From contig VGQS01000004.1 of the NCBI GenBank assembly GCA_016882285.1, forward strand, positions 1 through 48,203: 48,203 nt of DNA, written 5' to 3'. A program made the translations under genes and the position numbers. Position 1 is the first letter of the stretch. Every line of letters starts with the position of its first letter. Below are positions 1-48,203 of this stretch, one piece after another. The DNA comes from Cyanobacteria bacterium K_DeepCast_35m_m2_155 (GTDB taxonomy: Bacteria > Cyanobacteriota > Cyanobacteriia > PCC-6307 > Cyanobiaceae). The notes under the pieces are model-generated. The model was given only the letters and a program-made list of their open reading frames with translations, did not search any database and was not told where the DNA came from.

Positions 1-208
1 GCCAGCGCTGCGGGGCACGGGGCAGTTGCCAGCGCCGTTGACCTGTTGGTGCTGCGGCGTAGGGAATGCCGCGATACTCATCGGCCCCGTGGCGCCTCAC
101 CCCTCGGATGGGACCCTGTTCAGTCGTTACCACCAGAGTGCTGCTCACCAGCCAGAGCGGCAGCAGGGCAAGGCCGCAGCGATGGAGACTTGTCATTGCG
201 GCCATCAT
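1..208 (-). CDS. Type-B carboxylesterase, N-terminal fragment (cut by left window edge)
   Basis: The reverse strand reads open from an ATG at 208 to the window edge. It begins with a hydrophobic leader (about residues 8-28) that could be a signal peptide. It then carries the type-B carboxylesterase N-terminal signature: T-x-x-G-x-I-x-G, then Y-R-G-I-P-Y-A, x-P-x-G-x-x-R-W and a final W about 40 residues after the leader. This family (COG2272, alpha/beta hydrolases) cleaves carboxylic esters, often outside the cytoplasm. The catalytic Ser-Glu-His lie outside the window, so activity cannot be judged. Two ATGs (208 and 205) are adjacent and either may start translation. It diverges from the next gene across 40 bp. 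Confidence 0.75.
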   Translation of the reverse strand, partial: MMAAMTSLHRCGLALLPLWLVSSTLVVTTEQGPIRGVRRHGADEYRGIPYAAAPTGQRRWQLPRAPQRW

Positions 209-248
209 GCTCTGATCTGTACCTAGCAGCGCTGCGCGCAGCCTGTCC

Positions 249-464
249 ATGAAGCGATCACACCACCAGCAGGAGCCTGACGATGACGATCTGCCCCTGG
301 TCGATCCAGGTCGCAACCTGGGCTTGCGTCTGCTGGCCCTGGTGGGGGCTTTGTCCTTCTTGATGCTTGGCCTGGCCAGTGTGCTGGTTCCTCTGCTGCA
401 ACTGCCGCGCTCGCCCATGCCTGTGCCGAAGCCCGAGCCACGCACAGCGCCGCTGGCCACTTGA
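249..464 (+). CDS. Small single-pass membrane protein, unknown function
   Basis: 71 residues. An acidic and His-rich N-terminus (HHQQEPDDDD near residues 5-14) is followed by one strong membrane segment (about residues 27-50) and a short Pro-rich tail. I do not recognise the family. It ends 24 bp before the photolyase GTG, and an AGGAGGT-like Shine-Dalgarno (467-473) lies in that gap, so the two genes may be co-transcribed. Topology suggests a cytoplasmic acidic head. Size, clear membrane segment and tight packing argue for a real gene. Confidence 0.6.
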   Translation: MKRSHHQQEPDDDDLPLVDPGRNLGLRLLALVGALSFLMLGLASVLVPLLQLPRSPMPVPKPEPRTAPLAT

Positions 465-488
465 CTAGGAGGTGTTGAGATCAGATCT

Positions 489-2066
489 GTGAGCTCAGAG
501 CCGTTGCAGCTGGTCTGGTTCAAGCGTGATCTGCGCCTTGCCGATCACGCCCCGTTGGCCCACGCGGCCGAGCGCGGACCGGTCCTGCCGCTGTATGTGA
601 TCGAGCCTGAGCTGTGGCAGCAGCCCGATGCCTCAGCCAGGCAGTGGCAGTTCTGCCGCGAAGCACTGATCGCGCTGCGTCAGGCGCTGGCGGCCCTGGG
701 ACAGCCCCTGGTTGTGCGCGTCGGCAGCATCGAATCGGTGCTTGAGCGCGCCCATCGCCATTGGCGTCTTGGGGCACTGTGGAGCCACCAGGAAACGGGC
801 AATGGCTGGACCTACGCGCGCGACAGGCGTGTAGCAGCGTGGGCGCGTCATGCCGGGATCCCCTGGCACCAGAGCCCCCAGTTCGGTGTGATCCGGCCGC
901 TCGCCGATCGCAACGGCTGGGCACGGCGCTGGGACGAACGCATGAGTGAGGCCTTGCTGCAGGCTCCGCCGCGGCTCGAGCCGCTGGTTGGCGTGGACCC
1001 TGGCACGATTCCTGAGCGGGTCTCAACCTTGCTGGCTGAGCCTCCATGCCCGCTTCTGCAGCGCGGGGGGCTCAGCGAAGCCCAGGACGTGCTGGCGACG
1101 TTTCTGCAGCAGCGCAGTCACCGCTACCACAGTGGTCTCTCCAGTCCGCTGACAGCTGATCAGAGCTGCTCGCGCCTCTCGCCGCATCTGAGCTGGGGCA
1201 CCGTTTCCATGCGCGAGGTGGTGCAACGCACGCGCGCTCGCCATCAGCAGCTGCAAGGCAGCAGCGCTGCCGGTCGCTGGCCGCTGGCGCTCAAGCGCTT
1301 TGAGGAGCGGCTGCACTGGCACTGCCATTTCATCCAGAAGCTTGAGGACCAACCCTCGCTCGAGTTCTCTGAGCTGCATCCGCTGACCGCGGGCCTGCGC
1401 GAACCCTGTGAGGCGCGGCTTGAGGCCTGGTGCACGGGCCAAACAGGACTGCCGTTTGTCGATGCGTGCATGCGTTCGCTGATCGCAACCGGTTGGCTCA
1501 ATTTCCGCATGCGGGCGATGCTCATGTCGGTGGCCAGCTATCAGCTCTGGCTGCCCTGGCGCCAGAGCGGCCTGCATCTGGCGCGGCTGTTTGTCGACTA
1601 CGAGCCCGGCATCCATTGGAGCCAGGTGCAGATGCAATCGGGCACCACCGGCATCAACACCATTCGTATCTACAACCCGATCAAGCAGGCGCTTGATCAC
1701 GATCCCGAGGGTGTGTTCGTGCGGCGTTGGCTACCGGAGCTGGCAGCAGTGCCTGCGGTCTACCTGCATCAGCCCTGGACCATGGATGCTGCAACCCAAC
1801 AGGCCAGTGGCTGCATGGTTGGACGCGACTATCCGCTGCCAATCGTCGATTGGCAGCAAGCGGCATCCCAGGCGCGCGATCGTCTCTGGGCCCTGAGACG
1901 TGAGCAGGGCTTCGCCGCAACCGCCGATGCGATTCAGAAGCGTCATGGCTCCCGCCGCTCGGGCCTGCGGCCGGCAGCCCAGCGCAGACGCTCTGAACGC
2001 AGCAATCGCCAAAGCAATGCCGTTGCTTCTGGCACTGACCAGCAGCTCAGCCTTGATCTGGGCTGA
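489..2066 (+). CDS. phrB: Cryptochrome/DNA photolyase family flavoprotein
   Basis: 525 residues. The N-terminal alpha/beta antenna-type domain starts with L-V-W-F-K-R-D-L-R-L (residues 8-17). The C-terminal FAD-binding domain includes the GLPFVDACMRSL-type helix, a R-I-Y-N-P-I-K-Q motif and a RRWLPEL motif. Family members use FAD and blue light to split UV-induced pyrimidine dimers, or act as blue-light sensors. The segment before R-I-Y-N-P reads HWSQVQMQSGTTGINT, not the usual GTD-x-x-PYFR-type stretch of class I CPD photolyases, so substrate class is uncertain. The tail is basic and Ser/Arg-rich. The GTG at 489 is the only start after the in-frame stop at 462-464; a strong AGGAGGT lies about 15 nt upstream. 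Converges with the transporter operon. Confidence 0.85.
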   Translation: MSSEPLQLVWFKRDLRLADHAPLAHAAERGPVLPLYVIEPELWQQPDASARQWQFCREALIALRQALAALGQPLVVRVGSIESVLERAHRHWRLGALWSHQETGNGWTYARDRRVAAWARHAGIPWHQSPQFGVIRPLADRNGWARRWDERMSEALLQAPPRLEPLVGVDPGTIPERVSTLLAEPPCPLLQRGGLSEAQDVLATFLQQRSHRYHSGLSSPLTADQSCSRLSPHLSWGTVSMREVVQRTRARHQQLQGSSAAGRWPLALKRFEERLHWHCHFIQKLEDQPSLEFSELHPLTAGLREPCEARLEAWCTGQTGLPFVDACMRSLIATGWLNFRMRAMLMSVASYQLWLPWRQSGLHLARLFVDYEPGIHWSQVQMQSGTTGINTIRIYNPIKQALDHDPEGVFVRRWLPELAAVPAVYLHQPWTMDAATQQASGCMVGRDYPLPIVDWQQAASQARDRLWALRREQGFAATADAIQKRHGSRRSGLRPAAQRRRSERSNRQSNAVASGTDQQLSLDLG

Positions 2067-2131
2067 GCTGAGGATGACGCGTGTCAACCCAAAGGGAGTC
2101 GGGCTGCTCAAGGCCGGCCCCTCGCGATGTC

Positions 2132-2887
2132 TCAGTTGATCTGGGACAGGAACTGCTGGCTGCGCGGATGTTGCGGATTACTGAAGAACTGCTCCGGTGC
2201 GGCGATCTCGAGCACCTCGCCATCGGCCATGAGCACCACCCGATCGGCCACCTGACGGGCAAAGCGCACTTCGTGGGTGACCACCACCATGGTCATCCCG
2301 CCAGCGGCAAGCTCCTGCATGACCTGCAGCACCTCCTGCACCATCTCAGGATCAAGGGCACTGGTGGGTTCGTCGAACAGCATCAGCCGCGGTTCCATGC
2401 ACAGCGAACGGGCGATGGCCACCCGCTGCTGCTGGCCGCCTGACAGCTGTCCCGGATACTTGTGCGCCTGCTCATGAATGCCCACCCGCTCGAGCAGCTC
2501 CAGGGCCTGGCGCTCCACCTGGGTCTTGGCCCGGCCCCGCACCAGCACCGGGGCCAGGGTGAGGTTGTCGAGCACCGTCAGATGCGGAAACAGATTGAAC
2601 TGTTGGAACACCATCCCCACCTCGCGGCGGATGGCGTCGCGTTGGCGCAGGTCATCGCCAATGTTGATGCCGTCGATGATGATCGAGCCCGTCTGAAAAT
2701 CTTCGAGGCCGTTGAAGGTCCGCAGAAATGTGCTTTTGCCGGAACCAGAGGGACCCATGATCACGACAACCTCGCCCTGGTGCACGGTCAGATCGACATT
2801 GCGCAGGGCGTGGTGCCCGTTGGGATACCACGTGTTGACCCCGCGGGCTTCGAGCATCACCACGTCTGCTGCAAGGGCTTGAGTCAT
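2132..2887 (-). CDS. aapP: Polar amino-acid ABC transporter, ATP-binding protein
   Basis: 251 residues, full length for the family. It carries Walker A (GPSGSGKST), the ABC signature (LSGGQQQRVAIARSL), Walker B with D-loop (LMLFDEPTSALDP) and the switch His (VVTHE). It hydrolyses ATP on the cytoplasmic face to power the AapQM permease pair, as in the rhizobial AapJQMP and cyanobacterial NatFGH-BgtA general amino-acid importers. Last gene of a four-gene minus-strand operon; its ATG overlaps the aapM stop by 4 bp. No convincing terminator stands in the 65 bp between it and the converging photolyase gene. The ligand spectrum cannot be read from the sequence. Confidence 0.93.
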   Translation of the reverse strand: MTQALAADVVMLEARGVNTWYPNGHHALRNVDLTVHQGEVVVIMGPSGSGKSTFLRTFNGLEDFQTGSIIIDGINIGDDLRQRDAIRREVGMVFQQFNLFPHLTVLDNLTLAPVLVRGRAKTQVERQALELLERVGIHEQAHKYPGQLSGGQQQRVAIARSLCMEPRLMLFDEPTSALDPEMVQEVLQVMQELAAGGMTMVVVTHEVRFARQVADRVVLMADGEVLEIAAPEQFFSNPQHPRSQQFLSQIN

Positions 2888-4110
2888 CGGACTGCGACAG
2901 AACGCTGACGGTTGAGGCGAACTTCAAGGGCTCGGCTGCCCAGACCCAGGGCCGCGCAGCAGCACCAGAACAGAAGGGCCAGCACCACATACACCTCAGC
3001 ATTGCGCCCCAAAAACTCTGGGTTGGCCAGCACGGTACGGGCGGTGCCCAGCAGCTCCATTAAGCCGATCAGTGACAGCAAGGTGGTGTCCTGCAGCAGG
3101 CTGATGAATTGTCCGACCAGAGCCGGGAGCGCCACCTTGATCGCCTGGGGCAACACCACATGGCTCAGGGTCTGCGCTGTGTTGAGCCCTAGAGATCGCG
3201 CTGCTTCCACCTGGCCGCGTGGGATGGCGGCAAGGCCTGCGCGCAGGGCTTCAGCCACATAGGCGCTGGCGAAGACGGTCAGCACCCAGGCTGCCCGCCA
3301 GATGCGGTCGGGCGAAAGGCCTCCCGGCAGCAGAAATCCAAGGATGTTCTGCCCCAGAAACAGCAGGGTGATCAGTGGCGCCCCGCGGATGAACTCGATG
3401 TACGCCACCGCTCCCATGCGCAGCAATGGCAGGCCGCTGCTCCGGCCCAGGGCTAAGGCCAGGCCCAGTGGAAGGCACAGCAACATGGCAAAGCAGGCCT
3501 CAATGAGCGTCAGCAGCAGTCCGCCCCAGAGTGGGCTCGGCACACGCACCAAGCCCAAGCCCCCGGCGATCAAACCCATGCCGCTCACATAGACCACAGG
3601 CCAGAGCAGGGCCCAGCACTGCAGCACTGGCGGCGGTACGCGTGCGGCCATGGCCCCGGCGCTGCTGCGCAGCAGCAATAGCCAGGCCGTCAGGCCCCAC
3701 CAATGCGCCTGAACCGCCAGGGGCTGCGCCACAGCTGCAGGTGCCCAGAGCGTCAGTCCAGTGAGCACGGCAGTAGCCAGCAGGTCGTTGCGCGGCCAGC
3801 TCTGGCGGCGCAGCAGGCCCCAGCTCAGACCGGCGACCGTGCTCAGCAGCCACAGCAGCAGCCAGAGCCGCCAGCGCTGTGGTTCGGGGTAGCGGCCCAA
3901 GGCCAGCAGGGTGCTGTTGGCGGCGATGACGCCCCACTGGGCCTGCAGCAGCGCCCAGCGCAGCAGCTGCCACGCTGCGGCCAGCACCGCGCTGATCAAC
4001 GCAAGGCTGATCAGGCCATCGAGCGGGTTGGCGAAGCACGCCAACCGCAGCGTCTCGAGGGCCGAGAGCTGCTCCTGCGGTGGCAGCTGCTGGTGCCTGC
4101 TGCTGCTCAT
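2884..4110 (-). CDS. aapM: Polar amino-acid ABC transporter permease, AapM/NatH type
   Basis: 408 residues. A long N-terminal half with several membrane segments is typical of AapM/NatH. The C-terminal HisM-like permease domain includes the conserved coupling loop (EAARSLGLNTAQTLSHVVLPQAIKVALPAL), which docks on the ATPase, and YIEFIRGAPLITLLF typical of polar amino-acid permeases. It forms a heterodimeric inner-membrane channel with AapQ. Both ends overlap neighbours by 4 bp (ATGA), a sign of translational coupling. Confidence 0.9.
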   Translation of the reverse strand: MSSSRHQQLPPQEQLSALETLRLACFANPLDGLISLALISAVLAAAWQLLRWALLQAQWGVIAANSTLLALGRYPEPQRWRLWLLLWLLSTVAGLSWGLLRRQSWPRNDLLATAVLTGLTLWAPAAVAQPLAVQAHWWGLTAWLLLLRSSAGAMAARVPPPVLQCWALLWPVVYVSGMGLIAGGLGLVRVPSPLWGGLLLTLIEACFAMLLCLPLGLALALGRSSGLPLLRMGAVAYIEFIRGAPLITLLFLGQNILGFLLPGGLSPDRIWRAAWVLTVFASAYVAEALRAGLAAIPRGQVEAARSLGLNTAQTLSHVVLPQAIKVALPALVGQFISLLQDTTLLSLIGLMELLGTARTVLANPEFLGRNAEVYVVLALLFWCCCAALGLGSRALEVRLNRQRSVAVR

Positions 4111-5060
4111 CGCTCGTGGAGCTGCACCAGCCGGTTGAGGCCATTCATCAGCGCTGAGATCGCCAGATCGATGAGCAGATAGGAGCCGAGCACAATCAAG
4201 ACCACCTCAATGGCCCGGCCTGTCTGGTTGAGTGTGGTTTCAGCAACCGAGTAGAGGTCGCCATAGCCAACGGCAACCGCCAGTGAGGAGTTTTTGGCCA
4301 GCGCGATGTATTGGTTGTTCAGCCCCGGCACGATCACCCGAAGGGCCTGCGGCAAAACAATGCGCGCGAGACTGTCCCTTGGCCGTAGTCCAAGGCTGCG
4401 GGCAGCCTCCCACTGACCTGGCGGCACCGCCTGCACGCCGCCGCGCACCACCTCGGCGATGAAGGCTCCGGAATAGACCACCAGGGCCCACAGCAGCGCG
4501 GTGAATTCAAGACTCAGCCTGATCGGTGCTCGCCAGACCCCATCAACCAACGCGGCAGGTCCCAGATGGAGCCCCGATTTGGCCAGCACCACCCCGGGCA
4601 GGTGCAGGGCGCTGGCGCCATCGGGTAGACCGAGAAACACCACGAAGTACCAGAACAGCAGCTGCATCAGCAGCGGGCAGTTGCGGATCACCTCGACATA
4701 CACCCGTGCCAGCGATCTGAGCAGGGCATTGCGGCTGAAACTGGCCAGGCCCACGGCCGTGCCGAGTGCCGTGGCTCCCACCAGAGCAGCCGCGATCACC
4801 CGCAGACTGTTGAGCAGTCCTGACAGCAAGGCCAGCCAATAGGGGTCACCGGCCCCATACGGCAACAGGGTTTCGCCCAGGTCGAACCCGGCCGGTGTGC
4901 CGAGCCAGCGCCAGCTCAACAGCAGCCCGGCAGCGCTGAGGTTGACCACCAGGTTGCTGATCAGGGCGCTGATCACGAGCAGCACCAGCAGCGCAGCAGC
5001 GGCCTGAATCAGCCAGGGCAACACCCTGCGGTGGCGCCACCAGGGGATGCGCGCCCGCAT
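4107..5060 (-). CDS. aapQ: Polar amino-acid ABC transporter permease, AapQ/NatG type
   Basis: 317 residues. A basic N-terminus precedes the first membrane segment (about residues 15-40). A periplasmic stretch contains the AapQ-like GFDLGE...Y region. The HisM-type domain carries YVEVIRNCPLLMQLLFWYF and the coupling loop EAARSLGLRPRDSLARIVLPQALRVIVPGL. Partner of AapM. The start ATG shares one base with the aapJ stop (TGATG), and the 3' end overlaps aapM by 4 bp. Confidence 0.91.
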   Translation of the reverse strand: MRARIPWWRHRRVLPWLIQAAAALLVLLVISALISNLVVNLSAAGLLLSWRWLGTPAGFDLGETLLPYGAGDPYWLALLSGLLNSLRVIAAALVGATALGTAVGLASFSRNALLRSLARVYVEVIRNCPLLMQLLFWYFVVFLGLPDGASALHLPGVVLAKSGLHLGPAALVDGVWRAPIRLSLEFTALLWALVVYSGAFIAEVVRGGVQAVPPGQWEAARSLGLRPRDSLARIVLPQALRVIVPGLNNQYIALAKNSSLAVAVGYGDLYSVAETTLNQTGRAIEVVLIVLGSYLLIDLAISALMNGLNRLVQLHER

Positions 5061-6115
5061 CAGCGAAACGGGGGGGCGTACAGCAAGCCGCCCTGATTCC
5101 AGGGTTTGTTCAGCCCGCGTTCCAGCCCGATCGGTGAAGCGCTGCCGACATTGCGCTCAAACAGCTCGCCATAGTTGCCGCTGGCTTTGATCGCGCGCAC
5201 CACAAAGTCGGGGGCGAGCCCCAGTTGCTGGCCGAAGTCTCCGTCAATGCCCAGAAAGCGCCGCAGATCGGCCTGGTTGGGGTCGGCCCTGGCTTCAGCA
5301 ACGCGTGTGTCGATGTTCGCCTGGGTGATGCCGAGTTCTTCAGCCTGCATCAGGGCATAGATGATCCAGCGCAGTGCATCGGCCCATGCCGTGTCGGCCT
5401 TCACGCTGGCCGGTGCCAGGGGCTCCTTGCTCATCTGATCCGTGAGCAACACATGGGCTTCGGGCACAGGGAAGCTGCTGCGCTTGGCGGCCAGGCCCGA
5501 GCGGTCGCTGGTCACGGCAGCGCAGCGGCCCTGCAGGTATGCCGTAAAGGTCTGATCAGCCGTTTGGTATTTGAGGGGTGTGTAGCGAATGCTCCGCTCC
5601 CGCAGCCGGTTGGCCAGGTTCAGTTCGCTGGTGGTTCCGCTCAGTACACAGATCGATTGGCCATTGAGATCGCTGAGGCTGTTGATACCGCTGCCGCGCG
5701 GCACCAGCATGCCCTGCCCGTCGTAGAAGACGACCGGGGCAAAGGCCACGTTGTTACCGCCCTTGGCTTCGCGGCTCAGGCTGTAGGAGGTGTTGCGCGA
5801 CAGCAGATCAACTTCGCCGCTGGCCAAAGCGGTGAATCGCTCGGCCGGGTTGAGTTCGCGGAACTCGACCTTGCTGCCATCGCCGAGCACGGCGGCGGCA
5901 ATGGCATGGCAGATCTCCACGTCGAGTCCGCGGTAGGTGCCCGTGCGGTCCACAAAACTGAACCCGGGCAATTTGCCGTTGACACCGCACAACAGCTGGT
6001 CACGGCTGCGCACCATGGCCAGACGGCCGCTGCTGGGCCCATCGCCACGGCTGCAGCTGCTGATGGCCAGCGCACTCACCAACAGCGGCAGCAAACAGGC
6101 CTGCTTGCGTGGCAT
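5060..6115 (-). CDS. aapJ: Amino-acid ABC transporter substrate-binding lipoprotein
   Basis: 351 residues from the ATG at 6115. The frame stays open far upstream, but only this start puts a signal peptide at the N-terminus: basic MPRK, hydrophobic core, then a lipobox-like I-S-S-C about residues 18-21. That predicts a lipid-anchored periplasmic receptor. The rest is a type 3 solute-binding fold with the AapJ-like opening VNGKLPGFSFVD, a LDVEICHAIAAAV stretch and a LNGQSICVLSGTTSE hinge region. It captures amino acids for AapQMP. First gene of the operon, divergent from the membrane-protein/ZIP pair. Confidence 0.9.
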   Translation of the reverse strand: MPRKQACLLPLLVSALAISSCSRGDGPSSGRLAMVRSRDQLLCGVNGKLPGFSFVDRTGTYRGLDVEICHAIAAAVLGDGSKVEFRELNPAERFTALASGEVDLLSRNTSYSLSREAKGGNNVAFAPVVFYDGQGMLVPRGSGINSLSDLNGQSICVLSGTTSELNLANRLRERSIRYTPLKYQTADQTFTAYLQGRCAAVTSDRSGLAAKRSSFPVPEAHVLLTDQMSKEPLAPASVKADTAWADALRWIIYALMQAEELGITQANIDTRVAEARADPNQADLRRFLGIDGDFGQQLGLAPDFVVRAIKASGNYGELFERNVGSASPIGLERGLNKPWNQGGLLYAPPFR

Positions 6116-6214
6116 GGCATGGGGTGGGGCGACTCCATCCTGCCCGTTGCGCTGATGTGCCGCACGATGCTGCAGCGTCTGGCCAGCAGGCTGGCTTGGC
6201 GCCAGACCGCCTGC

Positions 6215-6652
6215 ATGAGCCAAGCGCCTGTGATCGACCATGGCCTCAGGCTTGCGGCGCTGTGGGCTGCATGGCTGCTGTTGATGTTGTTTCACGTGGA
6301 GCTGGGGCTGATGCCCCTGTTTCACAACCTGCCGGTGGCGATCAAGACCCAGGTCCCCCAGGGCAGGCTGCCGCGGCTGTTTGCCGCCATGCTCATCTAC
6401 TTTGTGCTGCCCCTCGCGGCTCTGTTGCTGGTGGTGCAGGCGCGCACGAGCCCGGGCAGCTGGGCGGACAGTGGCGTGATGCGCGCTGGACAGTTTGGCT
6501 TCAGCGTGCTGTACAGCCTCACCAATGGCGTGCATCTGGTCGCCGACTGTCGCATTCCTGATTCGCGCAGCGATCAGGTGGCCCTGATGGTTGTGCTCAC
6601 CGCCATTGGCTTATGGATCAACCTCGAGGCGTGGTTGTGGTGGCAGACCTGA
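6215..6652 (+). CDS. Four-segment integral membrane protein next to ZIP transporter, unknown
   Basis: 145 residues from the ATG at 6215; in-frame ATGs at 6155 and 6167 are alternatives. Four hydrophobic segments are visible (about residues 10-33, 55-79, 93-110 and 122-142). His residues occur in the first loop and third segment (FHVELGLMPLFHNLP, NGVHLVADC), with Asp/Arg-rich DCRIPDSRSDQ before the last segment. I do not recognise the family. The ZIP gene starts inside its 3' end, so the two are probably translationally coupled and may share a metal-related role (inference). Upstream in-frame sequence is antisense to aapJ and was not counted as coding. Confidence 0.65.
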   Translation: MSQAPVIDHGLRLAALWAAWLLLMLFHVELGLMPLFHNLPVAIKTQVPQGRLPRLFAAMLIYFVLPLAALLLVVQARTSPGSWADSGVMRAGQFGFSVLYSLTNGVHLVADCRIPDSRSDQVALMVVLTAIGLWINLEAWLWWQT

Positions 6653-7386
6653 ACACCCTGGCGCCCATTGTCGCCGGCGGGATGCTGATGAGCCTGATCA
6701 CCCTGGTGGGCGGCGTGACCGCCCTGCTCACACCACGGTTGCAGCAACGCTTGCTGTTGCCGTTGATTGCCCTGGCCGCTGGATCGCTGCTGGGGGGCGC
6801 CCTGTTTCACATGCTGCCCCAGGGGCTCACCAGCGTTCCGCCGAAGCAGGCAGGCCTGGTTCTGGCGGCAGGCTTCACCAGCTTTCTGGTCCTTGAACAA
6901 GGGCTGCAGTGGCATCACTCCCATCGGCCCAGGAGCCATGCCGTTCAGCCGGTGGCATGGCTGGTGCTGTTGGGCGATGGGTTGCACAACATCGTTGGTG
7001 GTCTTGGAATCGCCAGTACCTTCTTGATCAATCCGGCAGCCGGAATCGCGGCATGGCTGGCTGCCGCTGCCCATGAGCTGCCCCAGGAGCTCGGTGACTA
7101 TGGCGTTCTGGTGCACAGCGGCTGCGCACCCAGGCAGGCCCTGCGCTGGAATTTCATCTCGGGCCTGAGTTTCCCGCTTGGCGCTGTGTTGGCATGGCTG
7201 TGGGCGGGTTCGCTACCGCTGGCTGGGTTGGTGCTGTTTGCAGCAGGCAATTTTCTGTACATCACAGCGTCTGATCTGGTGCCGGAGATCAAGGCACCCG
7301 TGCATGCCAAAGCAGGGGCAGAGAGTCTGCTGTGGTTCATCAGCGGCTTGGTTGTGCTGTGGCTTCTGGCCTGGCCTGAAGACTGA
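6613..7386 (+). CDS. ZIP-family divalent metal transporter
   Basis: 257 residues from ATG 6613; GTGs at 6631, 6637 and 6640 would give slightly shorter proteins and a smaller overlap with the upstream gene. About eight membrane segments. The ZIP metal-binding helices are clear: GDGLHNIVGG (H125, N126) and AAHELPQELGD (H154, E155, E159, D162). A His-rich loop (WHHSHRPRSH, residues 100-109) precedes the fourth segment, as in many ZIP proteins. ZIPs import Zn2+, Fe2+ or Mn2+ into the cytoplasm; the metal cannot be assigned here. No Zur or Fur box was recognised upstream. Confidence 0.88.
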   Translation: MDQPRGVVVVADLNTLAPIVAGGMLMSLITLVGGVTALLTPRLQQRLLLPLIALAAGSLLGGALFHMLPQGLTSVPPKQAGLVLAAGFTSFLVLEQGLQWHHSHRPRSHAVQPVAWLVLLGDGLHNIVGGLGIASTFLINPAAGIAAWLAAAAHELPQELGDYGVLVHSGCAPRQALRWNFISGLSFPLGAVLAWLWAGSLPLAGLVLFAAGNFLYITASDLVPEIKAPVHAKAGAESLLWFISGLVVLWLLAWPED

Positions 7387-7466
7387 AACCTTTTGGAATC
7401 GGTAGCCGTTGGTGCATTGGAGCCGCGCCCGGCGCGCGATACCAGGTCCGTGTCGCTTGAGCCCCT

Positions 7467-9506
7467 GTGTCTGGCAGCTCTCCAACCCTTGAGGCCACGG
7501 CCCGGGCTGTCGAAGAGCGCCTTGTTCGATCCGGGATCGCGCTCACCATGGGTGGAGAACCCACCTTCGTGCCCGAGTTCCCTGAGGGAGCCGAATGGAG
7601 CGTGGCAGCCGATGGCCCCACCAAGCTCGGCTATGCCCGAGCTCTGGCCGCCGAGCTGCAGAACCGGGTTTGGCCTGGCTGCACGATTCTGTTCTGTCCG
7701 GGAAAGCGCTACGACGGCGAGGTCAATCCGCGCTGGGCGCTGCGCCTGATCACCACGGCCGATGGCACCCCCCTGGTGCCATCGCCTGATTTGCCGAAGC
7801 AGGGCGGCGGCACACCGCCAGGGCCACAAGCGATCGAGGCGCTGCTCAGCGGCCTTGGTCTGTGCCTGGGAGTGATGCTGCATCCCCTGGAGCTCAGTGA
7901 TCCAGGCGATGCTCAGCGCCGGGTCTGGGCTGTTCCGTTGGCCTGGGATCAGGAGCGCTGGCACACCACCGCCTGGACCCTGCAGCCTGCGTTGCGCCAG
8001 CTCAATGGCGCTGCCGGACCTGCAGGGCTGCGGCTGCCGCTGGAGCATTTCCCCGCCGGCGTGCTGAAGCAGGTGCTCACCATTGAGGTGCATGCCGACG
8101 GCTGGGGGGTGTTTTTGCCGCCGGTGCCGCGGCAGCCCTTTGAGCAGTTGCTGCAGGCGATCGCTGCGAGCAGCAGCAGCCTGCTGCCCCCGGAGCTCAG
8201 CGGTGTGTTGCCCCTTGACCTGGACGGCCGCTGGCAGGTGCTTGGCCTCACTGCTGATCCAGGGGTGCTCGAGGTCAACCTGCCGGTTTGCAGCAGCTGG
8301 CAGCAGTACGCCGACTGGTTGCAAGCGCTCGAAGAAGCTGGAACTCAGGTCGGTTTGCGCAGCTTCAAACAGCAGGGTGATCGCAGCAGCGGCACCGGTG
8401 GCGGCAACCACCTGCTGTTGGGTGGCCCGGAGCTCAGCCGGCACCCGTTGTTTGTCAGACCGGCATGGCTGGTGGCCATCCTGCGTTACTGGCAGCGCCA
8501 TCCATCGCTGGCCTATCTGTTCAGCGGCAACAGTGTGGGCCCAGCCTCGCAGGCGCCGCGCTGCGATGAAGGCAGCACCAGCCTGCTCGATCTGGAGCTG
8601 GCCCATCGCCTGCTCGAGCAGCTGCGCGAAGGCGAGGATCACCGCGTTGCCATGGGTGAAACCCTGCGGCACCTGCATGCCGACCGCAGCGGCAACACCC
8701 ATCGCAGCGAAATCAGCCTTGACAAGTTCTGGAACCCGGCCTGGAGCGCCGGTTGCCAGGGGCTGCTCGAATTTCGCGCCATCGAGTCGATGCCCGACCA
8801 CCGCTGGAGTGCTGCTGTGGCTCTGCTGGTGCGAGCACTGGTCGTGATGTTGCTCGACCCTGCACGGCGCCCGGCTGCCTTGCATCCCTGGGGCGACGTG
8901 TTGCATGACCAGGCGTTGTTGCCCAGCCAACTCCTGGCTGACCTGCACCTGGTGCTCGCCGATCTTGAGGCTGCAGCTTTGCCCCTGCCGGGTGCGCTGT
9001 TCCATGCGATCTGGCAGTGGCGCTTTCCGCTGCTGTTGCATTGGCAGAGCCAGGACCTGGGCCTCGAGATCCGCGAAGCACTTGAGCCCTGGCCCCTGCT
9101 GTGCGACGTTCCGGTTGAGGGGGGCAGCACCAGCCGCTTTGTGGACAGTTCGCTGCGGCGCTTTGAAGTGATGGTCCATGGCCCCTTCAGCCAGCATCTC
9201 CAGCTCAAGATCGATGGCCGGCCGCTGCCGCTCGCAGCAGGTGCTGGCCAGCCGATCGCGGTTCGCTACCGGCAGGAGGCTTTGTATCCCTGCCTGCATC
9301 CGTTGATGCCGGTGCATGTGCCGCTGCGGCTGGATCTGGTTGCACTGGCCGATGAACGTCCCATCGCCAGCTGGATCCTCGAGGATCCGGCCAGCGGTTG
9401 TTGCAGCCTTGAACCTGGGGTCGGCGCTGCGTCTCAGCCCGCAGCCGCGGCCCTGCCCTTGCGGCCAGCAGCACCGGGCCTGTGCACCATGGATCTGCGC
9501 TTCTGA
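7467..9506 (+). CDS. DUF2126 family protein (transglutaminase-associated)
   Basis: 679 residues. The signature LTMGGEPTFV (about residues 27-36), PGKRYDGE-x-NPRWALR, a Gly-rich GTGGGNHLLLGG core and the C-terminal GGSTSRFVDSSLRRFEVMVHG stretch match DUF2126. This family is usually fused to, or encoded beside, transglutaminase-like proteases and alpha-E/ATP-grasp proteins in presumed peptide-modification clusters. No such partner lies in this window, and the protein lacks the N-terminal transglutaminase domain of the longer members. The GTG start puts the GGEPTF motif near the N-terminus as expected. Biochemical activity is unknown. Confidence 0.8.
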   Translation: MSGSSPTLEATARAVEERLVRSGIALTMGGEPTFVPEFPEGAEWSVAADGPTKLGYARALAAELQNRVWPGCTILFCPGKRYDGEVNPRWALRLITTADGTPLVPSPDLPKQGGGTPPGPQAIEALLSGLGLCLGVMLHPLELSDPGDAQRRVWAVPLAWDQERWHTTAWTLQPALRQLNGAAGPAGLRLPLEHFPAGVLKQVLTIEVHADGWGVFLPPVPRQPFEQLLQAIAASSSSLLPPELSGVLPLDLDGRWQVLGLTADPGVLEVNLPVCSSWQQYADWLQALEEAGTQVGLRSFKQQGDRSSGTGGGNHLLLGGPELSRHPLFVRPAWLVAILRYWQRHPSLAYLFSGNSVGPASQAPRCDEGSTSLLDLELAHRLLEQLREGEDHRVAMGETLRHLHADRSGNTHRSEISLDKFWNPAWSAGCQGLLEFRAIESMPDHRWSAAVALLVRALVVMLLDPARRPAALHPWGDVLHDQALLPSQLLADLHLVLADLEAAALPLPGALFHAIWQWRFPLLLHWQSQDLGLEIREALEPWPLLCDVPVEGGSTSRFVDSSLRRFEVMVHGPFSQHLQLKIDGRPLPLAAGAGQPIAVRYRQEALYPCLHPLMPVHVPLRLDLVALADERPIASWILEDPASGCCSLEPGVGAASQPAAAALPLRPAAPGLCTMDLRF

Positions 9507-9512
9507 ATCGCC

Positions 9513-9866
9513 ATGCCCCTGATCACGGTCAAGACCTCGGCCAAGGCCCCTGAGCCCTCAGCGCGTCAGGCCTTGCTGCAGCAGCTCTCGGCCGAGCTCG
9601 CCGCTCTGCTGGGCAAACCCGAGCGCTATGTCATGACCGCGCTGGAGAGTGACGCCGCCATGACGTTTGCCGGCGATAGCGCTCCTGCGGCCTACGTCGA
9701 AGTCAAGAGCATCGGCGCTCTGGGTGGTGATCGCACTCGCCAGATCAGTGCCGCCCTGTGCACCCACCTGCAGACACACCTGAGCGTGCCGGCTGATCGC
9801 ATCTACATCAGCTTTGACGATGTTCCTGCCAACCTCTGGGGCTGGAACGGCAGCACCTTTGGTTGA
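9513..9866 (+). CDS. MIF-like tautomerase (phenylpyruvate tautomerase-related)
   Basis: 117 residues, the size of macrophage migration inhibitory factor homologues. Pro-2, exposed as the catalytic base after Met removal, is present (MPLITVKTS). The conserved YVMTALE, AAYVEVKSIG and IYISFDDVPANLWGWNGSTFG segments are also visible. It probably tautomerises phenylpyruvate-like keto acids; the physiological substrate in cyanobacteria is unknown. It starts 6 bp after the DUF2126 gene, so co-transcription is likely. Confidence 0.9.
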   Translation: MPLITVKTSAKAPEPSARQALLQQLSAELAALLGKPERYVMTALESDAAMTFAGDSAPAAYVEVKSIGALGGDRTRQISAALCTHLQTHLSVPADRIYISFDDVPANLWGWNGSTFG

Positions 9867-9928
9867 GGACTGTTGGGGGTCTGGGGGCGACGTTGCTAGG
9901 CCAGGAGTTCCTGTCTCTTTCGACTGCG

Positions 9929-10513
9929 ATGTCGCTCTCTGCCATCGAGTGCCCTGATGGGCTCTGCCACAGCCACCACGGCGGACACAACGTCAGTCGC
10001 GACGCCCTGCAGTCCAGCCTCAGGCGCCATGGCGTCAGCTGGTGTGAACGCCTGGCCGAGCGGGTTTTTGAGATCTCGATCGACAGCTACAGCCAGAGTG
10101 TCGCCCCTGGTCTGCAAGGCAGTGGCTGGCAGCGCCGGCATCTCGATTGGGAGTTCCGTCTTTCCGCAGAGGCGGCAGAACCGGAACGCACCCTGGTCGA
10201 TGGCGCGCTCAACGCGGTGGAGAGCTTTCTCCACAGCCGCCAGGTCCAGCGACTGTTTGTCGATGAATTGGTGCATGGCACCCTCAGCGAAGCCGGGTTG
10301 AGCTCCAGCGTTCGATCTCGGGCCTTGCAACAGTTGATCGAGCAGGAGCTGCTGGCCCTGCTGCGTGAGCAGCGCGACGGTCTGCTCGATCGCGTGGCGC
10401 AGGCGGTGCTCGACGAGGCGGGCGGCTCTTTTGAACTGGCGCGTGGCGAGTCCGAATCGGCCCTGCAGGAGGTGGAGCGATTGCTGGTCCACCACGCCGA
10501 AGCCAGCCGGTAA
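9929..10513 (+). CDS. Unknown protein with Cys/His-rich N-terminus
   Basis: 194 residues from the ATG at 9929; the frame also opens at a TTG at 9863 that would overlap the tautomerase stop. The N-terminus is unusual: CPDGLCHSHHGGH, two Cys and four His in 13 residues, a plausible metal site. The rest is polar and helical, with a Leu/Glu/Arg-rich C-terminal half (about residues 120-190) that could form a helical bundle. No membrane segment. I do not recognise the family. It sits between MIF and the PPC-glutaredoxin gene (10 bp gap) on the same strand. Confidence 0.65.
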   Translation: MSLSAIECPDGLCHSHHGGHNVSRDALQSSLRRHGVSWCERLAERVFEISIDSYSQSVAPGLQGSGWQRRHLDWEFRLSAEAAEPERTLVDGALNAVESFLHSRQVQRLFVDELVHGTLSEAGLSSSVRSRALQQLIEQELLALLREQRDGLLDRVAQAVLDEAGGSFELARGESESALQEVERLLVHHAEASR

Positions 10514-10523
10514 TCTGTGGCGC

Positions 10524-11117
10524 ATGCGCGCCGTGCCCCTTCACCTCGATCCAGGCAGCGATGTGCGCCGCAGCATCGAGCAGCTGGCCCGGCGTCAGGC
10601 GCTGTCTGGCTTCGTGCTCAGCGTGGTGGGCAACCTCACCCAGGCGGCCTTCCAGTGCCCTGGCAAGAGCCAACCCACCCTGCTGTCAGGGGAGCTTGAG
10701 ATCATCACGTTGCAGGGCACCTTCTCTCCTGATGGGGTGCACCTGCACCTGAGTTTTTCCGATGCTGATTGCCAGGTCTGGGGCGGCCACTTAGAGCCAG
10801 GCTCGCTGGTGTTCAAAGGCGCTGATCTGCTGCTGGGCTGCCTTGACGGCTCACCCGCCCAGCCTGCGTTCGCCAGTGCTGCCGCCAGCGCCCCAGCGAG
10901 CACGCGGGAGCCGCGCGTCGCGGTTGCTGTGGCGCCTGGGTGCCCTTACTCGCGGCGTGCTGTGCGGTTGCTGAGAACCCTGGGGATCGCCCACAGCCTG
11001 GTTGACCCACAAGCCGGTGTGCCAGTGCCCCAGATCCACATCGATGGCGTGTGCATCGGCGGCTATGCCGAGCTGGCCGAGCTGCATGGCAGCGGTCAAC
11101 TCGACGCCCTGCGCTGA
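10524..11117 (+). CDS. PPC (DUF296) domain fused to glutaredoxin
   Basis: 197 residues from the ATG at 10524; the longer open frame upstream overlaps the previous gene and was rejected. Residues about 8-107 form a PPC/DUF296 domain (PGSDVRRSIEQLARRQ, GELEIITLQGTFSPDG-x-HLHL, GGHLEPGSLVFKGADLLLG), a fold found in plant AT-hook proteins and in small bacterial proteins of unclear role. A Pro/Ala linker follows. Residues about 131-197 resemble glutaredoxin, with a C140-P-Y-S143 active site and the glutathione-binding VPQIHIDGVCIGGYAEL region. Only the first active-site Cys is kept, which suggests monothiol chemistry. The sensing role is inference. Confidence 0.82.
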   Translation: MRAVPLHLDPGSDVRRSIEQLARRQALSGFVLSVVGNLTQAAFQCPGKSQPTLLSGELEIITLQGTFSPDGVHLHLSFSDADCQVWGGHLEPGSLVFKGADLLLGCLDGSPAQPAFASAAASAPASTREPRVAVAVAPGCPYSRRAVRLLRTLGIAHSLVDPQAGVPVPQIHIDGVCIGGYAELAELHGSGQLDALR

Positions 11118-11206
11118 ATCAGCGGCAACGCCGCATTGTGGTACTGCATCGTCAGCACATGACCCTCAGTCAGCTCTGAACACAACAGGCTCGGTAGGCC
11201 CTGCTG

Positions 11207-11944
11207 ATGGCCGCGATGATCACGGTGATGGAGGATCTGCCGGCCGGAACGCTCGGCTTTGCATTCAGCGGCGAGGTGAGCGGCCGCGACTACGACAGCG
11301 TGCTGGTTCCTGCTATCGACCGGGCGATTGATCAACATGGGCGCATCAAGGCTCTGCTGGAGTTCGGTCCTGCGTTCAAGGGCTACACCCTCGAAGCCGC
11401 CTGGGATGACACGACCCTGGGGTTGCGTCACTGGGATGGATTTGAGCGGATGGCCGTGCTCAGCGATGTGCCATGGCTGCGGCAGGCGGTGCGGGCTTTG
11501 GGGCTGGTGTTTCCTTGTCCGATCCGTCTGTTTGGTGCCGGAGAAACCGACCAGGCCCGGCGCTGGTTGAGCGAATCGCTCGGCACGATTCATGTTGACC
11601 AGAGCGGCGAGGTGGTCACGATTGAAATGATCGGCTGCCTCGATGCCGAGGCCTACAGCCGCATCGACGATGACCTGGCCCAGGTGTTCAGTCACCAGAA
11701 GCAGCCGGTTCGCTTGCTGCTGGACCTGCGCCAGTTCGATGGTTGGCTTGGTCTGGGCGCCCTGTCGCAGCACCTGGCCTTGATTCGCGACTACCGCACC
11801 CTGCCGCGGCTGGTGGCCGTGATCGGCTCGCAGCGCTGGCAGCATGCCGCCCAGCGCCGACTGGCCCGCTTTGTCAATGCGCGCACGCGCTATTTCGACA
11901 GCGATCACTTCGGCGATGCCCAACAGTGGCTGTGCATGGGCTGA
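11207..11944 (+). CDS. Tandem SpoIIAA-like (STAS/SEC14 fold) protein
   Basis: 245 residues made of two copies of the SpoIIAA-like domain (PF11964 type). Copy 1, about residues 4-122, has FSGEVSGRDYDSVLVPAI, AAWDDTTLGLRHWDGFERMAVLSD and a terminal ETDQARRWLSE. Copy 2, about 125-245, has IGCLDAEAYSRIDDDLAQVF, LPRLVAVIGSQRWQHAAQRRLARF and SDHFGDAQQWL. Single-domain relatives are soluble; lipid or ligand binding has been proposed for the fold. No phosphorylatable SpoIIAA Ser motif is evident. Position 89 bp after the PPC-glutaredoxin gene leaves operon membership open. The ATG at 11216 is an alternative start. Confidence 0.75.
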   Translation: MAAMITVMEDLPAGTLGFAFSGEVSGRDYDSVLVPAIDRAIDQHGRIKALLEFGPAFKGYTLEAAWDDTTLGLRHWDGFERMAVLSDVPWLRQAVRALGLVFPCPIRLFGAGETDQARRWLSESLGTIHVDQSGEVVTIEMIGCLDAEAYSRIDDDLAQVFSHQKQPVRLLLDLRQFDGWLGLGALSQHLALIRDYRTLPRLVAVIGSQRWQHAAQRRLARFVNARTRYFDSDHFGDAQQWLCMG

Positions 11945-11972
11945 ATCGCGAGGCCTCAAGAGGGCTGGCGAG

Positions 11973-12509
11973 TCAGCTGCGAAGGTGACGCTTGATCTGT
12001 GCCAGCCATTGACCTGGCAGATCGTTGTGCCGCAGCTCAAGCCTGAACATTGAGCGCAGCAGCGGCTGACCGCCCAGCGCAACAGCACCCCAGAGATGCG
12101 CAATCAAGCTCAGCGTGAGCAGCAGCCAGGCCAGCAGATGCACGGTGTAGACAACGGGGTCCAGCACCCCTTCACGCAGCCAATCTTCATCCATCAGCTT
12201 GCCGCTGCCGATCGCCAGAGCCAGGGCCGCTAGCGGCAGGGCATTGGCGGCGCGCCGTAGCCGCGCCTTGCCCAGGCTCAGGGCATAGGCCCCAAACAGC
12301 ACGGCAACCGGCAGCAGCAGCACACCCGCTGTGCCATGGATGTCGATCCAATCGCCGCCGATCTCCTGCAACCAAGCCCACTGCAGCGGCAGCCCGCGGC
12401 GATCGGCCGTTAGCCACACCAGCAACCCGCTCAGCCAGGCGCTCAGGACCAGCAGCGCCGTGCCCCCGTGCAGCAACCGCAACAGTGAGGGCTGATACGG
12501 GCGAGCCAT
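11973..12509 (-). CDS. Di-heme cytochrome b561-type membrane protein
   Basis: 178 residues with four membrane segments. His residues suited to two b hemes are H14 (LRLLHGGTAL), H58 (DIHGTAG), H124 (VYTVHLLAW) and H138 (SLIAHLWG). This matches the bacterial cytochrome b/b561 family that passes electrons between quinone or periplasmic donors and acceptors. It is the last gene of the sulfur operon and its ATG shares one base with the gor stop. A role in taking electrons from, or giving them to, sulfur or thiol chemistry is inference from context. Confidence 0.82.
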   Translation of the reverse strand: MARPYQPSLLRLLHGGTALLVLSAWLSGLLVWLTADRRGLPLQWAWLQEIGGDWIDIHGTAGVLLLPVAVLFGAYALSLGKARLRRAANALPLAALALAIGSGKLMDEDWLREGVLDPVVYTVHLLAWLLLTLSLIAHLWGAVALGGQPLLRSMFRLELRHNDLPGQWLAQIKRHLRS

Positions 12510-13870
12510 CAGTTCGGCATCGTCACAAATTCCTCGGCAACCGTAGGGTGCAAGGCCATGGTTCGGTCGAAATCGGCCTTGGTGGCTCCCATGCCGATCG
12601 CCACGGCCGCCATCTGAATGATCTCGGCGGCGTGATCGCCCACCATGTGGCAGCCGAGCACGCGGCCATCGCTCTGCCGTACGACCAGCTTGAGCAGCAC
12701 CTTGGGATCGCGCTTGGGCAGGGCCTGGCTCATGGGCCGGAAGCGTGCGCGATGGATGCGAATCTGGTCTGAGCCGTAGCGCTCGATCGCCTCCTCTTCG
12801 CTGAGCCCCACGCTGCTGAGCTCAGGTTGGCTGAAGACCGCACACGCCACCAGGTTGTGGTCGACCTGACGGGGTTTGTTGCCATACACCGAGTCGGCAA
12901 AGGCCCGCCCTTCGTCAATCGCGACCGGCGTCAGATTGATCCGGTCGGTCACGTCTCCAACCGCGTAGATGTGGGCAATGTTGGTTTGCTGCTGGGCGTT
13001 GACCGGGATGCGATGTCCCTCGAACGCCACACCGGCAGCTTCCAGGTTGAGCCCCTCGACAAAGGGCCTGCGGCCTGTAGCCAGCAGGACCCCGCCGCAG
13101 CCGATGCGCTCGCCGCTCTGGCTCACCACGGTGAGATCACCGGGGCAACCTTCAATGGCTGCTGGGCTATGGGCGAGGCGAATGTCGATCCCGCTGGCCT
13201 GCATCGCCGTCTGCACCGCCTCTGCTGCTTCGCGGTCAAAGCCACGCAGCAGATGATCGCCGCGCACCAGCTGCGTCACGGCCACACCCAGGTTGTTGAG
13301 GATGCAGGCGAACTCGCAGGCGATGAATCCCGCACCCACCACCACCATGCGTTCGGGCAATGACGTCAGCTCAAACATGTCGTCGCTGAGCCAGCCCAGG
13401 TCGGCCCCGGGGATCTGCGGGCGGTGCGGCCGGCCGCCCACCGCAATCAAGATGCGTTCGGCGCGCAGCTGCTGGGCTGTGCCTGCTGCATTGGCAATGG
13501 CAATGGTGTGGGCATCGCTGAAGCTCCCCCAACCACGCAGCAGCTCCACACCGGCTTTCTCCAGAAAGCCAAGGTGCAACTCGTTGAGCCGATCGACCTC
13601 TGCTCGCACGCTGGCCAGCAGGGAGCCTGCGTCGTGGCTCAGCCCACCGATCTGCCAGCCGTAGCTGGCGGCATCGGCCAGCTGTTGCTTGTAGGCCGAG
13701 CCATAAACCAGCAGCTTCTTGGGCACGCAGCCGCGGATCACGCAGGTGCCCCCGACCCGATCACCCTCAACGATGGCCACCCGGGCCCCGTGACCGGCCG
13801 CCCGCTTGGCGGCCGCCAGCCCACCTGAGCCTGCACCCAGAACGATTAGGTCGAAGTTGTTGGGATTCAC
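12509..13870 (-). CDS. gor: Glutathione-disulfide reductase
   Basis: 453 residues. FAD site GAGSGGLAAAKRAA (residues 12-25). Redox-active disulfide C43-V-I-R-G-C48 in GGTCVIRGCVPKK. NADPH site GAGFIACEFA. C-terminal HPTVAEEFVTMP supplies the catalytic His from the other subunit of the dimer. It regenerates GSH from GSSG using NADPH in the cytoplasm. Its place in an operon with persulfide and rhodanese enzymes, with a 4 bp overlap to DUF302 upstream and a 1 bp overlap to the cytochrome downstream, suggests it also supplies GSH for, or reduces products of, sulfane-sulfur metabolism (inference). Confidence 0.95.
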   Translation of the reverse strand: MNPNNFDLIVLGAGSGGLAAAKRAAGHGARVAIVEGDRVGGTCVIRGCVPKKLLVYGSAYKQQLADAASYGWQIGGLSHDAGSLLASVRAEVDRLNELHLGFLEKAGVELLRGWGSFSDAHTIAIANAAGTAQQLRAERILIAVGGRPHRPQIPGADLGWLSDDMFELTSLPERMVVVGAGFIACEFACILNNLGVAVTQLVRGDHLLRGFDREAAEAVQTAMQASGIDIRLAHSPAAIEGCPGDLTVVSQSGERIGCGGVLLATGRRPFVEGLNLEAAGVAFEGHRIPVNAQQQTNIAHIYAVGDVTDRINLTPVAIDEGRAFADSVYGNKPRQVDHNLVACAVFSQPELSSVGLSEEEAIERYGSDQIRIHRARFRPMSQALPKRDPKVLLKLVVRQSDGRVLGCHMVGDHAAEIIQMAAVAIGMGATKADFDRTMALHPTVAEEFVTMPN

Positions 13871-14286
13871 GCTTTGAGTGCAGCAGCCGACTCGATGATC
13901 GCGCGAAGGCTCTGCTCCACCTCTTTTGCCGTGGTCACAAGAGCTGCATCGCTGCTGAGTGCGCTGAGCATCGCCACCGGGCTGATCATGCCGATGCGGG
14001 TCTGGCCCGCTTCGCTGTAGACCGAAAGCCGGCAGGGCAGAGCCATGTTCAGGCGCATGTCGCGCTCCAGCACCGCCGCGGCCTGCTGGGGCTGGCAGAC
14101 CTCGTAGATGCGGCAGTTCTCGTGGAACTCAACGCCCTTGGCGCGCAGGGTGCCACCAAGATCGTGGCTGCCCAGCAGGCCAAAGCCCTGTTGCGGGATC
14201 GCCGCCTCTAGCGCCCGGCAGGCCTGCTCAAACGATTGGTCTGTGCTGACGATCACCAGCTGATCGTGAGATCTGTCTGAGGTCAT
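13867..14286 (-). CDS. DUF302 family protein
   Basis: 139 residues from ATG 14286; a GTG at 14295 and a GTG at 14256 are alternatives. Typical DUF302 features are a [26 protein letters not shown] opening and an EVCQPQQAAAVLERDMRLNMALPCRLSVYSEAGQTRIG core. The family adopts an alpha/beta fold and is often encoded beside sulfur-oxidation genes; its biochemical role is not established. One Cys lies in the core EVCQP and one in LPCRL. The gene start lies inside the 3' end of the TauE gene (about 59 bp overlap). Confidence 0.82.
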   Translation of the reverse strand: MTSDRSHDQLVIVSTDQSFEQACRALEAAIPQQGFGLLGSHDLGGTLRAKGVEFHENCRIYEVCQPQQAAAVLERDMRLNMALPCRLSVYSEAGQTRIGMISPVAMLSALSSDAALVTTAKEVEQSLRAIIESAAALKA

Positions 14287-15121
14287 GGTGGACACTGCGA
14301 AAGGATGGTTCTGCCAAGGCTTTGCTGTTGCTGCGATGGGTCTCGAGCGCCTTAGCGGCGATTAACACCGAAGAGCCGATCAGCACGGCCGCGAAACCGC
14401 GGCGCAATTGCCATTCATTGAGGTGGGGCGAGAGCCTTTGACCGACCACAGCGCCGATTGCTCCGCCAACCAGCAACGGCAACAACAACGGCAGCTGCTG
14501 CGCTGGCCAGACGCCCAGGGCTTTGAGGGCCACCAAACTGTTGAGAGCGATCAGCACCAGACTCGTGCTGGTGGCGATCTGCATGGGCAATCCGGCCAGC
14601 AGCACCAGTGCCGGCACGATGGCAAAACCGCCGCCCACGACGGAGATACCGGTCAGCAGGCCCACCAACAAGCCTTGGACGGCCAGCGGGCAGCCGGCGC
14701 GGGGTTGCATCAGCGCGCGATTGAGCGGCAGTGGCTCTGCGTTCTTTGGCTGGGGCGTTCGCAGCATCAACCAGGCGACCACGGCTGCCACAACGGCAAA
14801 CACCGCGGGCTGGTGGACATCGGTGATCACATCGTGTTTGGCGAGGGTGCCGCCGATCCAGCTACCAGCCAGTGCTGGCAGGCCCAGCACCACGGCCGGT
14901 TGGATGGCGATCTGACGGCGCCACACGCTGGGGATGCTGTTGCCGATGGCCAGCGCTATCACCACAAGCAGCGAGATCGCAATCGCTGCGTCGGTCTTGA
15001 GGCCAGTGCCAATCGTCAGCAGGGGCATCAGCAAGATCGAACCACCAGCGCCCAGCACCGCCAGCAGAAAGCCGATCACCCCACCGCCTGCTGCAAGCAT
15101 CACCAGCGTTGTGAGCGCCAT
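14228..15121 (-). CDS. TauE/SafE-family sulfite or sulfur-anion exporter
   Basis: 297 residues, eight or nine hydrophobic segments arranged as two related halves. [24 protein letters not shown] opens the first half and [26 protein letters not shown] the second, both typical of TauE/SafE (COG0730). Family members export sulfite, sulfoacetate or related organosulfur anions across the inner membrane. Here sulfite from persulfide oxidation is the logical cargo (inference from operon). The last 30 or so residues after the final segment are polar and lie over the DUF302 start. The ATG shares one base with the upstream rhodanese stop. Confidence 0.88.
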
Positions 15122-15648
15122 CAGAGCGTCACCCGGTTCCAGGGCATCACGGCCAGCAGCCGGGCCATGCCGCAGAAGCCGCTGATGCCGGCAAACATCA
15201 TCCCGGCGCCGACGAACCCGCTGAGCCAGATCCAGCCAGGAGCAGCCGCCTGGCTGAGGATCACGCCCAGCAGCACCAGGCCGCCGGCCACGATCTGAAC
15301 CTGGCGCATCAGCGGCAGCGGTGCACCCTTGCGCTTCTCAAGCGGCAACTGCGCGCCCTGCCAGGCGATGATGCCACCCTCGAGATCGGCGATGCCAACC
15401 GCCAGACCGCGCTGGCGCAGGGCGCTCACGCCGCGTTCGCTGCGGGCGCCGCTCTGGCAGACCAGCACCAGAGGCCCATCGGGAATCGGCGCGTCTTTGA
15501 GCAATGACAGCGGGATGTTGCGGCTGCCGGGAATGTGGCCGCCGACAAATTCCATCGGCTCGCGCACATCGACGATCGAGATGCGGCCGCTACGGCGCTG
15601 TTCGTCGAGCTCGTGGGGGCTGAGGCGCAGGGTGGTGGTGGTGGTCAT
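15121..15648 (-). CDS. Rhodanese-DUF2892 membrane protein (YgaP-like)
   Basis: 175 residues. An N-terminal rhodanese domain (about 1-105) has the active loop VCQSGARS with C64 as the persulfide carrier and VDVREPMEFVGGHIPGSRNIP upstream. Two C-terminal membrane segments (about 113-135 and 140-165) form the DUF2892 part. E. coli YgaP has the same build and moves sulfane sulfur at the membrane. It is the second gene of the sulfur operon, 40 bp after the dioxygenase-like gene and coupled to TauE by a 1 bp overlap. Confidence 0.9.
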   Translation of the reverse strand: MTTTTTLRLSPHELDEQRRSGRISIVDVREPMEFVGGHIPGSRNIPLSLLKDAPIPDGPLVLVCQSGARSERGVSALRQRGLAVGIADLEGGIIAWQGAQLPLEKRKGAPLPLMRQVQIVAGGLVLLGVILSQAAAPGWIWLSGFVGAGMMFAGISGFCGMARLLAVMPWNRVTL

Positions 15649-15688
15649 GGCGTGTGGTTGATGACGTTGTGCGTTGGTTTGGGGTCAA

Positions 15689-16801
15689 TCAGGCGCTGAT
15701 GGCGCCCTCGAGCGGGTAGCCCTCATCGGCCCAGCGGCTGAGGCCGCCGCGCAGGTTGGCGACCTGGGCGAAGCCGGCCTTCAGCAGCTGCTGGGTGGCT
15801 AGGGCCGAGCGGCTGCCGCTGTGGCAGAGCACCACCACAGGCCGGTCCCTGGGGATCTCTGCGAGGCGTTCCTCCAGCTCCGGCAGGGGGATCTCCAGGC
15901 TTTGGCTGAGGAGGCCATCGGGGCCGCTGCGCTCCTCGCGCGAGCGCACATCCAGCAGGGTCAGGCGCTCGCTGTGCTCAGCCACCCAGCTGGGGGCGAG
16001 CTCGGGCAGCCCGGCAAAGCTGCGCTGCACCGGCGCCCAGCTCGGGCTTGGAGCCATGTCGCCGCGAGGTCTGCCCGAGCGCAGGTTGGCCGGCAGGGCT
16101 TCGGCAATACGGTGCGGATGGGGAAGCTTCATGTTCTGCATGTAGCCGACAAAATCGCGCTCATTGGCGGTGCCGCCGAGCCGAGCGTTGAACTGCAGTT
16201 CTTCGGCAACCGAGCTCATGCTGCGGCCGGTGTAGTCGTGGCCTGGATAAAGAAGACAGTGCTCGGGCAGCGACAGGATCTGTTCGGTGATCGAGCGGTA
16301 CAGGGTGTGGGCGTCACCCTGCTGAAAGTCGCAGCGGCCGCAGCCCCGCACCAGCAGCGCGTCACCGGTGAAGGCCATGCTGTGATCATCGAGTACATAG
16401 GTGACGCAGCCGTCGGTTTGGCCAGGCGTGGCCCGCACCTCGAGCCAGCGGACCCCAAACGGAACACGATCACCGTGCTGCAGGGGTTGGGTCACGTTTT
16501 CGGCGCGCGCCGCTGCCGCAAGGGCGATGCCGCAGCCCGTGGCTTGGTGCATCAGCCAGCTGCCGGTCACATGGTCGGCATGGGCGTGGGTGTCTGCGCT
16601 GGTCAGCAGCGTGATGCCCAGCTCCTGAATCAGAGACAGATCGCGAGCATGCTGCTCGAACACCGGATCGATCAACACCCCTTCACCACTGGCCACATCG
16701 GCCAGCAGATAGGTGAAGGTGCCGGTCTCGGCGTCAAACAGTTGGCGAAACAGCAGCGCCGACCCTCCAGCTGCTGCTGACAAGGTGCTTGGAGCCGACA
16801 T
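15689..16801 (-). CDS. Persulfide dioxygenase-like MBL protein fused to rhodanese
   Basis: 370 residues from ATG 16801, preceded by a GAGG-type ribosome site. Residues 1-240 form an ETHE1-like metallo-beta-lactamase domain with THAHADH (H72, H74, D76, H77), D147 (FTGDALL) and H188 (YPGHDY). Residues about 265-370 form a rhodanese domain with C326 in LCHSGSRS. ETHE1 enzymes oxidise glutathione persulfide to sulfite using a mononuclear iron held by His, His and Asp. The usual TPGHT ligand His is Gln here (Q128, TPGQTDGC; codon CAA at 16418-16420), so catalysis may be altered. First gene of the operon, divergent from the ArsR gene. Confidence 0.88.
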   Translation of the reverse strand: MSAPSTLSAAAGGSALLFRQLFDAETGTFTYLLADVASGEGVLIDPVFEQHARDLSLIQELGITLLTSADTHAHADHVTGSWLMHQATGCGIALAAAARAENVTQPLQHGDRVPFGVRWLEVRATPGQTDGCVTYVLDDHSMAFTGDALLVRGCGRCDFQQGDAHTLYRSITEQILSLPEHCLLYPGHDYTGRSMSSVAEELQFNARLGGTANERDFVGYMQNMKLPHPHRIAEALPANLRSGRPRGDMAPSPSWAPVQRSFAGLPELAPSWVAEHSERLTLLDVRSREERSGPDGLLSQSLEIPLPELEERLAEIPRDRPVVVLCHSGSRSALATQQLLKAGFAQVANLRGGLSRWADEGYPLEGAISA

Positions 16802-16938
16802 GGAACCGCCTCGCCGTGAAACTTTTATGAGCATAGCAGCATAAACGGCTAAAAGGGGAGCCTTCATGGCTGGCCCGTTGGCCCCAGGGCTTGCGTGACC
16901 GCGCCTTGGCCGTGGTGGTGAGCCCTGGCCCGATGGTC

Positions 16939-16955
16939 TATGGTTACCCCATAAT
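16939..16955 (+). promoter_or_regulatory. Inverted repeat over putative -10 in the ArsR/operon divergent promoter
   Basis: TATGG (16939-16943), five spacer bases, then CCATA (16949-16953) form a perfect 5 bp inverted repeat. It overlaps a CATAAT -10-like box (16950-16955), 24 bp upstream of the arsR ATG. ArsR repressors bind short inverted repeats over promoters, so this is a candidate operator for self-control and for the divergent sulfur operon. No good -35 was identified. Position and symmetry are seen; binding is inference. Confidence 0.4.
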
Positions 16956-16979
16956 TCCTGAAGAGACATAGCTCTGGCC

Positions 16980-17312
16980 ATGGCCCTTGCGGCGCCCTCC
17001 CCTCAGTTGCTCGATGAGCTGGCTCAGTTTTTCCGTCTACTCAGTGAGCCGGCGCGGCTTCAGCTGCTGTGTGAACTGAAGCAGGGGCCATGCGACGTTG
17101 CAGCGCTGATCGAGAGGACCGGTTTTTCGCAGTCGCACATCAGCCGCCAGCTCAGCCAGCTGCAACGCGCCGGTCTGGTGAGTTGCCAGCGCGATGGCGT
17201 TCGATTGATCTATCGGGCCGAGGACGCCCTGGTCGATGATCTGTGTGAACTGGTGCAAACCAGATTGCGCACCCGGCTGGAATCGCAGCTGGCGCAACTC
17301 GGCAAGGCCTGA
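16980..17312 (+). CDS. ArsR-family winged-helix transcriptional regulator
   Basis: 110 residues, the usual ArsR size. The opening LAQFFRLLSEPARLQLLCELKQGPCDVAALIERTG leads into the recognition helix FSQSHISRQLSQLQRAGLVSCQRDG and the wing. Cys occur at 31, 38, 69 and 89; Cys 31 sits in the first long helix near where the reactive-sulfur sensors BigR/SqrR carry a sensing Cys. There is no classical CxCxxC arsenic or metal site, so a thiol/persulfide sensor controlling the divergent operon is the favoured reading (inference). The nearby alternative is metal-type control through other residues. Confidence 0.85.
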   Translation: MALAAPSPQLLDELAQFFRLLSEPARLQLLCELKQGPCDVAALIERTGFSQSHISRQLSQLQRAGLVSCQRDGVRLIYRAEDALVDDLCELVQTRLRTRLESQLAQLGKA

Positions 17313-17329
17313 GCCCTCCAAGCGCAAAC

Positions 17330-17659
17330 TCAGATGGTGTGAACGCGGCTCAAGGTCGGGCAGGCCAACAGCAGCGTTGGACTGATGCTGTGCAACTGGC
17401 CGCCAAGTGCCGTGAGGGCACCACAGATCATGTCGTTGAGGCGTTGCGCCAGGCCTTGCTCGATCCCCGCGCAATTGATCAGCACAACGTGTTGGCTGCG
17501 CACCAGATCGATGGCCGATCCGGCATCGCCGAGTCCAGAGGCGTTGATGACGCTGATCGTTGGACTCGCCTGCATGGCCCAGGTCAGGGAGGAATGGTTC
17601 AGATCGCTTGAGGGCAGATCGAACCTCTCGAGCTGTGCCTTGCTGGATCGCGCTGCCAT
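17330..17659 (-). CDS. Short SepF-like protein
   Basis: 109 residues from ATG 17659; the frame opens further upstream but the SepF match lies after this start. The segment VVLINCAGIEQGLAQRLNDMICGALTALGGQLHSISPTLLLACP aligns with the SepF core (V-x-N-x... A-Q-R-x-x-D-x-x-x-G-x-x-x-A-L-x-G-x-x-x... L-L-x-x-P). SepF polymerises, tethers FtsZ to the membrane and recruits division proteins. This copy is much shorter than the main cyanobacterial SepF and lacks an obvious N-terminal amphipathic membrane anchor, so it may be a modulator or paralogue. It converges with arsR across 17 bp. Confidence 0.65.
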   Translation of the reverse strand: MAARSSKAQLERFDLPSSDLNHSSLTWAMQASPTISVINASGLGDAGSAIDLVRSQHVVLINCAGIEQGLAQRLNDMICGALTALGGQLHSISPTLLLACPTLSRVHTI

Positions 17660-18045
17660 TGATAGCGGTTGCTCTGGCCCCATCTGGCCACGCCGATCGT
17701 GTGGCGTCAAAAGCTGCCTCGGCTCAACACATGGTCTGCGACGCACCTTGAGACCCGTTGCCCTGGCTCATGGGTCACGCTGGCGCTGGCGAACCGGCTT
17801 GGCTATTGGAGCAGGAACGCTGCGCTGTCAACCCCTGGTGACTTTTCCCCAGCATCAGGCGCGAGGCCTTGTTGCATGCAGACCTGGTGTCTGCAGCGTG
17901 GGGAAAACCACAGCCCTGTTTGTGGGATCTGCGCCTCGATCGGTGGAAAGAGGCCTGCTTCAGCATTGCTGATCAGTCTCAGTTGTACCAGCTTTTCAGC
18001 ACTGGCGATCTCGGCAATCGGTAAGCACCATGGTCGTATCGGGCC
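17660..18045. other. 386 bp intergenic region upstream of the MscS gene
   Basis: No credible protein gene is visible: open frames here lack family-like sequence and are rich in Cys/Trp/Arg, as expected of chance translation. It probably holds the divergent promoters of the SepF-like and MscS genes. It contains the nested inverted repeats listed separately. It is the longest non-coding stretch in the window. Confidence 0.6.
17843..17907. repeat. Nested inverted repeats (possible structured leader)
   Basis: Outer arms TTTTCCCCA (17843-17851) and TGGGGAAAA (17899-17907) are perfect 9 bp complements separated by 47 nt. Inside, TGCAGAC (17877-17883) and GTCTGCA (17889-17895) form a 7 bp stem with a five-base loop. 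A competing small hairpin, GTGG (17898-17901) with CCAC (17908-17911), would use part of the right outer arm. If transcribed with the downstream gene it would lie about 140-200 nt ahead of the MscS start. No T-tract follows, so it is not an ordinary terminator. Confidence 0.55.
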
Positions 18046-19485
18046 GTGCAAGGCATGCAGCGCTGGATTGGAGAACTGCCGCCCCTGCCTTGGCGTTTGG
18101 GTCTCCTTGCGTTGTTGGCACGCCTGCTGTTGGCCAACCCAGCCCCCAGCTGGATACCGGCCTCCTTGCTTCCTTGGCTCTCCAGCCTCGATGAGCTGCT
18201 GCTGAGCTACGCCGCACTGTTGCTTGCGGCCTGGCTGTTCTATGACCTGCCAACGGCCCTGCGGCTGTGGAGGGCGCCAGCAAAGATTCTGCGTGATCTG
18301 GCGTTACTGCTGATCATGAGCGCGCTCACCGTGGTGATCGTTCAACAGCAGGTCAGAATCAATCTGCTCAGCCTCGTGACCGCATCGGCTGTGCTGACGG
18401 CTGTGATGGGTCTTGCCGCTCAAGAGACGCTTAAAGATCTGTTTGCTGGCATCACCCTTCAGCTCGATCCACCGTTTCGCCTTGGCGATTGGATCTCGAT
18501 TGGCGAATCAAGCGGTGTCGTGACGTCATTGACATTGATGAACACGGAGATCATTCGTTTTGATCGATCAGTCGTTGTTTTACCCAATAGTTTTGTAGCC
18601 GAAGAGCACTTGCGCAGATTGCGTGCCGATGATCCGCTTGGTGTTCATTTCAAGATTGGTCTTGACTACAGTTATTCACCGGCAAAGGCACAGCGACTCC
18701 TCTCTGGCGTGCTCTCGCGCAATCAATCGGTGCTTGCTGACCCCCCGCCATCAGTGTGGATTGATTCCTATGGCGATAGCGCCATCGTTTATGAGATTCT
18801 TGCCTATGCGCAAGGCTCAAGTCAATACTCATTGCGTATGCATGAGGTTCGAAGCTCTTTGCTGCTTGAAATCTGGTATGCCCTCAGGCGTGAGGGCCAG
18901 ACCATTCCGTTCCCAGTAAGGCAGATTCTGGCTCAGCGTCGCAAAGATGCATCCAGTCATGAACTTGTCAATGCCTCAATTGCAGAGCGACTTGAGGCGC
19001 TTCGTTGCAATCCTCTTTTTTCTGCTCTTGATGTTGATCTCCTGCAGCGTTTGGCCGTACTGACCAGCATTCAGGAGTATGCGCCGGGTGAATCTGTCGT
19101 TGTTGAGGGAGATGATGACGATGATCTGTTTCAGATCGTCACTGGTCGTCTCGAGGTCTGCCGCACGCAGCCTGCTGATGGCCGCCTATCTGTGATTGCC
19201 ACCTTGAACGATGGCGAGATCTTTGGTGAGATGTCGCTGCTGCTTGATGCTCCCCGCTCGGCGACGGTGCGTGCTCTCGTCGACTGCAGGCTGCTGCGGG
19301 TAGAACGTCAGCATATTGCTGCTTTGCTCGATCAGGAGCCCACACTTGTTGAGTCCTTGGCTCAGATTGTCGCGCACCGCCAGCGATCGCTGGATGCATT
19401 CAATACAAAGGCTCTTTCAGAATCTGGCTTGGATATCCTTGCAACGATGAAGCATCTGTTTGGATCGATTGTCAGACGCTCCTGA
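18046..19485 (+). CDS. MscS-type channel with C-terminal cyclic-nucleotide-binding domain
   Basis: 479 residues from GTG 18046; ATG 18055 is an alternative. About four membrane segments (roughly 16-31, 50-66, 83-101 and 105-125) lead into an MscS pore/beta domain (MGLAAQETLKDLFAGITLQLDPPFRLGDWISIG, VVLPNSFVAEE). Residues about 322-445 are a cNMP-binding domain whose phosphate-binding cassette reads FGEMSLLLDAPRSATV (G394-V408). This build defines the bacterial cyclic-nucleotide-gated (bCNG) subgroup of MscS proteins. Many of these gate poorly by tension; nucleotide gating is the expected mode. Coding sequence after 18500 is visibly more AT-rich than the surroundings. Confidence 0.9.
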   Translation: MQGMQRWIGELPPLPWRLGLLALLARLLLANPAPSWIPASLLPWLSSLDELLLSYAALLLAAWLFYDLPTALRLWRAPAKILRDLALLLIMSALTVVIVQQQVRINLLSLVTASAVLTAVMGLAAQETLKDLFAGITLQLDPPFRLGDWISIGESSGVVTSLTLMNTEIIRFDRSVVVLPNSFVAEEHLRRLRADDPLGVHFKIGLDYSYSPAKAQRLLSGVLSRNQSVLADPPPSVWIDSYGDSAIVYEILAYAQGSSQYSLRMHEVRSSLLLEIWYALRREGQTIPFPVRQILAQRRKDASSHELVNASIAERLEALRCNPLFSALDVDLLQRLAVLTSIQEYAPGESVVVEGDDDDDLFQIVTGRLEVCRTQPADGRLSVIATLNDGEIFGEMSLLLDAPRSATVRALVDCRLLRVERQHIAALLDQEPTLVESLAQIVAHRQRSLDAFNTKALSESGLDILATMKHLFGSIVRRS

Positions 19486-19493
19486 CGATCCGC

Positions 19494-19700
19494 TCAAGCC
19501 ATTTTCCAACGCTGCAGCTTTCTGCTGCACTGGCGCCTGAGCATCACTTCCAACTCTTTTGTCGTCAACATCAGATGGTCAGGACGTTTGCATTCTTCCC
19601 GCACCTGCTCGACCGCAGCGTGATAGCCCGCCAGGAAGGCCTCGGTCAGGCCACCTTGAAACTCGGTTGAAGAAGGGCATCGTTTGCCGTTGTTTGCCAT
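19494..19700 (-). CDS. Small unknown protein
   Basis: 68 residues, soluble and basic at its C-terminus (LRRQCSRKLQRWKMA). The middle (TEFQGGLTEAFLAGYHAAVEQVREECKR) looks helical. A GAAAGG ribosome-site-like stretch lies just before the ATG at 19700. Family not recognised. It converges with the MscS gene (8 bp gap) and sits 12 bp after another small gene on the same strand; they may form a two-gene unit. Confidence 0.55.
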   Translation of the reverse strand: MANNGKRCPSSTEFQGGLTEAFLAGYHAAVEQVREECKRPDHLMLTTKELEVMLRRQCSRKLQRWKMA

Positions 19701-19712
19701 GGTCGATGCCTT

Positions 19713-19907
19713 TCAGTCTTCTTCTGTTTCGGCATAAAGTGCCCATAGTGATGCATATAGTCCCCTGATCTGTTGATGCAGAAGCGATTCCATGTCTTCA
19801 GAGAAGCAGCCACTGTTGACTTGCTCTTCAAGCATGATCAGCTGATGTCTGATCTCGTCGAGTCGTTGGCTGTAGCACGATGTCGTGATGCGTAGCTGAT
19901 TGGCCAT
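19713..19907 (-). CDS. Small unknown protein, helical
   Basis: 64 residues from ATG 19907; a GTG at 19913 would add two residues. The sequence is rich in Leu, Glu and Gln in a pattern suited to a short coiled coil (LDEIRHQLIMLEEQVNSG... LLHQQIRGLYASLWAL). No membrane segment. Not recognised. Upstream partner of the 19494-19700 gene and divergent from the UPF0114 gene. Confidence 0.5.
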   Translation of the reverse strand: MANQLRITTSCYSQRLDEIRHQLIMLEEQVNSGCFSEDMESLLHQQIRGLYASLWALYAETEED

Positions 19908-20026
19908 TGACACCCAAAAGCTGCGCCCATCTCAGCACCCTCACGGCGATCGGCTTGCTGCTTCCGGCTGATCCGCATTGGATCTGCTGCAGTGACCCCT
20001 ATGCTGCTGCCAGTCATTGGCTTGCC

Positions 20027-20575
20027 ATGGTCAGTCGCATCAAGCGTTTGGAACTCAAGCTGGAGAGGGCGCTCTGGCGCATCCGCCTTGTTGCGGTGCT
20101 GCCTGTGTTGATGAGCCTGATGAGCTCTGTGGCGACCTTCATTCTTGGTACCAAGCAGATTTTAAAGGCCTTGTTCATGCTGAATAGTGATTCGACCTTG
20201 AAGTCATACATCGCTGAGTTGATTGGCAGCATTATTGGAGGCATTGACTTGTATCTGATCGGCATTGCCCTTTTGATTTTTGGTTACGGGGTTTATGAGC
20301 TGCTGATATCTCCTATTGATCCCGCCCGCGACGGCGATCAGTTGGGTAGCAGTTTGCTGGACATTCGCGATCTTGATCAGCTGAAAGAGAAGCTGGTCAA
20401 GGTTCTTGTTGTGGCCTTGATTGTCTACGCCTTCCAAACCATGATCACGCTGTCGATCAACACGCCCCAGTCATTGGCCTTCTTCAGCCTCAGTGTGTTG
20501 TTGCTTGCCCTCAGTGGCTGGCTGGTGGCGGTCGGGCATAGCCAGACCCATGCCGCTGACGGGCGTCATCACTAG
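20027..20575 (+). CDS. UPF0114 (YqhA) family membrane protein
   Basis: 182 residues from ATG 20027, chosen because family members begin with a basic helix like RIKRLELKLERALWRIR. Longer open sequence back to 19907 has no family character. Four membrane segments are visible, with the family-typical IDLYLIGIALLIFGYGVYELLISPID and LLDIRDLDQLKEKLVKVLVVALIVYAFQ. Function unknown; plant and bacterial relatives are inner-membrane proteins. It follows the CNBD-MscS block and converges with the PilZ gene (9 bp). Confidence 0.88.
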   Translation: MVSRIKRLELKLERALWRIRLVAVLPVLMSLMSSVATFILGTKQILKALFMLNSDSTLKSYIAELIGSIIGGIDLYLIGIALLIFGYGVYELLISPIDPARDGDQLGSSLLDIRDLDQLKEKLVKVLVVALIVYAFQTMITLSINTPQSLAFFSLSVLLLALSGWLVAVGHSQTHAADGRHH

Positions 20576-20584
20576 CGGATCAGC

Positions 20585-20977
20585 TCAAACCGGTCCCAGT
20601 GGCTGACTGCCTGGATCAAGCAGTACACCAAAGACCGTGATGTAAGGGTGATGCTTGCTCCAACGGATCTCGCCAGAGAGCTGCAATCGTCGGGTGCTGC
20701 TGAGCTGCACGGTGATCTGACAGAGATCGCCCTCTGAGCAGCGCACGCCAGCGCGCACGGCCAGCCGCATGCCGCTGGCGCTCAGATCCACGACATCGGC
20801 ATCCAGGACCTCAGGGTCTGGGGTGATGCTCACCTGGGCCCGCGAGAGCGGACCCGTCGGTGTGAAACGGCTTTCACGGCGGCGATCGAACGCCGGCTCG
20901 AGCGCGTCGAGCTGGCGTAGAGCCACGCGAAAGGCAACAAGGTCCTCAGGCTCCACCCAGCTGCTGCGCCGCTTCAC
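20585..20977 (-). CDS. PilZ-domain protein (predicted c-di-GMP receptor)
   Basis: 130 residues. Both c-di-GMP-contacting motifs are intact: RRRESR (residues 32-37, R-x-x-x-R type) and DLSASG (64-69, D/N-x-S-x-x-G), followed by the beta-barrel segments LCQITVQL and LQLSGEIRWSK. No other domain is attached, so it probably works by binding a partner protein. The target is unknown. About 83 bp of featureless sequence separates it from the GAPDH gene. Confidence 0.85.
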   Translation of the reverse strand: MKRRSSWVEPEDLVAFRVALRQLDALEPAFDRRRESRFTPTGPLSRAQVSITPDPEVLDADVVDLSASGMRLAVRAGVRCSEGDLCQITVQLSSTRRLQLSGEIRWSKHHPYITVFGVLLDPGSQPLGPV

Positions 20978-21060
20978 AACGCAGCAAGCTTAGGTCTAAA
21001 TCAGAGCGACACGATTGCAGTGTTGTTGCCCCGTTGTTGGCGGCAATGGTATCGCCGGGT

Positions 21061-22107
<1,047 letters not shown>

Positions 22108-22455
22108 CTACGGATCGGAGCGGCCCATGATTCGCGTCGGACAGAGCTGTCTGCGGGCATCGGCAAAGGCCATGCCGATGCGCGTGTTGCGGCGATCCAC
22201 GGCGCTGTCAGCTGATTCGCTGAGCAGGAGATCAAGCTTGTTGACCCACAATTGCCGCGTGGCCTGATCAATCACGCCCTCCTTCTGCAGGGCACAGAGC
22301 ACGCGCATCGCTCCGTTGCCCTTGCCAAACATGAGCATGAAGCTCTCCTTCTGGCTGAGGGGCTCACGGTTGGGCATCGCTGTGGCTGCAGCAGCAGCCG
22401 TGATGCTGATGGCTGCAGCGGCGGCAACGCCGGTGAGCAGGGTGTTCATGCGCAT
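22108..22455 (-). CDS. Small exported protein, unknown
   Basis: 115 residues. A signal peptide of Ala/Thr-rich type ends near AAAAATAMPN (residues about 20-28). The mature part is polar, with LFQ-free helical stretches (MLMFGKGNGAMRVLCALQKEGVIDQATRQLWVNKLD) and two Cys (VLCAL, QLCPT) that could form a disulfide. Not recognised. Its ATG at 22455 shares one base with the upstream stop (TGATG), so translation is probably coupled; a second ATG lies at 22449. Confidence 0.65.
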   Translation of the reverse strand: MRMNTLLTGVAAAAAISITAAAAATAMPNREPLSQKESFMLMFGKGNGAMRVLCALQKEGVIDQATRQLWVNKLDLLLSESADSAVDRRNTRIGMAFADARRQLCPTRIMGRSDP

Positions 22456-22844
22456 CAGGTGTCGTCGTCTTCCAGCAACAGTTGCTCAAAGGCCACATAG
22501 AGCGCTTCATCCCCAGCGGCCTGCGGGCGCTGCGCCTGCTGTTGGCGCCGCCGCTGGCCCTGGCGCTGCTTGGGCTGACCACTGCTCTGCTGCGATGACG
22601 GTGGCAACTCGGCCTCCAGCTGCTTGAGCCGTGCCAGCAGGTGAGGCGGCACGTTGCCATCAGGGCTGGCCTGCATCAGCCGTTGAAAGAGCCGCTTGGG
22701 ATCGCTCTCCGTTTCGAGTGGATGACGGCCCGGCAACGGTTCAAGCTGGTTTGAGGTGGGCTGGGCCGGCGGCTGGGGCAGCGCCTGCGGCAGGCGTCTG
22801 CCGAGCTCCTTGAGCTTGTCAAGCGAGCGTTGATCCAGTCCCAT
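22455..22844 (-). CDS. Pro/Gln-rich cytoplasmic protein, unknown
   Basis: 129 residues from ATG 22844, two bases after the pentapeptide gene stop; ATG 22856 would overlap that gene by 10 bp. A helical N-terminus (LDQRSLDKLKELGRRLP) precedes a Pro-rich spacer, a second helical unit (DPKRLFQRLMQASPDGNVPPHLLARLKQLEAELP) and a Gln/Arg-rich low-complexity stretch, ending in an acidic tail (LLLEDDDT). No enzyme motif or membrane segment. Not recognised; the composition suggests a protein- or RNA-binding adaptor, which is only a guess. Confidence 0.6.
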   Translation of the reverse strand: MGLDQRSLDKLKELGRRLPQALPQPPAQPTSNQLEPLPGRHPLETESDPKRLFQRLMQASPDGNVPPHLLARLKQLEAELPPSSQQSSGQPKQRQGQRRRQQQAQRPQAAGDEALYVAFEQLLLEDDDT

Positions 22845-22846
22845 GG

Positions 22847-23368
22847 TCAGCTGCATCCCAACGTGCTGCGGGTGTCACGGCCCGTGACCGGGTTGCTGCC
22901 GCTGGCAGCAGCGCAGAGGGTTTTGAGGGCATCCGGGCGCAGGGGCACATTGCTGAAATCAGCCCCTGTGATGGTCACGTTGGTGAACTTGGTGTTGAAC
23001 GCAAAGGCGTCCTCAAGAACCGCATTGCTGAGATCGGTTCCGTCAAAGACCGCTGAATCCAGCGTCGCTTCACGCAGGTTGGTGTCGCTCAGGTCGGCAT
23101 CCTGCAGCTTGGCTCCAAACAGCGATGCTCCCTGCAGATCGGAGCCGGCAAAGCTGGCATCGCGCAGGTTGGCCAGATTGAAGGTGGCCCCCCGCAGGTC
23201 CTGGTGGCTGTAGTCCGCACCGATCAGCACCTGCTTGGCGACATCGACCGCTGCCAAGGCCGTTTGAGCCGGCCCTAGCCCCAGCACCAGCAGCAGAGCT
23301 GCGGCAAGCCAGATGGGCAGTTGCGCCCTTATCGCTGCGGCGGCCTTGGCGATCAGCCGGAATCCCAT
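22847..23368 (-). CDS. Pentapeptide-repeat protein with signal peptide
   Basis: 173 residues. A basic start and hydrophobic core (about 16-35) end near ALAAVD, a likely signal peptidase site, so the protein is exported to the periplasm or thylakoid lumen. Residues about 55-130 carry about 15 consecutive A(D/N)LxX pentapeptides (ADYSHQDLRGATFNLANLRDASF...), which fold as a right-handed beta helix. A C-terminal segment with two Cys (LKTLCAAAS, TLGCS) follows, resembling lumenal pentapeptide proteins of chloroplasts such as TL17. Role unknown. First gene of a minus-strand trio, divergent from yraN. Confidence 0.88.
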   Translation of the reverse strand: MGFRLIAKAAAAIRAQLPIWLAAALLLVLGLGPAQTALAAVDVAKQVLIGADYSHQDLRGATFNLANLRDASFAGSDLQGASLFGAKLQDADLSDTNLREATLDSAVFDGTDLSNAVLEDAFAFNTKFTNVTITGADFSNVPLRPDALKTLCAAASGSNPVTGRDTRSTLGCS

Positions 23369-23415
23369 GGCAGACGTGTCAATGGGGGAACCCTAGAGAC
23401 AGTTGGGACGAGCCG

Positions 23416-23781
23416 ATGGCGCACTGGGCTGTGGCGGCAGGTTGGGCTGAGCAACGCGTGCTGCGCTTGTTGCTGGCCCGCGGCTGGCAACTTGAGGCAC
23501 GCAACTGGCGCTGCCGCTGGGGTGAGCTTGACCTCGTGCTGAGCAAGCCCCAGCGGGTGCTGGTGGTCGAGGTCAAGGGGCGATCGAGCGCCGGGCCCGA
23601 TGGTGGTGGTTGGGGGGCCTTGCGGCCGCGCAAGCGGCTGCGGCTCAGGCGCAGCATCGCCTGCTGGCTGGCTGCGCATCCCCACTGCGGGCGGGCAGAG
23701 TTGCAGTTGGTGGCAGCACTGGTCTGGCTACCGCCCAGGCGCGGTGCGGTGCGTTGGTGCTCGCTCACTGACTGGGGTTGA
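23416..23781 (+). CDS. YraN family (UPF0102) nuclease-fold protein
   Basis: 121 residues. The restriction-endonuclease-like core is visible: RGWQLEARNWRCRWGELDLVL followed by VLVVEVKGRSS, giving the E-L-D ... E-V-K catalytic pattern. RPRKRLRLRRSIACWL matches the basic helix typical of the family. The family is thought to act on DNA; no defined role is known. The 3' end overlaps the converging small secreted-protein gene by 17 bp. Confidence 0.85.
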   Translation: MAHWAVAAGWAEQRVLRLLLARGWQLEARNWRCRWGELDLVLSKPQRVLVVEVKGRSSAGPDGGGWGALRPRKRLRLRRSIACWLAAHPHCGRAELQLVAALVWLPPRRGAVRWCSLTDWG

Positions 23782-24013
23782 CCGGGTCGCTGTACTCCAC
23801 CCGGCAGAGGTAGTGATAGTTGCCCAGTCCGACCTCGATCTCCTGGCAGCTGGTGCTGGTGACCTGGGCGCCGGCGGGTACCGACTGCATGGCGATGCCG
23901 ATCGCAGCCTTCTTGTCCCAGATCGATTCACCGATGGCCACCCCGGCTCGGGCGCTGAGCGGCTGCAACAGGGCAGCTCCAAGCAGGAGCGCTGGCATCA
24001 GGAGCTTCGGCAT
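23765..24013 (-). CDS. Small exported protein, unknown
   Basis: 82 residues. The signal peptide (MPKLLMPALLLGAALLQPLSARA) has an A-R-A cleavage site. The mature part of about 58 residues has one Cys pair (TSCQEIE, YLCRVEYS) spaced for a disulfide and a GLGNYHYLCRVEYSDP ending. Not recognised. Divergent from ksgA, with a 23 bp palindrome between the two starts, and 17 bp antisense overlap with yraN at the 3' end. Confidence 0.65.
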   Translation of the reverse strand: MPKLLMPALLLGAALLQPLSARAGVAIGESIWDKKAAIGIAMQSVPAGAQVTSTSCQEIEVGLGNYHYLCRVEYSDPVNPSQ

Positions 24014-24025
24014 GGGGCTGGCTGA

Positions 24026-24048
24026 GCGCTAAAGATGATCTTTAGCGC
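24026..24048. promoter_or_regulatory. Perfect 23 bp palindrome at the ksgA start
   Basis: The 11-base arm GCGCTAAAGAT (24026-24036) and its exact reverse complement (24038-24048) flank a single G at 24037. In RNA the fold would be a 9 bp stem with loop AUGAU, putting the annotated ksgA ATG (24035-24037) in the loop. It could be a DNA operator shared by the divergent genes or an RNA switch on ksgA translation. No T-tract follows on either strand, so it is not a terminator. Confidence 0.6.
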
Positions 24049-24898
24049 CGCTGCGTCCGGGCGTCAGCCGTTGGCCCATCCCTTCTCCCATCACCGCACG
24101 CGCAAGCGCTTCGGCCAGCACTGGCTCAAGGATGCCCAGGTCCTGCGCCAGATCGTTGCCGCTGCTGATGTGCAGAGCAGCGACACCCTGCTTGAGGTTG
24201 GGCCCGGTCGAGGGGCGCTGACCGAACAGTTGCTGGGCACCGCTGCCGCGTCGGTGCAGGCGGTCGAACTCGATCGCGATCTCTTGCAGGGGCTGGCGCA
24301 GCGCTTCGGATCCGATCCGCGCTTTGTTTTGCATGCTGGCGATGTGCTGCAGCTCGAGTTGCCAGCCGCGACCAAAGTGGTGGCCAACATTCCGTACAAC
24401 ATCACTGGACCACTGCTCGAGCGTCTGGTCGGTCGTCTGGATCGCCCTGCTGCCGACCCCTATCAGCGGCTTGTGTTGCTGGTGCAGCGCGAGGTGGGCG
24501 AACGCATCCGGGCCCGCCCTGGCTCCAGCAATTACTCAGCCCTGAGTGTGCGCATGCAGTTGCTGGCAACAGCTGAGCGGGTTTGCGCCGTGCCCCCGCG
24601 CTGCTTTGAGCCACCGCCACGGGTTGATTCCGAAGTGATCTGTGTTGATCCGCTGCCGGTTGCGCAACGGTTGGCGCAGCCACTGGCCCAACGGGTCGAG
24701 CAACTGCTCAGGCTGGCCTTTGCCTCCAGGCGCAAGATGCTGCGCAACAGCCTGAGCTGCCTGCTCAGCGAAGCGCAGCTCGCGCCGCTGAGCGCTGCGG
24801 CCGGCATCGATCTGGCGCAACGCCCGCAGGAGATTCCACCTGCCGCCTGGGTCGAACTGGCGGCAGGTTTGAATCGCATCACTGCGGAACATCACTAG
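24035..24898 (+). CDS. ksgA: 16S rRNA dimethyladenosine transferase
   Basis: 287 residues. The family opening RKRFGQHWLKDAQVL is at residues 24-37. SAM-binding motif LEVGPGRGALTEQLL lies at 53-67 and the catalytic NIPYN at 118-122. It dimethylates two adjacent adenines near the 3' end of 16S rRNA late in 30S assembly. The N-terminal 20 residues before RTRKRFGQ are longer than usual. An in-frame TTG at 24071 would give a more typical start and would place the palindrome upstream of translation. It abuts ispE directly (TAG then ATG). Confidence 0.93.
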   Translation: MIFSAAASGRQPLAHPFSHHRTRKRFGQHWLKDAQVLRQIVAAADVQSSDTLLEVGPGRGALTEQLLGTAAASVQAVELDRDLLQGLAQRFGSDPRFVLHAGDVLQLELPAATKVVANIPYNITGPLLERLVGRLDRPAADPYQRLVLLVQREVGERIRARPGSSNYSALSVRMQLLATAERVCAVPPRCFEPPPRVDSEVICVDPLPVAQRLAQPLAQRVEQLLRLAFASRRKMLRNSLSCLLSEAQLAPLSAAAGIDLAQRPQEIPPAAWVELAAGLNRITAEHH

Positions 24899-25834
24899 AT
24901 GGCGAAGCTCGCGGTCGCCGCGCCGGCCAAGATCAATCTCCATCTCGAGGTGCTCGGTCTGCGCCCCGACGGGTTTCATGAATTGGCGATGCTCATGCAG
25001 AGCGTCGACCTGTGCGATCTGCTGGAGCTTGAACCCAGAGCCGATGCGCTCCTGAGCCTGAGCTGCGATCGCGACGATCTGCCTGTTGATGGTTCCAACT
25101 TGATCATCAAAGCCGCCGAACTCCTGCGCGGCCGCAGTGGCTTTCCCGAGCTTGGGGCGGCCATGCAGCTGCACAAGCGCATCCCCGTGGGGGCCGGGCT
25201 TGCGGGTGGCTCCAGTGATGGGGCCGCTGCGTTGCTCGGTCTCAATGCCCTCTGGGGTCTCGGTTATACGCCTGATCAGCTGCTCGCTTTTGCCGCCGAG
25301 CTTGGTTCTGACATGCCGTTTTGCCTGCAGGGCGGCGTGCAGCTGTGCTTCGGCCGCGGAGAGGTGCTCGAATCACCCAGGCTGGCTCCCGCCAGTGCCA
25401 TGGGGGTGCTGCTGATCAAACATCCGCTCAGCAGCGTCAGCACGCCCTGGGCCTACGGACGCTGCCGTGAGCTGCGCGGGGACTTCTATCTCTCTGAAGA
25501 AGCCGATTTTGAGCAGCGGCGTCAGGCGCTGCGCCAGAGCCCTCTGCTGCAGGCCCTTGCCCAGGGGGGCTCGTTGCCGCGGCTGCGCAACGATCTGCAG
25601 GCTGTGGTGACATCTGAACTCGAGGTGGTTGCCCAGGGCCTGCAGCTGCTGGCCCGCGCAGAGCAGGCTCTGGCCGTGGCCATGAGTGGCTCGGGTCCGA
25701 CGCTCTTTGCGCTGTTCAACGACCGATCTGAGGCGGCAGCAGCAGCTGATGAGCTCAGTGGGGTGTTAGCCGCAGCCGGGTTCGAGCACTGGGTTTCCGC
25801 GACCACGGCGCGCGGTGTCAGCCTGGTGCCATGA
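24899..25834 (+). CDS. ispE: 4-(cytidine 5'-diphospho)-2-C-methyl-D-erythritol kinase
   Basis: 311 residues, GHMP kinase family. Opening [22 protein letters not shown] (residues 8-29), ATP-binding [17 protein letters not shown] (96-112) and the later [12 protein letters not shown] Gly-rich loop. It phosphorylates the 2-hydroxyl of CDP-methylerythritol in the non-mevalonate isoprenoid pathway that supplies carotenoids, phytol and quinones. It is translated directly after ksgA, a common pairing in bacteria, and overlaps the DUF3082 gene by 4 bp. Confidence 0.95.
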
Positions 25835-26184
25835 GCGATTCAACGGCCGCAGACACGCCCAAGCGCAAAGGCCCGCTGAGTTTTCTCAGCGGTGCCCTCA
25901 CCGCTGGCCTGCTCGCCTGGTTGAGTTACGGGCTCAGCCTGCGGATGGTGCAGTACTACGCGCTGCATCCGCCCCACTACAGCGCCCGCATGGCCCAGAG
26001 CATCGCCACGGCGCTCGAAACCTTGATCGTGGGGATCGCCTTTCTGGCCACGTTCAGCTTCGGCTTCATCGGCCTGGGGCTGAGCCTTGTGTTTGTGCGG
26101 AGCTTGCTGCCCCAAGCCATGCCCAGCCCTGCAGGTTCAGAGGCGACGGCCGAACCGCCTGCAGGCAGCGCCGAAGCTGACTAG
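25831..26184 (+). CDS. DUF3082 membrane protein
   Basis: 117 residues. A Ser/Lys-rich start precedes two membrane segments (about residues 16-38 and 64-93), with a loop containing [27 protein letters not shown] between them. This fits the cyanobacteria/plant DUF3082 family, whose role is unknown. The tail is Ala/Glu-rich and disordered. Its ATG overlaps the ispE stop by 4 bp, so it belongs to the ksgA-ispE transcript. Confidence 0.8.
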
Positions 26185-26194
26185 GGTGCGTCCC

Positions 26195-26290
26195 ATGACA
26201 CTGCACGACCTGGGATTGCTGGTCACCCTGCTGCTGCCAGGGATGCTGCTGTCGGTGCTGCTGCTGAGCACCTTTGCCGCAGGCGGCTGA
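26195..26290 (+). CDS. 31-residue single-membrane-segment peptide
   Basis: A compact frame reading MTLHDLGLLVTLLLPGML, then a Leu/Ser-rich continuation ending FAAGG. Almost the whole peptide is one membrane helix with an acidic N-terminal edge. The size and shape resemble small photosynthetic or bioenergetic subunits, but it does not match the ones I can recall (PetG, PetL, PetN, PsaM, Psb30). It fills most of the gap between DUF3082 and pdhB on the same strand. Existence is an inference from composition and position. Confidence 0.45.
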   Translation: MTLHDLGLLVTLLLPGMLLSVLLLSTFAAGG

Positions 26291-26319
26291 GATAGGTTGG
26301 CCTGACTGAGCGGTTCGCT

Positions 26320-27303
26320 GTGGCAGACACCCTGCTTTTCAACGCCCTGCGGGAGGCCATCGACGAAGAGATGGCCCGCGATCCCCATGTCTGTGTCATG
26401 GGCGAGGACGTCGGTCAGTACGGCGGCTCCTACAAGGTCACCAAGGACCTCTACGACAAGTACGGCGAGCTGCGCGTGCTCGACACCCCGATCGCCGAAA
26501 ACGCTTTCACCGGCATGGCTGTGGGGGCGGCCATGACGGGCCTGCGCCCCATCGTCGAGGGCATGAACATGGGGTTCCTGCTGCTGGCGTTCAACCAGAT
26601 CTCCAACAACATGGGGATGCTGCGCTACACCAGCGGCGGCAATTTCACGATTCCTGCCGTGGTGCGGGGTCCTGGTGGTGTCGGACGCCAACTTGGCGCC
26701 GAGCACAGCCAGCGCCTCGAGGCCTATTTCCACGCCGTCCCTGGTATCAAAATCGTTGCGGTCAGCACCCCCACCAATGCCAAGGGGTTGATGAAGGCGG
26801 CGATCCGCGACAACAATCCGGTGCTCTTTTTTGAGCACGTGTTGCTGTACAACCTCAGCGAAGACATTCCAGAGGGTGATTACACCTGCGCCCTCGATAA
26901 GGCCGAGGTTGTGCGTGAGGGCAGTGATGTCACGATCCTCACCTACTCGCGCATGCGGCACCACTGCCTCAAGGCGGTCGAGCAGCTTGATAAGGACGGT
27001 GTCAGCGTTGAACTGATCGATCTGATCAGCCTCAAGCCCTTTGACATGGATGCGATCCGTGCCTCGATCCGCAAGACCCACAAGGTGATTGTCGTCGAAG
27101 AGTGCATGAAGACCGGCGGCATCGGGGCTGAGCTGCTGGCGCTGATCACGGAGCACTGTTTCGATGATCTCGATGCCCGGCCCGTGAGGTTGTCGTCCCA
27201 GGACATCCCGACCCCTTACAACGGCGCCCTTGAAAACCTCACCATCATTCAGCCCCATCAGATCGTTGACGCAGCCAAAGCCCTGAGCGCCGGTCAGATC
27301 TGA
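26320..27303 (+). CDS. pdhB: Pyruvate dehydrogenase E1 component, beta subunit
   Basis: 327 residues from GTG 26320. The transketolase-like pyrimidine-binding opening [31 protein letters not shown] includes the conserved Glu-Asp of E1 beta. [34 protein letters not shown] and the C-terminal [17 protein letters not shown] match plastid/cyanobacterial PdhB. With PdhA it decarboxylates pyruvate using thiamine diphosphate to feed acetyl-CoA synthesis. secD follows after a single base, as in other picocyanobacteria. Confidence 0.95.
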
Positions 27304-27304
27304 A

Positions 27305-28822
27305 ATGGCACGTCAACAGGGGTGGATCGCCCTGATCCTGGCTCTGGCGATAGCTGCTGGGGCCCTGCTGCTGTCCTTTCCGCTGCAACTCGGGCTCGAT
27401 CTACGCGGCGGTAGTCAGCTGATGCTGCAGGTGATGCCTGCCGGCGCCATCAAGCGTGTGGACCGCGAGCAGCTTGAGGCGGTCAAAGCGGTGCTGGAGC
27501 GGCGCATCAATGGCCTGGGTGTGGCCGAGTCCACCCTGCAGACCGTTGGCGCCGATCAGCTGGTGCTGCAGCTGCCCGGCGAGCAGGATCCAACCCGTGC
27601 CGCCAAGGTGCTCGGCACGACCGCGCTGCTTGAGTTCCGCGCTCAAAAGCCTGGAACCGAAAAGGACATGCAAGCCCTGCTGCAACTCAAGCGGCAGGCC
27701 GCGGCCGTTCTGGCCAGCATCCAACCCAAGACCGCCGCAGACGCAGACCCCACGGCGGGGGGCGCTGAGAGCCCCAAGCCCCCTGCACCTGCTCTGCCTG
27801 CTGAGCAACTGGCCAACTCCCTGCGGCAGCTCGATGTGGCGGTCCCTGCAGGCAGCAGCGAGAGTGAACAACTTGAGCTTCTGCTGGAAGCCGCCAACCG
27901 CCGGATTGTCGCTCTCTATGAGCCGTCGGCTCTCAGTGGCAAGGATCTCACCGGTGCGGGCCGGCAGCAGCAGCAGAGCGGCAGTGGTTGGGACGTCACC
28001 CTCTCGTTCAACCGTGAAGGGGGTGACAAATTTGCTGAACTGACGCAGTCGATCGCCGGTACCGGCCGATTGCTCGGCATTGTTCTCGATGGCCGCTCGA
28101 TCAGCGAAGCCTCGGTGGGACCTGAGTTCCGCTCGGCTGGTATCACCGGGGGCGGAGCCACCATCACCGGTAACTTCACGGCTGAGGAAGCCCGCGATCT
28201 CGAGGTGCAGTTGCGCGGTGGTTCCTTGCCGCTGCCCGTCAAGATCATCGAGGTGCGCACCGTCGGTCCCTCGCTGGGTGCCGAAAACATCCGCACCAGC
28301 CTGATCGCCGCACTCTCAGGCCTGGCTCTGGTGGCGGTGTTCATGGTGGTTGTCTACCGCCTGCCCGGGCTGGTGGCGGTGGTCTCGTTGAGCTTGTATG
28401 GCCTGTTCAATCTGGCGGTCTACGCGCTGATCCCAGTGACCCTGACCCTTCCAGGGATTGCTGGTTTCATTCTTTCGATCGGCATGGCTGTCGATGCCAA
28501 TGTCCTGATCTTTGAGCGGGTGAAGGAGGAGCTGCGCTCCGGCAACACCTTGATGCGCTCAATCGACAGTGGATTTTCGCTTGCCTTCTCGTCGATTCTT
28601 GATGGCCATGTCACGGGCCTGATCAGTTGTGCAGCCCTGTTTGCCCTTGGCACAGGGCTGGTCAAGGGCTTTGCCGTGACCCTGGCGATCGGCCTGCTGC
28701 TCAGCCTGTTCACGGCGCTCACCTGCACCCGCAGCATCCTCAGGCTGCTGATGGGCTATTCAGGCTTGCGTCGCAGCACCTACTTCATGCCCTCAGGGCA
28801 ACTGCCCGGGGGTGCCGTCTGA
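27305..28822 (+). CDS. secD: Protein translocase subunit SecD
   Basis: 505 residues. N-terminal membrane segment (about 7-24), the conserved LGLDLRGGSQLMLQV (about 28-42), a large periplasmic or lumenal P1 region with an Ala/Pro-rich insert (about residues 138-165), and five C-terminal membrane segments including PGIAGFILSIGMAVDANVLIFERVKEEL. SecDF uses the proton gradient to pull proteins through SecYEG. It overlaps secF by 1 bp (TGATG). Confidence 0.95.
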   Translation: MARQQGWIALILALAIAAGALLLSFPLQLGLDLRGGSQLMLQVMPAGAIKRVDREQLEAVKAVLERRINGLGVAESTLQTVGADQLVLQLPGEQDPTRAAKVLGTTALLEFRAQKPGTEKDMQALLQLKRQAAAVLASIQPKTAADADPTAGGAESPKPPAPALPAEQLANSLRQLDVAVPAGSSESEQLELLLEAANRRIVALYEPSALSGKDLTGAGRQQQQSGSGWDVTLSFNREGGDKFAELTQSIAGTGRLLGIVLDGRSISEASVGPEFRSAGITGGGATITGNFTAEEARDLEVQLRGGSLPLPVKIIEVRTVGPSLGAENIRTSLIAALSGLALVAVFMVVVYRLPGLVAVVSLSLYGLFNLAVYALIPVTLTLPGIAGFILSIGMAVDANVLIFERVKEELRSGNTLMRSIDSGFSLAFSSILDGHVTGLISCAALFALGTGLVKGFAVTLAIGLLLSLFTALTCTRSILRLLMGYSGLRRSTYFMPSGQLPGGAV

Positions 28823-29793
28823 TGGATTCAGCACTCAAGCCACCCTTGCGCTACCTGAGCATCACCCGCCACCGGCGTCTGGCCTGGTGGGGATCGGCCG
28901 TGGCCTGCCTGCTCTCTGTTGTGGGCATGGCGTTGTGCTGGCTGAGCCCGGCGATCGGCTTTCCGCTGAGGCCAGGGTTGGATTTCACCGGTGGCACGCA
29001 GATTCAGTTGGAGCGGCGCTGCGAGGGCGGCTGCGGTTCGCTCACCGCCAACCAGTTGCAGCGCGACCTGCGGCAGTTGAGCCTCGCGGCTGATCCAGAG
29101 ACCGGCGCCCCGGCGCCCAACCTCGCTTCTGCCCAGGTTCAGCTGCTCGATGGTGGCCGTTCGGTGCTGCTGCGTTTGCCCGAACTCAGCCCCCTTCAGG
29201 CAGCCCAGCTCAGCCAGGGACTCACAGGCGCCCTCGGTCCGCTCTTACCGGACGGCACCGCAGTCAACACAATTGGCCCGACCCTTGGTGATCAGTTGCT
29301 CAAGGGCTCGTTGGTGTCCCTGCTGGTCAGCTTTGCAGCGATCGCGCTTTACATCACGGTGCGCTACGACCGCATCTTTGCGGCCCTTGCCCTGCTGTGC
29401 CTGGCGCACGACATCTTGATCACCTGTGGATTGTTTGCCTGGCTCGGACTGCTGGCCGGGGTGGAGGTGGATTCCCTGTTTGCCGTGGCGTTGATCACCG
29501 TTGCCGGGTATTCGGTCAATGACACCGTGGTGGTGTTTGACCGCATTCGCGAGCAGGGCACTGCGCTCAAGAACCTGCCGATGAGCGATCAGGTCGATGT
29601 GGCCGTCGATGCCACCTTGACCCGCTCGCTTTACACCTCATTGACGACCCTGTTGCCTTTGATCGCGTTGATTGTCTTTGGGGGCAGCACATTGTTCTGG
29701 TTTGCCGTGGCCCTCACCGCCGGCATCGCTGTCGGCAGCTGGTCGAGCATCGGTATCGCCCCCACCCTGCTGCCTCTGCTGTCACGCCGGTGA
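28822..29793 (+). CDS. secF: Protein translocase subunit SecF
   Basis: 323 residues from ATG 28822; longer open sequence upstream overlaps secD out of frame. One N-terminal membrane segment, the GLDFTGGTQIQLE motif (about 52-64), and the C-terminal bundle with AVALITVAGYSVNDTVVVFDRIRE and LTRSLYTSLTTLLPL. Partner of SecD. A Cys pair near residue 70 (RRCEGGCGS) in the periplasmic region is noticeable. The stop overlaps the GTG of the next small gene by 4 bp. Confidence 0.95.
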   Translation: MDSALKPPLRYLSITRHRRLAWWGSAVACLLSVVGMALCWLSPAIGFPLRPGLDFTGGTQIQLERRCEGGCGSLTANQLQRDLRQLSLAADPETGAPAPNLASAQVQLLDGGRSVLLRLPELSPLQAAQLSQGLTGALGPLLPDGTAVNTIGPTLGDQLLKGSLVSLLVSFAAIALYITVRYDRIFAALALLCLAHDILITCGLFAWLGLLAGVEVDSLFAVALITVAGYSVNDTVVVFDRIREQGTALKNLPMSDQVDVAVDATLTRSLYTSLTTLLPLIALIVFGGSTLFWFAVALTAGIAVGSWSSIGIAPTLLPLLSRR

Positions 29794-30026
29794 AGAAGCC
29801 AAGCCTTGGGCTTCGCCGGCTGATGCGTGCCCCATCGCCGCTGGTGATCGCCCTGGGGGCGCTGAGTCTGTGGGATCTGCGCATCGAGTTGCAGTTGCTG
29901 GCCCAGCACTTCACCTTCACGGGGCTGCGCGAGGCAGCATTGGCCCATCCACTGGCTGTGGTGGTGTTGTTGCTGTTGCCGACGCTGCAGCGCCTGCTCA
30001 GCTCCAGCGGTCCATCAGCTCTCTGA
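29790..30026 (+). CDS. Small membrane protein following secF
   Basis: 78 residues from GTG 29790. A basic N-terminus (MKKPSLGLRRLMR), a first hydrophobic segment (about 17-28), the conserved-looking LWDLRIELQLLAQHFTFTGL region, and a second membrane segment (about 54-67). Not recognised by name. Translational coupling to secF (4 bp overlap) suggests it belongs to that transcript. Its 3' end overlaps the converging AI-2E gene by 29 bp. Confidence 0.7.
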   Translation: MKKPSLGLRRLMRAPSPLVIALGALSLWDLRIELQLLAQHFTFTGLREAALAHPLAVVVLLLLPTLQRLLSSSGPSAL

Positions 30027-30999
30027 CGACCACTTGCTGGCAGATCACCTGCAGCACCACCACCAGGGGCAAGGCCAGCAGCACGCCTGGCAGGCCCAGC
30101 AGGGCCCCCAGGCTGAGCTGGGCCATCAGCGCCACCGTCGGCAGCAGGTTGACCGTCTGGCTCAGCAGCAGGGGCGTGATCACAAACGCCTCCAGGTTCT
30201 GCAGAGACAGGCGCAGCACCAGCACCTGCAGCACGGCCCCCGGTGACACCAGCAGCGCAATCGCCAATGGCAACAGGGTTGCCACGGTGGGCCCGATCGT
30301 GGGTACGAAGGTGAGCAGCCCACAGACCAGGGCGCTCAGCAGGGCCAGGGGAATCTTGAGCAGGGCCAGCCCGGCCCAGGTGAGCACAAACACGCTGATG
30401 GCCGAGAGCGTCATGCCGGCCAGCCAACCACCGAGGGCGTGGCGGCACTGTCCCAGCAACTCCTGCATCGAACCCCGATAAAAGCTTGGGGTGACCGCCA
30501 CCACCAGGCGTTGGTGCGCCCTTGGATTGAGCGCCAACAGGATGGCGAGCAGAACCATCAGCAGCAGCTGCACCACGGAGCTGGCGGCCCCGCCTGCGAA
30601 GCCGAGCAACTGACTTCCCAGTGGTTGCAGGCGCTGCAACAGCGAGCCATCGAGCAGGCTGCGCTCGAGCTCGGGCGGCCAGCGGACGCCGCGGCTCAGT
30701 TGCTCAAGCCGGCCCAGCAGCTGCGGCAGCAATTCGGTGAGCTGTCGCACCTGGTCGATCACCTCAGGCAGCAACAGCTGCACCAGCAGAGTTCCGACAA
30801 GGGCACCCACGCCCAACACCAGGGCTAGAGCCAAGGGCCTGTTCAACGGCACCAGGCGCCGCACCGCCGTGATCGGCACATCGAGCGCGACGGCGAGCAC
30901 CACGGCGCCAAACAACACCAGCAACACCCAGCGCAGTTCCCAGGCGAGCAGAGCCAGAACGATGAGGGCCAGTGCCCCCAGCAGGGTTCTGGCGTTCAT
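29998..30999 (-). CDS. AI-2E (PerM/TqsA) family transporter, copy 1
   Basis: 333 residues with about seven or eight membrane segments. The family core is visible: a variable soluble stretch after the third segment, then AGMTLSAISVFVLTWAGLALLKIPLALLSALVCGLLTFVPTIGPTVATLLP and the LRLSLQNLEAFVITPLLLSQTVNLLP segment, ending LPGVLLALPLVVVLQV. The family includes autoinducer-2 exporters and Na+(Li+)/H+ antiporters, so substrate is unknown. The start overlaps the upstream paralogue by 4 bp. Confidence 0.88.
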   Translation of the reverse strand: MNARTLLGALALIVLALLAWELRWVLLVLFGAVVLAVALDVPITAVRRLVPLNRPLALALVLGVGALVGTLLVQLLLPEVIDQVRQLTELLPQLLGRLEQLSRGVRWPPELERSLLDGSLLQRLQPLGSQLLGFAGGAASSVVQLLLMVLLAILLALNPRAHQRLVVAVTPSFYRGSMQELLGQCRHALGGWLAGMTLSAISVFVLTWAGLALLKIPLALLSALVCGLLTFVPTIGPTVATLLPLAIALLVSPGAVLQVLVLRLSLQNLEAFVITPLLLSQTVNLLPTVALMAQLSLGALLGLPGVLLALPLVVVLQVICQQVVVRELMDRWS

Positions 31000-32045
31000 G
31001 GTTGCAGCCTGGGCCGCTTCCAGGGATCGAGAATGTCGCGGATCACGACCTCACGCAGGATCACCTGGACACAGACCGCCAGCGGCAGGGCCAGAAACAG
31101 GCCCAGTGGTCCAAACAGAACCGTAAACAGAAGCTGCGCCGTCAAGGTCAGGCCCGGCAGCAGGCGCAGCTGGTGATGCATCACAGACGGGGTGATCACA
31201 TAGCTCTCGAGGTTTTGGACAGCGACGTACAGCACCAGCACAGCGAGCGACTTCCAGGGGCTTTCCAGCAAGGCCACCGACATCGGAAAGATGGTGCTCA
31301 GCGTTGGCCCGACGTTGGGAATCACATTCAGCAACCCAGCCAAAACAGCATTGGCGGCGACCAGCTTGACGCCCAGCAACGACAACCCGATGGCAGCCAG
31401 TGTGCCCACACACAACGAGCTCAGCGCGACGCCCACAACCCAGGCGCTGAGGGCATCACCGCACTGGATCAGGACCTGCCTGAAGCGCCGCCTGTAGAAC
31501 GATGGCACCAGCAGCACGCTCACCTCGCGGTAAGCCGCGGGCTGGGCCGCCAGCATCAGCGCAACGGCGATCACGAACAGACCCTGCACCAGGCCGCTGC
31601 CTAGGTTGCCGGCCAGGCCCAGCAGCCGGTTGGCACTGCCGCCTAGATCGGGCTTTTGATCGAGACTGTCGCGCAGCCAGCTGATCCCGGCGTCGTCGCG
31701 GCCGTAGAGCATCTGGCTCACGCTTGCCATGCTGTTGCGCACCAGACGCAACAGCTCGCTGGCCGCTTCAGGCAACTTGCCCAGCAGCTGCGAAAACTGG
31801 TCAACAAAGGGCGGGATCACGGCGGTCGCGATGATCCCCAGCACCAGGCTGACTAGTGCCAGGCTGATCAGCAGGGCCCACGGCCGAGCGACCTGCAGCC
31901 GTGTACGCACCGAGCCCACCAGGGTGCACAGCGCTGTGGCCAGCACGATCGCGGCAAACAGGTGGATCAGGCTCTCGCGCAGACTCCACAGCAGCGCCGT
32001 AGCCGCAACCAGGGCGATGACACCAAGCCACTGCGCCGGTTTCAC
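30996..32045 (-). CDS. AI-2E (PerM/TqsA) family transporter, copy 2
   Basis: 349 residues from GTG 32045, which has a GAGG ribosome site about 8 nt upstream and lies 10 bp after psb28. An ATG at 32090 would overlap psb28 by 35 bp. Family core: GVALSSLCVGTLAAIGLSLLGVKLVAANAVLAGLLNVIPNVGPTLSTIFP and AVQNLESYVITPSVMHHQLRLLPGLTLTAQLLF. The family subtypes share NxxPxxGP. It is clearly paralogous to copy 1 directly downstream. Substrate unknown. Confidence 0.87.
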   Translation of the reverse strand: MKPAQWLGVIALVAATALLWSLRESLIHLFAAIVLATALCTLVGSVRTRLQVARPWALLISLALVSLVLGIIATAVIPPFVDQFSQLLGKLPEAASELLRLVRNSMASVSQMLYGRDDAGISWLRDSLDQKPDLGGSANRLLGLAGNLGSGLVQGLFVIAVALMLAAQPAAYREVSVLLVPSFYRRRFRQVLIQCGDALSAWVVGVALSSLCVGTLAAIGLSLLGVKLVAANAVLAGLLNVIPNVGPTLSTIFPMSVALLESPWKSLAVLVLYVAVQNLESYVITPSVMHHQLRLLPGLTLTAQLLFTVLFGPLGLFLALPLAVCVQVILREVVIRDILDPWKRPRLQP

Positions 32046-32055
32046 AAGCGTGCCC

Positions 32056-32433
32056 TCAGTCCTCAGGAGCGGCTTCTGTGGCCCCGCCATCGTCCTGGCT
32101 GCCGCTGAAGCCCAGATCGTGACTGTCGGCGTAGCGCTGGGCAAAGCGCATGAAGCGCTCGAAATCCTCGTTGTTCTTCCAGGTGTAGGTCGCCTCGAGG
32201 GCACTGGCTTTGCCGTTGACAAAGCGTGCTTTGACTTCGCGGGTGACCAGGGTGCCTTCGTCGTCGACCAGAAACATGCCCGTGATGTCGCCCATGGTTT
32301 CAGGGGCGAGCGCATCGGGTTGCTCAAAGACAAACAGAGCCTGGCCGGTGCGGCCGTCGCGTGAGCGGGTCAGCCGAATGTCAGGTACGACCGGTTCATC
32401 GACGCCGCGAAAGAACTGAATGGCAGCGCCCAT
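32056..32433 (-). CDS. psb28: Photosystem II reaction-centre assembly protein Psb28
   Basis: 125 residues from ATG 32433; upstream open frame overlaps mnmH and is chance. The family opening [37 protein letters not shown] and the [39 protein letters not shown] core are clear. Psb28 binds transiently to PSII assembly intermediates on the cytoplasmic side and aids chlorophyll-protein biogenesis. The acidic tail after FSGSQDDGG is longer than in many homologues. It lies 22 bp after mnmH on the minus strand. Confidence 0.95.
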
Positions 32434-32455
32434 GACTGATCCAGAAAGAGCAATG

Positions 32456-33535
32456 TTAATCGAGCCTCCAGGCCCCTCCTGATTGCCACTGCAGCAACTG
32501 CGCAGCCAGGCTCGCATCGCACTGGTTGCTGCCATCGAGTTGCAGTCTGGGAGCCTGACTGCGGCCCAGCAGCTCGTGGTCGTAGCACCGGTCGTAGTAG
32601 TCGAGCATCTGGCGGCATGCCGCTGCCATGTCGCCGCTGGCGATCGCTTCGAGTGCCAGCGCCGTGCGTTGGGGGCCCAGCCGCTTGCTGATGCGGCGCG
32701 TGGCTTCGCTGAGGGCTGCTTCACCCTGATCGCCGTACACACCAACCAGCCGCTGCACCCGTTCGTCATCACGGCGTTGCAGCTCCACCACGGGCGCCTG
32801 CTGCATCTGGCGCCACAGTCCGCCGGGTATGCGGCAGCGGCCGACCTGCGCGCTTTCGGCTTCAAGCCAGAGTGGTGCTGACAGGGCACTGCAGCGCCAC
32901 AGCGCCATGGCGAGGCGGTTTTCAAAGTGTTCCGTGCTGGGCTGCGGCGCCATGCCAAGCCCCCCGAAGCTGCTGCCGCGATGGTGCGCCAGGCCTTCAA
33001 GGTCAATCACGGATCCGCCCTGGCTCTGCAGGGCCTGCAGCAGTTCGGTCTTGCCACTGCCGGTGCGCCCGCCAAGCAGCACCAGCGGCCAGGGCTCCTC
33101 AAAACGCGCCAGCACCCAGCGTCGAAAGCTCTTGTAACCGCCATCGAGAAGCTGGCAGTGCAGCCCTGAGGTCTCTGCCAGCCAGGCAACGCTGCCTGAG
33201 CGCAGGCCGCCGCGCCAGCAGTAGAGCCTCAGCGCAGTTGTGTCCCCGCCTGCCAGGCCGAGCAGGCTGTTGGCCATCTGTGCCAGACGCGGCCCCACCA
33301 GCTCCAGCCCCTGCAGCACTGCAGCGCTGCGGCCCTGCTGTTTGTAGAGCGTGCCGATGGAGCTGCGTTCCGCGTCGTCGAACAGCGGCAGGTTGAGGGC
33401 CCCAGGCAGATGTCCCTGGCTGAATTCAGCGGGACTGCGCACATCGATCAACGGGCCAGGCGCGGCCAAAAAGGCGTCAACCGTTAGCGGCGGTTGGCTT
33501 GGCATCAGCCCTGGGGCATCGGTCTCAGCTGACAT
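32456..33535 (-). CDS. mnmH: tRNA 2-selenouridine/geranyl-2-thiouridine synthase
   Basis: 359 residues from ATG 33535. N-terminal rhodanese domain with the family's YCWRGGLRS loop (C106) and a P-loop GGRTGSGKT (155-163) in the second domain; [11 protein letters not shown] between them is typical. MnmH (SelU/YbbB) replaces sulfur with selenium at the tRNA wobble uridine and can add a geranyl group. A selD gene is not in the window, so the selenium route is not established here. Divergent from gun4 across 31 bp. Confidence 0.92.
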
Positions 33536-33566
33536 AGTGGGCGCAGATTGGCCGCCTCGGCATCCC

Positions 33567-34283
33567 ATGCTCTCCGGTCCTCCGGCTGCCACCGCGACTG
33601 CTGAGCAACTGCTGGACCGATTTTTGGCGGCCTCCGAGCGCCAGCGCCGCTCCCTGTTGCCCCAACTCGAGGCGCGTGCCACCGAATTGGTTGCCCACAT
33701 TCCCGACCGCCTGCAGCGCTGTGACCCCGATGCTGACGATTGGGCTGCGGGCTTCTTGATTCAGGTGCTGCTTGCGACGATCAGCACCGATGCGCAGCAG
33801 CACTGGTGGCAGCAGCATCCCAACGGCTGGCTTCATGTCACCTCGGCGGCAGGCGTTGATCTCGTGCCGCTGCAACGGTCGCTGGTGGAACTGGATTTTG
33901 AGCAGGCCGACCGCCTCACCAGTGCCCTGTTGCGCCAGTTGGCTGGCCCAGCTGCCGAGGCCCGCGGTTACGTCTATTACAGCGAAGTGCCGCCGATGCC
34001 GGCGGTTGATCTGCAGAGCCTTGATCGCCTGTGGCTGGTGTACTCACGGGGTCGCTTCGGCTTTTCCGTGCAGGCCCGTCTGCTGCAGAGCTGCGGTGGC
34101 CGTTGGGACAGGCTCTGGCCGCGCATCGGCTGGAAAACGGCAGGTCTTTGGACGCGTTACCCGGGTTCGTTCACCTGGACCCTTGAGGCGCCTGAAGGGC
34201 ACATGCCCCTGGTCAACCAGTTGCGGGGTGTGCGCCTGATGGATGCCCTGCTCAATCACCCCGGACTGCAACAGCGCGTGTGA
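33567..34283 (+). CDS. gun4: GUN4-domain protein (Mg-chelatase activator)
   Basis: 238 residues from ATG 33567. A helical N-terminal half (about 8-85) is followed by the GUN4 domain (about 95-230) with LVELDFEQADRLTSALL, MPAVDLQSLDRLWLVYSRGRFGFSVQ, and WPRIGWKTAGLWTRYPGSFTWTLEAPEGHMPLVNQLRG. GUN4 binds protoporphyrin IX and its Mg form and stimulates ChlH-containing Mg-chelatase at the entry to chlorophyll synthesis. This two-part build matches Synechocystis Gun4 (sll0558). Confidence 0.93.
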   Translation: MLSGPPAATATAEQLLDRFLAASERQRRSLLPQLEARATELVAHIPDRLQRCDPDADDWAAGFLIQVLLATISTDAQQHWWQQHPNGWLHVTSAAGVDLVPLQRSLVELDFEQADRLTSALLRQLAGPAAEARGYVYYSEVPPMPAVDLQSLDRLWLVYSRGRFGFSVQARLLQSCGGRWDRLWPRIGWKTAGLWTRYPGSFTWTLEAPEGHMPLVNQLRGVRLMDALLNHPGLQQRV

Positions 34284-34343
34284 GGCCCAAGAGAGGGGGC
34301 ACCGTCCGGTTTAGGGTCAAGACATGGCTGCGGTTTCGGCCCG

Positions 34344-34766
34344 GTGAAGACCCTGCGCTGGTCTGATTTCATCACCCCCTCCACCCTGCAGCTCGCGCCG
34401 CTGCTTGACCTGTTGCTTGAGCCTGTGCGCTGTCATGAGCTGCAGTCCAAGCTGCAGCTTGGACTGCAGGAAGCGCTGGTCAATGCCGTACGACATGGCA
34501 ATGGCTGCGACCCGAGCAAGTGCGTGCGCATCCGCCGGATCGAAACCCCACGCTGGTGGATCTATCAGGTCCAGGACGAAGGGCCAGGACTACCGCTTCA
34601 AGGCCGCAGCGCCTGCCTGCCCACCGACTGTGATGCCACAGGTGGTCGCGGCCTGTTTTTGATCCATCACTGCTTCGATGATGTGCGCTGGAGCCGCCGC
34701 GGCAATCGGCTGCAGCTCGCCGTCAGCCGCTCGACCTCTACCGCCGTCCGCAGCCTGGATCGCTGA
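34344..34766 (+). CDS. RsbW/SpoIIAB-like anti-sigma-type histidine kinase domain
   Basis: 140 residues from GTG 34344. A stand-alone HATPase_c-like fold: N-box QEALVNAVRHGN (42-53), G1 box DEGPGLP (78-84) and G2 GGRGLFLIHHCFDD (100-113). Such proteins phosphorylate Ser/Thr of SpoIIAA-type partners and hold sigma factors in Bacillus; cyanobacterial versions are often partner-switching regulators. No sigma factor lies nearby. Its partner could be any STAS protein. The 3' end overlaps the next gene on the opposite strand by 29 bp. Confidence 0.85.
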   Translation: MKTLRWSDFITPSTLQLAPLLDLLLEPVRCHELQSKLQLGLQEALVNAVRHGNGCDPSKCVRIRRIETPRWWIYQVQDEGPGLPLQGRSACLPTDCDATGGRGLFLIHHCFDDVRWSRRGNRLQLAVSRSTSTAVRSLDR

Positions 34767-35049
34767 TTTCATGCCGCAGCCAGCGCTCCGCATGCTCGAG
34801 CAGCTCGAGTGAACGCTGCCGAGCACCTGAAGCATCAGCCGATCCTGCCGGATCGTCCGCGATGAGGTGCACCAGCGCTGCGGCCAGTTGCTCGGCCGCC
34901 CGCCGTGATCGGTCGTTTTTGAGCCGGTGCCAGTCGCGTTCAGCAATGCTGAGCTGGCGCTGCAGCGCGATCGCCTGCTCAAGGGCACCACTGGGCCAAT
35001 CGCCCCGCCGGTCGCTCACGTTGCTTCTCAAGCGATGAAACCGCGCCAT
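34738..35049 (-). CDS. Unknown helical protein
   Basis: 103 residues, strongly basic and helical: LEQAIALQRQLSIAERDWHRLKNDRSRRAAEQLAAALVHLIADD, then a C-terminal helix QRSLELLEHAERWLRHEISD. No membrane segment or enzyme motif. Not recognised. It overlaps the RsbW-like gene by 29 bp tail to tail and diverges from the following small gene across 25 bp. Confidence 0.6.
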   Translation of the reverse strand: MARFHRLRSNVSDRRGDWPSGALEQAIALQRQLSIAERDWHRLKNDRSRRAAEQLAAALVHLIADDPAGSADASGARQRSLELLEHAERWLRHEISDPGCGRR

Positions 35050-35074
35050 CCTGGCGTGAGCTGATCCACAGTCG

Positions 35075-35335
35075 ATGCGCGCGCAGCGATCGCTATCTGG
35101 CCTGCAACCGCCGCGTGTGCTGCATCAGTTGGCCGCGCTGATGAGCCTGCCCGTTCAGACCCGCGGCAGCAGTGGTGTTGCGTTGCGGCGTCAGCGCCAG
35201 CGCCTGGCCCTGGCTCAGCGGTTGCTCGAGGCCATGCCGCCTGAGCTCTTGCCTGCCGGGGGGGCTGAGCGGTTCTGGCGCGTCCTGCGCTGGGGCGGGC
35301 TGGGCATGCTGCTGGCCTGGCTGCTGCAGCGTTAA
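35075..35335 (+). CDS. Small tail-anchored-like membrane protein, unknown
   Basis: 86 residues. A basic soluble part (LRRQRQRLALAQRLLEAMPPELLPAGG) ends in one membrane segment (about residues 68-84, WRVLRWGGLGMLLAWLLQR). Arg-rich, no signal peptide. Not recognised. It is followed after six bases by the converging methyltransferase. Confidence 0.55.
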   Translation: MRAQRSLSGLQPPRVLHQLAALMSLPVQTRGSSGVALRRQRQRLALAQRLLEAMPPELLPAGGAERFWRVLRWGGLGMLLAWLLQR

Positions 35336-35341
35336 GCCCAT

Positions 35342-36400
35342 TCAGCGCGGTTTGCGTGCCTGCCAGACCCGGCTCATGAAGTGCGAGGCGCCGCTGATCG
35401 CCTCAAAGCCAGCCTGCTTGAGGCGTTGGTCGATGTCGTCGCGGATGTAGTCGGGGTAGTAGGGCTCGTGGAAGGCTTTGCGGAAGTTGTCCATCACCAG
35501 CTCGAACTGGGGTGAATCAGCCAGCTGCACCGAATCGGCCAACACCAGCACTCCGCCCGGTTCCAGCAGCCGGAAGCAGTCGTTGAGCACGTTCTGGCGC
35601 GCTTCGGCGGGTAGCTCGTGCAGCAGGAAAACGCAGCTGATGCCCTGCATGCTGGCGTCGGCAAAGGGCATGCTCTCGCCATTGCCCTGCACCAGCTGTG
35701 GCAGCTCGCCTGGCAGCTGACTCAGCCAGCGATTGGCCTGCCGCAGGTAGGCATGGGACAGATCAAGGCCGACCAGCTGGGCCTGGGGCAGCGCCCCACG
35801 AATCTGGCGCAGGGTGCGGCCCGTACCGGTGGCCACATCGAGCACGCGCAGCTGCGAGGCCGGGCGGTCTGCAAAGGCGCGAAGACCCTGCACCAGTGGG
35901 CCGAGCACCCGGCGGCGCATCGGGTCTGCATTGCCGTTGAACAGGATTTCGACCTGCAGGTCGTACAGAGAGGCCGAGGTGTCGCTCAGGTACCCGTCAC
36001 TCTGATGGTGAAAGTTCTGTAGGTAGTACTCCGGATAGGCCTGGAGATCGACGTCATCGGGAAGGTCCTTGACGTTGCGCTCGCGCCTGCGGTTCCAGGT
36101 GCGCGGGGTGTCCAGCCATACCAGTGGGTAGCGCGCTGCCCAGTCGAGCCAGGGGGCATCAAACAGCAGCGAGGCTGGGTACAGGCCCCGTTCTGCCTCC
36201 TCCCAGTCCAGGTCCTGCAGCTGGTCCATTGACGCTTTGATCTGACGGAACAGCCCTGGCGAAACCGGTTCGGTCTTGGGTGATCCCTCCGGCGCCACCA
36301 GGGTCATCAGCCGTGTGCTGGCTTCCTTGTGCACCAGCCCGAGCAGGCCTTTGCCCTGCTGCATGGTCTGGTAGGCGAGCTTGGTCAGCAGATCGGCCAT
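35342..36400 (-). CDS. Class I SAM-dependent methyltransferase
   Basis: 352 residues. A cyanobacteria-like N-terminal domain of about 180 residues (DWEEAERGLYPASLLFDAPWLDWAARYPLVWLDTP) precedes the Rossmann methyltransferase: LRVLDVATGTGRTLRQI (motif I), LVGLDLSHAYLRQA (acidic loop), and FADASMQGISCVFLLHELPAEARQNVL with the ribose/base region. Substrate is not predictable from these motifs. Related proteins occur widely in cyanobacteria as uncharacterised methyltransferases. The 194 bp before glnA's end contains only the glnA terminator. Confidence 0.85.
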   Translation of the reverse strand: MADLLTKLAYQTMQQGKGLLGLVHKEASTRLMTLVAPEGSPKTEPVSPGLFRQIKASMDQLQDLDWEEAERGLYPASLLFDAPWLDWAARYPLVWLDTPRTWNRRRERNVKDLPDDVDLQAYPEYYLQNFHHQSDGYLSDTSASLYDLQVEILFNGNADPMRRRVLGPLVQGLRAFADRPASQLRVLDVATGTGRTLRQIRGALPQAQLVGLDLSHAYLRQANRWLSQLPGELPQLVQGNGESMPFADASMQGISCVFLLHELPAEARQNVLNDCFRLLEPGGVLVLADSVQLADSPQFELVMDNFRKAFHEPYYPDYIRDDIDQRLKQAGFEAISGASHFMSRVWQARKPR

Positions 36401-36522
36401 GACGTGGGTGCGACAACGTCGTCAGTCGAGGCCATTCCAACGGATCGTGGGCCCGAGCGCGTTCCTCGCTGGACCACTCACCCAGACGGCTTGCCGGCAG
36501 TGAGGTTTCGCTTTGGCGACGA

Positions 36523-36555
36523 CACAACAAAAAGCCCCCTGCACGCAGGGGGCTT
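36523..36555 (-). terminator. Rho-independent terminator of glnA
   Basis: Read on the minus strand, AAGCCCCCTGC (36555-36545) and its perfect complement (36542-36532) form an 11 bp stem with a two-base centre, followed by a T-rich run (TTTTGTTGT, 36533-36525). It lies 40 bp downstream of the glnA stop, the right place and orientation. It is the clearest terminator in the window. Confidence 0.9.
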
Positions 36556-36594
36556 GCTGATGACGGTCTGAGCGTTGCCGTGCTGAGCTGCCGA

Positions 36595-38013
36595 TCAGGC
36601 GTCGTAGTACATCACGAACTCGTGGGGGTGGGGCCGCTGACGCAGTTGCTGCACCTCTTCGTACTTGAGGGCAATCCAGTTGTTGATGAAGTCTTCGGTG
36701 AAGACGCCCCCAGCCAGCAGGTAGTCCTTGTCGGCATCGAGAGCTTCCAGTGCTCCATTGAGCGAGGCCGGCACGGTCGAGATCTTGGCCAGTTCTTCGG
36801 CCGACAGCTCGAACAGGTCAACGTCGGTGCCATCACCGGGGTCGATCTGGTTCTTGATGCCGTCGATGCCGGCCATGAGCATGGCGGCAAAACCCAGATA
36901 CGGGTTCGAGAGGGCATCACCCGAGCGGAACTCGAGGCGCTTGGCCTTGGGGCTGGGGCCGGTGAGCGGAATGCGCACCGCGGCCGAGCGATTGCCCTGG
37001 CTGTACACCAGGTTCACCGGTGCTTCAAAGCCGGGCACCAGGCGCTTGTAGCTGTTGGTGGTGGGATTGGTGAAGGCCAGGAAGCTGGGCGCGTGCTTGA
37101 GCAGACCGCCGATGTACCAGCGGGCTGTCTGAGACAGGTTGGCGTAGGTGCCTTCGCCGAAGAACAGCGGATTGCCACCCTTCCACAGGCTCTGGTGCAC
37201 GTGCATGCCGCTGCCGTTGTCGGCGAACACGGGCTTGGGCATGAACGTGGCGGTCTTGCCGTACTTGCGTGCAATGTTGCGCACCACGTACTTGTAGATC
37301 ATCACGTTGTCGGCCGCGCTGATCAGCTCGGCGAACTTGATGCCGAGTTCGTGCTGGGCCGTGGCCACCTCGTGGTGCTGCTTTTCGATGGGGACGCCAA
37401 GGCTGCCCATGGTGAGCAGCATCTCGGTGCGCATGTCCTGCAGCGTGTCGTTGGGGGCGACGGGGAAGTAGCCCTCCTTCAGCTGAATCTTGTAAGCGAG
37501 GTTGCCGCCCTCCTCCTGGCGGGCGGTGTTCCAGGGCGCTTCGATCGAATCGACGCTGTAGAAGCTGCTGCCGCTGCCTGAGGTGTAGCGGACGTCGTCG
37601 AAGACAAAGAATTCGGGCTCAGGGCCGAAGTAAGCCGTGTCGGCAATGCCCGTGGTGCCCAGGTAATCGAGGGCCTTCTGGGCCAGGGCGCGGGGGCAGC
37701 GTGCATAGGGCTTGCCGCTGCGGGGCTCCTGGATCGAGCAGATCAGGCTGAGAGTCTTGTGGCTGTAGAAGGGGTCGATCCAGGCGGTGTTGGGATCGGG
37801 CACCATCGCCATGTCCGACTCATTGATCGCTTTCCAGCCGCGGATCGATGAACCGTCGAAGGCCACGCCACTGGTGAAGGCATCGGCATCGATCAGGTCC
37901 TCGCAAACGGTCAGGTGCTGCCATTTGCCGTGCAGATCGACGAACTTGAGATCGATCAGTTCGATCCCTTCGTCTTTGATCATGCGAAGGACGTCTTGGG
38001 CTGTTTTGGCCAT
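36595..38013 (-). CDS. glnA: Glutamine synthetase type I
   Basis: 472 residues from ATG 38013; the longer open frame is chance and would add a 40-residue head. Start [17 protein letters not shown] is the family N-terminus. Landmarks: [33 protein letters not shown] with metal-binding Glu/His, [22 protein letters not shown] and the flexible GlnA loop region [13 protein letters not shown]. It makes glutamine from glutamate and ammonium with ATP, the main nitrogen entry point, and feeds GOGAT. An NtcA-type promoter lies upstream and a terminator downstream, so it is probably a single-gene transcript. Confidence 0.97.
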
Positions 38014-38058
38014 GACACGGGAAGGGGATGATGCCGCATCTCGGGCGGCTTGCAGCGG

Positions 38059-38101
38059 ACCGTACGGATCGCCGGTGCCCTGGTTTTGTATCAGAGGTAA
38101 C
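38059..38101 (-). promoter_or_regulatory. NtcA-type promoter of glnA
   Basis: On the minus strand GTT-N8-TAC (38101-38088) differs from the NtcA consensus GTA-N8-TAC at one base. A -10 TACGGT (38064-38059, form TAN3T) follows after 23 nt, within the usual class II NtcA spacing of 20-24. The start of transcription would lie near 38052, about 40 nt before the ATG. NtcA control of glnA is established in other cyanobacteria; here it is read from sequence alone. Confidence 0.65.
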
Positions 38102-38247
38102 TCTTTTTGCTCTTCCCGGGCCGATGGCGCCATCAGGCACTTTGCGTAACCGTTTCTGTCAACTTGCCCAGATCCCCGCTCGCATCAGGGTTTTCCAGGG
38201 CCTGCGGTGCTAGTTTGCGGCCGCTGCAGCGACCCCTTCGACCTGCC

Positions 38248-38769
38248 ATGCGCGATGCCATCACCGGTCTGATAGGCCGCTACGACCAACTTGGTCGGTA
38301 CCTGGATCGCGAGGCCATCGACCGCATGAACGGCTATTACGCCGAGGCGGCTGATCGCCTTGCTGTGGTTGAGCTGATCAATCGTGAGGCTGCTGAGATT
38401 GTGCGTGAAGCTGCCCAGCGTCTGTGGTTAGCGGATCCCGAGCTGATCCTGCCTGGCGGAAACGCCTACACCACCCGGCGGCTGTCGGCTTGCCTGCGCG
38501 ACATGGATTATTTCCTGCGCTACGCCAGCTACGCCCTGGTGGCCGATGACGTCACGATGCTCAATGAGCGTGTGCTCAATGGCCTTGACGACACCTATAA
38601 GAGCCTGGGCGTGCCCACCGGCCCCACCGTACGCAGCATCGCCCTGTTGGCCGATGTGGTCTGCGAAAAGGCTGCAGAAGCCAATCTGTCGGTTGCAACC
38701 GGCTGGGTGCGCGCTCCGTTTGAGCACCTCTGCCGCGGTCTGGCTGCCACCAATGTGAGGGCGCGCTGA
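38248..38769 (+). CDS. apcF: Allophycocyanin beta-18 subunit
   Basis: 173 residues from ATG 38248. Phycobiliprotein fold with GGNAYTTRRLSACLRDMDYFLRYASYAL: C82 binds phycocyanobilin and N72 is the usual methylated Asn. The opening MRDAITGLIGRYDQLGRYLDREAID matches ApcF, not ApcB. In the phycobilisome core ApcF replaces ApcB next to ApcE in the terminal emitter trimer and helps pass energy to photosystem II. A TAGTTT -10-like box stands at 38211-38216. It diverges from glnA across 234 bp. Confidence 0.93.
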   Translation: MRDAITGLIGRYDQLGRYLDREAIDRMNGYYAEAADRLAVVELINREAAEIVREAAQRLWLADPELILPGGNAYTTRRLSACLRDMDYFLRYASYALVADDVTMLNERVLNGLDDTYKSLGVPTGPTVRSIALLADVVCEKAAEANLSVATGWVRAPFEHLCRGLAATNVRAR

Positions 38770-38775
38770 GCGCCC
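38759..38775. other. Short GC hairpin at the apcF stop
   Basis: GGGCGC (38759-38764), a five-base loop and GCGCCC (38770-38775) form a perfect 6 bp stem over the apcF stop codon (38767-38769). No T-rich tract follows, so it is weak as a terminator and may slow transcription or stabilise the apcF 3' end. Confidence 0.3.
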
Positions 38776-38820
38776 CTTAGGCTCGCCTGATTGCTCCAGC
38801 CCGCCGTCTTGCCTTCCCCC

Positions 38821-40011
38821 GTGCTGCCCCCCGTCAATTCCAGTCATCGTCGGGCCCTTGATCCGATCAACACCCCGTCACGTCTGCTGTTGGGTCCAGG
38901 CCCGTCGAACGCCCACCCGACGGTGCTTGAGGCGCTGAGCCGGACCCCCATCGGCCATCTCGATCCGCTGTACGTGGAGTTGATGGGCGAGGTGCAGGAG
39001 CTGCTGCGCTACGCCTGGCAGACCGAGAACCGGCTCACCATTCCGATGAGCGGCACCGGCAGCGCGGCCATGGAAGCCACCCTGGCCAACACGATCGAGC
39101 CTGGTGACACCGTGCTCGTGGCGGTCATCGGCTACTTCGGCCTGCGCCTGGCCGACATGGCCGGTCGCTACCGCGCCAACGTCATCACGATCGAAAAGCC
39201 CTGGGGCGAAGCCTTCTCGCTGGCTGAACTGGAGCAGGCCGTGGCCACCCACAAGCCCACGATCCTGGCGATGGTGCATGCCGAAACCTCCACAGGTGTG
39301 TGCCAGCCGATGGAGGGCATCGGTGATCTTTGCCGTGCCAACGACTGCCTGCTGTTGCTCGACACCGTGACCTCGCTTGGCGGCGTGCCGCTGTTTCTCG
39401 ATGCCTGGAAGGTTGATCTGGCTTACAGCTGCAGCCAGAAAGGGCTGAGCTGCCCGCCCGGACTGGGTCCCTTCACCATGGGTCCGCGGGCTGAGGCCAA
39501 GATGATGGGCCGCAGCGGCAAGGTGCCCAACTGGTACCTCGATGTGACCCTGCTCAACCAGTACTGGGGCAGTGATCGGGTGTATCACCACACCGCCCCG
39601 GTCAACATGAACTTCGGCATGCGCGAGGCCCTGCGCCTGTTGGCCGACGAGGGGCTTGAGTCGGCCTGGGCACGTCACCGCAGCAATGCCGAGCGGCTCT
39701 GGGCCGGGCTTGAGCGTCTCGGGCTGGAGCTTCATGTTCCCGAGCACCTGCGCCTGCCCACCCTCACGACCGTGCGCATCCCAGAGGGTGTCGATGGCAA
39801 GGCGTTCAGCCTGCACCTGCTCAACACCCATGGCATCGAAATGGGTGGGGGCCTTGGCGCCCTGGCTGGCAAGGTTTGGCGTATCGGGCTGATGGGTTAC
39901 AACAGCCAGCCTGAAAACGTTGATCGACTGCTCAATTTGCTGGAGCGCGACCTGCCCGCGTTTCGCACCGGCAGCGCTGCAGCGGCGCCTCAGCCGGTGG
40001 CCGCGCTCTGA
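38821..40011 (+). CDS. Alanine/serine-glyoxylate aminotransferase family
   Basis: 396 residues from GTG 38821; TTGs at 38791 and 38809 are alternatives and none has a clear ribosome site. Class V PLP enzyme: LLLGPGPSNAHPTVLEALS, SGTGSAAMEATL, HAETSTGV, and the PLP Lys in YSCSQKGLSCPPG (about K207 with this start). Family members (Sll1559-like) transfer amino groups from Ala or Ser to glyoxylate in photorespiratory metabolism. Picocyanobacteria make glyoxylate by photorespiration, so this role fits. Confidence 0.9.
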   Translation: MLPPVNSSHRRALDPINTPSRLLLGPGPSNAHPTVLEALSRTPIGHLDPLYVELMGEVQELLRYAWQTENRLTIPMSGTGSAAMEATLANTIEPGDTVLVAVIGYFGLRLADMAGRYRANVITIEKPWGEAFSLAELEQAVATHKPTILAMVHAETSTGVCQPMEGIGDLCRANDCLLLLDTVTSLGGVPLFLDAWKVDLAYSCSQKGLSCPPGLGPFTMGPRAEAKMMGRSGKVPNWYLDVTLLNQYWGSDRVYHHTAPVNMNFGMREALRLLADEGLESAWARHRSNAERLWAGLERLGLELHVPEHLRLPTLTTVRIPEGVDGKAFSLHLLNTHGIEMGGGLGALAGKVWRIGLMGYNSQPENVDRLLNLLERDLPAFRTGSAAAAPQPVAAL

Positions 40012-40505
40012 CGGCGCCGCTGCTTGAACCAGTTGCTGAGCTGATCGCTGGCCTGCTGGCCCAGCACTCCACCGATCACGTCCATGTGGTGGTGAGCGCT
40101 GGAATCGTTGGCCAGATTCAGGCAGCTACCCAGGGCACCCCGCTTGGGGTCTAGGGCTCCATAGACCACCCGGCCCACGCGCGCCTGCACGAGCGCACCG
40201 GCACACATCGGACAGGGTTCGAGCGTCACAACCAGCGTGCATTGGTTGAAGCGCCAATCCCCCAGCGTCCGTGAGGCCTGTGCCAGCGCGATCAGTTCGG
40301 CATGGGCCAGGGGGTCGTTGGCTCGCTCTCGCCTGTTGCTGCCCCAGCCGATGCAACGTGAGCGTTCGTCCAGGACGATCGCTGCCACCGGAACCTCCCC
40401 CTGCCTGCCGACCGCAGCGGCACAGCGCAGCAGGCGCCCCATCCACTGCTCGAGCTGCGCGACGTCCGGGGGAATGGCATCCATGGCTTCGTTGTAGCTG
40501 AGCAT
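39990..40505 (-). CDS. tadA: tRNA-specific adenosine deaminase
   Basis: 171 residues from ATG 40505; ATG 40484 gives a more typical N-terminus (MDAIPPDVAQLEQWMG). Zinc-site residues are present: H68-A-E70 and P97-C98-P-M-C101 plus GEVPVAAIVLD. TadA deaminates A34 to inosine in tRNA-Arg(ACG), letting it read CGN codons. The 3' end overlaps the aminotransferase gene by 22 bp tail to tail; the start diverges from the decarboxylase gene. Confidence 0.95.
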   Translation of the reverse strand: MLSYNEAMDAIPPDVAQLEQWMGRLLRCAAAVGRQGEVPVAAIVLDERSRCIGWGSNRRERANDPLAHAELIALAQASRTLGDWRFNQCTLVVTLEPCPMCAGALVQARVGRVVYGALDPKRGALGSCLNLANDSSAHHHMDVIGGVLGQQASDQLSNWFKQRRRQSAATG

Positions 40506-40541
40506 GACAAGCGACAATGGGCGCCTTGCGATCGTCACCCG

Positions 40542-41957
40542 TTGGCCGTTGCGCCCCCAGTCACACGGGCGATCCCTGCCCTGCCATTTGCCAGCCCCGA
40601 GCAGCTTGACCCCAGGCTGGAGGAGCTTCTGGCCGGTGCCAGTGCACAACTCAGCCGCTGGCTGGCGAGTGCCACAAGCCGACCGCCGCTGCCGCAGCTG
40701 GCCCTGATTCCCGAGGTCAGCCCGCAGGCAACGGGCCTTGAGCCCATGCGGCTGTTGGCTGATCTTCAGCTGGTGATGGATGGCGCCTACAACCCGAACC
40801 ATCCGGGGGCGCTGGCTCACCTGGATCCGCCGCCCCTGCTGGCCTCGATCGCCGCAGACATGGTCTGCGCAGGCCTCAACAACAACCTGCTGGCCGAAGA
40901 GCTTTCGCCCAGCCTCAGCCGCCTCGAGCGCAGCCTCTGCACCTGGTTGGCCGAGGCCGTCGGCCTGCCCGACGGTTCGGGTGGGGTTCCCGCCAGCGGC
41001 GGCAGCCTCTCCAATCTGATGGCGCTGGTGACCGCTCGGGTCAGCCGGGGGCTGCAGCACTGCAGCGAGGCTGTGGTGCTAGCCAGTGCAGATGCCCACG
41101 TGTCGCTGGGCAAGGCCCTCATGGTGATGGGCCTGCCGCCAGAGGCGCTGCGCCGCGTGGCCGTTGATGCCAACGGCCGCCTCGATGTTGCAGCGCTCGA
41201 CGAGCAGCTGGCCAGCTGCCAGCAGCAGGGGATCCCAGTGCTGTCGGTTGTGGCGACCGCCGGCACCACCGTGCGGGGTGCGGTCGATCCACTGCCTCAG
41301 ATCGCGGCGCTGTGTCGCCGATACGGCATCTGGCTGCATGTCGATGGGGCTATCGGCGCGGTCTACGCCCTGGCCGGCGACCATGCGCTGCGGGTCGAGG
41401 GCCTCGGCCTGGCTGATTCGCTGACGGTGAACCCACAGAAACTCCTGGGCATCACCAAGACATCGTCCTTGCTGCTGCTGGCGCAGCCCGAACTGTTGCA
41501 TCGCGCCTTCGCGACCGGCCTGCCCTACATGGAGAGCAGCTGGGGCGGAGGCCATGGCGGTGAATGCGGCCTGCAGGGCACCCGTCCGGCAGAGATTCTG
41601 AAGCTTTGGCTCGGGCTCAGGCAACTTGGCCTCAGCGGTATTCAGGCCATTGTTGATGGTGCGATCGAGCGGCGTCGCACCCTGGCTCGCTTGCTGGCAC
41701 CTGCAGCCGGACTGCAGCTGCGCCAGGGCTGTCTGCATCTGCTGGCCATGACGCCCCATGCCCAGAGCGCCGTTGCCGCCGATCACTGGAGTCTGACCAC
41801 CCGCCAACAGCTGCTTGAAGCCCAGTTGATGCTGTCGCGTCCGGTCTATCAGGGCCGCCACCACCTCAAGGCGGTGCTGGGTAACCCCCACACCAGCGAG
41901 ACGCAGCTCGAGCGGCTCGCCAGCATTGTCACCGCCAGCCTGGGGGAGTGCTCATGA
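40542..41957 (+). CDS. PLP-dependent group II amino-acid decarboxylase
   Basis: 471 residues from TTG 40542, the only plausible upstream start. Aspartate-aminotransferase fold: GLNNNLLAEELSPSLSRLE, PASGGSLSNLMAL, DAHVSLGKA (H186 stacks on PLP), HVDGAIGA (D268), and K300 in ADSLTVNPQKLLGI as Schiff-base Lys. This fits the decarboxylase family that includes glutamate, aromatic amino-acid and L-2,4-diaminobutyrate decarboxylases. Similarity by eye does not choose the substrate. Its stop overlaps the next ATG by 4 bp. Confidence 0.88.
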   Translation: MAVAPPVTRAIPALPFASPEQLDPRLEELLAGASAQLSRWLASATSRPPLPQLALIPEVSPQATGLEPMRLLADLQLVMDGAYNPNHPGALAHLDPPPLLASIAADMVCAGLNNNLLAEELSPSLSRLERSLCTWLAEAVGLPDGSGGVPASGGSLSNLMALVTARVSRGLQHCSEAVVLASADAHVSLGKALMVMGLPPEALRRVAVDANGRLDVAALDEQLASCQQQGIPVLSVVATAGTTVRGAVDPLPQIAALCRRYGIWLHVDGAIGAVYALAGDHALRVEGLGLADSLTVNPQKLLGITKTSSLLLLAQPELLHRAFATGLPYMESSWGGGHGGECGLQGTRPAEILKLWLGLRQLGLSGIQAIVDGAIERRRTLARLLAPAAGLQLRQGCLHLLAMTPHAQSAVAADHWSLTTRQQLLEAQLMLSRPVYQGRHHLKAVLGNPHTSETQLERLASIVTASLGECS

Positions 41958-42163
41958 CGCGCTCGCGCGGCCGCTGGGTGGCGGTGATCACCGGTGCCCT
42001 CTCGATTCTCATCGGCGTTGCCTACCTGGTGCTGATCACGCTGCTCGACAGCCGCGGCCCCTTGCTGCCGCCACCACCTGAGGCATTGGGACTCAGCGCT
42101 CCTGCGGCCTCGGTGGCAGTTGCTTCTCCTGCTGGCGCTTCAGCGGCTCGACCACCTGGCTGA
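41954..42163 (+). CDS. Small single-pass membrane protein, unknown
   Basis: 69 residues from ATG 41954, overlapping the decarboxylase stop by 4 bp. A basic start (MTRSRGRW), one membrane segment (VAVITGALSILIGVAYLVLITLL, about residues 9-31), then a Pro/Ala-rich tail. The RWVAVITGALSILIGVAYL-type helix with LLDSRG after it is a pattern I have seen in other cyanobacterial small proteins, but I cannot name the family. The last 71 bp are antisense to the end of the GTPase gene. Confidence 0.65.
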   Translation: MTRSRGRWVAVITGALSILIGVAYLVLITLLDSRGPLLPPPPEALGLSAPAASVAVASPAGASAARPPG

Positions 42164-43664
42164 TCGCGCGCTCAAGAAACCGCCTGAGCTCAGCGTCACG
42201 GCGGCTGAGGTCGTACTGGCGTTGCACCACCTCCTGCATGCCGCCATCACCCCAGTCTTGGTTCTGGGCGAAATAGGTGATGAAACTGAGCCCTGCCACC
42301 CGCGTCAGCCAGGCGGCGCTGACGGCCTGAACGGCCCTGGCGATCAGCAAGGCAGGCAGGTTGAGACTCAGACTCGCGCTCAACAGGCTGACGCCGCCTT
42401 TGACCAGCCCCAGCGCGGCCAGGGTGCGGCCGACCGAAAGCGCAAGCTCCTGGGCGGTGTCGCGGCTTAGCTGGATGCCATAGACGCGGGCGATTTCGAT
42501 CACCATCTGGGCATTGACAGCGGCTGTGCCCAGCAGATCGAGCCCCGGCAGTGGTGTGACCGCCAGCACGCCTGCCCCGATCCACATGGTGCGATCAACG
42601 ATCGCTTCAGCATCGCTTTGGCGCTGGCGGGCCAGGAGTCCCTGGCTGGCTTCGCTGAGCCGGCGGCTTTGCAACAACAGGTTGTCGGCGATCAGGTCTT
42701 CACCCTCCTGGTGCAGCACCGTGGCGATGCGCTGCAGCAGCGCGTCGACCTCAGCCGGCGGCTGCAGGGGTCTGCCACCCGGCCGGGGGACGCTCTGTGG
42801 GGCGGCGCTGGTGGCGATCACATCGGCCGCATCGATCAACCCGCGGCTGCGCTGGCGCAGCAGGCCCAGCAGGCGACTTTCCTCCTGTTCGCCGCGCAGG
42901 TCGCACTTGTTGAGCACCAGCATCAGCCGCTTGCCGAGGCTGGCCAGGGTTTCAAACACCTGCAGTTCGCTGGAGCGCAGATCACCATCAACCACCAACA
43001 GCAGCAGGTCGGCCTCTGCTGCGAGTTGGCGGGCGGTGCGTTCCCGCCCTTGCCCGCCATCGCCAGCTTCGAGAATGCCTGGGGTGTCGATCAGCCAGAT
43101 GGCGCGCTGGAGTCCGCGCAACCGCAGCCTGTAGCGCTGGCTGGTGGCCGTGCTGCCCATCGCCGGGCCAACCGTGCCGACCAGGTCCTGAAGCAGGGCA
43201 CGGATCAACGAGGTCTTGCCCGTTGACCCAGCCCCAAAGACGACCAACTCAAGATCACCGCGCTCCAGCTCCTGGGTCATGCGCGCGCGTTCTGCCTCGA
43301 GCACCTGCCGGGACATGGCGTCACGGACCCGCTCCAGGGTCTGATCAATGGCTTCAAGGTTCTGGCGGGCGGCGTCGCGCCTGTTGGCCGGCGCGGCGGC
43401 AGTGCTGCTCTCTGCAGAACCGGGCCGGGCCGAACCCGGCCAGACCCCCCGTGCCACAAGCCATGGCCTGAGCCAGGGCCAGAGCACCTGCAGTACCACC
43501 AGCACAAGCACCAGAGCCAGCAGGGCCATCACCGGGCCCACCAGGCCATAGGGCAGCACGGCGCTGAGCTGCCACATCAGCTGGTTGATGGCCTGCAGCA
43601 CCATGCCCACCACCACCAGAGCGGCCAACAGGCCGGCCAGGAGCAGCCACAGGCGATTGCGCAT
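42093..43664 (-). CDS. Membrane-anchored GTPase with DUF697 domain
   Basis: 523 residues from ATG 43664. Two N-terminal membrane segments (about 5-27 and 38-67), then an Era-like GTPase: G1 GAGSTGKTS, G3 DTPG, G4 NKCD. The C-terminal part (about 330-480) is hydrophobic and DUF697-like, with LAVTPLPGLDLLGTAAVNAQMV. Function of these envelope-bound GTPases is not established; roles in cell-surface or membrane stress have been suggested. It begins 10 bp after the PBP gene on the same strand, implying co-transcription. Confidence 0.87.
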   Translation of the reverse strand: MRNRLWLLLAGLLAALVVVGMVLQAINQLMWQLSAVLPYGLVGPVMALLALVLVLVVLQVLWPWLRPWLVARGVWPGSARPGSAESSTAAAPANRRDAARQNLEAIDQTLERVRDAMSRQVLEAERARMTQELERGDLELVVFGAGSTGKTSLIRALLQDLVGTVGPAMGSTATSQRYRLRLRGLQRAIWLIDTPGILEAGDGGQGRERTARQLAAEADLLLLVVDGDLRSSELQVFETLASLGKRLMLVLNKCDLRGEQEESRLLGLLRQRSRGLIDAADVIATSAAPQSVPRPGGRPLQPPAEVDALLQRIATVLHQEGEDLIADNLLLQSRRLSEASQGLLARQRQSDAEAIVDRTMWIGAGVLAVTPLPGLDLLGTAAVNAQMVIEIARVYGIQLSRDTAQELALSVGRTLAALGLVKGGVSLLSASLSLNLPALLIARAVQAVSAAWLTRVAGLSFITYFAQNQDWGDGGMQEVVQRQYDLSRRDAELRRFLERAISQVVEPLKRQQEKQLPPRPQER

Positions 43665-43674
43665 GTTCACAGGT

Positions 43675-45849
43675 TCAGCCTCGGCCTGCGGCGATGATCT
43701 CGCTCCACAGGGCGGCGGCAAGGGCGCTGCTGGCCCGGGTCGGGCGGTTGTCGTCGTTGCCGAGCCAGATGCCGACGACCCAATGGCGATCGGGCTCCAG
43801 GCCGACAAACAGCAGATCTCGGCTGTCGTTGGTGGTACCGGTCTTGCCCCCTTCGTTGCCGCCCCGATACGCGGCCCTACCGGTTCCTTGACGCACGACG
43901 GCCTGCAGCATGCCCTGCAGCTGGCTGCTGACCTTGACGCTGGTGGCCCTGCGACCAGGACTGGCCAGCAGTGGGGCCTGATCGGCGGCCTGGCGGCAGC
44001 GCTTGTCGGCAGGGCCCTGGCAGCCCTCCGCATCGGTGAGCCGCCTGATCGTGCGTGGGGCGTGCCAGATGCCCCCATTGGCAATCGCCGCGTAGGCGCT
44101 GGTGAGCTCGAGCAGGGTCACTTCGCTCTGGCCCAAGGCCAGACCGGGTACCGCCTGCAACGTGGAGTTGATGCCTAGATCGCGTGCCTTCTGGACGAGC
44201 GATTCGAGTCCAACCCGGCGCGCCAGGCGCAGGGCTGCGGTGTTGCTGCTGCTGGCCAGCGCTGTTGTGAGGCTCAGCGTGCCGCTGCAGGTTGAGCTGT
44301 AGCGGATCCCCCCCCAGGCAAGGGGGTCACAGCTCACCGTGGAGCCGGGTGTCATACCTCGTTCGAGGGCGAGGACATACGGCACCAGCTTGAAGGTGCT
44401 GCCGGGTTGCCTGAGCGCCATGGAGGCCCGGTTGAACTGGCTCTGGCGGTAGTCGCGTCCGCCGGCGATGGCGAGGATGGCGCCATTGCGTGAATCGAGC
44501 ACCACGACTGCGCCCTGATCGATGGCCAACCCTTTGTGGCGCTCCAGCCAGCGCCGCAGCACCTGCTCGACCTGCTGTTGCAGGGCCAGATCGAGATGCG
44601 TATCGACCAGATAGTTGCCCTCTGCGGCGGCCTGCGCTCCCACCAGTTGTGCGAGATCACGGCGCACCTGATCGGTGTAAAAGGGGGCTCCGCGCAGCGC
44701 CGGATTGCTGCGGCAGGCCTGCGGGGCAATCACGACCGGCGCGCGGCTGGCCCGGCGGGCTCGATCGTCGCTGATGCGTCCAGTGGATGCCATCTTGCTG
44801 AGCACCTGATTGCGCGACGCCAACGCCCCTTCTGGGTTGATGCAGGGGTCGTAGCCGTTGGGCGATGGCAGCAGGCCCACCAGCAAGGCTGCCTGTTCAA
44901 GGTTCAACTGTTTGGCAGAACGGCCGAAGTAGTGCTGTGAAGCATCCTCAAACCCCCAGCCCACACCCAGGTACACCCGATTGAGGTAGCTCAGCAGCAG
45001 ATCGCGTTTGCTGTAGCGGGCTTCAAGCTGAAGCGCCACCAGCAACTCACGCCACTTGCGCAGCAGGGTCTGGCCATCGCCGACTTCATCGGGATAGAGG
45101 CTGCGGGCCAGCTGCTGGGTGAGGGTGCTGCCGCCCTGCAGCACGCGTCCGCCCAACAGATTGGTCACCAGGGCGCGAGCGGTGCCGATCGGATCGACGC
45201 CGGGGTGCCACCAGAAGCGGCTGTCTTCGCTCGCCAGCAAGGCATTGATCAGCTCAGCCGGGTAGCTGCTCAGGCCGCCCAGTTCGCGGTGCTTGAGCGT
45301 GTCGACACTGCTGATCGCCCTGCCTTGGCGGTCGTAGAGCGCGAGTGGGCCGCGCACGGTGGCCAGACTCCCCCGAATCGGCATCAACCACGCCGACAGC
45401 AACAGCAGGATCCCGCCCAAGCCAAGGGCGCTCAAGATCGTCACGCCGACGGCGCGGCGCAGCTGCTGCAGCTCGCGCAACGGTGGATTGCTGAACACCA
45501 GCTCCGGCAGGTCACGCTGCTGCGGCGGGCCCAGGCGAACGCGATCACCATCGCCAAGCAACAGCTCGCGGATGCGGCGTCCCTGCCACCACAGCCCGTT
45601 GGTTGAGGCGTTGTCTTTGAGCAGCCAACCAGCGCGGCCGTGCTCGAGCTGGGCGTGCTCGCGGCTGATGGCGGCATGCTCGATCACGAGCTCACAGCCG
45701 CTGTCGCGTCCAATGCGGTAGCGCCCCGGGATCAGCACCTCGCATTGGCTGCTGCCATCGGCGAGCTGGATCAACAGGCGTGGCTCGGCAGGCGCGCGCC
45801 AGCGCTGCCAGCGCTCAAGCCAGTGCTGTCGCAGCGCCTCAACCGTCAT
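43675..45849 (-). CDS. Class A penicillin-binding protein with N-terminal FHA domain
   Basis: 724 residues from ATG 45849. The FHA domain (about 38-110) keeps RIGR (45-48), SREH (62-65) and N80-x-S-T-N-G, so phosphothreonine binding is possible. One membrane segment (about 133-157). GT51 glycosyltransferase with SEDSRFWWHPGVD (E208) and GGSTLTQQLARSL. Transpeptidase with S484-T-F-K487, S534-S-N536 and K669-T-G671. It polymerises and cross-links peptidoglycan. FHA-PBP fusions link cell-wall synthesis to Ser/Thr kinase signalling in cyanobacteria. It overlaps the lspA stop region by 11 bp. Confidence 0.92.
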   Translation of the reverse strand: MTVEALRQHWLERWQRWRAPAEPRLLIQLADGSSQCEVLIPGRYRIGRDSGCELVIEHAAISREHAQLEHGRAGWLLKDNASTNGLWWQGRRIRELLLGDGDRVRLGPPQQRDLPELVFSNPPLRELQQLRRAVGVTILSALGLGGILLLLSAWLMPIRGSLATVRGPLALYDRQGRAISSVDTLKHRELGGLSSYPAELINALLASEDSRFWWHPGVDPIGTARALVTNLLGGRVLQGGSTLTQQLARSLYPDEVGDGQTLLRKWRELLVALQLEARYSKRDLLLSYLNRVYLGVGWGFEDASQHYFGRSAKQLNLEQAALLVGLLPSPNGYDPCINPEGALASRNQVLSKMASTGRISDDRARRASRAPVVIAPQACRSNPALRGAPFYTDQVRRDLAQLVGAQAAAEGNYLVDTHLDLALQQQVEQVLRRWLERHKGLAIDQGAVVVLDSRNGAILAIAGGRDYRQSQFNRASMALRQPGSTFKLVPYVLALERGMTPGSTVSCDPLAWGGIRYSSTCSGTLSLTTALASSSNTAALRLARRVGLESLVQKARDLGINSTLQAVPGLALGQSEVTLLELTSAYAAIANGGIWHAPRTIRRLTDAEGCQGPADKRCRQAADQAPLLASPGRRATSVKVSSQLQGMLQAVVRQGTGRAAYRGGNEGGKTGTTNDSRDLLFVGLEPDRHWVVGIWLGNDDNRPTRASSALAAALWSEIIAAGRG

Positions 45850-46321
45850 GTGGGGCTCTGTTGCTGCAGAGATCGATGGCAAATGCCAGCACAGCCAGAT
45901 TGATGGCGACATCGGCCACGTTGAACACGGGGAAGTCAATCGGCACAAGAGCCAGAAAGTCGACCACGGCCCCATGGCTCCAACGATCTAGGCCGTTTCC
46001 GGCAGCCCCACCGAGCAACAGGCCAATCGCCACGCTCTGCCAACGCCGCAGCTGGTGTTGCCGCCACAGCCAGAAGCCAACAACGATCACCACCACGGCG
46101 CTGATCAGCGCCAGCAACGGTTGGGCCTGGCTCAGCATGCTGAAGGCGGCGCCGCGGTTGTACACCAGCTGATGGGCGAGCAAGCCCGGGATCCAGGGCC
46201 TCAACACGCCAACGGGCAGGCTCTGCTCGGCCCAGGCCTTGCTGATCTGATCCAGCACAACGACGCCAACAGCCAGCAGGGTGGCTTGCAACCGGGATGG
46301 GCAGCGCAGCGGCTTGTTCAT
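45839..46321 (-). CDS. lspA: Lipoprotein signal peptidase
   Basis: 160 residues from ATG 46321. Four membrane segments. Active-site aspartates are D121 (HGAVVDFL) and D137 (FNVADVAI), with GNGLDRW and YNRGAAFSM typical of the family. It removes signal peptides of diacylglyceryl-modified prolipoproteins, such as the AapJ receptor encoded in this window. Between bioY (4 bp overlap) and the PBP gene (11 bp overlap) on the minus strand. Confidence 0.95.
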   Translation of the reverse strand: MNKPLRCPSRLQATLLAVGVVVLDQISKAWAEQSLPVGVLRPWIPGLLAHQLVYNRGAAFSMLSQAQPLLALISAVVVIVVGFWLWRQHQLRRWQSVAIGLLLGGAAGNGLDRWSHGAVVDFLALVPIDFPVFNVADVAINLAVLAFAIDLCSNRAPHDG

Positions 46322-46926
46322 GGATTGAGTTTCAAGCCACGCCGCAGCAACCAGGCCAGCAAGGCGACCGCACAGCACAGCAGCATCTGCATGGCGAGCG
46401 GCGCCAGCCCGTAGCTGATCAGCAACTGCGGCAGGCGCTGCGGCCAGCGACCCGCCACGGCTCCCAGCAGCAGATTGAGCAGGCCAACGACTTGCAGCAC
46501 CACGACACCCAGCAGGCTGATGCCAAACAGGCGCAGCAGATCATCCATGCCTTCCTGCCGTGCCAACCGTCCTGTCAACCAGGCCGCTGGTACGAAGCCC
46601 ACCAGGTAGCCGAAACCTGGATCGAGCACGTAGCCCAGGCCGCCGCCACCTTGAAACACCGGAAGCTGAAACAGACCCAGACTCAAATAGGCAAGGGCGG
46701 CGAGCATGGCGCTGCGTGGGCCGCAGACCAAGGCGGTCAGCAACAGCGCCGGCACCTGCAGCGTCATCGGCAGTGGCAGCAGGCTCAGGGGGTCGCTTGC
46801 ACTGGGCCATGGCACAGCTGCTGTGATCAAGCCGCCGGCCAGGATCAGCATCAGCCCTGCCAGGGCCCCACTCCAGATGGCGATCGTGCGCAAGACGGCT
46901 GACGTCGAGACCGAATGAGCCACCAT
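46318..46926 (-). CDS. bioY: BioY-family biotin transporter S component
   Basis: 202 residues from ATG 46926. About six membrane segments with the BioY hallmarks MTLQVPALLLTALVCGPRSAMLAALAYLSLGLFQLPVFQGGGGLGYVLDPGFGYLVGFVPAAWLTGRLA. BioY captures biotin and works alone or with ECF AT module genes, none of which is in the window. The order bioY-lspA-PBP has no obvious shared function. No BirA operator was recognised upstream. Confidence 0.9.
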   Translation of the reverse strand: MVAHSVSTSAVLRTIAIWSGALAGLMLILAGGLITAAVPWPSASDPLSLLPLPMTLQVPALLLTALVCGPRSAMLAALAYLSLGLFQLPVFQGGGGLGYVLDPGFGYLVGFVPAAWLTGRLARQEGMDDLLRLFGISLLGVVVLQVVGLLNLLLGAVAGRWPQRLPQLLISYGLAPLAMQMLLCCAVALLAWLLRRGLKLNP

Positions 46927-46967
46927 CCTGCTGCAGCTAGGGTCCCAAAGCCAGAGCAAGGCTGCTG

Positions 46968-47192
46968 ATGGATCACGCGGCAGAGGCCATCGACATCGGT
47001 GCCCCGGTACGACTGGTAGCAGCGCTGCCCTACCTCAAGAGCGCCGATCCGATGCCGATGTTGCGCCCTGCCGACCTCGTCGGCCCCGATGAGATCGGCC
47101 AGGTTGTCGCGCTGCGTTCAGGCGATCAGTTGGCGGTGCGCTTTCGCCGCGGCACCTTTCTGATCGCCCGCAGCAGTCTGCAGATGTGTTGA
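46968..47192 (+). CDS. CRR42-like NDH-1 assembly protein (DUF3148)
   Basis: 74 residues. DUF3148 signature: IGAPVRLVAALPYLKSADPMPMLRPADLVGPDEIGQVVAL, then VRFRRGTFLIARSSLQ, an SH3-like barrel. The plant homologue CRR42 helps assemble the chloroplast NAD(P)H dehydrogenase-like complex; the cyanobacterial protein is annotated as NDH-1 assembly-related. Divergent from bioY, converging with the M16 peptidase gene. Confidence 0.85.
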   Translation: MDHAAEAIDIGAPVRLVAALPYLKSADPMPMLRPADLVGPDEIGQVVALRSGDQLAVRFRRGTFLIARSSLQMC

Positions 47193-47208
47193 CTCTTGCG
47201 CTTGCTGC

Positions 47209-48203
47209 CTAAGGCCTCGCACTCATCAATGGATGGGACCTGTAGGCCTGCTCAGCTGCCTTGAGACCCTCCGCTGGCCCGCACAGGCTCAGACTCGGCG
47301 CGTTGAGATGGGATCGGGCCACCGCCAGCAGGGCGTCTGCGTCCAGAGCGTCGATGCGCTCGAGTGCCTGTGCGATGGCGTCATCGCCAAGGCCAAAGCC
47401 CAGCAGCAGGGCCTGGCGGTCGGCAATCTGACTGCAGGTTTGACGGCCCATGGCCTCCTGGCCCCTGTATTTGGCCTTGGCCAGGGCCAGCTGCTCAGGC
47501 GTCAGAGGGGTCTCCAGCAGGCGTTGCCATTCATCGAGCAGGACACTGGTGGCTTCGCCGGCTCGATCAACTGTGCTCGACAGGTGCCAGATGAACGGTG
47601 TGGGCCCGCGCCGGGCTGGCATGTGCACGCCCACGTCATAGGCAAGGCCGCGCTCTTCGCGCATCACCAAAAACAGGCGACTTGACATGCCAAGGCCCAG
47701 ATGGGCCTGCAGCAGGCGCAGCGGCAGGTTGTCCCGATCCCCAAGCGGTGGCACGCGGCAACCCAGCATCAGCACCACCTGTTCGGTGTCTTCTGCGTGC
47801 AGTGCCAACCCCGGAGCAGCAGCAGGATGGTCCAGCGCCAGTGGTGTGCCTGCCGCGGCGCTGCTCCATGGGCTCAGGCGCAGGTGATCCTCCAGCAGCT
47901 CTGCTGTGCCTGGGGGAATGACCCCACAGAGAACCATGGCAGCCCCAGAGCGGCCCAGATCCTGACTGAGCGTCTGCAGGTCGGCGCGTTGGATCGCGCT
48001 CAACTCGCCTTCAACCCCTAGCGGGTCGTGCCCATAGGGCCCTGTGCCATAGAGCTGCTGGCGCAGGGCCTCATGGCACAACTGAAACGGATCCTCTTTG
48101 AGCCTTTGCAGGCTTTGCAGATTGAGCTGGCGCTCAATGTCGAGCTGGTCAGCCTCCAGCCGCGGCTGCGCCACCATCTCAAGCAGCAGCGGCAACAGCT
48201 GCG
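47209..48203 (-). CDS. M16-family zinc peptidase, C-terminal part (cut by right window edge)
   Basis: About 331 residues of the C-terminal part; the start lies beyond the window. LQSLQRLKEDPFQLCHEALRQQLYGTGPYGHDPLGVEGELSAI and HLGLGMSSRLFLVMREERGLAYDVGVHMPARRGPTPFIWHLSSTV are M16 hallmarks (the R-G-L-A-Y turn). The catalytic HxxEH would lie upstream. Cyanobacteria often carry two neighbouring M16 genes. Ends 16 bp from the DUF3148 gene. Confidence 0.9.
   Translation of the reverse strand, partial: QLLPLLLEMVAQPRLEADQLDIERQLNLQSLQRLKEDPFQLCHEALRQQLYGTGPYGHDPLGVEGELSAIQRADLQTLSQDLGRSGAAMVLCGVIPPGTAELLEDHLRLSPWSSAAAGTPLALDHPAAAPGLALHAEDTEQVVLMLGCRVPPLGDRDNLPLRLLQAHLGLGMSSRLFLVMREERGLAYDVGVHMPARRGPTPFIWHLSSTVDRAGEATSVLLDEWQRLLETPLTPEQLALAKAKYRGQEAMGRQTCSQIADRQALLLGFGLGDDAIAQALERIDALDADALLAVARSHLNAPSLSLCGPAEGLKAAEQAYRSHPLMSARP

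Follow-up and report, generated by a model that had tools for sequence, protein, structure and literature searches.

Of 130 cyanobacterial genomes, 85 encode persulfide dioxygenases (PDOs), and E. coli cells carrying the SQR and PDO of Synechococcus PCC7002 convert sulfide to sulfite and thiosulfate (PMC7042703). In human ETHE1, a type I PDO, the iron is held by His79, His135 and Asp154 (PMC4383860). The residue corresponding to His135 in the PDO of Acidithiobacillus caldus (AcPDO), H113, has been replaced by mutagenesis. Both H113A and H113G were inactive, H113G carried no bound iron, and the addition of imidazole with iron restored neither variant (PMC6060420). A glutamine at a metal ligand position of the metallo-beta-lactamase (MBL) fold is known from the class B3 enzymes GOB-18 and LRA-12. 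These are active di-zinc hydrolases in which Gln at metal site 1 takes the place of His116, the first residue of HxHxDH, and not that of the His196 equivalent (PMC5531557).

A fusion gene of the ETHE1/PRF type

The window, i.e., the whole 48,203-nt stretch of DNA analysed here, belongs to a cyanobacterial draft genome of 165 contigs, which is 82.9% complete and contains the photosystem II reaction-centre family. On its minus strand, positions 15689–16801 encode a persulfide dioxygenase–rhodanese fusion of 370 aa, assigned to the ETHE1/PRF type by Pfam, phmmer and an AlphaFold model. Pfam detected a Lactamase_B domain (residues 28–188) and a Rhodanese domain (residues 270–359; 15725–15994, minus strand). 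The latter is intact, and its catalytic Cys326 (codon 15824–15826) lies in a conserved CHSGSR loop, as in the PRF subgroup with a C-terminal rhodanese. Alignment to residues 15–243 of human ETHE1 (4chl) placed the ETHE1-like dioxygenase domain of the MBL fold at residues ~16–245 (16067–16756, minus strand).

The closest protein of solved structure was BpPRF of Paraburkholderia (Burkholderia) phytofirmans (5ve3, 5ve4, 5ve5), matched by phmmer to 5ve3 with E = 1.8e-122 across residues 11–363, with human ETHE1 (4chl) being next. BpPRF has the same domain order and length and is ~54% identical over the whole protein, but it carries the His of TPGHT where the window protein has Gln. In the dioxygenase domain, the identity to human ETHE1 and type I PDOs was ~52%. 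The equivalents of His79 and Asp154 are kept, whereas the equivalent of His135 is Gln, GRC stands for GRT beside the equivalent of Arg163, and there is an additional rhodanese domain. AcPDO shares the iron-site architecture but has the wild-type His and no rhodanese domain (PMC6060420). The PDO of Synechococcus PCC7002 and other cyanobacterial PDOs were compared by their role in the pathway, which is the same, GSSH to sulfite (PMC7042703).

The AlphaFold model built from 32 orthologs had a mean pLDDT of 83 (36 for a single-sequence model), and its best fold matches, 5ve5/5ve3, were the same top proteins as those found by sequence. The MBL fold and the full-length similarity place the fusion protein in type I. 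As far as sequence comparison goes, it is a member of the ETHE1/PRF family by descent, which, as read, is without one of the defining iron ligands. A scan of viral sequences revealed no relatives of the fusion protein, and all plasmid matches were below 60% identity.

Glutamine 128 among homologs

The glutamine is encoded by the codon CAA at 16418–16420 (minus strand) and is located in the TPGQT motif (residues 125–129). Translation of the minus strand of 15689–16801 reproduced this codon position and all the motifs listed in the preliminary description (THAHADH, TPGQT, FTGDALL and YPGHDY). The column aligned to His in BpPRF (5ve3/5ve4; TPGHT), human ETHE1 (4chl; SPGHT) and Myxococcus ETHE1 (4ysb), in agreement with the earlier equation of residue 128 with the human iron ligand His135 (ligand role according to PMC4383860). 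The iron triad of two His and one carboxylate is thus incomplete, with His72 and Asp147 present and Gln at position 128.

The fusion gene was detected in four of six genomes of the genus (its own included) and in 111 of 300 genomes of the family, which yielded 94 distinct family sequences including that of the window. Residue 128 was His in 93 of them (77 CAC and 16 CAT) and Gln in the window alone. Among 88 full orthologs (at least 64% identity), 99 columns were invariant and the window protein differed at only one of these, residue 128. In the phylogenetic tree, the window sequence clustered with its genus-mates L045 and L046 (support 0.87), which share the genes flanking the fusion on both sides and have CAC at this position, one base apart from CAA. 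The substitution is a C-to-A change in the coding strand (G-to-T in the plus strand). The branch leading to the window sequence was longer than the median (0.14 vs 0.06), and 20 other branches exceeded it.

A wider search used a Gln pattern, PGQTxGC with [ST]GD at a fixed distance behind it, and covered the GTDB species genomes, a set of ~85,000 prokaryote genomes that may not include the window's own. The ten matches obtained were all unrelated reading frames, and no other Gln version was found. The sensitivity of the pattern was high within the family, since its counterpart with CAY for CAR would recover 84 of the 94 homologs, and lower for distant ETHE1 proteins. A sample of 386 genomes from the phylum contained the Gln pattern in one genome, the window's own, and the His pattern in 16 places in 14 genomes. 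Whether Gln might mark a clade, as the preliminary description had proposed to check, was answered in the negative by the 93 His-bearing homologs together with the pattern scans empty beyond the window. As judged from these comparisons, Gln128 is a singleton and not a variant family. A paralog or misaligned gene was also ruled out, as the flanking genes on both sides match those in genomes G004 and G001.

Departures at otherwise invariant columns were also present in 16 of the 88 other orthologs; in two cases, Y190S and T71S, an active-site motif is affected, and in no case an iron ligand. Such lone departures are thus not exceptional as a class and may be either real or erroneous. In a control performed on the same contig, GlnA, PDH beta and GAPDH together showed one departure in 494 invariant columns; it was found in GAPDH (gene 21061–22068), where residue 263 is Thr vs Ala in 19 homologs.

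The remaining active site, selection and the gene neighbourhood

Apart from residue 128, the active site is preserved. The THAHADH motif (residues 71–77; 16571–16591) with the iron ligand His72, the third iron ligand Asp147 of FTGDALL (16361–16363) and the second-sphere His188 of YPGHDY (16238–16240), all on the minus strand, were intact according to translation and alignment. The dioxygenase half retains T71, H72, H74, D76, H77, T125, G127, T129, D147, R156, D158, H188 and Y190, and the rhodanese half Cys326 and Arg331. The features by which the family is recognised, THxHADH, the Arg-x-Asp network (R163/D165 in human) and the His of YPxHDY, are all present. Next to the substrate-binding Arg, in RGCGRCDFQQG, the window protein has Cys157 (16331–16333), at the position of a Thr in human ETHE1 and BpPRF. 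This Cys is a true clade feature, as it was found in 90 of 93 family homologs. A pseudogene or frameshift was ruled out by the open frame and the retention of 98 of the 99 invariant columns.

In the dioxygenase domain, comparison of the window with its nearest relatives gave dN/dS values of 0.14–0.18, and comparison of His-bearing relatives in pairs 0.14–0.17. In the rhodanese part, the values were 0.25–0.36 relative to three genus-mates and L050 and 0.60 relative to L008. Outside residue 128, ordinary purifying selection acts on the fusion gene. The agreement of the dioxygenase-domain values with those of the His–His pairs and the intactness of the other residues indicate that selection kept the gene until recently.

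The fusion gene leads a row of minus-strand genes, which is intact. It is followed by a stand-alone rhodanese with a YgaP-like membrane segment (15121–15648; Pfam), which adjoins the fusion in most relatives, a homolog of TauE/SafE-type sulfite exporters (14228–15121) and a DUF302 protein (13867–14295), the last two identified by Pfam and neighbourhood comparison. Next come a glutathione reductase homolog (12509–13870; NCBIfam PRK06116 above cut-off), occupying the same place in L045, L046 and L059, and a cytochrome b561-like gene. Across 11973–15648, overlap or abutment was noted for TauE/rhodanese (at 15121), DUF302/TauE, glutathione reductase/DUF302 and cytochrome b561/glutathione reductase. 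Because neighbouring genes overlap or abut, this arrangement suggests one co-translated operon that includes the cytochrome b561-like gene. The ArsR–fusion–rhodanese–TauE core is widespread in the family; the two nearest relatives also have the DUF302 and glutathione reductase genes. By its predicted functions, the gene set fits the oxidation of persulfide to sulfite and sulfite export. No sulfide:quinone reductase was found among the four strongest Pyr_redox_2 matches of the genome, which were the glutathione reductase of the window and three others.

Divergently upstream of the fusion lies a gene for an ArsR/SmtB-family regulator (16980–17312, plus strand), identified by profile search. Alignment showed its Cys31, Cys69 and Cys89 to be conserved in four orthologs. 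Its resemblance to BigR was weak (46 bits, with a cut-off of 155), and the three-Cys regulator may represent a distinct type of persulfide sensor. Scanning the intergenic region for promoters yielded no hits.

Origin and consequences of the substitution

The explanation tentatively preferred, with a confidence slightly short of even, is that the gene encodes an ordinary PDO–rhodanese fusion of a cyanobacterial sulfide/persulfide detoxification operon, in which a private, recent change of CAC to CAA has crippled the dioxygenase half. In relatives, the MBL half uses O2 to oxidise glutathione persulfide, the iron being bound by two His residues and one Asp; the rhodanese half shuttles sulfane sulfur between thiosulfate and glutathione. 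The one-base change would swap one of the three iron ligands for Gln, and the altered site would be expected to bind iron weakly if at all, with the fold and the rhodanese left intact. With iron so poorly held, the dioxygenase step is predicted to be dead or nearly so.

The earlier suggestion of a weak or inactive dioxygenase is well supported by the AcPDO H113A and H113G mutants (PMC6060420). By this analogy, if Gln128 is real, a dead or very weak dioxygenase with an unaffected rhodanese would be the likeliest outcome. What tempers the analogy is that the residues introduced in AcPDO were Ala and Gly, not Gln. Decayed extra copies of the fusion do occur in relatives, which is in line with a crippling change; both G105 and G148 retain an intact copy beside the decayed one. 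The decayed copies were found in G105 (C1:790816–791436), with an internal TAG, and in G148 (C71:3134–4226), where the copy is split between two frames. By contrast, no second ETHE1-type copy was detected in the window's own genome, 83% complete with ~17% missing, which gave only a weak match elsewhere (29%, covering part of the MBL domain). A second copy that would free the fusion gene was therefore set aside, and the loss of activity would leave the operon without a dioxygenase, which counts against crippling.

A consensus base error in the metagenome-assembled contig, with CAC (or CAT) as the true codon and a normal PDO–rhodanese as the enzyme, is nearly as probable. The substitution is a one-base singleton at an otherwise invariant column of a draft genome, and the remainder of the gene shows full conservation and purifying selection, as expected if nothing were wrong with it. 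G-to-T changes, of the kind seen here on the plus strand, are a common oxidative sequencing artefact. However, the control proteins of the contig were nearly free of such departures, no broken genes were seen among those examined, and rare departures at invariant columns were recorded in other orthologs as well. For a lone one-base difference in a draft genome, a recent mutation that cripples the enzyme or a miscalled base is a more probable source than the emergence of a novel enzyme type.

A working iron site, with the amide oxygen or nitrogen of the Gln side chain as the third protein ligand and an active or altered dioxygenase, is improbable. The absence of relaxed selection in the dioxygenase domain would suit it, as would the active GOB and LRA-12 enzymes, the sole and loose precedent for the proposal that the protein binds metal differently (PMC5531557). 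In these enzymes, however, the exchanged ligand is another one (position 116, not 196) and the metal is zinc, used for hydrolysis, whereas the window protein has an intact THAHADH and its Gln in TPGQT. In addition, Gln was absent from every relative in the homolog set and the pattern scans, no compensating changes were found at other conserved columns, and the equivalent His of AcPDO could be neither replaced nor rescued (PMC6060420). Least probable is a dioxygenase half abandoned by selection in a protein that has been reduced to a rhodanese or sulfur carrier, for although Cys326 and its loop are intact, the rhodanese part is under weaker constraint than the dioxygenase domain, in which no other residue has decayed. 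The idea that the protein mainly serves its rhodanese was accordingly not borne out.

An active enzyme with a genuine Gln128 would mean that a non-heme iron dioxygenase can trade a His of its triad for an amide ligand, and the swap would fall on the very residue that the AcPDO mutants cannot spare. For now, Gln128 serves chiefly as a warning that a catalytic substitution seen only once, in a draft metagenome assembly, has to be followed back to the reads before a function is inferred from it.
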